From: Leucosporidium creatinivorum
Lineage: Eukaryota > Basidiomycota > Microbotryomycetes > Leucosporidiales > Leucosporidiaceae
DNA: 64,000 bases
Direction of reading: 5' to 3'
NCBI GenBank assembly: GCA_001600635.1
Contig: BCKL01000016.1
Span: 548,449-612,448, forward strand
Notes under the pieces: model-generated
Seen by the model: the letters and a program-made list of their open reading frames with translations, nothing else
What the model was told of the DNA's origin: nothing
Databases searched by the model: none
Position numbers and translations under genes: made by a program
Part shown: positions 1-64,000 of the stretch, one piece after another
How the letters are laid out: the number at the start of each line of letters is the position of its first letter
How positions within the stretch are numbered: position 1 is the first letter of the stretch

Positions 1-2238
1 ACGCTCGAGGAGAGGGAAGCGGCGTACAAGGAGGCGAGGGAACGCATCTTCAGTCAACAGCCCGCGGCCGAGGAGAAGAAGGAGGCCGACTTGTCGGCGG
101 GGGCGGGGGCGGGGATCACCCGCCCCTCGTCGGCGGGTTCGAGCTACTCGAGGAGCTCGGCCGCGTTGAGCCTTAGTGGAGCGAGAGCCGCTCCTTCTGA
201 GGCTTCGACGAGTAGTGTGAGTATTCATTCGGGGTTCCAGGGACCGACGGGGTATTACCCTCCGCCTTCTTCGTCGGAGGCTTTGTCGGCGAGTGGGAGG
301 ATGGGAGGGGGGCAGGGTCAGGGAGGGTTGAGCTTGAGGCCCTCGGCGCCGAGCTTTGATCCGAGTGGGGCGGGTGGGTGGGCGGGATATGGGTATGGAG
401 GGGGACAGGAGTATGGAGGAGATGTGGGAGGATATGGAGGAGGAGGAGGAGGATTTACGGAGCAGTACGGAGGAGGAGGGGCGACGGACGAATGGTCCAG
501 GCGTCAAGCTCCCGCTCATTCCGGCCGAACAACACCCTACTCCTACGCTCAGCAACCGCCGATACAAGTCACTGCGCCTCCTCCCCCAACAGCACCACCT
601 CACCAGCCACCGTACCCTGCTCCTTCCTCGCTCCAATACCCTCCGCTCGTCCGCCCTTCCGCCGAGTACGGCCACGGCCACGGCCACGGCCACCCTCCTC
701 CTCCAGCCACAGCCACCAAACCCTCCTCCGCACTCCCCAACGCCTGGTCTACCCCGCGCGCTCCTCCTCCCCCCTCCCCCGCGCTCTCCACCTCCTCCTC
801 GAGCGGATCCTACCACCACCCGCCTCCCCCGCATCCTCATCGGTCCTCCTCCTCCTCCTCCTCTTCGAACTCCATCATCTCCATCTCACCCACCACAAGC
901 ATCCAAGCCGGCTCGTACCTCATGCGCTTCCCAGATGGAGGGGTAGTGGGATTCAACCCTAACCCTTCGCCTTCGCCTTCTTCCTCGGTCTCTGGCGCAG
1001 GAGGGGGTGCGCGAGGAGCGTATGCGGCCAGCGCGAGTAGTTATTCAGCTTCAGTGGCGGGGAGTACGAGGTCCACGAGCTCCTCGGCGAGTACGAGTAG
1101 GACGGCTAGTTCGAGTAATAATTTGAGAGGAGGAGGGGGGCCGGGGAGCTCCGTTTCGGGTGGAGGAGGGGAGGGATTGGGAGGAGGGGCAGGAGTGATG
1201 GGGAGGAGGACGAGTCATGAGAAAAGCCATTCGGTGGGGGAGAGTAGTGGGGCCAGCGCCGGGGGGAGTGGGAGCTTGAGTGCTGGGGTTAGTGAGGCTG
1301 GATCGCAGGGGAGAGGGCAGCGCGGAGGAGCAGCGGGCGGTAAGAGCGGGAGTGCGAGTGAGAAGAGGAGTGCGAGTGGGAGTGAGAAGGGCGCGACGAC
1401 GACGACGACGATGGGGAAGGGCAAGGAGCGCGAGAGGGAGAGGGAGAGGGAGAGGGAGACGACGGCTACTTCGACCTCGCCCGCCGCCGAAGGAGGATCA
1501 ACCATCAAACCCAAGTCCACTCTCCCTCTGCACCCTTCCCTCCCCGCCAAACCCGTCTGGGTTACCACTACACCGCCAGTCCCTCGCTCCTCGTCCTTCA
1601 GCTCCAGCTCGGCTTCGGCGCCTTCCGACGATCTCGGCTCAGCAGGCTCGGAGGTCCTGAGACCAGCTAGCGTAGCTTCGAGCGTTTCGTCCGCTTCTTA
1701 TGGGCTGCCGGTGACGATGCAGCCTGGTCTCGCCGGAGGAGGAGGAGGAGGAGGAGGAGGACCCTCGCCTTACTCGACGGGGGCGACGGTCGCTTCGCAT
1801 CAAACGGCGCAGGGCTACTACCAATCTACTCCACCTCCACCGCCACCACCGCCCTCAGCACCTCACTCCCAAGCCTGGGCCAATGTCCACTCGGCAGCGG
1901 GAGGGGAGGGCTACTACCCTCATCCTCACCTCCCTCCTCAGCACCAAGCGCACCAAACCGCGTACCCCAACCTCCTCCTCCACCACGCCCACGCCGACGC
2001 TCCCACGCCCTGGTCCGGCGTCCCCTCCAGCTCCGGCCCTCCACTCCTCGACCCCATCATGCAAGGTCCCGAGCTCCGTCGTCCACCGCCGAGGAGTACA
2101 GCGCTGTTTGATCCGAATGCTCCTAGCGCTGGAGGAGGGAGGAGGGCGGGCAGTGTGGGAAGACCGGCGGCGGGGGCGGGGGGAGTGAGAGGGTCGGCGC
2201 AGGAAGTGAGGGAGGGGGTCGAGGGGTTGAGGCTGTAG
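1..2238 (+). CDS. R3H/SUZ-type RNA-binding protein, C-terminal part (5' end outside window)
   Basis: The reading frame is open from base 1 to the stop at 2236-2238, so the start lies upstream. The first visible residues (EEREAAYKEARERIF, about residues 3-17) match the SUZ domain, a short RNA-binding motif usually found just after an R3H domain. The remaining 700 residues are low complexity: Gly-rich blocks, Pro/His runs, poly-Ser, an Arg-Glu repeat near 1430-1460 and a poly-Gly run near 1738-1760. No intron is needed. In known R3H-SUZ proteins the folded part binds RNA and the disordered tail makes contacts in mRNP granules; that role is inferred here from the SUZ motif alone. The R3H domain itself is not in the window, so the family name depends on sequence outside it. 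The gene converges on IMG2. Confidence 0.7.
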   Translation, partial: TLEEREAAYKEARERIFSQQPAAEEKKEADLSAGAGAGITRPSSAGSSYSRSSAALSLSGARAAPSEASTSSVSIHSGFQGPTGYYPPPSSSEALSASGRMGGGQGQGGLSLRPSAPSFDPSGAGGWAGYGYGGGQEYGGDVGGYGGGGGGFTEQYGGGGATDEWSRRQAPAHSGRTTPYSYAQQPPIQVTAPPPPTAPPHQPPYPAPSSLQYPPLVRPSAEYGHGHGHGHPPPPATATKPSSALPNAWSTPRAPPPPSPALSTSSSSGSYHHPPPPHPHRSSSSSSSSNSIISISPTTSIQAGSYLMRFPDGGVVGFNPNPSPSPSSSVSGAGGGARGAYAASASSYSASVAGSTRSTSSSASTSRTASSSNNLRGGGGPGSSVSGGGGEGLGGGAGVMGRRTSHEKSHSVGESSGASAGGSGSLSAGVSEAGSQGRGQRGGAAGGKSGSASEKRSASGSEKGATTTTTMGKGKERERERERERETTATSTSPAAEGGSTIKPKSTLPLHPSLPAKPVWVTTTPPVPRSSSFSSSSASAPSDDLGSAGSEVLRPASVASSVSSASYGLPVTMQPGLAGGGGGGGGGPSPYSTGATVASHQTAQGYYQSTPPPPPPPPSAPHSQAWANVHSAAGGEGYYPHPHLPPQHQAHQTAYPNLLLHHAHADAPTPWSGVPSSSGPPLLDPIMQGPELRRPPPRSTALFDPNAPSAGGGRRAGSVGRPAAGAGGVRGSAQEVREGVEGLRL
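844..868 (+). repeat. (TCC)n coding microsatellite
   Basis: A run of TCC triplets encodes the poly-Ser stretch of the SUZ protein. It is one of several trinucleotide or hexanucleotide runs in this exon and is likely to vary in length. Confidence 0.8.
1430..1460 (+). repeat. (GAGAGG)n coding hexanucleotide repeat
   Basis: About four to five copies of GAGAGG encode alternating Arg-Glu dipeptides in the SUZ protein. A GAC/ACG triplet run encoding poly-Thr lies just upstream. Confidence 0.8.
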
Positions 2239-2567
2239 TAGGCGTTTGTTGACGCGGGGGCTAATGTGATCAGATGTAGTATGCTATCTCGTTTGCGGGA
2301 GAGGCTGAGAGAGAGCGAAGCGAGAGAAGGCGAGTCAAAAGAACGAGCGCCGAGATGCAAGCTGCATCGCCGAGAAGAGCTCTTTGTCGGCGTGGAAATG
2401 CTGTAAAGCCCTTCACAGTGCTTGTCGCATATTTGACAGCCTTCATACATGGTACAGTGCGATCCACCCTCCGTCTAACCGCGTCCTGCCTCGCTCTGGC
2501 TCCGCAACTCGCCGCCTCCGCCTTCCTGCAGCCTCCGTCGATCTCACCATCGCTCTGTATTCTCCGC
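2239..2567. other. Intergenic, convergent 3' ends
   Basis: This stretch separates the stops of the SUZ gene and IMG2 and must hold both 3' untranslated regions. I see no further gene. Confidence 0.6.
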
Positions 2568-3025
2568 TCAGAACCCCTTGGCCGAGAGCCACTCCTTGAC
2601 TTCCCTCACCCAGTCGCCCTTGAGTACCACCTGCCTGCTTCCGACCTTGGTGAAGCTGGGCACGTCCTGCAAGTACTCTCCCAGATCCCTCCTCAAGTCC
2701 TGCAGGATCTCAAAGATCAGCTGTAGCCCTGTATCAGCCTCGAGCGAGAGAAACTCACCTCGACGTTCCCATCCACCTTCCTGCAGATCGTCTCATAGCG
2801 CATTCCCTTGACATCGCCGTAGACGGGCAGTTCACCTCCAGCGGTACGAGGGATGAAGTAGGAGAGAAGTTTTGGTGGTGCTGCTGCTGCTTCTGCTGCT
2901 GGTGATTCGGGGGAAGTCTCGACGGCGGAAGGCGCTGGCGAGGAAGAAAGACGAAGGGAGGAAGTGGTGAAGCTGCGTAGAGGGGCGGCGGTGCGCAGTG
3001 TGCGGGTGAGGTGGTGGAGCTGCAT
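2568..3025 (-). CDS. IMG2: Mitochondrial large-subunit ribosomal protein mL49 (Img2)
   Basis: Two exons (2759-3025 and 2568-2720) are joined across a 38-nt GT-AG intron and give a protein of about 139 residues. The N terminus (MQLHHLTRTLRTAAPLRSF) is rich in Arg, Ser and Thr and lacks acids, as expected of a mitochondrial presequence. The core carries the Img2/mL49 signature: Y-F-I-P-R-T then LPVYGDVK, and later IRK-like and DW-V-x-EVKEWL segments. Members are structural proteins of the mitochondrial large ribosomal subunit and the length fits the family. The ATG at 3025 was chosen because it starts the presequence; an in-frame extension upstream adds no targeting feature. Confidence 0.88.
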
Positions 3026-3375
3026 TTGTGCTGTGGTGACGAGACGATGAGACGAGTGAAGGCGGAGAAGGGAGAGAGGCGAAACGATGCTCAGCACCGG
3101 GTCAGGGACTTTGGTCGAGACGAGACAGAATGGTTCGAAGGACATGGCGGAGCGGAAGCACAGTGTTTCACCCCTAGTAAAGCCCTCCCAGGTCTGCGAA
3201 GCTGCTCGCTGTCAGACCCAGTCGTTTCGCCGGCCACAAAGCTGAGGTTCGCCGAGACTGGGCCCTCGCTTCTCCAGCAGCGGTCTGGTATCGCAGAAAG
3301 ATCCTTTTCCGCCCATAGCAGTAATACCAACTTCCCTTCTCGCTCTTGAGACCCTCAACGATTGCCGCCCACAGC
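3026..3375. other. Intergenic between IMG2 and SFT2
   Basis: Both neighbours are read from the minus strand, so this holds the IMG2 promoter and the 3' end of SFT2. No supported gene or RNA was seen. Confidence 0.5.
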
Positions 3376-4574
3376 TCACCAGGGCGACAAGCGCTTCGCC
3401 AGTGCTCGGGCGTAGGGGATGTAGGACTGTTGGGAGGCGAGACAGGTCAGTCTAAAAACCAAGGAAACGTGGTGCACAGTGAGGAAGTGCACCAGTGAGT
3501 ACCCTGTACGAGAAGAAGGGCGCGTCAGCAGCAGCTCGGCGATCCTCAATGCTGTCGAAGCAGCGGAGAATGTAGCAGACTCACATGCATAGGCCAGGTA
3601 TGTCAGAACAGCAAAGACGATGACCAGAACGTCGATCTCGATGGCACTTTTGATGAAGCAGAGGATCAGCGATGCGAAGGAGCACCGAGCAGAGAGATCA
3701 AACTCACAAGGCGAAAACGAATACGAGAGCAATGCAGAGCAAGAAGACACCCGCAGCGTACCGCCGCACGGGATCCCACATCATCTTGACTTGCTTTCCG
3801 AACTGCGTTGTAGAGCAGGAGATTAGCGAAGCTCGGCGCTGAGTACGAGGGAGCGAGAAGGCTTACCCCGACGAGGAAGCCGGTTCCAATAAGTGAGACG
3901 ATGACACCGAGAACGTAGAGGACTGTTCGAGGGAGGAGCTTGTCAGCAACGGCGCAGCGTCGCGGCAAGAGCAAACGGAGCTCGGCGTACGAGCAAAGAC
4001 GGTGATTTGCCCCTGTAGAAGCGCAAAGCGGTCAGTCTGAGGTCCTCCGTCGTTGTAGAAACCGGCAGGGAGTCCAGGGTGACTTACCAAGGTGAACATG
4101 ATGGCCCCGAGCAGGGAGCAGGCGAATCCTCCGACGATACAGATCTAGAAGAGCGATGAGTGAGCTGTAGCTTTTCGGAGACATACTCCTAGCTTGTCTT
4201 GATGTTCCCTGCTATCCTGAACGCTTCCCAGGTCTACCACCCCTCCGCCCAGCCCTCTCGCGCCTCGCACACGACGACGCGACCCCCAGCCCTCTGCTCC
4301 GCCTCTCTCTAACGCCCTACACCTTCCGGCCAGCTTCATGTGCGCCTAACTCCAGCCAGTAGCCCCGTATAGCCCTGCCTGTCCCGTCTGGCTCCAGCAG
4401 CTCCGCACAGCGCAGCCCTCCAACAGTCCAACTCACCCCAAAGCCGTACAGCCGCTGAGTCTTGGTCAAGTCGAGGAATTTAAATGCGCTCGAGTCACTC
4501 TCAACCATTGCGCTCGCTGCTGTAGCCGTCTCCGAGCCCGAGAGGGTGGCCCATGCTCCTTGAATTTGGTTCAT
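3376..4574 (-). CDS. SFT2: SFT2-family Golgi/endosome membrane protein
   Basis: Eight exons rebuild a protein of about 163 residues: 4437-4574, 4088-4144, 3991-4012, 3867-3922, 3708-3802, 3585-3646, 3493-3503 and 3376-3426. The family pattern is plain: L-x-K-TQRLYGFG, a first helix, then FALLYVLGVIVSLIGTGFL, FGKQVKMMWDPVRR, two more helices and the closing WYSLSYIPYAR. SFT2 proteins are four-helix membrane proteins that help retrograde vesicles fuse with the Golgi. The first intron is long (292 nt). Exon seven is only 11 nt, yet it restores the conserved WYSL-SYIP motif exactly, so it is well supported. The ATG at 4574 is the first in frame and gives a short, Ser/Ala-rich cytosolic N terminus. 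Confidence 0.9.
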
Positions 4575-5023
4575 GCCGGCGAGCTGAGGAGGCGCGTTTC
4601 GAGGTTCGGGCTGCTGCTGAGGTGTGATGAGCTGCGGGAGAGCCGGGAGGAGGTGGTGTAGTTGAAAAGAGCTGTACTGATGTGCTGGACGAGCTGGCGG
4701 TATCGGGGAGAGTAGTCGAGAAGTGCGAAGGAGGTCAAGGAGCGAGCGCCAAGTTCAGCGACGGGGCTCGAGGGCCTGTTTCGCGAGGTCGGCCTTGTAG
4801 AGGTGCAGAAGTGCAAAGCCTCACGCACGAAGGCAAGGAAGCTTCTACGATTGACTGCAGAGGAATGCTGGACGAACGGAGCGCCCCTTCGCGCCGAATC
4901 TTCACTTCGCCGAACCTCGAACTTCGCCCTTCTAGCGTCGTCAGGTCACTGAGAGCACTGCCTAATTACATCAAAGAGCAATTCACGAGTCGCACACCGT
5001 CTCCTGCGCCCTAGACCTCCTCC
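4575..5023. other. Intergenic between SFT2 and the BTB gene
   Basis: This holds the SFT2 leader and promoter and the 3' end of the BTB gene. A minus-strand frame open over 4571-4828 has no family features and is left unannotated. Confidence 0.5.
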
Positions 5024-7159
5024 TCAGGCCGTCTGCTGAAGCTTAAGCTTCTTCTCGCCCTTCGCCGGCGGCGGCTTGAGCTTGCTAAAGATGGCCGTCC
5101 AAGTCTCCTTCGAGCGGGGAAGCTTGCCGTCGACAGCACAAGAGGTGACAATCTCGAGGGCGTCGGTGGTGGACACCTCGTCCTGTAGTGTAGACAGCGG
5201 AAGAGGTCAGCGAGCGGCTCGGCGATGGCGAGGTTGGGGCTAAGAGAGAGGAGACGCGTCCGATGATGGAACAGGCTCGAAGAGCAGCAGAAACGATGAT
5301 AGACAACGAGAGCTTACCCAGTGAGTGACGAGGAAGTCGATAGCGTCCTTCTGAATCTCGGGGAGCTGAGAGTTGAAGACCGAGAAGACCTCGTAGGCGA
5401 TCTGCAGGGCGAGAAAGCTGGTCAGAAATTGCTCTGGGAAACGTGGAGGTGAATGGCAACCGCAGACGTACATTCTCGACGGTGTAGCAGGAAGCGATGT
5501 GCGCCCGAGTTCGTTTCTTGAGACCCGGGCACACGTCCAGCTCGTCCAACAACTGGTACAGCGCCTGTGGACTGCACGGTGTCTGGTCGGGGCATGCGAG
5601 GGCAGGGTCCGGGCTGAGGCAGGCGAGTTGGTATTGCCTGCGCGAGGCGAAGGGCGGCTGAGCGCCGTCACGAGCGCTCGTCTTGCAGAGGACGGTGTAG
5701 TTGGACGCGAGGGGAGTGTAGTCGATGGTCTCGACGTAGATGTAGTAGAGGAGGGCCTTGTAGGCGATGTATCTACGGCCAGTGGGCCAGCTCTCGCTCG
5801 TGTTCGAGCGCCGACCGGGACTTAAGCTTACCTCGAGCCGGGGACGTTCACGACATGCATTGGATGAAGCAAGGGCGAGGGCTCTGCTTCGTCGATGGTA
5901 GACTCGGTATCCAGTCGTCCCACGGTCGAAGGTGAGGTGGGTTCCGCCTTAACGCGCATCTCGGGCTTCTCGAGCGCCTCAGCATCCCACGGCTCAATGT
6001 CGTCCTCATCGTCGCAGGAAGAGTCACGAGGTTCGGCAGGAGGGTTTAGCGGAGCGATTCGAGTCGTGGAAGATTCGGCGTAGCCAGCTTCGAACACTGC
6101 GAGGGGCAACAATCAGCGACGAGAGCGAGACCGACTGCCGAAGGGAGACTGACGATTGCGAAAGTAGTCCGACTTGAGGCTCAGCAAAATGTCTTTGGAG
6201 ACGTAAAGCCTTCTCTCCGGATGTTGAGCCGTAGGTTCGAAGCGGAAGCAGGTGTCGGCGACGGCAGAGTTGTTGAACATTGCCGAGAGGATTTGAGATT
6301 GTCGAACGGGAAGAGGTCTGGGTACAAAATTGGTGGGACCTCCCGTCGGGAATCGTGCTGAGTAGTAAGCTGCCTTTGCAGGACAAGTGACTTGGCAGCG
6401 GATGAGGAAGCCATTCTGTGGGGCAGAGTCAGCGCTCGGCGAAACAAGAGCGGAGCTGACTCGAAGCTCACCTCGACCATAGTCCGAGGGTTCGTGAATA
6501 GATCGTCGCGAGAAATGATTCGCGAGAATCCCCACAAGGCGCAGAGATCCGGGTTATCTCCCTGAGGGTCACGTCCAAGGCCGAAAGTCTTCGTGGCGAC
6601 GAAGGTCCGCTTCGTCAAGATCTCGCCGTCAAGATAGTGCAGCTGTGCATCGAGAAGTCAGCTAAAATTTTGGAGCGCAATCACACTGAGTCAGCGAACC
6701 GTGATGGTGTACTCGATGTCCGCGCGTCGCCAGGTCGAGGTGCCAGCCGAGAAAGGCTTCCCACGCCGAGCTTGCTCCTTGCGCTCAAAGTCGAGCTCGG
6801 CCGGCGAAGGCATCGCTTCGAGGAAAAGCGAGCATCCGAGATTCTCTGGTGGTGGCTCTCCAGCGGTGACCCTCTGCCGTGGGTGAAAGACGAGCTGCCA
6901 TTCCCAATCGTCGAAGCGAGGGGACTGCGGAGAAGGGGTCCAGCAGAGTTACCAGCTTTGGAGGAGGTAGATAACGTACGATAGTTCGTGCATGGCCTTC
7001 GATAGCGAACAACTCGTCGACATTGGTGACTTTCCAGCTGAAAACGACCTGTAGAGCGAGCGCCGAACTCCAGCTCAGCTGTGGCTCGTGTCTCTGCGAG
7101 AATACGTCGTGAACGAGCTCCTCAGACGTGATGCTTACGGTATGCTTCTCGGTGGCCAT
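5024..7159 (-). CDS. BTB/POZ protein with N-terminal MATH-like domain
   Basis: Nine exons give roughly 518 residues. The first coding exon is only 21 nt (7139-7159). Next comes a MATH/TRAF-like region (VVFSWKVTNVDEL, then a W-E-W-x-L-V-F-H-P strand, about residues 8-190), then a BTB/POZ domain with LYVSKDILLSLKSDYFRN where the family has its first helix and YIAYKALLYYIYVETID where it has its second. Between them lies an acidic, disordered insertion of about 85 residues. The C terminus has a BACK-like helical part and a Lys-rich tail. MATH-BTB proteins usually act as substrate adaptors of cullin-3 ubiquitin ligases; that role is inferred. The MATH assignment is less certain than BTB. All splice junctions keep one frame. 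Confidence 0.72.
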
Positions 7160-8165
7160 TTGTGCTTGCTCAACTTAGCAGGAGTCCGAGAAGGGCGCGC
7201 CGGCGATCTGAGGGCAGCTCGGGGTGGCAGATCGCAGATGGCGGGAAGGTCGGAGCTGTAGGGAGCGGGTAGCGAGAGGGTATCAGTGCGTCCACCCATC
7301 TGTCACAGGCTCCCGAGCAGCGGAGCCGGAGCAACGCGACTCACATACGCTGAAGCTGGAACGCGCGCTCTTGCCGCGGTGGTTGATGAGACGAGGAGAA
7401 TGCTCAGAGTAGCGAAGAGCTTCTGTGTATCTCCTGGGGCCGGGGCGCGAGATGCGGGTGCGAAAAGTGAGGTGCAGGGAGGGAGAGAAGCAAGCGAGAC
7501 GAAAGCGCGGGGGAGGTCCGAGTTGAGAGGGGTCGAGTTGAGCTGTGCAGGAGTACACGGCTAGCTAGAGGTGTTGAAGCATCTTAGAAGACGCTCATGG
7601 CCATGCACAGCCTTTCCTCGCCCTTCTGTCCAGCTCGGCGCTCGGTCGGGGCCAGTTGTTTACTGCTTGCGGCTGAGGAGAAGCGTGTAGGGCCTGCGGG
7701 ACATCTTGCAGGACCTCAAAGCCAGGCCTAGCTGTCAACCGACAATTAGGAGCTCAAGAAGCGGCGAGAAGCCCGCTGCAAGACCTCGCCGAAGTCAGCG
7801 CCGAGCAGGTCCTTCCGTTGCCAGCGCCGAACTTTCGTGGTCTTTTGATCTCGAGCTTCTTTGCAGAAAGCCTGTATGCAAGCGAAGCAACGGCTTCTGC
7901 TGTATTTCGGCCGTCCTGCACCTCTTCGTCGAGGATTTGAAGGGTCGCGAGGGCAGCGCCGACCAGTCGCAGAGCAGAGCCGGGTGCATGCTAGTAGGCG
8001 GAGACTCGGGCGGGGCGAAAGCTGACTTGCATCTCTGCAGCTCAGCAGACGATTCGAACCAAGTTGTAGTCAAAAGGCAAGCCTCGGAATCTCGACTTCA
8101 ACGAACCAACGCCCGCTGGCCCAAGCCGCTTCCCTCCCTCCTCCACTTCTCGTCTGTAGCTCGTC
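7160..8165. other. Divergent promoter region between BTB gene and RIP1
   Basis: About 1 kb separates two gene starts pointing away from each other. Several open frames cross it (for example plus strand from 7706), but none shows a known motif. It is taken as promoter and leader sequence. Confidence 0.5.
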
Positions 8166-9779
8166 ATGTCGTTCCTTCGCTCGGCCGTCAACGTTGCGCC
8201 CACCAGCAAGGTGTTGGCTACCGGTGTACCCATCGCACGCGGCCTCAACCTCACCGCCGCCTCGGGAGCTCACGCTGGCCATGGCCACCACGACTCGTCG
8301 GCGCGCACCGACTTCTCCTCGGTCCCCAGCTGGGCCACTCGCGTCGACAACGGTCTCCAGGGAACCATTGTCCGCTCCAAGGTCAACGGTGAGTTGATCA
8401 GCTACAGCCAGACTAGCCGATGGCGGGCGCTCGACCAGTGGATGCGCGAGAAAGGGCGTTTTTCGATTGGCCTTGGGCAGAGCCGACAGCTGGGCGTAGC
8501 GGGCTTTGCAGGGGTACAGGGGATGAGGGCTACATTCTGTACCTTTGCCGCTCGCCGCTCGGAGCTTGCGAGGCCACTCGGGGCTGCAGGACGAGCTTCA
8601 AGTGACGGTGGGAGCGGATCAGCCCGACGCAAGTCCACGATGGCGCTGTAGCATATCGTGGTGCTGGCGGCTTTCATATGGCTTCGCACGATGTCGATGG
8701 TGCTCTGGCGCCACTCGTAGCTGCTCGAGACCTTAGCGCAGAGCCGAGACGACCGCCGACCAGTCTCGAGAGTGCGGGATAGGACGCGAATCGTTCGCAG
8801 GTCAACTCGGCTTGGACATGAGCAGCAGATTCAACCGATGCGCATTGATCACATGACTGACATCTACTTACCCTCCTGCAGCCGCCCCCGCCCGCCCCTT
8901 CCAGCCCCGCTTCATGTCCACTTCCTCCAAGGCTCTCTCCGCCTCGACCCAGGTCCCCGACTTCACACCCTACACCAAGGGCACCCACGAGACCTCGGCT
9001 CGCGCCTACTCCTACTTCGTCGTCGGCTCGATGGGTCTCATCACCGCCGCTGGAGCCAAGTCGACCGTCTCGGACTTCCTGACCAACATGTCGGCTTCCT
9101 CCGACGTTCTCGCTCTCGCCAAGGTCGAGGTCGACCTTTCCACCATCCCAGAGGGAAAGAACGTCATCATCAAGTGGCGTGGAAAGCCCGTCTTCATTAG
9201 GCACAGGACGGCCGATGAGATCGCTGAGGCCAACCAGGTTGATGTCAAGAGCCTGAGGGACCCCGAGACTGATGCTCAGCGCACCAAGAAGCCCGAGTGG
9301 TAAGTTGGGAGTGTCATGAGTCGACCGAGCACTGCTTAGTGCTTGGCGTCGGCACTCGGCGGCTCGTTGCGAATGCACAGAGCTGACCTTCTCCCCGTCC
9401 ACAGGCTCATCATGCTCGGTGTCTGCACTCACTTGGGATGTGTGCCCATCGGTATGTTCTCTCTATCGTCTTTTAGCTACAACAGCCGCTGACCCGACTT
9501 GCTCGCATCGTAGGTGAGGCTGGAGATTACGGAGGATGGTACTGCCCTTGCCACGGATCTCACTACGACATCTGTGCGTTCGGCTCGAGCCCCCCAGCCT
9601 TCTTTCGCCATACTGACCTCATCCTGCAACAGCTGGACGTGCTCGCCGTGGACCAGCACCACTCAACCTCGAGGTTCGTCCTTCATCGCCGGCCTTCCCC
9701 ACCCTCCCGCTGACTCTCACTCACCCAATAGATTCCCGAGTACGAGTTCGAGGAGGGATCGAAGCTCATCATCGGTTAA
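8166..9779 (+). CDS. RIP1: Rieske iron-sulfur subunit of the cytochrome bc1 complex
   Basis: Six exons (8166-8388, 8882-9299, 9405-9451, 9514-9573, 9633-9673, 9732-9779) give 278 residues. The protein carries electrons from ubiquinol to cytochrome c1 in complex III of the inner mitochondrial membrane. It has a presequence ([20 protein letters not shown]), one membrane helix ([15 protein letters not shown]), a hinge and the Rieske fold with both cluster motifs: CTHLGC and CPCHGSHYD, giving the two Cys and two His ligands of the 2Fe-2S centre. Family length and all splice phases agree. The first intron is 493 nt, far longer than the others (about 60-105 nt). Confidence 0.96.
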
Positions 9780-10219
9780 ATTGAGCATCGAGCGAGGAGC
9801 GCGAGTGGGGAGTTGGAGAGGCTCAAAAGAGAGGTGGCGGATCGCGCCGCGCGTATGGTGTAGAGCTGGCGAGGTTGAGTATGTGTGTTTCGTTGGGTCG
9901 GTGGAACAAAGCGTTCCCATTTCTGTTTGACATAAGAGGCTGGATGGGAGGACAGCGAGCGATTCGCTGAGGACTTCGGCGTTCAGCGCTCGACTCGCGA
10001 GAAGTGCTGGTGGGTCAGATGGGTGGCTCAAAGCGGCAGACCTTCTCCTCCCAGCGTGCTCCGTCCTCAGTATAGCTCTAACGGAGGGCGTTGCGGATCA
10101 CCCTGCTTTGCGCACCCGAACGGAGGGTTCGTCACGCTCTTGGAGCCTGAAGGCTTGGAGTCGCCGCTTGACGCAAACAGTTTCTCCTCTTTCTCTCCCA
10201 CTCACCTGGCTCAAGCACC
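9780..10219. other. Intergenic between RIP1 and membrane-family copy 1
   Basis: This holds the 3' end of RIP1 and the promoter of the next plus-strand gene. No motif or further gene was recognised. Confidence 0.5.
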
Positions 10220-11223
10220 ATGGTCAATATCATGACCCTCGTCGCCGAACCACCTTCGACTGGCTCGGCGAGGCCAGCGCCGAGCTCGAGCGCGTCCCCG
10301 TCCACTACCCCTCCTCGCCTTCAAGAGAGCGCGCAGCTTCCGGGTATATCGACGCCCACCGGTCTAGCGCCCCTCGAGGTCCCCCGCCCACCTCAGAGCC
10401 TGTACTCTCGTCTCGCGGCCTTTTTCAACGACAACCGAACCGTCGACGCTCGCCTCAAAGCTATGGAAGCCTGGCTCGTCGTTGGCTCGGAGGACCGCAG
10501 AATCCTGTTCGACATGAGCATTGCTCTCTGCGCTGCCTCGCCTTTGTCTTCCTCTTCGGCTACGCCTGCTTCCTTGAAGAACTGCCCGCGAATTCGGATC
10601 GTTACCTCTCGACATACGTGATCGTTGCGGCCAAGACCATCCTCTCCGGCAGCTATATAATCGTATTGCGGAGCTGGTGCGATGGATTCGGGTTCGTAGT
10701 GAGCTGGGCCGTTGGCTGGCTCTGGCGTCAAGTCATCTCGGCGCTCTTCTATACACTCGCCGGGGGCGCCACAGCGACACTCGTGGCAGTACTCCTATGG
10801 TGGATGACTCCCGTTGTCTCTCTATACTGGGCTGTCAACCTCCACACCCTCACCACCGCCGACTTCTGTCCGGCTCTTACCGCCGAACTTCCTCTCCCCC
10901 TCTCTTACCTCATCGACAACGTCCTTCTCCTCGGCCCCATACTCTGGTACATCAAACGCTGGACCCCCGTCTCGACCCTCTACTACCCCTACCTTCACCT
11001 CGCCCTCGCCGCTCACCTCATCGCCGGCATGTTCGACCTCACGCCGAGCTCCTTTGCGCCGAGCAAGCTTCTTCAGGCGGTCGGTGTGGACGTCTCGGTG
11101 CGCTTCTCTGGTTCAAGGGAGATGGAGCAGAAGCTGGAGGAGAGGGTAAAGGAGATCGAGGAGCTGAGGAAGCGGGTGGAGAGGACCGAGCGGGAGCTGA
11201 ACTTGAAGAAGGAAGTGGAGTAG
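10220..11223 (+). pseudogene. Multi-pass membrane protein family, copy 1 (frame interrupted once)
   Basis: This gene belongs to a family of four in this window that I cannot match to a named family. From the ATG at 10220 the frame encodes a Pro/Ser-rich N terminus and the family motif TVDARLKAMEAWLVV (about residues 75-89). Just after, near 10520-10545, coding continues in the frame one base back: hydrophobic helices, the core WAVNLHTLTT, YLIDNVLLLGPILWY and a long charged helix rich in E, R and K near the C terminus. The whole span of 1004 nt is one base short of 335 codons. No intron with a CTNAC branch site can bridge the two parts. It is either a young pseudogene or a gene with a one-base error in the draft sequence. 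Confidence 0.65.
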
Positions 11224-11798
11224 GGGCTTGTCGAGGCGTGGTAGCAGAGTTTGAAAGCCGGAAACGGCAGTGCGCTTACTTTAGCCTCGGTCCAGCAGCG
11301 AATCAGACAGCGAGGAGCTGGTGAAGCGGCTCAACAGAGACCGCCGAAGAAACAACCCTTCGCCGAGGTTCGCCTGAACTCTCTCGCTCAGGCAGAGGAC
11401 GGCTTGCGAAGCTTCCTCGAGTACAAGAGACATATTATAGCTGACGTACTAGTCATGCTTTCAAGAGAGCACCGACTCGAAGGAGCTGGAGGAAGGGCGA
11501 CAGCCTCGGCGCCTTCGCGGAGCCTTTCGCGAGAGCAGTAGGAGGTCTGATTGGGCGAAGGGGAAAGCTGATGGGTCGCGTGCGAAGCTGTAGCTCTGCT
11601 TGACCTCTGTGAACGAGCATCGTCTCGAGCATGCACCTACTCGAGCTTGGGTCTCCTTGTCTGAGCGAGCTGGAGCCGTCTCTTGCTTTCCTGCCACAAC
11701 CTCGTGCCCGCGACCCTCTCGCAGCTCTTTGGTGAGTGTCGACGGCTACCACCAGAGCAGTGCAGAGCTCACAGCTGACTTTACTCTGCACCACAGCC
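11224..11798. other. Intergenic and spliced 5' leader of the FBXO21-like gene
   Basis: The right end holds a likely leader intron at 11732-11796 (GTGAGT donor, GCTGAC branch site, CACAG acceptor) ending two bases before the start codon. Nothing coding was recognised in the rest. Confidence 0.6.
11732..11796 (+). promoter_or_regulatory. Leader (5' UTR) intron of the FBXO21-like gene
   Basis: GTGAGT donor, ACAGCTGAC branch site and CACAG acceptor, ending two bases before the ATG. Its place makes the start codon open the second exon. Confidence 0.7.
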
Positions 11799-14082
11799 AT
11801 GCCCGTCCCCGCCATCCCGCCCGAGCTCGTTGAAGCGATCCTGCGCGAGCTGCCTCCCTCCGACGCTTCGACCATCCCGACTCTCCTCGCCTGCACCCTC
11901 GTCTCGCACATCTTCTACCCGATCGCTACGCAGGACTCGCTCTGGTCCCCCATCGCTCGCCGCTGCTGGACGTTCGGACGAGTGACGACCTATACTCGCC
12001 TCTCGAACGAGGAGGATCAGAAGGAGATGAAGCTGGCTTTTCCCGAGGAGCAGGACAGTCTCAGGAATATCCTCGGGCGCATCGCTGCTCGTCCTACCAT
12101 CCAGCTCATCCTCACTCGTCACCTCGAAGCTCTCCTCGCCGAGCGGTCCAACAAGATCCCTCACGTCCTCGCCATCGTCGAGCTCGGAGAGACCAACGTC
12201 ATGCCCTTCCTCGACGAGCTCGCGTTCATGGAGGATGATGGAAGCTGCCCCGACGACTGGCTCGCGAGGAGGTACTGGGCGAGGCAAGCCCGAGGCGCCA
12301 TCTCGAGGCGGAAGGCCATCGCCGTCTGGAAGCGCATCGGAGAGGGCTGGGACACAACGGTGGCGTTCTACAAGGGACTGTTCGCATTTTCTGCCTTCCG
12401 TGGTACGCAGAACCTTGACGAGGTGAGTAAACAACGAAGAGATGACATAGGCCGAAGCTGACCTTTCGCTAAGGTCGAGAAGCAGATTCCGTGGTTCTCC
12501 TTCTTCCTCGGCTCGATATTCCCCTTCATCAATCAACAGGCTCAATATGGCGACGACGACTTTGGCTCCCTGTATGAGCTTGGCGGAGGCATCGAGATGA
12601 TCCTGCTTCGAGGAGCCTTCAAGCTCTCTCCAAGATCTGATCCAGAGCTTGCACTTGGGGCCGATCAGGTGAGCACTGCTGTACCTCTCTTTCAAATGCA
12701 AGGGCCGACCGACTTCCATGGTAGCTGCTCCCCCACGACATCGTCCGCCGAATCCGCGAGCTCGACGGTCAAGACTCGGCGCTGGTGTCGGAGACGCCAG
12801 ATCCGAAGAGTATCGCCAAAGGCCACCCTAGCGTCTTTGGTGCTTTGTTCTGCGCCGCCGCCAAGCGCCAGCAGCAAGGCGATATCCTCTTCCGACCAGT
12901 GCAGCTTCCTTCGAGGGATCTCGCCGTCGCCGTCGCTTGGAAAGGCGCCAAACGCATCCCTTCCGAGGACTGGACCTACATCTCGTTTCCCCCCAGTGGA
13001 CAGGTACCTACCACCGTCGTTCGCCGGCACTACCAGTACCTTCGTGACGCCGACCACCCCTTCGTCAAGAATCTCGACTTCGATACTTTTGCTGCTCGTA
13101 CTCCGACTCGAGACTTGGTGCGCTAAGTTTCATTCCTTTTGACCGTGTCCGATAAGCTGACTCGCATCTTGCACAGGTATCTGAGTACGCCCGCGACGTC
13201 TCTCAAGCGCTGCTCACTATCGTCGGACTCGGCCCTCGCCAACTCTCCATGGACGACGATGGGACGAGCCACTACGCCTCGAGACATGTTCACCTCATGA
13301 TCAAGCCTTCTGAGAGGCAGTACGTCGGAGAACGAGATGAGTTGGTCACGGACTTTGAGACTAGCCTTTCTGTCGTCGTCGACGTCGTCGAGACTCGCTA
13401 TCCTTGGGACGCCGAACTCGTCATGCGCGATGTGCTTCCCCGCTCCGACCTGCCTTCGGAGATCAAGGATCCTTATGCTTGCAGGCTTTTGAGGTGCAGG
13501 CTGCCGATGCCGAAGCTGAGCGAGGCTGCAGGAGGAGCGAGGTCCCGGTGGCGCCGAGGTTTCGAGCGGGCGAGCTCGTCGAGATTCGAGATTCTCCAGA
13601 CGACGTGTACCTCGTGGTTGCCTGGGCTTCCGTCTCTTTCACTGAGGGTCAGTCCAGCTAGACCGCCACAACCTTGAACGCCAGCTGAGCCCCCCTTCCA
13701 TGTGCAGAAACGCTTGAGAAGCTCGAAGAGATCGACGACCCGGATCTCGCTTCTTTGCTCAGCGAGCTTCGGCTTGAGACAGGGGAGATCTCCAAGATCC
13801 AGTTTCTCTACCAGCTGGTGCGCATCCTTTCTCTCTGTTCCCGCGCTGGGATAGCTGACCTCTTACACCTCGGCGCTTCCTCAGCTCGACTCTCAAGGGG
13901 CGACCGAACGCTTCCTCGACATGCCCAACCTCCAGACGCGTACATCGCTTAACAAAGAAGACCTCNAACCCTTTATCAAGCTCCACGACATCGGCAAGTA
14001 CTTCAAGCGAGTTGACTGGGACGCCGAGCCGCCTCGCTTCCTCCTCGCCGACGACCACGCCAAACGCTACCCTGACGACTGA
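11799..14082 (+). CDS. FBXO21-like F-box protein with YccV/HspQ-like C-terminal domain
   Basis: Seven exons (11799-12422, 12474-12668, 12725-13117, 13177-13431, 13485-13647, 13708-13817, 13885-14082) give 645 residues. The N terminus is an F-box (IPPELVEAILRELPP with LLACTLVSHIFYPIA). A long helical middle follows, the place of the transglutaminase-like region in FBXO21. The C terminus resembles the YccV/HspQ hemimethylated-DNA-binding fold: RFRAGELVEI, then HDIGKYFKRVD. F-box proteins of this type recruit substrates to SCF ubiquitin ligases. Two cautions apply. The fourth intron (13432-13484) lacks the usual branch site and could instead mark a single lost base in continuous coding sequence. 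One base at 13966 is an N, leaving one codon undefined. Confidence 0.75.
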
Positions 14083-14282
14083 GAGACGGAAGGGGGTAGT
14101 CGAGTAGCTTGCTGTACCTCCTCTCTTTCCGGCGCAACCTCGCAATCAAATGAGCATACTCGACTCGGCGCCGAGACGAGGCCAGAGCGAGCAGCTGGCC
14201 TTCGCGAGTCTTCAAGCTCTCCGCTTTCTGCTCCAAGACCGAGATCATTTGGTGACAAGCTAGAACGACAATCATAAGGATA

Positions 14283-17200
14283 CTAAGGCTCTTCCACTAA
14301 GCTCGTACACGCCCCATCGTGCACCTCGGCGCCGACTCCCTCCCAAGGTGAGAGGTAGCTGCAGCCCTCCTGCTCGACCCACCATCGCCCCGCGTCTTTT
14401 CGCTCCGCATAAACAGCACCCGCCGGTCTCGGTCCCTCCAGCTTGACCTCTCCAGCCCTCCCTTCTCCCCGCACCAACCTCGGCAGCTCCTCGCTCCTCA
14501 ACCTCGCCTCTCCTCTTCCCACCCACTCTGGCGGAAACGCGCTCCACCCCTCCGAGTCAGCCCTCGTCGTATTGATCTTCCCCAGGTCCTCAATAGGCCC
14601 TCGCCCCATCTGCCAGTCGTGGAGAGGCCGATTGAAGCGGAAGCGCTTCGGCGGAGGGATGCTGTGGGCTTTGGCGTTGACGTCGCAAAAGCCGATGGAG
14701 GAGCGGGGGTCGGAAGGGATGTAGCCGTGTTCGAGGCCGAGGGAGTAGGACCAGATGGGATTGGAAGGTAGTGAGGGATTCGGCGAGAGGAGGGAGTTGG
14801 AGGTCTTCCAGCTGTGAAACGGGAGGCAGAGGTCAGCTGCTGTATTCATTAGACGGGAGTAAAGAGCAGACGCACGTCCAGTAGAACCAGTTCTGCGAAT
14901 GCGAAATGGATATCGAGAGATAGAGGTCAGCGCCGGGTAGAGAGCTGACGAAGGTTGACAGTGATACTCACCTGGAAAGCGTCCATATGAGCCAGCGCGA
15001 CTTGCTTGAGCCCATCTTTGAGCTCGTCGTCCCAGCTCGTGAAGTCCTGTAGTGCAAACGCGGTCAGCTCTCTCAGTCCGCCGGGCCGAACGAGAGCGAC
15101 TCACCTCCCACTTCGCACACCCTCCGACAGGCGATGCCCCAGGTCCATCCGGCTCCAACGCAGAAGGAAACGTCCCTTCGAACCTGGTACCGAGTCCCAC
15201 GCCGTTCAAGAAACTCCCACAATCGTTGACGGCGACGCTCCACTCGCCGGTCATCGCAACGCCGACTTGAGCCATCGTGCGATTGAAGTCGGTCGCCCAA
15301 TTGGCGCAGGGCTTGAGCGCTTGTTGTTCCATCGAGTCGAGATTGGGGTCGCGGAAGGCGAGGTAGCGATGTGAATCGAGGGCGACTCGGTCGGCGCCGG
15401 GGAGGAAGCCGTACCAGCGTGCTGTGCCCTTGAAGCCGTTGTGGAAGGTGATCATCTGCGCGAGGGAAAGATAGAACATTCAGCAAGCTGCCTTGCGTTG
15501 CTGAGAGCTTAGAGATGGTACTGACGGGTCCGTGACCTTCGCCGAGGCCCGAGGCAGCTCGAACGGTTCGGTAGGCTTCGAAGTAGCTGTGGAGCGCGAG
15601 TTAGCTCAAAGCACGTCGAGAGGTGAGAAGAGAATCACGCACAAGGACCTGAGCGCGAATGAGCCGATTGTCTCCATGTAGGGCTCGTTGACGACAGAAA
15701 ACATGAGCACGACCTGCAAGGGCGACAAGTCAGTGACGAGATGTCAAGCTCGACAACGCTTTGCGCTCACTTCGGCATTCTCGGGTAGGGAAAGAAACTC
15801 GGCGATAGAGCGGATGATGTTGAGAGTGCGCTGAGCGTTGGCGATGCCCATCGCGCCATTGAGGAAGCCGACGGGACCAGACTTGCCCGAGTGGTTCCAG
15901 CCGCTGTTGATGGTGAGAGATGAGCGCTGAGCGGCGATGGGAGAGGTGCTCACTCACTTCTGACTGCCCGGCACGGTATGAAGGTCGAAGTTGATGCGGA
16001 GGCCGTATTTCCTCGCCCAAGTCATGGCCTTGAGGAAGTCTGCGGAGGCGAGAGGGTCAGCTTAGGAAGACGGCGACAAAAGAGGACGGCGCTTACACTT
16101 CCAAGAGACGTAAGCGAGGAAGGGCTCCCCCTCGCGCACCTCCACCGCCCAGAAGGGAACAGCGATCCGAACCCAGTTGAGACCGGCGCCAGCGATGCGA
16201 GCAAAGTCGTGCTCGGTCTGTTCGAGAAGCGTACGAGTCAGCATGTGTCGCTGTAGAGTCTAGCTGAGAGGGGATTGCCGCACGATGAAAGTTGCGTAGT
16301 GATGCTCGATGACCTCGGCGAGACGATCGCCGAGATTCTCGCTAAGCGTCCATTCGTCGATAGCGGGCGCCGAGGCATTGAGGAAGGGTTCAAAGAGTGC
16401 CGGTGTGATGAAGGGCTCAAGTGTGAGCCATCTGCAGGTCCGAACGAATCGGTGAGCGGCGTTTTGAGAGCAGCGTGCGAGCACAGCTGTCCTCACCCGC
16501 CGAGGTTGACGCCGTAGATGCGCTGCGTAGAGAAATCCCATGGTGCAGATAGTGGTGGCGTGTAGGCTTGGGCGATAGCGGATGTACTGAAGGGAGTCGA
16601 GTTCCAGATTCCGCCGCTGCGAGAGATGTCGAGCGATTAGGAGGGGATCCGACCTCGTCGAGATCACACAACTCACAAGTCATTCTTGTAGATGAACTCG
16701 GTCCCATCCTCCATTCGTATCGTGCTGCCGTTGCCGCCGCTGCTCAACGCCGAGCTACTTCTCCATCTCCCGAATCGCCAATCTCGGGGTATCCGATCCC
16801 TCCCCGCTGCAGCCAGCACCACCAGTAATCCTGCGATCATACTTACAACGACAACACGCCTCTTCCTCTGTGCTGCAGCGGCTGCCGACGGTCTCTCGCC
16901 CTTCGGAGCGCGTCTGCTGCCCTCGGCCAATGTTCCTCCCAGCATTGGCTGCCCATCTCCTTCCTCTCCGTCCAGTCCGCTTCCTTCTACATCTCCGTAT
17001 GGATCGCTTGCCCGCCGTTTCCCTCGCGCAACGCTGGACAGCTCTAAAGCGACGCGATCGGCTTCGACGTATCCAGTTAAGGTGGACGAGGCGACCGACG
17101 CTGCAGGGTGATCCTTGTGATGGGCACTCGATGTAGAGGTGCTTCGACTGCTGCTGCTGTGCACGCTGGTGGTAGGAGAGCGATCCCATTTAAAGCTGTT

Positions 17201-17341
17201 GTCTCGAGGGCTAACGAGATGCGGAGGGTAGGCGGCGGGAAGGCGTGGCGGGGGGCGGAAAGGTGGAGGGGATTCGGGTGTGAGGTCGATCGAGATGTGC
17301 GAAGAGGTTGGCGAGCGATCTGAGTCGAGAGATAGGCTCAT
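14283..17341 (-). CDS. Membrane-anchored GH5 exo-1,3-beta-glucanase
   Basis: About a dozen exons read from the minus strand encode a type II membrane enzyme. The long first exon (16677-17341) gives a Ser/Pro-rich cytosolic tail and a single membrane helix (VVVVSMIAGLLVVLAAA) after a basic RKRR stop. The outer part is a glycoside hydrolase family 5 barrel: YGVNLGGWLTLEPFITP, GLNWVRIAVPFWAVE, GLRINFDLHTVPGSQNGWNH, then VVNEPYMET with the acid/base Glu and MTGEWSVAVNDC with the nucleophile Glu. This matches fungal glucan 1,3-beta-glucosidases that remodel wall beta-glucan at the cell surface. The ATG at 17341 gives a tail of normal length; an in-frame ATG-free extension upstream was not used. 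All junctions keep frame. Confidence 0.9.
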
Positions 17342-17934
17342 TCCTCGCGCGCTTGCTCGAAGTGGATGGGGAAGGCGGAGCTCGCTGGAGGAGCTGCAGG
17401 TCAAGGGCAAGCTACAGCGACCATGGGTAAGGCAAGTCAGGTGAGCTCGAGGTGCTGCTGTAGGTCGAAACGAGGGATGTGGCCGAAGTCGAAGCCCGTC
17501 AAAGTGGCCTTCTCGCCCTTCGATCCACTCCCCGCTCGAGCTGCGTAAATGCTGCTGCTGAGGTACAAGTCGCGTCGAAGAGCTCACCGTGTATCTTGTA
17601 GCAATATGCTGGAATCGTCAGGAAACAAAAGGAAAGACTTGCAAGCCCTACACGCTCGACGCAAGAATCTCGGAGGGGCGGTGGGTTCGATGAGCGCACC
17701 GGGGTCCTGCACAAGTTGGCCGAATCGTCTACATCTTTCGGGAAGCCCGGCACGATGTACAAAAGTGGAAGATGGTGAGAAGAGGCTGGCAGATGAACAA
17801 ATCGCTGCAATGGGAGCCCAGAAGCCGCCGCCGAAGACATCGCCGAGGTCAGCAGGGGGTTGACGAGGGACTCTCTGCCTCTGTCCAGCTCTAGCTCTAC
17901 AGATGAGCGAGCACTCTGCTTCAAACGCTTAGAT
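17342..17934. other. Divergent region between the GH5 gene and membrane-family copy 2
   Basis: This holds the promoters of two genes that point apart. A CTCTACAG acceptor-like site lies just before 17913, so copy 2 may have a spliced leader. No other gene was supported. Confidence 0.4.
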
Positions 17935-18679
17935 ATGTTACATGAGATCTCTCCAACTTCACCAGGCTCAAAGGTGCCACTTGAGGACTTCGGCGATTCA
18001 GGAATTTCGGCGCTCGTTTCGCACCAGGAGAAAGCTTCTAAAGAGGACTCTCGGCGAATTTGTCCTCGTTCAATCGAATCGCCCTGCACGTCCTTCTATG
18101 ACTACATCGCGCCAAAGGTCTTGCTCGCTGGATCGCCATCGCCGCGCTGTACGCCTTGGGCGGCCTCATCATCCTCGCCATCAGCTCGGGCCTCGGCGAC
18201 GATTTTTCGCACTATACTCTTGCATCTTTCTCCCTCTCCTTGCCCTCGGATGGTGCGTATCGCTTCATACCCTGTCCACACATGCTGCCGCCATGCACTA
18301 CCTCCCCACTTTCGCTTCCAAGCCTCCCGCCGGCTTCTTCTACCTCGTCGATCACTTCCTCCTCTTCTCCCCACTCCTCTACACCCTCCACTGGACCACT
18401 CTCCTCCCCCTCGCCATCAATCCTTATCTCTACACCCTCATCACACTCTTCACCCTCGCCGGAGCCCTCGACATCTCCCCCACCGACGTCCTCCGAGCGC
18501 TCGGTCGTCTGTTCGACACCCTTAAGGCGCAGAATCAGGTGGTGTCGAAGACCATTGAGGTGGATCAGCTGAGGTTGGCATTAGAGGATCAGGAGAGGCC
18601 TGCTGCTGAGGTCGAGAGAGAGCTGCAAAGGGAGAGGGAGGGTCAGAATGAGCGAGGCAAGGTTGAGCAGCGCTGCTGA
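17935..18679 (+). pseudogene. Multi-pass membrane protein family, copy 2 (frame interrupted about twice)
   Basis: The C-terminal part is clear: a helix FFALYSCIFLPLLALGWC, the family core CVSLHTLSTHAA, FYLVDHFLLFSPLLY, PYLYTLITLFTLAGALDIS and a charged E/R/Q-rich tail, read in one frame to the stop at 18677-18679. A preceding helix (WIAIAALYALGGLIILAIS) lies in another frame, joined at the T5 run 18203-18207. A possible N terminus from the ATG at 17935 lies in the third frame. Both switches are of the same sign, one base lost each time. The N terminus shows no clear TV-x-x-R motif, so its extent is uncertain. The copy is closer to copy 1 than to copies 3 and 4 in the core. It is either a decayed gene or poorly resolved sequence. 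Confidence 0.5.
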
Positions 18680-19180
18680 GGTGTGGTCAGTCGTTATTCT
18701 GGCTAGCTGGGGAGCTGTCGAGCTCGAGTAAGAATTGAAGCTAACATTGCACGCTTCTTCGTCCCCCCCAGGACGTTTTGCAGCTTGAACAAGGCGGAGG
18801 TCAAAGCTCGGCGCTCGGCGTCGAGGCGAGTTGAGCTGAAGGTTTGGGAAGTGCTGTAATGCTTGCGATCACAGAACTCTATAGATTGCATCGCTCGCCG
18901 TGCTCTCAAGACAAGCTCAGCAAAGCCTGTGCAGCGAATCGCGGATCGAATCAAGTCCGAAAAAGGGGCCTGCGCTCGAAAGCAGGCTGCAAGCGAGCCT
19001 CACCAGGGTTTCTAGTCTGCTACAGGGCATCTCTTAGTCTCTCAATCCTTTCTCCTGTACCAAGGCTGCTATTTGTGAGCATAGCCGTCACGCAAGCGAG
19101 CGAAGGCTCGCAGAGCCAATCTTCATCTGGAGAAGGCTTGACGCTTCTTTCCCTCCTCCACATCGCCTCCTCGCTTTTGC
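18680..19180. other. Intergenic between membrane-family copies 2 and 3
   Basis: No gene was recognised. The last 40 bases before the start of copy 3 resemble the leader of copy 4 and so belong to the duplicated unit. Confidence 0.5.
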
Positions 19181-20200
19181 ATGACCGCCAACGAGCTCGA
19201 AGACTGGACGCCCGTCTCCTCGCAGGTTGGCCCAAGCCCTGCAGAGCCCTCGCCTGCTCAACTGCCCTCCTCCCCCTCCGAGCCCTCACCCTCGTCGGCG
19301 ATGCCCTCGAAGGAAAGCGACGCCAAAGTCGACCAGCCCTCGACCGGGAAGGATGCTGGGTTCTTTGTGGATCACCCTACGGTAGAGCATCGCATTAGAT
19401 ACCTCTTCTTCTGCGACTCGCCTTCAAACTCCCCTCCTCATTCCACTTCGACCAACGCGCCTCCCAAAGTCGTAGTAGAAGCGCTCACGGCAAGCGTGGG
19501 GGTGATGATTGTGTCTATCTTCATCTCCATACTCGTATACTTATGCTGCCCAAAGGCGGCACTCCTCGCTATCAAGCCTCCCACCACGTTCGCCGAGCTT
19601 CTCGCCTTCAACGCAACCATCTGGCGTTGGTCCTATCGTTCTGCTGCGTTCTTGATCTGGGGGGTGCACGCAGTTATCAGCGGTTGGACCTATATGATGG
19701 CGGCCTCGGCGTACTTCATCGCCCTCCTTGCCCTCGCCTCTCTCGGAGGCATCGCCCTCTTCCTCGCCTGGTTCGCCGTGGGTCCTCCCCTCCTGGTCAC
19801 CGTCTTCTCCATCACCCTCCACGAGTGGAGTGTACTTCAAATCCTTCCCGAGGGTCTGCTCTCGCCTCCCATCGCCTACACCATCGACCACCTCGTTCTC
19901 ATCTCGCCGGTTCTTGCCCTCGCTCGTTACCTTCCCTCCTCCCTCGGCGCCCTCACCTACCCCCTTGTCGCCTACCCGATCCTCACGCTATATCTCCTAT
20001 CCGCCGCCCTCGACTGCAGCATGCTGGGTGTTTTCAGCTACCCATTCGATCGCTTCGAGAGGATCCTCGCCGAGCATCGCCAAGAGCTCCGACAGCATCA
20101 GCAGGAGGTGAAGGAGGAGGATAAGAAGGCGAGGGGAGCTGTGGGAAAGCCGGAGGGCTCGTCGGGTAGAGCGAGGGTGCCGTCATACCAGGCTTGGTGA
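19181..20200 (+). CDS. Multi-pass membrane protein family, copy 3 (intact)
   Basis: A single exon encodes 339 residues with no known domain. Residues 1-60 are Pro/Ser-rich and start MTANELEDWT. The family motif DHPTVEHRIRYLFF follows at 64-77. Hydrophobic segments lie near 103-122, 155-200, 203-215, 232-248 and 257-278. The conserved core is SITLHEWSVLQILP (210-223), SPPIAYTIDHLVLISP (228-243) and YPLVAYPILTLYLLSAALDC (260-279). A cytosolic-looking helix FDRFERILAEHR and a Gln/Glu/Lys-rich tail close the protein. By hand count, 69 of 91 residues (210-300) match copy 4. The start is supported because leader and first residues align with copy 4. Function is unknown; a structural or signalling membrane role would be a guess. 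Confidence 0.8.
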   Translation: MTANELEDWTPVSSQVGPSPAEPSPAQLPSSPSEPSPSSAMPSKESDAKVDQPSTGKDAGFFVDHPTVEHRIRYLFFCDSPSNSPPHSTSTNAPPKVVVEALTASVGVMIVSIFISILVYLCCPKAALLAIKPPTTFAELLAFNATIWRWSYRSAAFLIWGVHAVISGWTYMMAASAYFIALLALASLGGIALFLAWFAVGPPLLVTVFSITLHEWSVLQILPEGLLSPPIAYTIDHLVLISPVLALARYLPSSLGALTYPLVAYPILTLYLLSAALDCSMLGVFSYPFDRFERILAEHRQELRQHQQEVKEEDKKARGAVGKPEGSSGRARVPSYQAW

Positions 20201-20571
20201 GCCGTGAGGTCGAGGCAGACGCGCCGAGGTGAGTCCGGTCGAGCTCTAGCCAGTCGAGAGTAGCATCTGATACCTTCGCTCGTCAACAGGTGGACAAAAT
20301 AAGATTCTTACGACTGGCTGGATAGTCTCTCTCCCCCCTTGCTGTAGTCTTCCTCTCCCTTCTTCAGCCGCGAGACGGTCTCTCGGCTCAAGCCTCCCGA
20401 ACCATCTTTGTGCTCTATTCACAATGCAAATCAGTTAAATAGCTAAATACAGAACGCGGAGAGTAGAAGCACTGCAGAGCGAACACCACAACAGCCTTGC
20501 TCGTCGAACTAAAACGGGCCCGAGCGAGTCGAACGCTTCTTGCCTTCCGCCACGTCGCTCCTCGTTTTCGC
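20201..20571. other. 3' untranslated intron of copy 3 and leader of copy 4
   Basis: A GT-AG intron of 61 nt is likely at 20229-20289, 28 nt after the copy 3 stop. The rest holds the promoter and leader of copy 4, whose last 40 bases resemble those before copy 3. Confidence 0.55.
20229..20289 (+). other. 3' UTR intron of membrane-family copy 3
   Basis: GTGAGT donor 28 nt after the stop and an AACAG acceptor; 61 nt long, with a counterpart of equal length after copy 4. Confidence 0.6.
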
Positions 20572-21627
20572 ATGACCGCTACCGACCTCGGAGACTGGAC
20601 CAAGATCAACACCACCACCATGAGCACTCCAGAGCACTCCTCCTCCACCTCTCCCCTCTTCCCCTCGCCCGCCGTCAGTGCCGCCAGCTCTGAAGACGAA
20701 CCGAGCCTTTCGCCCTCGAAAGAGGATCTCAGCGCCCCCAAGAAGGAGAGCAAGGGGTTCTTGAAGCAGTATCAAACGGTCGAGGAGCGCTTCAAGGTAG
20801 CTGTGCTCCCCTACGTGCTGGAGGATCCTCCCAAGTCTACCGCTTCGCCCGCCGACCCTCGCACCGCCGTACAGAGGGGGCTAGACAACAGCCAGGGCGC
20901 TGCCGTCGCTCTCTTCGTCACTTTAATCATCACATACCTCTGCGGCAAGCTCTTTGGTGTCGAGATCCTTCCCAGCAGCCTCGCCGAGCCGATTAGCGTT
21001 GCCTTCGCCCCGGTCTGGAGCGGAATCACTCTCGCTATAAAGATGCTCAAGGTCCCGCTCGGAATCCTCAAGGTCTACTCGCAGCTCTCCTTTGAACGTG
21101 CTTACGACGTCGTACGCATGATCGTCCACCCTTGGTATCGCTTCGTCGCGCTGGGCTTCGCCGCCTTCTTCGCCTTCCATATCGTCCTCGCACCCCTTCT
21201 CCTCGTCGTCTGGTCCGTCACCCTCCACGATTGGAGCACTCTCAAGATCCTCCCTACCAACTTGGTATCGCCTCCCGTCGCCTACACCCTCGACCACCTC
21301 GTTCTCATCTCGCCGATCCTCGCCCTCGCCCGCTACCGCCCTTCCTGCCTCGGCCCCTTCACCCACCCTTTCATCGCCTACCCTGTTCTCACCCTTTACC
21401 TCTTGTCTGCCGCTCTCGACTGCACCATCCTCGAGGTCTTCAACTACCCCTTCGACCGCTTCGAGAGGATCCTCGCCGAGCATCGCCGCCAGCTCAAGGA
21501 GCAGATGACCAAGGGTGGAGAAGCTGATGATGAAGGGAAGGGAAAAGGAGTGGATGAAAAGATGAGCAACGTCGAGACTGAGAAGAAAGTCACTTCCGAC
21601 GAGCTCAAGCAGCCTTTCCCTTACTGA
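20572..21627 (+). CDS. Multi-pass membrane protein family, copy 4 (intact)
   Basis: A single exon encodes 351 residues and is the tandem partner of copy 3. It begins MTATDLGDWTKI, parallel to copy 3, and has a Ser/Pro/Lys-rich N terminus, the motif YQTVEERFKVAVLPYVLED, several hydrophobic segments (first near VALFVTLIITYLCG), the core SVTLHDWSTLKILP, SPPVAYTLDHLVLISPILA and YPVLTLYLLSAALDC, then FDRFERILAEHR and a Lys/Glu-rich tail. The N-terminal half is much less like copy 3 than the C-terminal half, so the C-terminal module seems to be under stronger constraint. No named family was recognised. The gene converges on MCM4. Confidence 0.8.
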   Translation: MTATDLGDWTKINTTTMSTPEHSSSTSPLFPSPAVSAASSEDEPSLSPSKEDLSAPKKESKGFLKQYQTVEERFKVAVLPYVLEDPPKSTASPADPRTAVQRGLDNSQGAAVALFVTLIITYLCGKLFGVEILPSSLAEPISVAFAPVWSGITLAIKMLKVPLGILKVYSQLSFERAYDVVRMIVHPWYRFVALGFAAFFAFHIVLAPLLLVVWSVTLHDWSTLKILPTNLVSPPVAYTLDHLVLISPILALARYRPSCLGPFTHPFIAYPVLTLYLLSAALDCTILEVFNYPFDRFERILAEHRRQLKEQMTKGGEADDEGKGKGVDEKMSNVETEKKVTSDELKQPFPY

Positions 21628-22110
21628 GGAGAAGCGCCGAGGTGAGTTCGGGTCGAATTCCCTCTCGCAGCGGACGCTAGCTAATGCTCGCACCCCTCGC
21701 AGACGGACAAGAGATAAGATGTGCTTTGCTTGACGCTTGCTTCGCTCCCAGTCGTGTACCTCCTTCGCTACGACCTTCCCTTCGATCTACCCTCTCCTCC
21801 CTCGCCGACTCCTCGATTCGTCCTTTGTGCCATACAGACTTGTCTCGATAAGCCCGAACGCAGAGAGATTTGTAGAGAGTGCGAGAGAGAGAGAGAGAGT
21901 CAAGCAGCAACTCAAGCCTAGTGAAGCGAGCTCGGAGACCTCGGCGAAGCTCTCGGCATGGTGTAACTCGCTTACGAAGGGCGACCGAAGTGGGGGTAGA
22001 ACAGATAAGATGTATTGTCATACAGAGAGAACGCGAGCTAGACAAGATTGACTGATACACCTTCAACGCAAGAACACACCGCCCGAGAACTTCTAAGCCT
22101 CCACTCCTTC
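21628..22110. other. 3' untranslated intron of copy 4; convergent 3' ends
   Basis: A 61-nt GT-AG intron at 21642-21702 lies 14 nt after the stop, matching the length and place of the one after copy 3. Downstream sequence (GGACAAGAGATAAGAT) also resembles that after copy 3. The MCM4 stop lies at the right end. A short GA dinucleotide run lies near 21880-21900. Confidence 0.6.
21642..21702 (+). other. 3' UTR intron of membrane-family copy 4
   Basis: GTGAGT donor 14 nt after the stop, a GCTAAT branch-like site and a CGCAG acceptor; 61 nt long, as after copy 3. Confidence 0.6.
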
Positions 22111-25888
<3,778 letters not shown>

Positions 25889-26404
25889 GCTACACAATTC
25901 GCGATTTGAGTGAGCTTGAGCGAGAGAAACGCGCTTGTAATTGAGCGACGCGTGTGAAGAGGGAGGGAGAACTTACACGTCTGAGTCGAGGAGCTGGGGT
26001 TGCTGGGCGGTCTAGTAGGTCGGCAGTCTCGTCCTGTAGGTGTGCAGGAGACGAAGAACGCGAGACGAAGCCGAGACGAAAGATGAGGGAGGAAGGAGAG
26101 CTGTTGGACGCGACGAGCTCACCTTCATCCCCTTCGAGCGCGCCTCAAAGTATGTCTCACAGGCTCAATCTCTCGCCAGCTTCTGCAGTGGAGTACATAG
26201 CAGCACCGTCGCCCATCGACGCCCCTCTTCCAGCTCGGCGATGCCCTTCCGGCGCTCCCCCTTTCTGGAGCCTCGCAATCTGCTCTGAATGAGGCAAGTA
26301 GCGTCTGGACAGCAGAGAAGTGAGCGAGCTTGCGTCTACTTGCCTCTTGGCTTTGCTCTGTGCACTCCTTCTGCTTGCTTTCGAGCGCCCCCTTCGTCGA
26401 GTCG
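25889..26404. other. Divergent promoter region between MCM4 and the CE16-type esterase
   Basis: The left part holds the MCM4 leader intron at 25890-25976 (GTAAGT donor, TGTAG acceptor). No other gene or clear regulatory site was recognised. Confidence 0.5.
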
Positions 26405-28519
26405 ATGCTGGGTCGTCGTTCCTTCGGCTGCTCGCTGCTCCCCTTTCTCGCCTTCGCCGTGCTGGTGCAGCTCGTGCAAGCTCAGACTGGCTCCGTGGCA
26501 GCGTCGACGCCGAGCATCATTCTTTCTTCGATGAAGTATATGTGAGCAGGTCCCTTCTACTCTGCTGCAGCTTGTGCTAACCCGACCGAGGTTCGCAGAT
26601 TCGCCTTCGGTGGTAATTGGGGCTGAACAGGCAAGGTTGACGCCGATGCTGACCTTGCTCGCTGCACAGACTCATATACAGCAAACGGCTACAACCCAGC
26701 CAAGAGCCTCACACGCAACATCACTCAGCTGGGAGGCGTGAGGCCTTCGCCCAACTCCTAGCTCGGTGCAGATTAGCTCACCTTCTACACCTCGCAGACC
26801 AGCGCCAACGGCTTCAACTGGCTTCAGTACCTGGCGCTCAACAATCCCTCGACCAACAACAGCTATTTCGACCTCGCTGCTTTCGGTGAGCCCGCCTCTT
26901 CGGCGCTCTTGGTCGCCTTCAGCCTCGCCGAGCTGACCTTTTCCCTCGGTCGAAGGCGCTACGGTCAACGGATCGCTCGTCAAGGACAACAATGTGACTG
27001 TGCCGTCTTTTGTCGACCAGGTGAGCTACCCTTCTCCTTCGACTGCCTACTTCTCGCACGCTCGGCGCTCGTGAGCAGCTCAGTGACGCCGCCACCGCAC
27101 TATCCCCTGCATCTTACCGTCTCACAGGTCAGCGTCTTCCAACAATACTTTGTCCCACCACCATCCTCAGTCAAATGGCAAAGCAGCAACACCCTCTTCA
27201 GTGAGCCTCTTTAACCTTCGCCGAAGCTCGCCTCAGTAAACTTCGCCGAAGCTCGAGTCAGCTGACCCGCTCGGCCTGCTGCAGCGCTCTGGTTCGGCAT
27301 TAACGACATTGGCTTTAGTTACATCAATGATTACGAGCTCCCCGTGATCTTGCCGGAGATTGGAGCCAGCTACAATCTCATGATTTCACTTCTCTACGCT
27401 GCGGGAGGTGAGTCGTCCCCTTCCCCTCTGCTACCTCTCCCTCGCTGACCCTATGCTTCAGCTCGCAACTTCCTCATCCTCGGCGTCCCCCCAACGCAGC
27501 GCACCCCGCTCATCACCTCCTTCGGCGACGACGCCGTGACCGAAGTCGCCAATAGCATCAGCCTCTTCAACGTCATGCTCGCCAATTATGCTACATCGTT
27601 CACCACTCTGTTCCCTGGTGCCAACATGGTGCTGTTCGACACTCAACCGATCTTTAATGAGGTGAGTTCGGCGATGGCGCTGAGGAGAGGGAGCGCCGAG
27701 CTCACCCCCGCGGGTCTGCACGCACAGATATTGGACGACCCTTACAAATACGGAATCACGGATGCTGTCAATACCTGCGAGGACTACATTAACGTCGACC
27801 TCGACCCGCTGGTCAATCTACCGAGCTGCCCCTGGCCGTTCGACCAATAGTGAGTTCGGCTGGGGCTACTTCTCGAGCTGTAGCTGAGCAGATCACTCGA
27901 CAGCTTTTGGAAGAACGACTACCATCCGACTTGGGTCGTGCACAAGCTGCTGGCGGAGGGTGAGTCTTGGCGCTGCAGGCTAAAGGCCGAGAGTAATTCG
28001 CTGACCCTCTCGCCTGGGTAGTCGTCGCCAAGGTTCGCTCATTCTTCCCTATGAACCCTTCCCAGGCTGTCGTATCACGGCACGCCTCTCCCGTGCGCCG
28101 AGCTAACCCTCTCCCTCCCTTCCGCCGAACAGCAACTCACGCCGAACGTCTCCCCCGCCAACGCCACCTCAATCCCCACCACCTCCGCCTCGGTCACCAC
28201 CGCCCGCAACGTCTCTCGCACGTCCACCGCTCTAATCTCCACCATTATCAGCAACAGCAGCACTCGGACGACCACTCTCCTCGCTTCAGGCTCGGGTAGC
28301 AGCATGAGCCTCAGTGCCGGATCAACGACGAGCAAGAATATTGAGAGCGTCAACTCGGTCATAGCTGGACGACCTACCACCGCTTCGCTCATACTCCCGA
28401 GCTCGACTGCTCCACCGTGCTCGTCTTCACCGACCTCGGCGGCGGGGTGCACGAGGGGAGAAGCAGGTGGCTGGGGATGGATCGGCGCGCTGTTGGGTGC
28501 TGTGGCGGTTCTGTTGTAG
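26405..28519 (+). CDS. Secreted GDSL/SGNH esterase, CE16-like, probably GPI-anchored
   Basis: The protein starts with a signal peptide (MLGRRSFGCSLLPFLAFAVL, cleaved after VQAQ). The SGNH blocks are present: FAFGDSYTANGYN with the catalytic Ser, the Gly-containing block II (FDLAAFGATVNGSLV), LWFGINDIGFS with the block III Asn, and KNDYHPTWVVH with the catalytic Asp and His. This order fits fungal carbohydrate esterase family 16, which removes acetyl groups from hemicellulose fragments. After the enzyme comes a Ser/Thr-rich region and a hydrophobic tail (WIGALLGAVAVLL) that suggests GPI attachment. About ten exons are used, including one of 14 nt that carries the start of the GDSY motif. The substrate is inferred from the family. 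Confidence 0.82.
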
Positions 28520-28604
28520 ATAGTAGCTCTCTAGACGCGTCATCGCACTTATCTCACTGCATCAATCTTATGTTCATTTCCACCGACCCTCACCTCGGCT
28601 CGGT

Positions 28605-30067
28605 TCAAGTCTTCTTCATCCCTCCCTCCATAGCGATCCTCAAGTACTCAAACACGACACTAAAGTCCTTGCCCGCAAACTCCTCATGCTTGTTGATAGT
28701 GTTGTAGAGGGTGGTCGTCAGGCCTCCGATAGGCAGGGGAGTGTTGGTGGACTTGGAGGCAGCGATAGCGAGGTTGAGGTCCTTGGTCATGAGCTTGGTG
28801 AGGAACCCGCCTTCGTACTCGCGGTCTGCTGGGGGCTTGATCGAGGGAGTGGCGCCGGGGGAAGGGTTGTTCAGCTCGGAGGCCCAGCACTTTCCGGTCT
28901 GCGAGCGCCACCGGGGGAGAGTCAGCGCTGGGAGTGAGAAGTGCGAGAGGACAATGTACCGAGGTGTTGAGGATAGAGGCGAGAAGCTCAGGTGCGAGTC
29001 CGAGCGATTGGCCGAGGAGCATGGCCTCGCTGTGAACGGAGGGGAGGTCAGCTCAGCGCTCGGCTTGACCTGAAAAGTGAGCAGCTTACGCGGTCCCGAC
29101 CATCGTGATACCCAGAAGCAGGCTGTAGAGAGAGATGTCAGCAAGATCTGATGCTCAGATTGTGTTGAAACGCACTTGTTGGCAATCTTAGCCGCCCTAC
29201 GCGAGAAGAGACGGGTCAGTGACCGGCTCAGCAAGACCGAGAGATGTGAAGCAAGCTTACAGCCCATTTCCAGAGTCACCGCAGTGGATAGCACGCTTGC
29301 CCATTAGGTCGAGGTACTTTTTTGCCCTCTCGAAGCTGTGGGAGCCGAGCGAGGGTCAGCTGACTGCCGAGCGCTGAGAGTCGCAGGCGGAGACTCACGC
29401 CGCCTCGGGACCTCCCACCATGAACGACAGGGTTCCATTCTGTGCTCCGACGATACCTAGAGTCAGACGAACGTATCAGCTCATTCCCCTTCCTCTCGGA
29501 TCCGAGCTGCTCACCTCCGGACATGGGCGAATCAATCATAGATCCACCGAGGGCACCAATCTTGCTGGCCACCTCCTTTGCTACAGACTGCTCCAACGTC
29601 GTGCAATCAATGAAGAGCGACTCTGCCCTCCTCTCCTGGTCCAGCTCCTTGAGGGCGTCGGCCAGTCCACCTTCGCCGAGGTAGACCTCCTCGACCTGCG
29701 GCGAAGAGGGTAGGGAGGTGATGACCGTAGCGGCTAAACGAGCGACCCCAGCTGGCGAGGAAGCAGGGATGACATCCCGTCCGGCGTAGGCGCGAGTGTG
29801 CTCGTTGAGGAAGCTGTCGACCGCGGGCTGAAAGGCATCGTACACCACGAATGCCGGCTTCTGCTTCTTGGGGTCGTAGACTCCTTCTACGCCCGCAAAG
29901 GTCTTGTTCATGAGGTTGGCGGCCATCCCTCGGCCCATGGCGCCTGGAAAGTGCGAAGGAGGTCAGCTGGGGCGCACTTTGTGAGGAGATTGCAGGAGCT
30001 TACCGAGGCCGATGAAGCCGATGGTGTTGCTCCGGTTGAGCTGGGAAAGAATCCTGGTGGGGAGCAT
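28605..30067 (-). CDS. 3-hydroxyisobutyrate dehydrogenase, mitochondrial
   Basis: This NAD-dependent enzyme oxidises 3-hydroxyisobutyrate to methylmalonate semialdehyde in valine breakdown. The start MLPTRILSQLNRSNTIGFIG gives a short basic leader followed by the nucleotide-binding loop GFIGLGAMGRGMAANL. The substrate block DSPMSGG and the catalytic block with Lys (NGLAAKIANNLLLGI) are both present, and the C terminus reads NKHEEFAGKDFSVVFEYL. Several short introns join in frame. The start at 30067 is the first ATG once a 204-nt leader intron (30235-30438) is removed. The stop lies only 85 bases from that of the esterase gene, so the two 3' ends face each other closely. Confidence 0.9.
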
Positions 30068-30923
30068 CGTGTCTGCAGGTGTGGAGGAGAGCGAGCGCTG
30101 CTGAAGGAGCCGACGGAGGGATGGATCTGAAGCGGAAGTCGAGCTGAGCTGTTGCAGGTGGCTGTGAGGGCTTGAGGCGGCGAGTTGTAGAGGTAAAACA
30201 CTGCTGTGCGGCTCCGGAGGGTCTGTGGAAGTCGCTGTGCGGCGAAGAAGGGGGTCAGCTCCGGAGGGAGAGCGCAACAGCCCGCTTGAAGCTAGCTGGG
30301 CTTCCACAGCTCTCCGAGCAGCGCGCAAAGCACGGCGGAGCTATGAACCATCCATATCCCCTCTCTGCTGATGTAGCAGAGCCGAGGAAGCCGTAGAGGG
30401 GCCAGCACAAGCAAGTGGGGCAGCCGCAGAGGACTCACGAGCTGAAGCGAGGGGCTGGAGTCTGAAGAGGTCTAAGCTGTAGTGAGTCGGTGCTCTTGAT
30501 GTGCTACTGCTGAGCTGCCGACGAGGCGAAGCTACGAGCCGAGTGAATGGCGGGAGGTCAAGCAGTTCCGCCAGCCGAGCGCTCTCAGTCGAGCCGACGA
30601 TCCGCCGACTGAGGGGTGTTGCTTGTCGTGTAGAGTATCAAATCTGACCGATCTGTAATCTGTGTTCATGTCACTTTCGACTGTGCTTGTTTGGTTGAGC
30701 CTCTTGGGCATTCGCCGAGCTCGGCGCTTGCTCTCTGGCCCAGCTCGCTGCTGCAGGCGTCTCTTCGCGCTCAAAGACTTTGTCGAATGGCTTGACTGGG
30801 GAATGATTCGAAAGCAGGGAAGGGTATACTACTGATCTGAAGCGCACAAGCTCAAGCCGACCTCATTGACCTCCTCGTCTGCTCCTCCTCCGCCATCTCC
30901 TGCTGCACCCTCCGAGCTTCCCC
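30068..30923. other. Leader of HIBADH and intergenic DNA before the zinc-finger gene
   Basis: The left part holds the spliced HIBADH leader, with a likely intron at 30235-30438. The right part holds the 3' end of the zinc-finger gene. No other gene was recognised. Confidence 0.5.
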
Positions 30924-32124
30924 TCACCACCCGATCGTCTGCTGCACTCTTCCCAGCTGCTGGAAGCAACCTCCGCGCTTCAAATGCGACACCAGCGCGC
31001 TAAACAGGCTAAACTGCTGCCTGCACTCCTGGCTCGGGCAGCGGTAGAGCTTGTCGGGGAACTCCTGGTTCGAGTAGACATGGACGGAAGAGTTGAGGTG
31101 CTGGTTGAGGGCTTGGGCGGTCTTGAAGAGGCGAGGACGAGGGCGAGGAGGGCAGAGGACACAGAAGTAGGCCTGGTCCTCGTGGCTCCAGGCGTCCGAA
31201 GTGACTGGGTGTTGGTAAGCGGGAGGGGGGTTCGGGTTGTTGTTGATGAATCCGATGAGACGCTGGGCTTGAGGGTTGGTGACGACGCTCGTGCGGTCGT
31301 GGTTGACGATGAAGCGGTCGACGCCTCCGCGATCCATGCCCGAGCTGCAGGTTCCCGATTCGAGGTGCAGAGTCGCGTCGCCAAGGGAGCCGAACATCCT
31401 CGTGCAGTTGCCGCCGAACCTGGTCGACGGGCAGGGAACCGTAAGGGGTCGGTGGAGCGCCGAGTTGCGGTGCTGAGATGGGCGATGCGAAGGCGGCCGA
31501 GCAGTCGCGCAAAGGACAGAAGGGAGAGGGAAGTAGAGGAGGGAGACGGGGAGCGCGATCAGAGGTTGGGCGAACGAGCGAACGAGCGAACGAGGGAAGA
31601 GGAAGTGAGGCAAGGTCAGCGCTAGCTCTTCGTCCGCCGAGCGTGAGAACGACACTTACGGCCGTCCACTCCTGCTGAGTCCTGAAAATGCGGCGGCAGT
31701 CGCTACAGTAGACACTCGGGTGCGCTTGCCTCGCGTGCTCGTGCAGGCCGATTGGCTCCTTGAAAAGCATGAGCATCCCGCTGCAGCGCACCTGGAGTGA
31801 ACGCTGTTCTGATGACCTTGGAGAGCTTGAGGAGAGGCGTGATGCGAGTCGCAGAGGTTGCAGAAGTTGTGAATGGGGTTGTTGCACCAGTGCGAGCGAA
31901 GGGCGGGGATTGAGCCGAAGATGATGTCGCAACCTGCGCCGAGGGGAGGGAAGGAGTGAGCGGGACTTGCTCGGCGAAGGCCCTGAGCAGCGCAGAGCCT
32001 TACTCTGACACCAGGCGTGACCGTAGGAGTTCAATAGATGCGAGTCCAGTCCATAGTCGTCGTTGAAGGTCCTACTACACTGGTCGCAGATCGGTCGGCC
32101 GTAGTAGTCGCGGCGGCGAGGCAT
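30924..32124 (-). CDS. C2H2 zinc-finger protein (frame anomaly near 31770-31790)
   Basis: The protein starts MPRRRDYYGRPICDQC and carries a series of C2H2-type fingers: CDQCSRTFNDDYGLDSH, CNLCDSHHASPQALQGH, YCSDCRRIF and, near the C terminus, CPSQECRQQF with H-LKRGGC. The middle has an F-GGNCTRMF / LHLESGTCSSG block seen in a group of basidiomycete zinc-finger proteins. After the third finger motif (near 31770-31790) coding moves to the frame one base back. No acceptable intron explains this; only an 11-nt gap would fit. So the gene may be damaged or one base may be missing in the draft. A long intron (about 180 nt, near 31480-31660) holds a short tandem repeat. DNA targets are unknown. Confidence 0.65.
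31571..31594 (+). repeat. 8-nt tandem repeat inside an intron
   Basis: Three copies of CGAACGAG lie inside the long intron of the zinc-finger gene. Confidence 0.75.
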
Positions 32125-32913
32125 CCTTGAGCAGCTGCGAGGACAAGGAGCAGGTCAGCGAGCTGAAACCAGAACACTCTGCTTTGCTCCAAGTAGGCTC
32201 GGCTCATAGTGTGACCTCTCTGCTCTGTAAGCAGCCTCAACAACGAGCCGCAGTCGAGGCTGAGAAAGAGCGTGCTCGGCGCGAGTTGAGAAGCGCGAAA
32301 GGAGCTCGGAACGCGTCGCTCGTGAGCAAGGACAGAGGACTGAACTCACCAATGGCTCCTGAGTGCTCTGCAAACGAGCGAAAGTCAGCTACACGAGCGT
32401 AAGAGCTCGAACAAAGTCTGAATGCGCACCGTGACTTGGTTCAGGCGCGAATGGGCCTTGCCTACAGCGAGGACCTAGTGCCAGGGACAACCAGACAGTC
32501 TTCTAGGGCGATGCAGGCGTCCACGCGTGCGAATGAGAGCTGAGACGAGACGAGCAGCGATGGGAAGGAGCAAGAGCTGAGCGCTGAAGCGCTGAATCGC
32601 CTCTCTCCCTTCAACTTCTACCTCGTCTCAGCTCACCTCGACTCGGGCTCTTCTCGACACAGCCAATCAAGCTCTGCAGGACTGCTCGCTGCTCGCTGCT
32701 ACTCGTCAAGCCTTGGAATACGCTTCGCCGCTCTACAAGTCGAGCTTGGGCTCTGCTGAGCGTTTCTCAGGTGAGCAGACTGCATCCATGGCCCGTCTTG
32801 CCGCTCTGGTCGGTTGCTGACGTCTTTCTATCATACAGAAGCCTTCTACCGCTGGACCAAGCTTCTCCGCCGAACTCGACCCGTCTCGCGCCGACTCCTC
32901 CTACCGTCTCGTC
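32125..32913. other. Divergent region between zinc-finger and F-box-like genes
   Basis: The right end holds a likely leader intron at 32771-32838 (GTGAGC donor, TGCTGAC branch site, TACAG acceptor) upstream of the F-box-like start. The rest shows no supported gene. Confidence 0.55.
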
Positions 32914-34017
32914 ATGGACCGCATCCCGCTCGAGATCCTCGTACACATCGTCAAGATGGCGGGCGAGTCTCGCTGGAGCTGGAGGATTGACGCTTGGCAA
33001 GAGCGGCAGCGAACGCTGGCCAATGCATCGCTCGTTGCTCGGCGCTGGCGCCAACCCGCACAGGAGGAGCTTTGGCGCACGCTACGGGTCTTGCGCGAGA
33101 GTGAATTGGAAGCGCTGTTGAACAGCCCGGCGCTGGGGAACCATCGCCCTCAATCCGTCCTCATCTCGCGCCTTTCGCCAATGCAGACGGTCCTCTTACT
33201 CGCCCACTGCACGGGCGTCACAGAGGTATATATTCGCAATGTTAAAGGAGAAGGCATTGGTTGTGGTTTCCTTTCCCTGCCCTCGCTCTCGGGTAAGTCG
33301 TTGTGCTTTGTCATTGCCCGAAGGTTTGGAGCTGACCACGTTCGGACCTCACCGCTTTGCAGCTCTTCACACTCTGGCTATGCACAGGTGCAGTTTTGAC
33401 ACGCGCGACCAGGGCCGAATCATCACGTCTTCGGCTTTAATCACCGACCTATACCTCGTTGCAGACGACGAGGCTATGCCCTACCCTCCTGCCCTCGCTC
33501 GAACCATCTTTCCTGGCGCCACCCTCACGACCCTCCACCTGCCTGGCAAAGACGTCGTGCAGGAGGACGCACCTCATCTCCACCTTCTATCCCACTCTCT
33601 CGCCTATCTTTGCGTCGGTGGCTACGCCTCCCTTCCGCCCTTTGTCGACGCCCTCGCCGAACTCCGTGCACTCAAGCGCCTCGACTACGGCGGTACAGCC
33701 GCCACCTTGCCTGGCGTGATCGATACGCTGAAGGCATGTACACTGGACCACGTTCGCCTCATGAGGCCGTCCATGGAAGCAGCGGACGACTGCGACTCGA
33801 TCCTCGCCTCACTCGCCTTGCCCGCGATGCAGCGGCTCACTACACTGGACATTGCCCTTGAGGAGAGCGACGACAGTCGATATCCTTGGCTAGCCTCCCT
33901 GCGGACGGAGTGCAAGCAACGCGCCATTCGACTTCACCGAAAGCAAGGTTAGTCGCATCCTTGGGGGGAGCAATGCGGAGCTCTACTGACTCAGACTCGC
34001 CTGCAGCGGACCGCTAA
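32914..34017 (+). CDS. F-box-like/LRR-like protein
   Basis: The N terminus (IPLEILVHIVKMAG, then LANASLVARRWRQPAQEELW) is an F-box-like fold. The rest is a run of irregular leucine-rich segments (LITDLYLVADD, TLTTLHLPG, LKRLDYGG, MQRLTTLDIALEE). Fungal genomes of this group carry many such proteins; they are presumed substrate adaptors for SCF ubiquitin ligases, which is inference. One intron after SLPSLS (near 33292-33360) restores frame. A last short intron (33948-34006) would end the protein ADR; if unspliced the stop comes at 33950-33952, so the final few residues are uncertain. Confidence 0.65.
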
Positions 34018-34304
34018 GCGAGTGAAGCAAGCTAGGATCCTGCAATAACGTACACCATGTTTAACTCGACTCAGCCTCAATCGGCGAGGCTTCGGCGAAG
34101 GCTCGGTGCTCGGCAGCTCGTCGCTCCATCACTCGTCGACAGTATTCGAACCGCTCTACTCGTTTCTCCCTCGTCTACTTGTCGCGCCGGCCTTTCGAAG
34201 CGATTCATCTCTCCCTTCTCGCGAAAAGGCGCTGACATCATCCGGGCAACTCGAGCAGATCGAACGCGCCCGTTCGTCGCTCTTCCTCCTGCGGCTCACT
34301 AAAG

Positions 34305-35126
34305 ATGGCTCCTTCGTTCCCATTTCACCTTCCTTACATCGAGCTGAATCTACGAGAGCGACCGGATCTGTATCGCATTGGCAAGGGAGAGCAAGGTGAG
34401 TCGTCGTCCTTTCTCGCTCAAGCTCGCTCGCTGACTTCGACATCGCTGCAGGCGTCCTTTCGGTCGAGCCTTACAAGTCGGAGCTTTTACCTTTATGTAC
34501 GTCTACGGCTCCCTCCCACCGATCTTCCGCTTACGCCTCGCCGATCCTTGCTTCGCAGGGCGCTTCAAGAACCCCGAAGTGGCCACCGAGTCCTCTACAG
34601 CCTTGCGCGAGAAGTTCGACGAGTACAAGGACGATGGCGACTTTGTTGGGTGCGACATGACTCGCAAGTTTGTGAGTTTAGCGCCTCCGTTTCGAGCGCC
34701 GAGCTCGGAGCTACCCCTGCTTCGGCCTACAGATGCAGATGGGCTACACCCGAGCTCGTCGATACGCCAACCACAAAGGTATCTTCTCACTCAGGCTCCT
34801 CGCTACCCAGCTCACCTGACCCACGACCTGCAGGCGGCAAGAAGTACGAAACGGTCGACGGCAAGAAGACCCTCATCCCTCGCTTGGACATTGCCGACCA
34901 AGAGCCCGACAAGGTCCGAGCAGCAGAAATCTTTACCGAGCAGTTGGAGCTCCTCAACGCGGACAAGACTTACATCCGCCTGCGGGAGAAGCACAAACTC
35001 GAGCATGAGAGCAAGGAGCTGGATCTGAGCGGGATTGAGGTCATCGGGGGTGTGCCGGCGGAGAGAGGTGGTGAAGCGAAAGGTGAAGTTGGGAAGAGGA
35101 AGAGGAAGACTGCTGTAAAGAAGTAG
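34305..35126 (+). CDS. DUF4385-family protein
   Basis: Five exons give about 200 residues matching the DUF4385 family, which is shared by bacteria and fungi and has no settled function. The typical blocks are all present: ELNLRERPDLYRIGKGEQGV, EPYKSELLPLWRFK, the FVGCDMTRKF block, MQMGYTRARRYANHKGG and a helical part with DKVRAAEIFTEQLELL. The C terminus is Lys/Arg-rich (GKRKRKTAVKK) and could be a nuclear signal. Introns sit inside conserved blocks (for instance within LPLW-RF and ANHK-GG), and the match of the rejoined blocks confirms them. Confidence 0.85.
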   Translation: MAPSFPFHLPYIELNLRERPDLYRIGKGEQGESSSFLAQARSLTSTSLQASFRSSLTSRSFYLYVRLRLPPTDLPLTPRRSLLRRALQEPRSGHRVLYSLAREVRRVQGRWRLCWVRHDSQVCEFSASVSSAELGATPASAYRCRWATPELVDTPTTKVSSHSGSSLPSSPDPRPAGGKKYETVDGKKTLIPRLDIADQEPDKVRAAEIFTEQLELLNADKTYIRLREKHKLEHESKELDLSGIEVIGGVPAERGGEAKGEVGKRKRKTAVKK

Positions 35127-35503
35127 GATCTGTCTCCATGGAGGGTGAGAGAGAGCTCGGCGATTGCTTCGCGCCGCTGAGACGGCTCTGCAGCCCTACG
35201 GTCGCCAGGCGACCATCAACTGGGACCTGCTACATGATTCGCGACAACATGCCCCTGGGCAATGAAGAGATCGAGGGTGCAGAGCAGAGCCGCCAAGCTC
35301 GGACTTGACTGCTCGGCGAGCTTGAGCACGGCGCAGGGGCTTTCAGGAGGGCTCTGGGGGATCGGGGACCTCTCAAACGTCGATCTGTAGTACTTTCAAG
35401 TAGAACCACTTTAAAGTCATCGTTTTTGAGCGACTGCCAACCGACCAACTTGTGACCTCGAGCCCGCTTCAGGCTTGCCTCCCACCTTCACCTCGTTTTA
35501 ACC
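35127..35503. other. Intergenic between the DUF4385 gene and IWS1
   Basis: This holds a 3' end and the IWS1 promoter. A CT-rich tract precedes the start codon. Nothing else was recognised. Confidence 0.5.
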
Positions 35504-37491
35504 ATGGCCGACGAAGAGTACGACGAGCCTACTCAGGAGCAGCAGCAAGAGGAGCAGACGCCCGCCCCTGCGGCTGCGACCATCGTGGACGACATTGTAA
35601 GCTTACAGCTCTGGTCGAAGAGTGAGGGCAGGTGCATCTGGCTGGTGAAGCCTCTCAGCTGGGGAGGGTGAAGGCGGCGGAGCACAGGGTCAACTGTACG
35701 GGCACTGTGCGCGCAGAGCTATTGCCCTGCAGCAGCCAGAGAGCAGCAGCCGACAGCGGCCGTCAAACAACTCACCTGACGGCGAGGCTGGCTGCCTTCC
35801 AGAGCACGGAGCATCGCCAGGGGTCTATTTATGGCAAGCTACAGAACTGACGCTCTCGTGTGTTTTCACAGTTCGGCGACGACTCGGACTCGGACCTCTC
35901 CGACGTCCCAAGCGACAGTGAGCACGACCGCTCGTGCTCGCTGCGTGGCTTGAGCTGATTTTCGTGTTCTACAGACGACGGTGAAGCCTCCAAGGAAGCT
36001 GCTGCAGAGCATGCTCCCCCCCGTTCCGCCTCGCCAGCTGCTAGTCGTTCCGCCTCGCCTCGACGCTCTCCCACCCATTCGGCGGCCGGATCCGGAGACG
36101 AGGACGACGGCGATGACTATCGCGAGGAGGGCCTGAAGAAGCTCAAGATCAAGAGGAAGCCCCGCGCGGACCGCCCAGAAGGCGAGACGCCCAAGAAGTG
36201 AGTCCAGCGAGCAGGAGACGCGATCTCTCTGTCAAGGGCGAGGCACGCTTGCTGACCCTCGGGCGTTACTGGAATACAGGAAGGTCAAGCGAGCCAAGAC
36301 CAAGGAGGTTGAGGAAGAAGAAGAGGAGATTGTGGATCCCGAGACTGGTGCGTACTCGCTTCGACCTGCTCGCGCTGCGAAGGGCTGACCGAACTCCACC
36401 TGCAGCTCGTCGCCGTGCGCTCGACGCTCGTCTCGAGGCCATCATCAAGAAACCGAAGAAGACTGGCGGCAAGAAGAAGCGTGGAGAGCAGGAGGATGTG
36501 CGCTGAGCTCTTGCTTCCGTTCGCCCGACCTAGTGCTGACTCGTCTGTGTGACAGGATCTGGACGCCATGAACGACGAAGCTGTAGCTAAGCTCCGTGTC
36601 GACATGTTCAACGCTGCCGATCGCGATGTGGAGGAGAACGAATCGGGCCGTTTCGCTTCGCACAAGCTGAGGATGTTGCCGACTGTCGTCGAGATGATGC
36701 AGAAGTGAGTAGGAAGCGTGCAGAGTCTGAACCCGAGCTCATATCATGCTTCTCCAGGACGACGCTAGCCGAATCTCTCGTCGAGAACGGCGCCCTCGAG
36801 GCCGTGAAGCGTTGGCTCGAACCTCTCCCCGACAAGTCCCTCCCCGCTCCCAACATTCAGCGTCCGCTCTTCGAAATCCTCCGCACTGTAGGTTGACCTT
36901 ATTCCTCGTTCCTCTCCTACCCTCGCTAATCCTCTTGCTCCTTGCAGCTCTCCATCGAAACCTCGGCGCTCAAGTCCTCGGGGCTCGGCAAAATCGTCTA
37001 CTTTTACACCAAGTGCAAGCGCGTGGACCCCTTCATCGCTCGCATGGCCAACCAACTCGTCTCCGACTGGATGCGACCTATCATCCGTCGTTCCAAGGCC
37101 TTCAGCGACAAGGAGCTCGGTACTACTCCGGCTCACTATTCGACCGAGCTGATCGCTCAGCAACGCCAGAAGCAGGCGAGGGAGAGCAACATCGCGAGGA
37201 AGCAGGCGGCGGAAGGTAGTCAGGGAAGCGCTGGTGGAGCGGTCGCGAGGAGGCATGCGAGGATCCCGGCTAGTCTGTCGACGAGCTTCAAGGTCGCGCC
37301 TGCCGCCGACCCGAGGCAGAGGCCCGAGAGGGCTGGAGGCGCAGCCGGGTCGAGCAACGTGGCGACCGGTACGAAGATGAAGTCGTACAAGAAGAAGCTT
37401 GTAGCCGGTATGTCGACTTCCTCTCTGAGTTCGAGAGCCGCCGCTAACCGCTCTCTCGCTCACAGGTCAGCAAGCTTCGAGGAGGGTGTAG
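35504..37491 (+). CDS. IWS1: Transcription elongation factor IWS1/SPN1
   Basis: IWS1 binds SPT6 and RNA polymerase II and couples elongation with histone modification and mRNA export. The N-terminal third is acidic and Ser-rich (FGDDSDSDLSDVPSD) and carries Lys-rich stretches such as LKKLKIKRKPRADRP. The core is the TFIIS N-terminal (LW) helical domain: HKLRMLPTVVEMMQK, VENGALEAVKRWLEPLP, LFEILRTLSIETSALKSSGL and QLVSDWMRPIIRRS. The C-terminal tail is basic and ends KSYKKKLVAGQQASRRV. About nine exons join in frame. The first intron (35597-35871, 275 nt) is much longer than the others. The last exon is very short and encodes only the end of the tail. Confidence 0.93.
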
Positions 37492-37669
37492 GTTTGCAGT
37501 GCTTGCCGAGTGTGCGGAGTCTGCTTTGCCTGTACGATAAGCGCGCTGGAAGACTTGTTCGTACACATAGCCGCGCGAAGAGAGCGAGGCCGACTACTAG
37601 CGCTTCTCTCGGCTCGGCCAATGTACGACAATACTGCTTGTTCACATCGCACACTGATCTACGACACAA

Positions 37670-38901
37670 CTAGAGCTTCGCGTTGATGATATCGGCTCTC
37701 AATGGCATGCCCACCACCTTCTCGAGCTCCTTGACGGCCTCGATGGAGCGGCCGGGGAGCACGCCTGCGAAGCGAAAGTGAGCGAACGGCATAGGGAGAG
37801 ATTCGAAAGGACAAGCCTACGAATGGTGTGGATCCCGAGCTTCTTGGCCGCGACGAGGTTCCTGCGAGGGGAGCGACAAGATGAGCTCGGAGAGTCAAGG
37901 AAGTGCGCCGAGGCTTCGCTTACGGGCCAATGTCGTCCAGGAAGACAGTCTCCTCAGCCTTGACACCCAGCCGGTCGAGCGCAAGCTGATAGAAGGCGGT
38001 GTCGGGTTTCCTGCAATCGTAGACGAGTTAGCTTGCCCTTCGACTCGGGACGAAGCAGGCCCTCAGACTCAAGAGCGCTGCTCACCTCAGCTTCTCGACC
38101 GAGCTCTCGATGAAGAGGTCGAACATGCTCTTAAGTAGCTCAGTCGGCGCTCCAGATGTGTCGGGGTTGGCAGCTGCTTCTTGGAACGATTGGGCGAGCA
38201 GCTCAAAGGGAACGGCTCGGCGAGCGGGAATGTTGCCCCATTCCGGGACAGGCTGGCGCGGGGACACAGCCGCGCCGGGGACGACAAAGTTGTTGGTGAG
38301 GGCCCCCAGGCGGAATTTGTTGGATGCTGTTGGACAAGTGAGGAGATTAGCGGAATGAGCCGAGAGACGAGTCGAATGGGCTCGTACTGCGAAGGGCGTT
38401 GACGGCGCCGACAATCACAGGATCGGGTGTAAGAGCCGGTTTCATCATGTGGGCCCAGAGCTGTAGCGTGAGGGTCGTCAGACGGCGAGTTCGAGCTGCT
38501 CGGCGGACCTCGGCGCAGGCTACGCACTTCTTGGCCGTCAATTTTGAGCGAGGTTGGTAGTGCAGGGCATTCTGCAGATATGTATTCAGCTTCTCTGATG
38601 CAGCTCGGTGTCGAAATATGCATCAGAGCTCACCTTTGCCCGTCCTTTTGGAGTAAGCTCGGTACGCCTTGTTACCCGTCTCTACGTTGCTCAGCTCTGA
38701 TCCGAATTGCTGGTAGAAGTCCTCAAGTCCCAGCTCCCCCCGCTCCAACCTTTGGAAGGCGCCGCCGTGTCCTTGGGCCGTGATATGAGCGTTGATGTAG
38801 TGCTCAGGCAGTCCCCACAGCTTCTCGGCGTCGTTTGCACCTGTGATAGGGGAACCGACTATGACACCACCAACATCAAATAGCACGCATTTGATGACCA
38901 T
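37670..38901 (-). CDS. HAD-superfamily hydrolase (epoxide-hydrolase N-terminal/ACAD10-like)
   Basis: The HAD motifs appear in order: VIKCVLFDVGGVIVGSP (motif I, with Gly-Gly after the first Asp as in the ACAD10 and soluble epoxide hydrolase N-terminal group), LGALTNNF (motif II), a Lys in VEKLRKPDTAFY (motif III) and ETVFLDDIGPNL (motif IV, the metal-binding acids). The cap lies between motifs I and II. Such enzymes are phosphatases on small or lipid phosphates; the substrate cannot be told. Seven exons join in frame. The ATG at 38901 directly precedes motif I. The stop lies about 180 bases from that of IWS1, which converges on it. Confidence 0.82.
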
Positions 38902-39084
38902 CTTGTTGCTTGTACGAGACGACAAGAGCGAGAAGTGAGAGGGAAAGAGCGAACCGAACGTTGAACTCCGGCGTTTCGAGGCTCCGCAAGCGAGAGACCC
39001 CTGACTGAGCTGCTGAGCTGCAGGCGAGCAAAAGTATTCGAGTCATGTAGCTCGTCACTGCTCGGGCCAGATGGGCGGCTCTAC

Positions 39085-40401
39085 ATGCCCCCTCTCCGCT
39101 GCTGTTGGTCGCTCGAACGCCGCCCGCTTCTTGCCCTCTGCCAAATCGCTCGCTTTCGCTACTCTCACTCGAACGACCGCGCGATGGAAGCAGAAGCTCG
39201 ACAACAACCTACGGCACACGGCAAACGCTCAGGAGCAGCTCGACGCCGGCTCAAGAAGGAGCGACAAGCACTGGAAGCGCTCGAACGGCTTAAGCTCCAG
39301 GATGGAAGCGCGCCTCGTCTACCGCCCGAGCTCATGCTGTACATGATCCAGCTCGAAGGATCTTCGCCAGCCGAGCAGGACCAATACGAGGAGGCAACAG
39401 CGCAGCGTCGAGCTTTCTTGTGTCGCGTCGCCCTCGTGTGCTCGCTGTGGAGGGCTGAGGCGCAGAAGCTGCTGTGGGACCACTTCGGGCTGTCGTCCGA
39501 CGAGAATATCAAGATCTTCCTGAGCATCCCTCGGCGCCAGAGGCCTACAAGGAGACTCACAATCTACAGTAGCCGACCGACCGAGATGATCGTGAGCGGC
39601 GCGCTCGTTCGCGAGGTCTTGGTGTCCTGCAGCTCGTTACGCTCGTTGGACCTGAGTGAGATCGGTCGTATTGATCCAGCTCTCTTCTCTCATTCCGCCC
39701 TCGCTGGTACGTCGGCCGACCTTGCTCGCCACGAGGAGCTGGCCTTCGGCTACAACGAGCTGACGCCTTTGCCCGCAGGTCTCCGAAGACTCTCGCTTTC
39801 GAGCACCATTCTCATTGAATCCCCTCGCGGCACATACACCAGTCCTATACACCTCCCCTTCGTACTCGAATTCCTCGCCGTCCAGCTGTTCGGCCGGCCA
39901 GGCTGGTCTCATTTTCCGCTCATGGCGGCATTGCTCCACTCCGTCAACGGGAGAGCAGCCATTCGCATGACCGCCCCTCCAGACGGCTGGCACGGCGCAC
40001 CTCCTCCTCTGTCCAACTACCTCGAGGAGATATCATTCGGCGTCGATGAGCATCCTCTCCAACATCTCACGCTCATGACCGACGACGGCGAAAGCTTCGC
40101 ACCTCTCTTGCCCTTCCTACGCAGGTGCATCTCTCTCCGTGCTTTGCTGATGGCGCATGTCGACACCCAAGTGCTGGAGACGCTTCCTGTCGCATTAGAA
40201 ACGCTCCTCGCCTTCAGGCCTCGAGGCCCAACGCCCCTCCACACTTACAAGCCCGAGCTTGCTCTTCTACGAGGTCATTGCCGAGTTCTTCGTGCGCTCC
40301 AGCGACTGGATGTCCTTCATGCCGACACGTGCTCCTCCGCCAGCCTCGTCGAGCTGAGGTCGGAATGTCAAGCTCAGCGCATCGACCTCATTGCACACTG
40401 A
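39085..40401 (+). CDS. F-box/LRR-like protein
   Basis: The protein has an F-box-like segment (LPPELMLYMIQLEG, then LCRVALVCSLWRAEAQKLLW) and a run of degenerate leucine-rich segments (LRSLDLSEIGR, LRRLSLSSTILI, LQHLTLMTDDG, LRALQRLDVLHADT). The overall plan resembles the gene at 32914-34017, but sequence identity is low. The frame is open across a strong intron signal at 39707-39778 (GTACGT donor, GAGCTGACG branch site, CGCAG acceptor) that is 72 nt long and stop-free; removal gives a tidier repeat (SALAGLRRLSL). The start is uncertain: 39085 is the first in-frame ATG, but 39184 (MEAEARQQ) fits the F-box spacing as well. Confidence 0.6.
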   Translation: MPPLRCCWSLERRPLLALCQIARFRYSHSNDRAMEAEARQQPTAHGKRSGAARRRLKKERQALEALERLKLQDGSAPRLPPELMLYMIQLEGSSPAEQDQYEEATAQRRAFLCRVALVCSLWRAEAQKLLWDHFGLSSDENIKIFLSIPRRQRPTRRLTIYSSRPTEMIVSGALVREVLVSCSSLRSLDLSEIGRIDPALFSHSALAGTSADLARHEELAFGYNELTPLPAGLRRLSLSSTILIESPRGTYTSPIHLPFVLEFLAVQLFGRPGWSHFPLMAALLHSVNGRAAIRMTAPPDGWHGAPPPLSNYLEEISFGVDEHPLQHLTLMTDDGESFAPLLPFLRRCISLRALLMAHVDTQVLETLPVALETLLAFRPRGPTPLHTYKPELALLRGHCRVLRALQRLDVLHADTCSSASLVELRSECQAQRIDLIAH

Positions 40402-41551
40402 ATGGTACGCTCCTTCCGTTCAAGCGAGTCATTGAGCCGTTTTCTTCCTTTCAGTAGATGCTGACCTCTCCCACTGACTCGACAGTCGCTCAACTTTTGG
40501 TTCATTCGCGCTCGACCGCCGAAGCTCGCTGGCAGAGGAGAGGACGTGCAATGGCGGACGAGGTCGTCGAACTACTACGATGCTACAAAGACGCTTTACA
40601 CGACCTGGTTTCGATGAGATGGCTTTCGCGGAAGAAGTTGCGAAGCTCTCCCGCTCGGCTCTGGCTGCCGGCGCTTGGTGCTCGACGAGAGTTGCACGAC
40701 TCGTAAGGTCAGGACTCTCGAGCCTGTGCAGCAACGAGACTCTGCATGTGAGATCCAAGAGAATCCAGTACGGCTTCCGTCTCCCAGCTGCCGCCACAGC
40801 CTTTCGCACAATCTCGGCGCACGCGGCGGCCCTCTGGAAGGGCTTCGCCGAGCTTTCGGCCGAGATGCGTATTCCGGCGAACGATGGTCGAGCACGCTTC
40901 GTACAAGTCTAAAGTTGTACGCCTTGATTGTTCCGCGAGACTGAGCGAGCTGCTCTCCTCTCCTCTCCCGCAATTTAATCCGCTCCCTCCGCCGAAGCTC
41001 GGCGCAAACGCCGATGCTCATGGATTGCAGCTTCCGCGTGTTGGGGGAGGAGCTCAGTAGATCTGCGAGATATGCCATACAGCGAAACGCCGAGCACAGC
41101 TGTCCTGATGCTGTGCAGAAGCGAAGGAAGACAGAAGCGCCGCTCGGCGCAAGCAGCTCTGCACAGGATCAGCTTGCTCCTACACGAAACTGCAGCTACT
41201 TATGCTGCTAACTCGGCACATCTCTCTGTATATCCTTGCAAGCTCGAACGACGGATGAGATCTCGGACGGCCGCCAGGAGGTCGAAGTCCGAGCCGACCC
41301 TCTCCCTCTTCTCCTCCTGAATTGCAGCTCGATCTCATCACCACTCGACTTCGCTGGTCAACTCACTACAGACTCGCCTACTGCTCGACCAGGCTACTCC
41401 TCTGCAAAAGATCGCCGCTCGAAGGCCCTCACTCGCTGCAAGGTCGCGCTTCCTCCCTCGTCCACCGGCACGCGTACCGCCTGGCGCCCTGTCCAAGCAG
41501 CAAGATCAGCTACAGCAGGCGACGGAGCCGTCTTTGCCAGCTTCGAGCTTG
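40402..41551. other. Long intergenic/leader region before the ARID gene
   Basis: About 1.15 kb without a recognised gene. Several open frames of 80-160 codons on both strands lack coding features. An acceptor-like TTTGCCAG just before 41544 suggests that the ARID gene has a spliced leader. Confidence 0.45.
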
Positions 41552-44500
41552 ATGCAGAACTCGTCGCCATGGGCAGGAGCGCACCCAGGAGCCGAGAGCT
41601 GGCAGTGGGGAGGAACGCCAGGAGAAGGAGGAGCATTGCCGACCAACGCAGGCCTAGCAGCAGCTGCAGCTTTCGATGCTCAGTACGGCACTGCCCCTCA
41701 ATCCCTCGGAGGAGGAGGTCAGCCATCAACACAGACGAATCCCTCGTTCGGCGCTCAGCACCCAGGGGCACAGGCGACTTTGGGCGATATGAACGTCATG
41801 TACGATCTACTCGGCCAGGGGGCGTTGCCGCAGAGTCAGTTTGACATGCTCATGGGCGGCGGGCTGGGGCAGGAAGGGCTTGCGAGGGGCATGGGCGCTG
41901 GCTACCCTGCAGGCGCAGCAGCTGGAGGGATGCAGATGCGCAATTCGGTCCCACCGTACGGTGCAGCACCGCCGCATCCTGGCGCCTACCCTCCGTTCAA
42001 CAACGCCGCGTCCTCTTCGGCGCCCTCCCCCTCCAGCTACGGCGCCCCTGCCTTCTCGCATCCGATGCACCAGCAGCAGATGCCCAACAATCCCTACGCT
42101 CATACCGGCTGGTCGTCGCATCCGTCTCCTCAGCAGCAGCACTCTTCGCACCAGCCAGCACCGCCGAAACACCTCCCTCCTCATCCAGCCTTCCCAGCCT
42201 ACCCATCTCCTCCAATTGCGGCCCAGATGCCTTTCCAAGGACGACCGACGAACCCTCTCAGTGCTTTGGCGCCGTACACCGCCGACCTCGACCGTCTCAA
42301 CTCGCTGCAGAGTCAGATCAGCGAGCGCGAGGCGATTCTCGGCGCAGGCGCGCGAGGGCGAGATCCAGCGATTATGGCACAGCTGCAGTCGCAGCTGCAG
42401 CATCTTAAGTATGTGCCGAGCTATGACCGACTAGCTCGAGGCTGACTTGTCTCGTTATCGCGCCTCGCAGGGCTCAGCAAGGACAGGTCATGTCCCAATG
42501 CCAGGCGTTCATCCACGCCAATGGGGGACACGAGCTCGTCGGCGCCGCAGTACACGCCTACAAGATGCAGCTCGGAGGAGGAGGGCCCATTCCTCGCCCT
42601 TCTTCCTCTCAGATGCAGTCTCGGCCGCCTTCGCAAGCCTCCCCCTACGCTTCCCAACCTCCGGCCGCGCCTACGCCTTCCGCCACGCTTCCATTCTCTT
42701 TACCCCAGTCCGCCAACGCTCGCGCCTTCAACAATCTCCCCGCCACCAGCGCCCCTCCCGCTCCCTCTCCAGCGCCGAGCTTCCGGCCCTCATACCCGAC
42801 TCCTCAACCTCAGCAGCTGCCCAACCTCCAGCATGGCCCACAGAGTCACACACCACCTCCAGCTCCCTTTTCTGCTCAAACCCATTCTCATCCACACCCA
42901 CCTCAAGCATTCCCTCAGCAACCTCAGCAGTCTCAACAACCCCCTCAACCTCGTCCCCCTCCCGTCCACCGCAACTCGAATGACTCGCTGCCCCCAGGCC
43001 TCCGAGCTCAGATGGCTGCTGCTCGACGCGCTCAATCCAATCCCCCTCCACCTGGCACCGCTACGCCTAGCGTCGCAATGGGCAACCTCAACCCCAACAC
43101 GCCGCTCATGCCTACTCCGAGTGCACCAGGATTGGGAGGCCGACCGGGAGCTCACGACGGGTCGCCAGGGTATGTGGTCCACTGAGTTCGTTCTAATATG
43201 CCGCTAACTTTTGCTCCTCTGTAGGTCACGACCAGTGGCGGCTCTGCCGAAGGGCAGGGACTCTCGCTCGGCGACCGCCATCCTCGCCGACCCTTCGCCG
43301 GGAATGCCAACGCTCGCACAGCTCCAGAACCAGGTGAGCTATCATCCCTTCCAATTCCGACGTCGCTTGCAGAATGCTGACCCGCTCCTCTCGTCGCAGC
43401 TTTCGAAGGAGAAGTTCATGTCGATTCTCCCCATCGTCCTCGCCAAGAAGAGCATTCCCCTCGCCGCACAGTACACCGTCGGACAGGGCGCCTTCTCGGT
43501 CGACCTCTTCCAGCTGTACCAGACCGTTATGGTCACCGGTCACGGAGGAGAGAAGGTCAATCGTTCGCCTCGTCGGTCTTTGGCAGCTTCGCTGACTCTC
43601 TGTTGCACATCACAGGTCACTCACGAATCTCGCTGGCCTTCCATCGCCGCTTCTCTCGCGCTCCCAGCTTCCGACCGCGACACCGTCCCCAGGGAACTCG
43701 GCGACCTCTACATGCGGATCCTCATGCCCTTTGAGGAGGTCTGGTCGACGGCCTTGGTCGCTCAGCGTGCCCAGGCGAGCGCAGAGAAGCTTCGGCAGAA
43801 GGCTGTGGATCACGCCACGGCGTCGAACGGTGGAGGAGCACCGCCGCCGCTTCCCAATGGACCGTCGCCGATGAGCGGACTCGGCGCCTCGGACGGAGCA
43901 GCTGGGTTCTCGTCCTCCAACTCACCCGGGTCGTCAGATAGCAACGCCCAACCACCTCGTTTTCACCCCTCTCAGTTCGAAATCCCTCGAACCGATCCCA
44001 ACGACCCGAACTCGGCCTTTCGCCTCGGCGGCGTCGACTTCACTTTCGATCCCAACTCGGCGACACCTAATCCCGACATGGACGTCACGAGCATCAACGA
44101 CCTGCGCCAACATCAGGAGAAGGAGCGACGTGCGGCGGCTGAGGCGCATGAGCGGATTCGAGCGTCGGCGAGGGCGGGCGGTCAGACGGCTCCGTTCACA
44201 CCTCCTTCGCCGAGGTCGTGGAATGGAGCGTCCGGCGCGGGATCAGCGGGCTCGAGTGCGTCGAGGAGATCGGCTGTGCCGACTAGGGCGGATAGTGGGA
44301 GATTTGAGGAGCTGCTCGACGTGGGCGGAGACGGCGAGGATGGGGAAGGGAGGAGGAGGAAAAGGAGCAAGTCGGGCGAAATGGCGATGGGAGGGGAGTC
44401 GGCTTCTTCCAATCCAGCATCTTCCATCGGCTTCGGCCTTCCCACCTTCCCCTCCAACACCTCCATCAACACCGACACTTTCGCCAACGCCGACCCGACC

Positions 44501-44845
44501 GCCCCTCCTGCTCTCCCTCCCCTCCCTCCCTCCCTCTCCCTCCCAACGAACGACGATCTCTTCCCTCCCTACCTCTTTCCCAATCCCATGGGCGCCGCCT
44601 CACCTCCCTCCGGCACGCCCGACCTCCTCCTCACTGGCAGCGCGGCCAACGACGAGGACACGCCGAGCTCGAGTATCGATCTCAGTGGATTGGGGATGGG
44701 CATGGGGCTGGAAGAGTGGGATTCGGGAGGGTCGAGTGGTGGGTTGAGCAAGTGGGATGCTGGGACGGGGCTGAACGACGCGGGCTTCAACTTTGAGGAC
44801 GAGTTGGCGAGCTGGACGGCGGCGGGGCCGGGTGGAGGGATGTGA
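41552..44845 (+). CDS. SWI1: ARID-domain protein, SWI1-like subunit of SWI/SNF
   Basis: The N-terminal half is disordered and rich in Pro, Gln, Ser and His, with one short coiled part (YTADLDRLNSLQSQISERE). In the middle stands an ARID DNA-binding domain: LSKEKFMSILPIVLAKKSIP, VDLFQLYQTVMVTGHGGEK and VTHESRWPSIAASLALP with LYMRILMPFEE. The C-terminal part is again disordered with a Lys/Arg patch (GRRRKRSKSGEM). This plan matches the Swi1 subunit of the SWI/SNF chromatin remodeller, which is inferred from architecture since the ARID alone is not specific. Five exons join in frame. ATG 41552 is the first in-frame Met. Confidence 0.78.
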
Positions 44846-45170
44846 GGAGCTTGAAGAGCCTTGATATTTACTCTTATATAATAGATGTGCGGCGATGTTC
44901 TGCCTAGTCGATACCCCCCTTCTCCCCTTCTTCCCTCGTTGTAAGCAGTGCTCGGCGATATATTCGGCGCCTCTTCGTTCTTCCACCTCCAGTATCTCGC
45001 AATTAATTCACTTATAGCGCAATTCGAACGCTCTCCCTAATCAAGTCATCGAGATGCAAAATTGCGAGCGAAGCTGACTACTTGGAAGCAATCTAATCGC
45101 GAGCTTAGCGAGCCGACTTTCGGCAAGCACCTCCCCTCGCTTCTCTTGCTCTCTCCTCACCCTGCTTTGT
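44846..45170. other. Intergenic between the ARID gene and ZTA1
   Basis: An AT-rich stretch (CTTATATAATAGAT, near 44872-44885) lies just after the stop and may act in 3' end formation. The rest is the ZTA1 promoter region. Confidence 0.45.
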
Positions 45171-46737
45171 ATGCTCCTCAGCTCACTTCGCGCTACCGTT
45201 CGACCAGCAATCAGCAAAGCACCCTTCACCCGCCTCACAGCCCTCTCAGCACACCTTCGACCCGCTCCTCAAGCTCTCCCCCACTCCCTGCGCACCTTCA
45301 GCAGCAGCATGACGAGCCAACAACAGCTTCCTGCAACGATTCGCGCGGCTCAGATTCAGGAGCAAGGAGAGATTGATGTCATTCAGGTTATCGATGTACC
45401 CGTCTCGCCGCCGGGAGCTGGGCAGGTGGCTATCAAGGTCGAATACGCTGGGTGAGTGAGCGGAAGCCGCGGCGGCTTTAATACGAGAGCTCGAGCTCGA
45501 GCTGACGACAGCGCTTCACTACAGAGTCAACTTCATTGATACCTGTACGTCTCGCCCCCTGCTCTGCTCGTTTCGACGAGTTGGTTGAACCGCCCGGCTG
45601 ACTTAAGCACCCACCCGAACCCAGACCAACGCGGAGGGATCTACAAGCTTCCGATGCCCTACACGCTCGGTAACGAGTCTGCCGGAGTGGTCGTTGCTGT
45701 AGGAGAGGGAGTTGATGAGGCGACGTATGGCTATAAGGTCGGAGATAGGGTCGCGGTGCGTTCTTGCCGGCTCTGCGTGCTGTGCTGGAGAGCTGATGAC
45801 TTGTGCATGACAGGCCTACACTGCTGGAGGATCGTTCGCCGATTATGTTCTCGCCAAAGCGGAGAAGACGGTCAAGCTCCCCGACAATATCTCGACTAAG
45901 ACGGCGGCGACGGTTCTCGTCCAGGGATTGACAGCCCTCACCTTCGTCAAGGAGGCGCACGAGGTCAAGAAGGGCGAGTATATTCTCGTACAGGCTGCAG
46001 CAGGTGGTTTGGGGCTGTTGCTCGTCCAGCTCAGCAAGCACTTTGGCGCCCATGTCATTGGCACCACCTCGACCGAGGAGAAGGCCGAGTTGGCGAGAGC
46101 GGCTGGAGCCAGCGAGGTCATCAACTATAGCGGGGACGTGGATGTCGTTGCGGAGGTGTACAAGATTACGGGCGGAGAAGGGATTGACCGTGGTGTGCAT
46201 GCTGTCTTCGACGGCGTGGGAAAGGATACCTTTGACCTCGACTTTGAGCTGGTTCGGAGGTGAGTTGCAGCGGTGGCTCGCTCTGTGTAGGATTGCGAGT
46301 CGACTCGCTCTCGTCGCATGTACAGGAAGGGAACCATCGTCACCCTCGGCAACGCCTCCGGCCCCGTCGCCCCCTTCGCGCCTCTCAAGCTCGGTCCCAA
46401 GAACCTCAAGGGTGAGCTGCTCATCGTCTTCCTCGCCTTCCTCTTGCTCACCTCTGGCTTCAACCCACAGTCTGCCGCCCCGTCCTCAACCAATACGTCC
46501 ACACGCAGCAAGAATTCCTCGGCTACACGAAGGAGCTGTTCGAGATTGTCGCTTCGGGGGACCTCAAGCTCAGCGTGCATGGCGAGTATGAGCTGTCGAC
46601 TGAGGGAGTCAAGCAGACTCAGTTGGATCTTAGTGAGTTTTGCGCTACTTGCTCGAGCTGTGAGCGCTCGCTGACCGAGCTTTGGATGAACAGCGAGCCG
46701 AAAAACTTCGGGCAAGTTGATCATCAAGGTCGCTTAG
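45171..46737 (+). CDS. ZTA1: NADPH:quinone reductase, zeta-crystallin type (ZTA1-like)
   Basis: The enzyme belongs to the medium-chain dehydrogenase/reductase superfamily and reduces quinones with NADPH. The first 46 residues are basic and Ser/Ala-rich, a possible mitochondrial presequence; an internal Met (MTSQQQ) could start a cytosolic form. Typical blocks follow: [36 protein letters not shown], the NADPH-binding loop [37 protein letters not shown] and a C-terminal [14 protein letters not shown]. One exon is only 20 nt (AGTCAACTTCATTGATACCT) and encodes the conserved VNFIDT. About eight exons join in frame. Confidence 0.92.
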
Positions 46738-47773
46738 AGTCGTCTAGTGGACCAACGAAGTATGACAAGAAAGCAGCTGTTCGTCCGTATGCTCTCTTGA
46801 CCGCCAGAGCGAGCTCGGGACTGGAGGCCCCCGCTCGGCGATGCTGCTCGACTCGGCGACGACTCGCTCTCGCGCTCGGCTCTCCTTTGCTTCGCCATTG
46901 ATGTCACGTATCGACTGTGCCAGTGAACACTATCCTCGTTGTCCCTTATCGGCTGTATTCGCCTTATGAGCAGTTCCCCTTGGTCTCCGGCGGTAGAAGC
47001 AGAGCTCGGCGATACTCTGCTTCCTTCTCGCCAGCCTCTCGCCGAGCAGCCAACAGGTTACATCTTCCCGTTATCCCTCAACATTGGGTCCCGGCGTGCG
47101 AAGTTCCTTCTGGGGTGCTCAATGATCGACGGAGCTTGGTGCAGCGTGGTGTGGGGGAGCCGGGGAGCGCTTGGAAGGGTTGACGAGAGGTGTTGAACGA
47201 TGGGATGCAGTGGGAGTGAGGCTGAGAGTGAGATGGAGCATGACAGGAATCTATCAAGCTACAGCGCGCTTGACAAGGACTTCGAGAGCCCAAAGAATTG
47301 GGGTTGGCTCTCAACGAGGAGATCGCCAAAGGGTGAACTCGAGGCGGCTTGCTTTCCTACCTCTCGCCTCTCGCTACACTTCGGATCAGCTACAGCACTC
47401 GACAGCAGCTCGGCTACGGCCCCCTTCAGTGCTCCGAGCGCAGCTCAACCACCACCCTCCGTCACTCGTCGCTACAGCTTCACAACCCCTAGATCCGCCC
47501 ATCTGCAACTTCGCTCGCTCTCGCTCTTCTTCCTTTGACTGGGGAGCAGCTCCAGCGCGTTTCAGAGTAACAAGGTAAGCTCCCATCGCTTTCTGTAGCT
47601 CTTCGGGTCAGCTGCATCAGCCCGCTCAGGACTTGTTGAGCTGGCGAGAGCGGAGGCGCGAGCGCGAGGGCTCAGCTCGTTCAGTAGCTGATCCAGGCTT
47701 CTGCCATTCAAGCAAGCAGAGAAAGATTTTGTACCACAGCAGCTTCACCCTACGCCCTACGCCCTAGCTGTCT
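46738..47773. other. Long intergenic region
   Basis: About 1 kb between two plus-strand genes. A GTAAGC donor near 47576 could begin a leader intron of the next gene, but no clear acceptor was fixed. Nothing coding was supported. Confidence 0.45.
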
Positions 47774-49294
47774 ATGTCCTCCGCCGCCCCTTCGCCAGCT
47801 CTCCGCGCTCCCCTTCAACAATCCTCCCAATCTGCCGTCTCGCGCCTCATCTCCCGCCCCGCCACCCCAGCGGACTCGAACGGTAGACGGCCTCTCACGG
47901 CGCCCAACAGCCCTAGATTAGGCGGCGGAGCAGCAGGAGGTCTCGGAGGAGCAGGAGTACGCAGGAAGAGCGCCAGCGGAGCAAGGGGCAGGGAGGCCGA
48001 CCCTTCTATCGCCCTGCAGAAGGCGCTCAGCTCGGACGAGTTTGTTCGCAAGCGTGAGGGTGGGAAGAAGCGCGGTGCAGAGGGAGCGGGGTCCGAGAAC
48101 ACCCAGCTGGTGCTTCGCAGCGGGTCGTCGGCGTCGACGAGCAGCGCGGTCGCGATGAGCCGGTCGCGCTCCTCCTCCTCAGCCACTTCCTCCACCGCTT
48201 CCGGATCGACATTACAACCTCGACATGTCACTCCTCATCCCCGCGCCTCGAGATCCCACTCGTCCCTCTCCTCCCGCCAGCGTTCACGCTCCCGCTCGCG
48301 CACCTCTCGCGGCTCGCCCATTCTCGGCGCCGCTTCGCTCCCCACTCTTCCTCCTCCCACCAACCGCTCCGTCTCCTCCTCATCATGTCCGGAACCTCGT
48401 GGCGCGACACTTTCTGTCACGCCGACGACGAGCGAGCCTGTCATGGTTGACGTGCAGGCCGAGGGAGAGCTGGAGTTGAGGGGCCGAGCGGGAGGGAATG
48501 CGGCGGAGGTGCTTGTTGAGTTGAGGGATGGACGCTCGGTCCCCAACAGCGAGTATGGGGATGACGATAGGGACAGCGAGGTGAGCATTGCTGCCTTTCT
48601 CGATCCGTTGCCGGCCTCAGCTGACCCCTTCCTGTGTCTGCAGACGTTCGCCGAGATCGACTCGACCCTCATCCAGGATGACACCCTTCCTCTCTCCCTC
48701 CCCGACCTCCCACCTACCGAGGCTATCTCCCACTCGCACTCCCTCCCTCCCTTGCACTCCTCGCCTCACTCGCACTCGCACTCTCGTCGTCCCAGCGCCT
48801 CTCGCAACCGCACCTCTCCCTCCGCCATTCCCTCGCCTACGGAGGGCATCAACAAGCTTGCCAGCAAAAACGGCCGCCGTCGCTCCAGCCACGCCGACAG
48901 CGCCATGTCGACTTCCCCTCTCGCCGCCAGTCCCGACCAGCTCCTCCCCATCTCGGCTCCTCGTCCTCCTGCATCGCCTTGCACCCGTCCTCGTGCTCCA
49001 ACTACTACCTCGCAGCAACGCGGACGTTCGCCCACTACCTCCTCCTCCTCAGAGCATCAACGTACCCCATCGCAGTCGTCTCGTTCCCTCGTCGTAGAGA
49101 AAAGGAGGAGGCGCGAGTCGGTCGAGTCTACCGTCGCCGTTGGAGCAGGAGGCGAGGCGACGACGCCCGAGCACATCCGCCCCCCTCTCCATACCTACAC
49201 ATCCTTCGAGACGGCCTTTGGCGTCGAGGCGCCCAGGTCGCCCGAGGGGAGTCCGACGAAGACGGAGTCCAAGGGGTGGTGGGGACGGTCTTGA
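47774..49294 (+). CDS. Ser/Arg-rich low-complexity protein, unknown
   Basis: I do not recognise this gene. The frame encodes a protein dominated by Ser, Pro, Arg and His, with runs such as RQRSRSRSRTSRGS and SHSHSLPPLHSSPHSHSHS, and basic patches (EKRRRRESVES) that could direct it to the nucleus. The only ordered-looking parts are ADPSIALQKALSSDEFVRK and TFAEIDSTLIQDDTL. A 63-nt segment at 48581-48643 has a GTGAGC donor, a CAGCTGACC branch site and a CTGCAG acceptor and is stop-free; it is very likely an intron, which makes the protein 21 residues shorter than the open frame. The ATG at 47774 is the first in frame. Confidence 0.6.
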   Translation: MSSAAPSPALRAPLQQSSQSAVSRLISRPATPADSNGRRPLTAPNSPRLGGGAAGGLGGAGVRRKSASGARGREADPSIALQKALSSDEFVRKREGGKKRGAEGAGSENTQLVLRSGSSASTSSAVAMSRSRSSSSATSSTASGSTLQPRHVTPHPRASRSHSSLSSRQRSRSRSRTSRGSPILGAASLPTLPPPTNRSVSSSSCPEPRGATLSVTPTTSEPVMVDVQAEGELELRGRAGGNAAEVLVELRDGRSVPNSEYGDDDRDSEVSIAAFLDPLPASADPFLCLQTFAEIDSTLIQDDTLPLSLPDLPPTEAISHSHSLPPLHSSPHSHSHSRRPSASRNRTSPSAIPSPTEGINKLASKNGRRRSSHADSAMSTSPLAASPDQLLPISAPRPPASPCTRPRAPTTTSQQRGRSPTTSSSSEHQRTPSQSSRSLVVEKRRRRESVESTVAVGAGGEATTPEHIRPPLHTYTSFETAFGVEAPRSPEGSPTKTESKGWWGRS

Positions 49295-49688
49295 GGCGCG
49301 GCGTTGTAGAGCTTTTCCCTCCCTTTCTGTGTCGTTGTTGCTTTCGTATACATAGCTGTGCCCCCCTTTACCCCCTCTCTCCCTCTCCCCACGCACGCCG
49401 CCGAGCTGGCTCATCAGCTCGGGGACTAGATCACCTACATTCATACGCTCTTTCTTCCCCTCCTTTACAGTCTCTCTCCCTCTCTTGGTTTATGGGCGGT
49501 CGCTACTCGATGTCGCCCCAGATGAAGTTAATTCTATGCAGTATCCGTATTCACTCCGTTGCGCGAGAGCCGAGAGCCGAGAGCAGCGAGCCCCGAGCGA
49601 GGTATTGACCGCGATGAACGGGTTACAGAGCATGACAGTACAGCCTTGGACACGGTGAGAGATACAACTACACAGATGCAACTCTCCC
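49295..49688. other. Intergenic, convergent 3' ends
   Basis: This pyrimidine-rich stretch holds the 3' ends of the Ser-rich and PLAC8 genes. No other feature was supported. Confidence 0.5.
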
Positions 49689-50694
49689 TCAGATGTAATG
49701 ATGCTGCTCGACGATCCGGATCCGGAGAGTCAGCGATGTTGCGCCGAGAGCGAATCTGGCCTGCAACTCACAGCGACAGAAGGCACGCCATACAGCACTT
49801 GACCTTGCCTCGAATTCTCTTCTTGACGGATCTCATACCTCATTTGCGCCTGGTTGCAGGGGAGGCAGAAGCACGAGGCGAGGCAGTCGCAGCACGAGTT
49901 GCCTTTGATTAGGTAACGTTGGCGGATGTCGCTGGGGGGGAAATTGAGAGTTAGTCATCAGAGAGCTTAGACTGGCAGTAGCCGCAACAGAGCTCGAGGG
50001 TGGTCGATCTCCGCCAAGGAGGTCTATCTCGGCGGTCTCGGCGGAGGCAAAGACTCACCCTCGAAGAGCGCAGTCCATGATACAGCCGACACCGAAGCAG
50101 GTGAGTAGGCCGTAGATCCAAGTTCCCGAGGCGCAATATCCTTCCAAACGATATGAGAAGCGTAAGCGATGTGGGAGCGACTCGAACAATCATCGCCGAG
50201 CAAGCTCACCGTTGTCGCTTGCCGGGTTTCCAGTCTGACTGAGGGAGGTGTACCTCTTCTTGGCGTTACCGTAGACGCATGGGCTGTGCGAGAGAAGTGA
50301 AAGAGTGCAGCTGTCAGCTTCCCGTAGTCCTTCCCGTTCCCTTTCGGCGTTGCTCGTCGCCGCCAGACGAGGGAGCCGGCTTCCTCTCCTACATTCTCCG
50401 CCAGCTCGGGGAATCAAAAACTCACCAGCACCACCAAGTAGAAGCACAGCAAGTGCCCGTCTCACTACACATAGCACCACAAAGCCCCGTTGAGAACTCC
50501 CGCTTCCCGTTGCTGTTGCGAGGTTTGTGCGTGGCATTGAGGTGGTCGACCTGATGCGAGTTGAGGTTTATGCTCATCTTTTCTTGAGGTGAGGGTTGGT
50601 GGTAGTGAGGCTGTTGGGCGTTCACGTAGGCCTGCGCTGGCGGAGGCAGTTGCTGCCCGGTGTAGATGGGTTGAGGGGTGTAGGGGTAGGACAT
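49689..50694 (-). CDS. PLAC8-family Cys-rich membrane protein
   Basis: The N terminus is Pro/Gln/Tyr-rich (MSYPYTPQPIYTGQQLPPP). The PLAC8 domain follows: FSTGLCGAMCSETGTCCAS, WWCCPCVYGNAKKRY, a hydrophobic segment with Cys (GLLTCFGVGCIMDCALRG) and DIRQRYLIKGNSCCDCLASC, FCLPCNQAQMRYEI. The Cys spacing and the RxRY motif fit the family. PLAC8 proteins sit at the plasma membrane and in fungi and plants affect metal tolerance or cell size; no specific role can be given. Five exons join in frame. The last intron carries a GCTGAC branch site and its removal ends the protein VAHHYI. Confidence 0.85.
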
Positions 50695-51083
50695 GGTGTG
50701 TCGAGATGTGTGCTTGGTGGAAAAGACGAGGATACGAAAAAGCGAGAAGAGGGAGAGAAGGAGGGAGAGAAGAGAAGAGGGACGAGAAGAGCGCGGCGAA
50801 GTGCTCCACTCGGGAAGGAAGAGGCTCCAAATCCTCGCAAGCTCGTAACGGGAAGCAGTAGCGGTGCAGGTGACACCGCTCTTTGACTTCAACACCGCTC
50901 TTGAGGTTACTTCTGTAGCAAAGATCGAATAGCACGTGCTCAGAAGGGGACCCACCTCGGTGCCCACTGCTCGGCGACGAGTTCTCGCTGGGGGTCTCTC
51001 CGAGTGAAGCCAGTTTGGCGGGCGTAGTGTCACCATTACTTTCCGTTTCGATACAATTCGATCATGCGTGTCCAAGGAGTTCC
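50695..51083. other. PLAC8 promoter and carnitine acetyltransferase 3' end
   Basis: A purine-rich plus strand near 50730-50800 is the pyrimidine-rich leader of the PLAC8 gene when read on its coding strand. No further gene was seen. Confidence 0.5.
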
Positions 51084-54000
51084 CTACAACTCGACCAAGT
51101 CGATCCTCGTTCCCGGCGCCACCTTGCCCCTGCTGCCATGCCTCCGCTGGTTGTTGAGAGCTCGCTCGACGTCCTGTGAGAGCTAGGGTCAGCGTTGATT
51201 CTGAAGATCGCGAACGTAGGGCTCTACATACCTCAGACAGCTCGCCATAAAAGCCATAACCTCCAAACTCCTCCTCGGCCTGCTCGCCAGCGTTCGATCC
51301 CGAGCGAATGTGCGACGACAGTGGCTTGCCCGAGCGAGCATCGACCTCGCCGGCAAAGTGGTCGACGAAGACCTGTTGGGGAGAGGTAGCGGAGTCAGCG
51401 ATGCGAGCTACAAGGCGCGGAGAGGGGTTCAACGCACCGAGTTCGGCCGACGGTTCGACTCGGAGTGGAGCTGCTTCATCATGCGGTAGACCTCGGTGAA
51501 GTAGGCTTTGAGATTCTCGAGGAAGCGCTGCGTCTGGCGATGCTTTGAGGAGGCGCAGAAAGCAATCGAGTCGTCCTGTCGTTGAGGAACAAGGACAGTG
51601 AGATGTGCGAACGAGCTGAAACGAGAAGCCGAGGCGTCCAGGGGTCGGAAGCAAGCTTACCTTGATGATGTAGCCGATTCCGAAACCGCTGGCGCTGACA
51701 GCACCGAAGCCGAAGAGACGAAGAGCTGCGAAGGGAGGGGTCAGCTCAAGTTTCGACGCCAACAATTCGCTCAAGACTCACCAGGGTTGCCGCAGTTACT
51801 CGTCGACAAGATAGACTCTCCGAGAGTAGAGTACCCCGGGTCCAAGAACAGCGCGGGCGTGCCCTTAATCGGCTCACCACCCTCATCCGAATCGCTCTCG
51901 CTCGAAGCGCCATTGGCAGCCTGCTTGGCCTCGTGCTGTTGCTGCTGATGCAGGCAGTACATGGCGTAGAGGACACGATCTTGTCCAAGTCCCTTTGAGC
52001 AGGCTTTGGTGAGCTCGGTGTGGGCTTTGCAGGCGGTGCGGAGGGCGTCGATCTTGGCTCGGGGCGAGGCGTCCGAGCAGAAGGTCTTGACGAAGGCGAC
52101 GGATCTGTGGGAGGGCAAGCGTAAGAGATGTCAGTGTGTGTATTGAATGAGACAGCTCGCTGATAGCGGACCGAGAAGACTCACTCGGTGGTCACGCTGC
52201 GAATCGCCTCGGTGCGGCCGTGCAGGAAGGTCTTGGTCATGGCCGGCTCGTAGGTCGACTCCGTTCGTCCGTACATGGAGAAGTAGGCGGCTTGGTAGGC
52301 CATCTGGACGAAAGCGTCGGGCGAGAAGCCGTGTTCTGTCGGTCGGCGAAGGGTCAACGAGTCGACCTTCTCCGATGCGAGAGAAAGTAGGCTCACGAGT
52401 GATGGCGTTCTTGCCGTAAACCTCGAACTCGAGTGCGACGGCCTCGTTGGAGCAGATGAGGTCGCTCAGACGAGTCTCGGCGAACCTCTGCAAGGGAGAG
52501 GACGGCGCCGAGTTAGCTTCAGCATCCTGCGACGCCCGAGAGACAGCTTGAACTCACGACAGCGACCTTGAGCTCCGGAGTCATGACCCATTCGAGCTTC
52601 TTGGGGTCCTGCGAGAGAGAAGCCGGTCGTCAACGTCAGGTTACGCTCCGCTTGGTAATCGACGACCACTCACCGTGTCAATCTCCTCGTGCGGCTCGCT
52701 TGCAGCTCCGTTGGTGGGAGCAGCCTTCTTGCCGGCGCCCTTGGCCCATGGCGAGATCTTGGCCTTGAAGAGAGTAGCCGACGCCGAGTTGATGGACTTG
52801 GCGAATCGAAGAATGAGCTCGGTGTAGACGTCGGCGACGAAGCTGAAAGTGTAGCTGTTAGCTTGGTCCAGGAGCAACGAAAACGAGGGATGAGCATACC
52901 GCAGGACAGTGTGGCCATCGACTCCCGAGTGCTCAAAGTTGACTCCAGCAACTCCGTTGGCAGCGACGATGATTTGGAGCTGAGGGTCAGGCATGTCAGC
53001 GTGAGCTACAGAAGAGGGGAGCGGAGAACATACCTTATCATAGTAGCGATTCGTGCAAGTACCGACCTGCACACCCTTGTTGATCACGCTCGTCCCCGAC
53101 AGCATGTTGCTAGCGATTTCGCTCGCCGTCTCGGGGTTGGCATCGTCGAGGCAGACGACAAAGAGAGCCTTGTCGAGTACATCCAAACACATTGAGTTTC
53201 CTGCGTCCTTGGAGAGTCCTTCACGATGGCCAGCCCAGATCGCTCGACGCTCGGTCGAGAGAACGCCGAGAGCGGATTGAGCAACTTGGTTCGGCGGCGT
53301 GCGTGCGGCGTCGGACAAGATGGCGGTGAGATTGGAAAGGAGGGCGCGCTCGGTCAGGCAGGGGCGGTGTTCCGAGTCGAGGACCTACGCAGAGTGAGAA
53401 GGTCAGCTGTCGGCGGGGAGCGTCGTGAAGGTGGCGGAAGGCTCACGTCGAACCAGTAGAATTGCCCACGGGCCATGACGATGATGTGCTTCGACTCGGG
53501 GTCGACCTGCATCTTGCAGCCCGTCCTGCGAATAGGGACTCAGCCTGAGCCGCGCTGGCGAGCACCGAGGGGCGGCGAAACTCACTTCGTCGGGATCCTA
53601 GCGGTTCCGAAGAGCTTGGCGTACTGGCTCATATCCACTAGAATGTATTGAGAGGGTCAGATGTATGTAATTTGACGCTCAGCGCCGTCATAGACTCACG
53701 AGGCACTCCGCGAAACTCGTCGGGCTCGAGGGTGCCCGTGCGGAAGTCGTGGATGAAGCCCAGGCTGGCGAGGATGAGGGAAGTAGCGCGCATGAGCTGA
53801 TTGCCGCGAGCTGGTGTTGGGTCATCCCTGCGTGAGAAGGGCGAAGTCGGAGCTCCGAGGGTCAGCTCGGCGAAGGGCTTCAGGTCGTGGAAGCAACGCT
53901 GTACTCACTCAAGGACAAAGAAAGGGTTGAGACTGAGAACGACCGAGTCGGGATGCGAGAGATACGACTCTGTCCACCACTCTTCGATGAAGCTCGCTCG

Positions 54001-54506
54001 GGTCGAAGCGTATTCCTTGAGCTGCTCGTGCAGGATCGGTCCCTCCTTTTCGAGAAAGTCTTTGACGACTCGTTCTGTCCTGGCGTGCTCGGACGGTGAC
54101 TATAGAGAGGTTCAGAAGGCGTCAGCTCAGCAGCGAAGGTGTTCCGGTGGGAGGTGCGGTCGAAGCGAGGGAAGCTCCGCTTGTAGCTCCCTCGTGGCGT
54201 GCAGCTGGTGTGACACATCTTCTGCTGCTCTCCTACAGCTCAGACTGCCCGCTGCACCTTTCCCGCCCGCCCAACGGCCGTTCTCTGCGCGTCATGGCCG
54301 CCACAACTTCTCACGTGAACGCTGCCTCGCTGCTGCAGTGTACTCACCTGCAGGCCCTCGAGCGCCTTCAAGTACCTCTTCATCGTATCCTCCAGCGGCG
54401 GGATGGGCAGATGCGGCAGCTTCTCTTGATTCGCGAGGGTTCTCCCTCCGACGCTCACGGGTCCGTCCACTCGAGGGCCATCCGTGACTGGTGTTGGTGG
54501 AGACAT
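51084..54506 (-). CDS. Carnitine O-acetyltransferase (YAT1/YAT2-type)
   Basis: The enzyme moves acetyl groups between CoA and carnitine, letting acetyl units cross organelle membranes. It starts MSPPTPVTDGPRVDG and reaches the family opening LPHLPIPPLEDTMKRYLKAL. Other family blocks are clear: ARGNQLMRATSLILASLGF, GCKMQVDPESKHIIVMARGQ, NRYYDKLQIIVAANGVAGVN, FEHSGVDGHTVLR with the catalytic His, and YQAAYFSMYGRTESTYEPA. The C terminus (GTRIDLVEL) has no peroxisomal SKL signal, and no clear mitochondrial presequence is seen, so a form like Yat1 or Yat2 (outer mitochondrial or cytosolic) is favoured over Cat2; this is inference. About fifteen exons join in frame. An acidic Ser/Asp-rich insertion lies near SSESDSDEGGEP. 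Confidence 0.9.
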
Positions 54507-55010
54507 GGTGGAATGTATGTAGTCGATTAGTCGCTGCTGAGGTGCCGATAGACGAGGTCAAGATGAGGCAGGAGCGAGAGCAGCAAAATCTCGGAGCTCC
54601 TCCTTGGCCCCACCTTTGAGCGGGCGAAATCTCACAAGTCGGGCCCGCCGCCTGGAAGGTCGAGGCAGAGCGGCGAGGGAGTGAATGAGCAGGGAAAAGC
54701 CGGATCCGATCTTCACGAGTAACGAAGAGCTGCCAAGAGAGAGGTGCAGCTTGAAGACAGCTTCCGAGAAAGGAGAGCACCGAGGTTGCTCGGCGAGGGT
54801 CACTTGAACCAAGCCGCGAGCTGGCTGGATCGCGGGTGTCAAGTTCAAATAGTAGACCAGTATAGTCTGCTCACCGCCGCGCGGCCTTCGCCTCGCCACC
54901 AGCCCACTTCTCCGTCTCTCGCTGAGTCGCTCTGCTTCGCAGAGGTGGCGAGCGCTCCCGGAACTGAGGTATCAACTTGACTTGAGCTTACTCCTGACCT
55001 CGTCTACGTC
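54507..55010. other. Carnitine acetyltransferase promoter and NmrA-like 3' end
   Basis: Both neighbours are read from the minus strand. Open frames here lack any known feature. Confidence 0.5.
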
Positions 55011-56312
55011 TCAATCAAACCTACTCCAATCCTGCTCCCTCACAAACTCCCTCCAGGTGGTCAACGGCCCCTTGATGCCCGCCTGCGAAGGCCGAACATC
55101 CGCTCGACGGAAGTCTGCACATTGACAGGGTCAGCAACGGTGTTTGACAGCTTGTGGGATACTCACTACCATATTTCGAGTACCATCGCATCATGGCGAG
55201 TGTCTCGCGACCGACGGCTGGAGGCGCAGCGAGGAGGTAGTCCTTCGCCGAGCGTTCGAGGTAGCTTGCTTGCTTTCCCGTTACTGCGGGAGGGATACAT
55301 CAGCCGTCGCACAATGACAAGGTGATCTGAAAGCTCACCCTCATGCCACTGCTGCACTATCTCATCCAACGTCAACTCCTCTGCACAAGCCAGGACGTTT
55401 GCCCCCCGGCCCGCGCCGAACTCGGGCGACTCTATGGCGAGGCGAGCAAAGGCGCCAAAGTCTTTCGAGACGTCGAGGAGGGAAATGATGGTATTTGAGG
55501 GGATCGGTAGGCTGAAGATGATGGTGCCATCGGTTTGCTGGAGACGGCAGAAGGGTTAGCTCCGGTCCCGAGCGCGAGGGATCAGTAGCAGAACTCGCCA
55601 GCTTGGGACCCATTGAGCTCGCAAAGTTGCTCATAGGACACCCTGACTCCACTACAGTAATCGGAACTCCCTCGGAGCGAGCATAATCCGCTACAGCGGC
55701 CTGCTCCAGCAGGAACGATCAGCGAGAACTTCGGAACAGGCTTGGAAAAGCTCACCTTGGCATCCCATTCGCCTACACGCTCCTTCGCATCTTTTCCAGC
55801 CTTCTGTGTAGACTCCAATCCACTCCAGACGAGCAGCTTGACGCCCACCGCTGCCTTCACGGCGTCGACGATGAGCTTGCCGTTCGCTATCGACTTGTCG
55901 ACGTCCAGGAATTGCCAATAGTCGATCACTGTAGATGTACGATTCGTTAGAATATACAGTCGAGCAAGAAACCGCTCCACTCACCGCCGAAGACGATCTC
56001 AGCTCCCTCGAGCGCTCGTTTGAGGTCCTCCCTATTGTTCGTGTCGGCTTCTACGACCTCCAGACCTTGCTCTACTAGCTTCAGACTCGGCTCCTGCTTC
56101 GCATCCCGAGTGATGCCCCTCAGCCTGTACGGGCGGTCGGAAGCGAGCAAATGGTTGACGAGAGAGCCGCCTTGGCCGCCTGTTGCCCCAAGGATCACTA
56201 CTAGGGGTCCTTCTGATGTTGAGACGACCATCGAAGCGGTGGCGAGGGAACGAGATGAGACGAGGGGACGGGAGGAAGGAGAGAAGCGAGCTTGACTTCG
56301 AGCTCGCAGCAT
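55011..56312 (-). CDS. NmrA-like NAD(P)-binding protein, probably mitochondrial
   Basis: The Rossmann motif VVILGATGGQGGSLVNHLL stands at the start of the folded part. It is followed by LRGITRDAKQEPS, GLEVVEADTNNREDLKRALE, a VIDYWQFLDVDKSIANGK block and GVKLLVWSGLEST, which together fit the NmrA/HSCARG group of atypical short-chain dehydrogenases. Known members act as redox sensors or regulators and often lack the catalytic Tyr. A basic, acid-free leader (MLRARSQARFSPSSRPLV) before the fold suggests import into mitochondria; an internal Met at 56231 would give a form without it. Six or seven exons join in frame and the protein ends DWSRFD. Confidence 0.82.
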
Positions 56313-56485
56313 GTGGGGCGCATGCACTCGTCTCATGGTGTACAGCAATCGTATACAGCCTTCTCCTATAACATGGCTCGGACTCTCAGACTTCCTTCCC
56401 GCTCTCTCAGCTGCCTCTCGCACTCGCCGAAACTGCTCGGCGATGGTATCTGGAAGGGGGAGGTTCCTATATCATCACTAGAGCC

Positions 56486-58059
56486 CTACTTCTTGCGTTG
56501 CTGGAGCATCATCACCTGCACAATTCTCACGACTGGGTGGAGAAAGAGGCGAGGGAGGAGAAGGGAGGGGGTCAGCGGTCGCTCGGAGCCTGCTAGAGCT
56601 TCTCAGCCGACTTACAAAGGTTGATGGCATCGAGGATGAGCGACACAGACTCGCGAACAGGGTCGCGAGCCATCACGCCGCGCTGGGCGAGCTGGGCATG
56701 GCGCAGGATCTGCGAGCGGGAGCGAAGTCAGCCATCGCTCAAATGGCCGCCGAAGCAGCTCGGAGCAGCGAGAGACGCACCTTCTGAGTGTCGTAGAGGA
56801 TGAACATGCTGAACAACCCCACGCCACCGTATGCAGTGACATGCTCAAGCACCGAGAGGCGCTGCACGGTCATCATGCGAGGGAGGACCATCGGCGCCAG
56901 GGACGCTGCCACCAAGACGCCGAGTCCACACATCAACACTCCTCCCATGTTCATGAACTGCTCCGACTTTGCCGTAGCTCCGACGTAGCAGAGTCCAGAG
57001 AGGGCTCCGACCGTGTACAATCCGGCGCGCGAAAGAATGGCGGGGTTGATGAAGAACATGGGCGAAAGGGTTGCTCTGTAGAGGATGCGGAGGGTCTGGT
57101 TAGTGCGCTGACCCTTCGGATCGAACCCTGTACTGCTCTGTACGGCGCTGAACGACTCCTCAGCAGGGTCGGCGACGACAGACTCTGCTCAGCAAGCTCG
57201 GCGCGGAGCAAGCCACTCCGAGCCGCCCCTTTCGCCACTACTCCATCACCCGCCACTCAACACTTGATAATCTCGACTCACCCTTGGACGGCCGAGAAGA
57301 CAGCCCATGCAGCGTAGTGCGCAGGAGAGTCGGGCGCGGTGTAGAAGACTCCAGCCATGCTACCGATGGAAGCGGCGAGTCCAACACCCATGGCAACCCA
57401 AGGGTTCGCCTGCATAAGGCGGACGGCGAATCCTGACGAGTGCAGTCCCTTCGCCACGGCGGCGGTCATGAGAAGGCCGGCTCCCGTGTACATAAACGTT
57501 TGATGCAGACTTACCATTCGGCGCCGAGGGGGAGGGGCGAAATGTCAGCTATTGGTCTTGCAAAGCAGTACAGCTGCTCCAACGCCTTCTCGGCACTCCG
57601 TCCTAATCCCTCAACGACTCTCGCCACCCTACACCTCTCCTACACCTGCTCAATCCGCCGAGAATCGTCTGGAAAGGCCGCAAGTCGATCTCCGAAAGCT
57701 ACTCACAAGTCGGCCTCGTAGGGCGACAGGGCATCTCGGGTCTCGCGATTCAGCCCATAGTTGATGCCTACAGCGGCGACGGCAGCCAGTCCAACGCGAG
57801 TGCCGATGGCGGCCCAGTCGACCTGTTCCCCCCTCACGACAGGTGCCGCGGACTGGTAGTTACGACCTTGCTGAGCAGAGCCCTTTCCATGTGCACGCTC
57901 TGCTCGAGGGAAGCGGCGGAGGAGCGAGCTGAACGGCGATTCGGCGGGACGGGAGGTGGAGAAGAGGCGGGAGGTTGAGGCGACGGGCTTGGTGGCGCGT
58001 AGAGCTGGAGCGATGGGGACGTGCTGCAGTAGCCTAGGAAGGGCTGTACGAATCGACAT
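56486..58059 (-). CDS. Mitochondrial BAX-inhibitor-1 family protein (GHITM-like)
   Basis: The N terminus (MSIRTALPRLLQHVPIAPAL) is a strong mitochondrial presequence. Seven or so hydrophobic segments follow, beginning WAAIGTRVGLAAVAAVGINY and including YTGAGLLMTAAVAKGLH, NPWVAMGVGLAASIGSMAG and PAILSRAGLYTVGALSGLCY. The closing LFSMFILYDTQKILRHAQ matches the BAX-inhibitor-1 signature, and the order of blocks matches GHITM/MICS1 of the inner membrane, which affects cristae shape and proton/calcium exchange. The last exons give LILDAINLFVRIVQVMMLQQ and a short basic tail. About six exons join in frame. Confidence 0.88.
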
Positions 58060-58836
58060 TTTGTTGTAGACGAGGTGGTGGTCAGAGAGAGGGCTGTAAT
58101 GCTTCGCTGTTCTTGCTCTCTCGACCTCCGCCGCGACTCGTCATTGCTCGGCATGTTTCCCTTTCCACTACGCTCTACTGCCTCGGGGGCTGCTCGGTGT
58201 GCTCTGAGTAGTGCCTGCAGAATTTCAGCCCACCGGCTCGCTCGATGGCTTCTCATCTCCGACACTCCCCGCCGAGCTCCTCTTCCTCCACAGACGTTGC
58301 AGATGCAGGGTCCAGACAGATTCCAACGGTCGGCGTTTGAGCTACATCCATATGGCATCAACTTCTGAAGCTCCTCTGGGTCCCACAGCTCAGCGAGGCA
58401 AGGGGACGCGACGAGCGGCTTGAAAAATGCTGCTTGCAGGGGATACAGCCTCTGGGAGGTGCTGCTGAGCTTCGCTACCAGTCAGCGATATCGGAGTGTA
58501 CCTCCCAGAGCCCTGCAGCTCTCGAGCTTGACGTCTTGGACTCCGCTAGCTTTTCTCGGCGATGGCCCTCGGCGAGCGGTCTCTTCGCCGTCTACACGTC
58601 CCTCCACAGGCCACGCGGCGACAAAAGCTGGTTACAAAGCTCGCGACTCAACGTTCCGGCGTATCGTACAAGAGGTCAGTCCTCTCGCCTCCCCGGCTTT
58701 ACATGAGCTGCTCTCTTTCTCTCTCCTCCACCTCACTCCTTCCTCTCTTTCTTCCTCCTCTCTCTCGACCACAGGACCGGCTCCTGCCTTGGCTCCCTCT
58801 TCCGTTCATCTCTCACCTTCTCGCCTCTCGTCCAAC
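58060..58836. other. Divergent promoter region between GHITM-like and GH12 genes
   Basis: A possible leader intron of the GH12 gene lies at 58675-58774 (GTCAGT donor, CACAG acceptor). The rest shows no supported gene. Confidence 0.45.
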
Positions 58837-60999
58837 ATGCGCGGCTCCCGTTCGGCCTTCGCGAGCGCACTCACCCTCGTCTCCGCCGCTTCGCACTCGT
58901 CCTTCCGTCGCGAGCGCCGTGAGCCCGCGGGAATCACCAATAAATATACTTCTCTTACCGAGCAGTATGCTACGCAGACCCTCTCCTCCGACTACCTCGT
59001 GAATTCTCTCATTCCGTTTCGGCGGCTCGCCGAGCGAGAACACGGACATTGACCTCTCTCTTCACGTGTTGCAGCTGAGTCTGAACCTCTGGGGCATGTA
59101 CTCTGGTAGTGGCTCGCAAACCGCTGTCGCGACCTCTGTCAGCGGTGATTCCGTCGCCTGGGAGTGAGTCCCGTGCCCTCTGTTCTCATCGCCGAACCCT
59201 TCGCTGACCTACCGCTCGCGTTCTTCCCCCCAGGACCACCTGGTCATGGTCTGGAGGAGAAAACTCTGTCAAGAGCTATGCCAACGTCGGACTCACTAGC
59301 GGTGCGTCTTACTTTTCCCTCCGTCTTAACGCAGCCGACCGCTCCATCGCCGAGCTCTCGTTGCCGACTGTCTCGCGATTCGCAAGTCGCCCACCTCGCT
59401 CGAGCGCATGTAGCTGACGCAATCATACTCTCTCCTACTGCTCAGGCCTCGGTCGGGTCACCCTCGCCCAGGTCTCGTCGATTCCCACCACCTGGGACTG
59501 GAAAGCCTCTGGAGGCGTTGCGTCATCAAGCAGCGATGTTTCCTACGACGCCTGGCTCTCTCCCAGCCCGGGAACCACTTGGGCCGACAGCTCAAGCTCC
59601 GTTGAGCTCATGGTCTGGCTCGCGGGATACGGACCTTGCACGCCGGCGGGCAGCAAGGTCGGCACCGTCACCATTGCTGGATTGCAGTGGACTTACTGGA
59701 AGGGAACCGTTCAGACCTGGGCTAGTGAGTCTTTCCTACCCTGCTACCCGAGCTGAGCGGAGTTCGACTCCAACCTACAAGTCGCTGACCCAGCTTCGGC
59801 GACCGGTTAGTCTACTCTTTCGTCGCTCCTTCTCCCATCACCAACTACAAGGGTGATCTATACGATTTCTTCGGTACGTATCTGCCTGCTCGAGGTCTTC
59901 CGGTCTTCCGGCATTGAGCTGTTTCAGCGCTGACTGCCTGTTGCCTTCTCGGCGCCCAGCCTACCTCATCAAGAACGAGGGCCTCTCCACCTCGCAGTAC
60001 CTCACCACCGTCCAAGCTGGAACCGAGCCCTTTGTCGGCACCGACGTCACCCTTACGACCAAAGCTTACACCGCGAAGGTCATCGCCGGCGGCAAGGCCA
60101 TCTCATCGTTCTCGGCTTCCTCCCTCTCGTCGACTACCAGCAAGGCTCCCTCCTCTTCTACCACCACCAAAGCTCGCACCGCTACCACCATCAAGTCTCC
60201 CTCCACGACCACTGTTACCGGCGCTTCGACCTCCGTTTCGGCGCCGAGCACCTCGGCCGGAGCTTGCGGCTCGGCCTATTCGCAGTGCGGGGCAAGGGCT
60301 TCTCGGCTTCGAGCTGTTGTACGTTCTATACATGTCTTTACCCATCTGAGAAGCGATCTGACGCCCTTCAGAGCCGAAGCTGACCCTTCTTTCTTCGCCG
60401 AACTATTTGCAGGCGCGTCCGGATTCGCTTGCCAGGTCAGCAACGATTACTACTCGCAATGCCGCCCAGCTTCGGAGGCTTCGGGCTCTTCTCCCAACGT
60501 CGTCGCGAGTAAGAGCAGGCCCGTTCTGGTCGTCTCGCCCTCGGTCAGTCTTCGCTCGCTCTCAACCGCCGAGCTCGAGCTGACCCTTCTCATCACAGTC
60601 CAAAACCTCCACTCCCACCTTTTCGACTCCTTCTTCTTCGCCCTCCCCTGCTGGCTCAGGCTCAGGCTCAGGCTCCAATCTCCAGTCCTTCTCCGGTGCC
60701 CTCCACGATACCTCGGCGCCCGCCGTCTCGGAAGGAGGACGAGGCTACCTTCTCGGCGACGTGACCGACGGATTGAGCTTCGACACACTTGCCGAGGCGC
60801 TTACGAGGAGCTGCGACATCCAGCACAACGCTTGCGCCGACGCCTTCAACTCTTCGCCCAACGGCGAGGCGACCTTCACTACCGCTGATTGCGACTCGCA
60901 GGTGCGCCCAGCTGGTATCTTGGACCTCTATCATCCCGAAGGTAGTAAATAACCTTCTGCGCCCCCCTGCAGACCACGCAATGCCATGCCTTGATCTAG
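58837..60999 (+). CDS. GH12 endoglucanase/xyloglucanase with CBM1 and Cys-rich C-terminal module
   Basis: The secreted enzyme starts with a signal peptide (MRGSRSAFASALTLVSAASH). The GH12 fold reads SSDYLLSLNLWGMYSGSGSQ, WSWSGGENSVKSYANV, then SVELMVWLAGYG with the nucleophile Glu expected in ELM, and FFAYLIKNEGLSTSQYLTT with the second Glu near its end. A Ser/Thr linker leads to a CBM1 cellulose-binding module (CGSAYSQCG then SGFACQVSNDYYSQC). After a Gly-Ser linker comes a module with RSCDIQHNACADAFNSS and TADCDSQ, common at the C end of secreted fungal proteins. Within CBM1 the frame changes by one base at the G4 run 60289-60292, so the gene is either damaged there or the draft lost a G. 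About nine exons. Confidence 0.82.
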
Positions 61000-61307
61000 A
61001 GAGCCACCTCTCCGACGCGGACTCGGGACTGGCTCCCTATCTCCCTCCTCAAGAGCAGCCTTGAATGGCTCGTCGCCTTCCTCATATATCTGATGCAACT
61101 CTGGTAGCTAGCATTTTTAGCTTGCAAGCACAGTGAGAGGAATGCAGAGCGTGTCTGTCTCGAGGTCGGCCTCGCCGAGCAGCGCCGAGGTAAGATTCGC
61201 GAAAGAAGAAGGTGATCCATCGCCCAAGAAGAAAGGCTATGCATGTAGTACGTTACAGAACACTATTTTGAGTGATACAACAGGAGAAGAGAAGCTAAGC
61301 TAAGCCT
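61000..61307. other. Intergenic, convergent 3' ends
   Basis: This holds the 3' ends of the GH12 gene and the seven-helix gene. Nothing else was recognised. Confidence 0.5.
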
Positions 61308-62931
61308 TCATAGGCGGTCCTTCTCCGGATCCAAGCCCTGCTCCAGCGTCGCCGAGACCCCCGTCGAGCCCTCTTCCTCCATCATATAATCCGATCGCGA
61401 CGGAGGAGGAAGGTGCATCATGAAAGATGGCAAGGCATCCGATGCTAGAGGGCTAGTGGGAACGCCCGGACGTTCTTCACCCTCTTCGCGCGCGTTGAGG
61501 GCGTAGAGGGTGCAGACGACAGCGGTGGGAAGGTACATGTTGAAGAAGAAGAAGTGCTATTGAGGCAGAGGCAGAGAAGAGTTCCGGTCAGCCACACAAG
61601 TCGCTACAGCCTGTGTCCTTCGCTGTGCACTCACTTCAAAGTTCGGCGTTTGGCGTGTGAAGAAACACGACGACACGGCCCCGCCGATGCTGGGTAGCAA
61701 AGAGAAGAGTGAGGTTTTTAGAGTAGCTTGGTACCAATGAAGAAGGCGATCATGGGATCTGCACAAGCGCGGAAAGGGGTGAGCGAAAGCTGAGCACTGC
61801 GCCGAAACCAAACCCCCCCTTGACAGCGCTCTAGAGACTCACGGTCGCATGACGATGGACCGAGCATGAGCTAGCTGTCTCATGAGCACCACTGCTGGGG
61901 CACCAATGAGGAAGAAGACGAGCTGTGAGATTGTAAAGGTCAGCGCGGATGCTCGGCGACACTCCTGGCGCCGGCCACTGAATGCTTGAGCAGTGCCATC
62001 GCTTCGACTCGAAACGAAACTCACCCAGTTTAGCGTGCACTCAAGACTCGAGCTTTCGTAGGACCAGGGCTCGCCCTTCGTGACCACGTCCCGGACGATG
62101 AGGCCATGGCTGCCAACGAAGATGATGGATGTGACGACCAGCCAGAGGACACCAGCCCACTTAAAGGCTTGTGAAGTGGTAGCCTGACTGATCAGGAAAT
62201 GGTCAGCTCCACTTCTCGATACACAAATCGCTCGGCGCTCACCTTCGTCGCCCTCCACAGGAAGAAAGGCTCGGCGACGCCTGCCACCCCGCACATGAGC
62301 ACTCGATTGGTGAAGTAGAGCCACGAGTAGGCGATGAGGATGTTATTGATGCTTTTGTCTGCTGAACGAGCGAGGACGATGGTTTGCTGAGGCAGAGGTT
62401 GAGATCAGCGCCGAGCGCGAAGAGGGTAAGGAAAGCGCGACTCACTGCGATGAGCACGAGGGTGTAGCTGGCGGCGGAAACAAGAGTCGTGGTGACGAGA
62501 GCAGTGTATATGAGACGATCCGCTCCCCAGAACCGCCGAAAGTAGCGAACGGCATGCAGGGCTGCGATGGCCTGCGAAGGGGAATCGGGAAGGAGGAAGG
62601 AAGAGCACGGCAGGGATCAGGTGACGCTCTGAGTATCTCGATCGAATGCACTCACCATCCCCACCAGCACCACCGCCAACGACGCATACTGGACATGCAG
62701 AACCCTCAGAAACAGCGAGCGCGCCTCCTCTGGCGAGAGGGAAGGGTCAAGCATAGCTCCACTTCGAGGCAGCTGCTGCTTGATGCCAGCAGCGGCCTTG
62801 CAGAACAGCGAGCAGATAGAGGCGAGGGAAGCGTAGGAGAGAAAGAGCAACCCGCACTTCTGCGCTTCCAAGAGTTGGAACCCGAGGCCGAGATCGAAGC
62901 TCGAGAGGCGAGAAGGAGGTGCTCCGAACAT
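61308..62931 (-). CDS. Seven-helix membrane protein of unknown family
   Basis: I do not recognise the family. Spliced from about seven exons, the protein has seven hydrophobic segments: LLFLSYASLASICSLFC, QYASLAVVLVGMAIAALHAV, LIYTALVTTTLVSAASYTLV, ILIAYSWLYFTNRVLMCGVA, GVLWLVVTSIIFVGSHGLIV, LVFFLIGAPAVVLM and FFFFNMYLPTAVVCTLYAL. Loops are short and the C-terminal tail of about 60 residues is Pro/Glu-rich and hydrophilic. The layout resembles a receptor or the many orphan seven-helix proteins of basidiomycetes, but no family motif was seen. The exon around 61740-61770 is short and its phase is less certain than the rest. ATG 62931 is the first in frame. Confidence 0.6.
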
Positions 62932-63194
62932 GCTCCGAAGCTGTACGCCAGTCGTTCTGCCGCTGTAGATGGTCGTGCTGATCTGATCGTGAAGAGTGTA
63001 GACGTGAACGAGCGAGCACCACTTCAGATCTCTGGGCCGAGTTGCTCCCGCCGAAGCTCAGTCGCGGAGCTGAGGGGGTGTCGAGAGAAGGTATCGAGTT
63101 GTAAATGTCTGTGGTAATGTTACGAAAAGTAAAGCGGGGGGTAGTATCGTCCCTAAAGCACAAGCACAGGCGGAGGAGGCAAGCCGAATCGAGC

Positions 63195-64000
63195 CTACGC
63201 CGAGCCATCGAACGACGTCCTTCCGCCCTCCTTCTGCACGACAGCGTCACAAGCGCCGTCTTCCTGTCCATTTCCACGTCCCACCATCGCCTCATGCCTT
63301 CCGACAGCCTCCTGCTCAAACGCCGGCGCCAACTCCGAAGCCCCACTCGCCTCTCCATCGTCCTCCAGCGCTCCCCCGCCCATGATCAACTTCAGCGCTC
63401 CTCCACCGACAGGCGTGACCGGCATCGTAGCTGCTCCGAAGAACGGGAAGGCGAGGGCGGGACTGGTCGGCGAAGCTCCGGGAGTGTGCGAAGGGAGGAA
63501 AGCTGCGGCGGTGGCGGCGTGGCGATGGAAGGGATTGCGAGTGAGGGCGCGGGAGGGTGGGGAGTCTACATATAGCGAGTAGGAGGCGGTAGAGAGGTCA
63601 GCTTTGCCTGATCGCCCAACGCCGAAGCCGAGCAGCTCAACTCACAGAGCAAGCCGGGCACCTCGGGAGAGCCAGCACGAATCAAAGCGATGGAGGAACT
63701 CCTCCTTCTATGCGCATTGCCGTAATTTGAGCTCGAATTCCTACTGAGGCCGTTCCCATTGCGCGAAGCCGACCTCGAAGGCGGGAGGAGGATGGGCGGT
63801 GGGCTCGCGCGCATGCCTTCGGGCGAGGAGAGAATAGAGAGGAGCTCTTCGAGTGCCGAGTAGTCGTGGAGGCTCTCTCCTCCGCTGCTTGGGCTGCTCA
63901 GGACGAGCGACGAGGGAGAAGGCGGCGCAGAGGCGATGGAGGAAGGGGAAGAGGTGCGGCGAGGGTGCTTGGAGGAGGAACGCTTGCGATGAATGGTGCT
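63195..64000 (-). CDS. Low-complexity Ser/Pro-rich protein, C-terminal part (5' end outside window)
   Basis: The frame is open to the right edge, so the start lies beyond it. Visible residues are Ser/Pro-rich with basic patches (IHRKRSSSKHPRRTSS), one leucine-rich helix (LHDYSALEELLSILSS) and a Gly-rich tail (PVTPVGGGALKLIMGGG). One intron with an AGCTGACC branch site (about 63568-63643) restores frame, giving PGLLYSPPSRALTRNPFHRH. The end reads KEGGRTSFDGSA. No known domain was recognised; the short helix and basic patches would fit a regulator, but that is a guess. Confidence 0.55.

Follow-up and report, generated by a model that had tools for sequence, protein, structure and literature searches.

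The Family Loci

The window analysed is a stretch of 64,000 nucleotides of contig 16 (C16) in the 27.7-Mb assembly (63 contigs) of Leucosporidium creatinivorum (G000:C16:548449-612448). The earlier note on this DNA described four genes of one membrane protein family clustered in 11.4 kb. Six-frame searches of the whole genome with each of six protein queries (copy 4, the module of copy 2, and copies A, 1, F and C) revealed instead ten related loci within about 107 kb, all of them on C16: copies 1 to 4 inside the window and six further loci upstream of it (Table 1). The copy 4 query detected copy 3 (41% identical) at E 6.7e-63 and copy 2 at E 1.4e-7, together with two places upstream of the window. 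Just two matches fell on other contigs, at E values of 0.27 and 0.15 (five queries at E <= 10); very weak relatives may escape such a search because it scores only the best candidates. When the six-frame ORFs of C16:440.0-612.4 kb were scanned with a profile, no other strong member emerged; the profile was seeded with members, whose own scores there are circular. A strict combined motif returned three ORFs in 172 kb, all of them members (copies 3, 4 and A), and therefore overlooks the others. Copy E, a tail fragment, was counted among the ten loci and omitted from the tree and from the nine-row alignment counts given below.

Table 1. Family loci, conserved modules and copied blocks. Positions written with two dots are those of the window; positions marked C16 are those of the contig.
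Feature	Position	Strand	Remarks
Copy D	C16 462.6-463.7 kb	-	
Copy A	C16 483.6-484.5 kb	-	
Copy E, tail fragment	C16 514.8-514.9 kb	+	57-residue match
Shorter copy of F-box block (84%)	C16:514788-516175	+	1.4 kb; bears fragment E
Copy of F-box block (92%)	C16:519217-522136	-	2.9 kb
Copy C	C16 524.7-526.3 kb	-	
Copy B	C16 535.3-536.3 kb	-	
Copy F	C16 543.8-544.8 kb	-	
Copy 1, gamma subfamily	10220..11223	+	Two frames: one holds the N part and TVDAR, the other the membrane module and charged tail
Copied block	11174..14083	+	Tail of copy 1 through F-box gene
Copy 2, nearest to upstream copy B	17935..18679	+	Three frames; clear parts are the C-terminal module and the tail
Copy 3, alpha subfamily	19181..20200	+	Single open frame, 339 aa
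C-terminal module of copy 3 (residues 203-303)	19787..20089	+	Contains invariant H214, Y233, D236 and D278
Copy 4, alpha subfamily	20572..21627	+	Single open frame, 351 aa
C-terminal module of copy 4	21193..21495	+	

Intact and Broken Copies

Three of the ten loci (copies 3, 4 and F) are intact. The reading of four genes in the window thus holds for copies 3 and 4, which are open, and not for copy 1, split over two frames by one frame change, or copy 2, split over three by two. In the present assembly these two are not open genes and appear broken. Upstream of the window, copy A has one frame change, in its tail, which thus sits in another frame; copy D has at least one frame change, copy B one in-frame TAA, and copy C an insert followed later by a stop. 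The insert in copy C (C16:525371-525989, 619 bp) has perfect 16-bp inverted ends with an adjoining 7-bp direct repeat, and DNA like it (74-92%) was found at 12 places besides this one; counting copy C, the 13 matches are spread over 11 contigs. The insert looks like a small non-autonomous DNA transposon. With just three of ten loci apparently intact, the family appears to expand and degenerate rapidly.

The family is intronless amid an intron-rich region. The regional intron signal (GTRNGY, CTRAY, YAG) was absent from the ten family stretches (9.0 kb). Across 172 kb it occurs 0.89 times per kb per strand, and a reversed control gave 0.25. A 3.6-kb stretch of an MCM gene held ten intron candidates, and on manual reading each of the MCM frame changes had an intron signal or a near-variant. 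Copy 3 gave two intron candidates at its end: one overlaps the stop codon, the other lies beyond it. Given zero signals in 9.0 kb against 0.89 per kb, the frame changes of the family are not usual introns, and hidden introns in the ten scanned stretches were rejected as their cause.

A distinct issue is that assembly errors might account for most of the frame changes, in which case most copies would be working genes. We regard this as unlikely. The breaks in copies 1, 2, A and D are single frame changes, dN remains below dS in pieces of copies 1, C and D, the F-box gene copy in the window has a one-base break in a T run relative to its 92% duplicate, and there is one N within 172 kb; single-base errors are therefore possible in those four copies. 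However, they do not explain copy C with its transposon-like insert, and hardly explain the in-frame TAA of copy B; copy E is a fragment. Moreover, the MCM gene and a P-type ATPase gene, about 5.5 kb of coding sequence together, contained no unexplained frame change (the ATPase by manual reading). One junction of the P-type ATPase gene was absent from the intron scan listing.

Relatedness and Subfamilies

Pairwise identities within the family range from 28 to 59%. In genome-wide searches, the copy 2 query found copy B as its best match apart from itself (43%, E 4e-22) and also reached copy 1 (E 1.1e-10), copy 4 (E 2.8e-8) and copy 3 (E 2.1e-4). The copy 1 query did not reach copies 3 and 4 genome-wide at E <= 10, and the link from copy 1 to these two therefore rests on copy 2, on profiles and on single BLASTP comparisons, which gave E 3e-5 against copy 4 and E 2e-6 against copy 3. 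A profile of copies 1, C, F and D aligned to a profile of copies 3, 4 and A at E 1.7e-10 (probability 96.9, score 77.3). This score stood above every control: reversed profiles gave 19.9 and 22.3, the best of 100 column shuffles 22.9, and the best of 100 block shuffles 42.4 with 10-column blocks and 54.8 with 20-column blocks, the latter leaving stretches of the core whole. The proposal that the four window copies form one family is thus borne out, copies 1/2 and 3/4 being similar above background.

In a tree of the module, copies A, 3 and 4 form the alpha subfamily (support 100/99) and copies F, D, 1 and C the gamma subfamily (98/99). Copies 2 and B fall beside gamma without a supported clade of their own; "beta" is used here as shorthand for these two. 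Loci left of the window point left except for copy E, and copies 1 to 4 point right. Read outward, both sides show the order gamma-beta-alpha, namely 1, 2, 3/4 on the right and F, B, A on the left, if C and D are omitted. This mirror-like layout could come from an old inverted duplication, which stays only a suggestion because the genes are few and two were omitted.

The earlier note took the C-terminal module to be the most conserved part, and comparison of copies 3 and 4 agrees. Over residues 203-303 (copy 3 numbering) they are 73% identical in protein and 79% in DNA, with dN 0.17, dS 0.63 and dN/dS of about 0.27, while over residues 1-202 they are 28% identical, with dN 0.96, dS 1.23 and dN/dS of about 0.8. 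Fourfold-degenerate sites agree at 31 of 49 positions in the module against 13 of 34 before it (chance 0.36; p = 0.028). Such a pattern is consistent with a module under selection and, perhaps, with exchange between these two copies. Since synonymous sites outside the module are near saturation (13 of 34 against a chance of 0.36), the fast change there does not in itself demonstrate positive selection. In a rough codon model, copy 4 ranked second of 181 gene-like segments in 172 kb.

Conserved Residues and Predicted Architecture

The motif plan first read from the window copies extends across the family. In the nine-row alignment, V and R of the TVxxR motif are present in all eight rows having that part and T in seven of the eight; TVxxR was not found in copy 2. 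In the C-terminal module, H214, Y233, D236 and D278 (copy 3 numbering) are invariant in all nine rows. The N terminus is composed of S, P and T to 32-43% in the six copies measured. Consensus hydrophobic stretches, for which overlapping peaks were merged by hand, lie at about 97-125, 149-171, 172-216, 229-248 and 261-285. Copies 3, 4 and F contain 7, 7 and 6 hydropathy segments, against shuffle means of 2.5, 1.8 and 3.3; single shuffles attained 9, 7 and 14, and the excess is suggestive only.

Two AlphaFold models were poor (pLDDT 52 and 57, pTM 0.25) and were therefore used for helix layout alone. Both share one layout (copy 3 numbering): a disordered tail, a short TVxxR helix at 68-76, helices at 95-128, 134-166, 171-221, 229-250 and 261-276, and a tail helix at 283-320. 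Should the last helices span the membrane one after the other, H214, Y233/D236 and D278 would come to lie on one side of it. A shuffle test of eight charged tails revealed a heptad excess beyond 95% of shuffles in five (copies 3, 1, F, D and the other-frame tail of A) and not in those of copies 4, 2 and B.

Neighbouring Genes and Duplications

In the earlier note, an F-box gene and a GH5 gene break the cluster, which was accordingly taken to predate the last duplication. The F-box gene, which separates copies 1 and 2, was recovered with Pfam (F-box-like). The GH5 gene was not: Pfam gave no confirmation on four pieces, and a genome-wide search with the Pfam Cellulase (GH5) model missed the site; short exons may hide such a gene from Pfam. 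The age argument is weak because the F-box gene sits in a copied block with an edge inside the tail of copy 1, other copies of the block being present upstream (Table 1). For both upstream copies the edge lies inside the copy 1 tail, and copy E is such a tail carried along with the 84% copy.

The region is rich in segmental duplications of ordinary genes too. Inverted duplications on C16 pair 475.4-476.8 with 484.7-486.1 kb (84.7%) and 495.7-496.6 with 498.2-499.1 kb (99.8%).

Search for Known Families

The earlier note could place the proteins in no named family. The searches made here agree, and copies 3 and 4 gave no confident match to a named transporter or enzyme family. No match exceeded the curated cut-offs for pieces of all ten loci (other than the N parts of copies 1 and C) in Pfam, which includes the wtf model, the DUP model and the model behind IPR013902, or for copies 3 and 4 in NCBIfam. 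Among PDB sequences there was no match (best profile E 0.13). A profile of the alpha subfamily confirmed no viral or prokaryotic relatives in IMG/VR and GTDB genome contigs; the reach of this search was moderate, since alpha was the only query and its first pass relied in each case on two short peptide patterns. Foldseek comparison of the two poor models (pTM 0.25) gave nothing at E <= 0.001, with best E values of 5.7 and 2.2, and matches at E 2.2-9.9 were set aside as noise. Pfam matches below cut-off were likewise rejected as chance or coil: Bac_export_2 (0.41), DUF6742 (0.059), TM_PBP2_N (0.49), HSBP1 (0.46), XhlA (0.84), PET117 (0.0082), PAP_PilO (0.033) and YnfE (0.35). In the open-licence literature nothing relevant was found on a published description of the family. 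Judged against Pfam, NCBIfam, PDB and the viral and prokaryotic data, the family appears to be without a named relative; it may be undescribed, as the earlier note suggests, and may be confined to its lineage, as judged from one genome.

Possible Origin and Function

We favour, with a probability of roughly 0.45, the reading that these loci are a birth-and-death family of membrane proteins with about five helices that probably oligomerise through coiled coils. The birth-and-death and working-module parts of this explanation are likely, whereas the oligomer and the polar site are a guess. All ten loci lie on C16 as local duplicates of differing age (28-59% identity), in two well-supported subfamilies (alpha 100/99, gamma 98/99), with three intact and seven broken or fragmentary, base errors being possible in copies 1, 2, A and D. 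Such an intronless and locally confined family would expand by local, partly inverted duplication and decay fast. The intact protein would begin with a disordered Pro/Ser-rich tail and a short TVxxR helix ahead of the first membrane segment, continue with some five helices in the membrane, and end in a charged tail that is probably a coiled coil. Through this coil, copies would unite as homo- or hetero-oligomers. The working unit would be the last three membrane helices, whose invariant H, Y, D and D may converge at one membrane face as a putative ion- or ligand-binding site. The rapid change of the N half and the turnover of whole copies would then speak less for housekeeping than for conflict or for selection that varies from strain to strain. 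The low quality of the models (pLDDT 52 and 57, pTM 0.25) and the lack of heptad excess in the tails of copies 4, 2 and B (three of eight) are counterweights to this explanation.

The proteins may alternatively be a known transporter, channel or enzyme superfamily that has diverged past recognition, the H/Y/D/D set being the remnant of an active or transport site. This is possible, if on the unlikely side. Polar residues conserved in nine of nine rows at the ends of membrane helices would suit such a site, as would the purifying selection seen on this module between copies 3 and 4. Against this, neither the Pfam scans of the ten loci nor the PDB profile search produced a credible relative; Foldseek also gave no significant match, but it had little power here, its two models being too poor to exclude a shared fold.

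DUP240/COS are lineage-restricted membrane protein families of Saccharomyces that form local clusters with copy loss; their helix count and length differ from those of the present family. A tandem family of this neutral or dosage type, acting in membrane traffic and turning over its copies without conflict, would account for a local cluster of membrane proteins with many broken copies in surroundings full of segmental duplications of ordinary genes. We consider this improbable, as the DUP domain was not matched in the Pfam scans and nothing in the data shows a traffic function.

The copies might also be killer meiotic drivers or suppressors like wtf or tdk, the intact ones poisoning meiotic products that lack them and the broken ones being spent. 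The wtf genes kill meiotic products lacking wtf, and wtf proteins bear a PY motif in the N tail. Here the corresponding [LP]PxY motif was absent from the nine pieces scanned (D and E omitted), and the Pfam scans (pieces of ten loci; N parts of copies 1 and C omitted) matched neither the wtf model nor the IPR013902 domain of tdk. The wtf genes of Schizosaccharomyces pombe are described as having mostly five or six exons, with a second in-frame start in the drivers that gives a shorter poison isoform (PMC6526906); the present family is single-exon, with zero intron signals in 9.0 kb, and no Met between the start and TVxxR is conserved in the six copies listed. The two are alike as multi-copy membrane proteins with many pseudogenes, rapid change and possible exchange between copies, which is reported as pervasive in wtf (PMC6526906); the fourfold-site agreement of 31/49 versus 13/34 (p 0.028) would be compatible with exchange between copies 3 and 4, and 7 of 10 loci in this local membrane family are broken or fragmentary. 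The tdk family (IPR013902), with homologues reported from Basidiomycota, is also rich in pseudogenes (49 of 93 loci), but the main text of its description contains no mention of transmembrane segments (PMC12930445), a point of difference from the present family. A killer-driver role is thus left with likeness of behaviour and appears very improbable. An independent basidiomycete family of single-exon drivers or matching suppressors, in which coiled-coil membrane oligomers would poison, the fast-changing N half would set specificity and dead copies would be spent drivers, is more doubtful still.

If the birth-and-death reading is true, an orphan membrane protein family has been caught in turnover. 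It has three intact members, drawn from two subfamilies, and a conserved module with sharp boundaries, and its lack of introns eases cloning. The conflict genes wtf and tdk belong to similar-looking families, and the toxicity and segregation of the present one would therefore be informative. If not, it adds another local gene family to those of fungi, of use for annotation; local membrane protein families of this sort are common there. In either case there is a warning for annotation, as two of the four "genes" in the window appear broken. Linkage of the family to mating type was rejected, the STE3 matches lying on contig C25 and the homeodomain match on contig C24.

Repeats and neighbouring genes

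Copy C of the membrane-protein gene family carries a transposon-like element, which is bounded by perfect inverted ends of 16 bp and a direct repeat of 7 bp. Thirteen matches to this element, including that in copy C itself, were found across 11 contigs. Two inverted duplications also lie upstream of the window. One arm of the longer lies close beside family copy A. The end of a P-type ATPase gene is the site of the shorter one, which reflects either recent copying or an assembly artefact.

Features on contig BCKL01000016.1 (C16; L-numbers denote stretches of it upstream of the window)
Feature	Position	Strand	Remarks
Transposon-like element, 619 bp	C16:525371-525989 (L057:5371-5989)		Inverted ends, direct repeat
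Inverted duplication, 1.4 kb	C16:475425-476781 and C16:484734-486105 (L052, L053)		84.7% identical
Inverted duplication, 920 bp	C16:495697-496616 and C16:498163-499082 (L054)		99.8% identical
F-box gene block	window 11174-14083	+	Two upstream duplicates, 92% and 84% identical
Gene called GH5 in the earlier note	window 15796-16221	-	DNA relative at C16:442354-442744
MCM gene	window 22100-25600	-	About ten short introns

A one-base difference within a run of Ts separates the window F-box copy from its closer duplicate and breaks the frame of the window copy; a single N occurs at window 13966. The so-called GH5 gene shares 68-77% DNA identity with its relative, and its label was confirmed neither by Pfam on four pieces nor by a genome-wide Pfam Cellulase (GH5) search. 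The introns of the MCM gene, presumably MCM4, are of one strong type (GTRNGY / CTRAY / YAG, about 55-75 bases long), and together they provide a useful reference for recognising introns in this genome.
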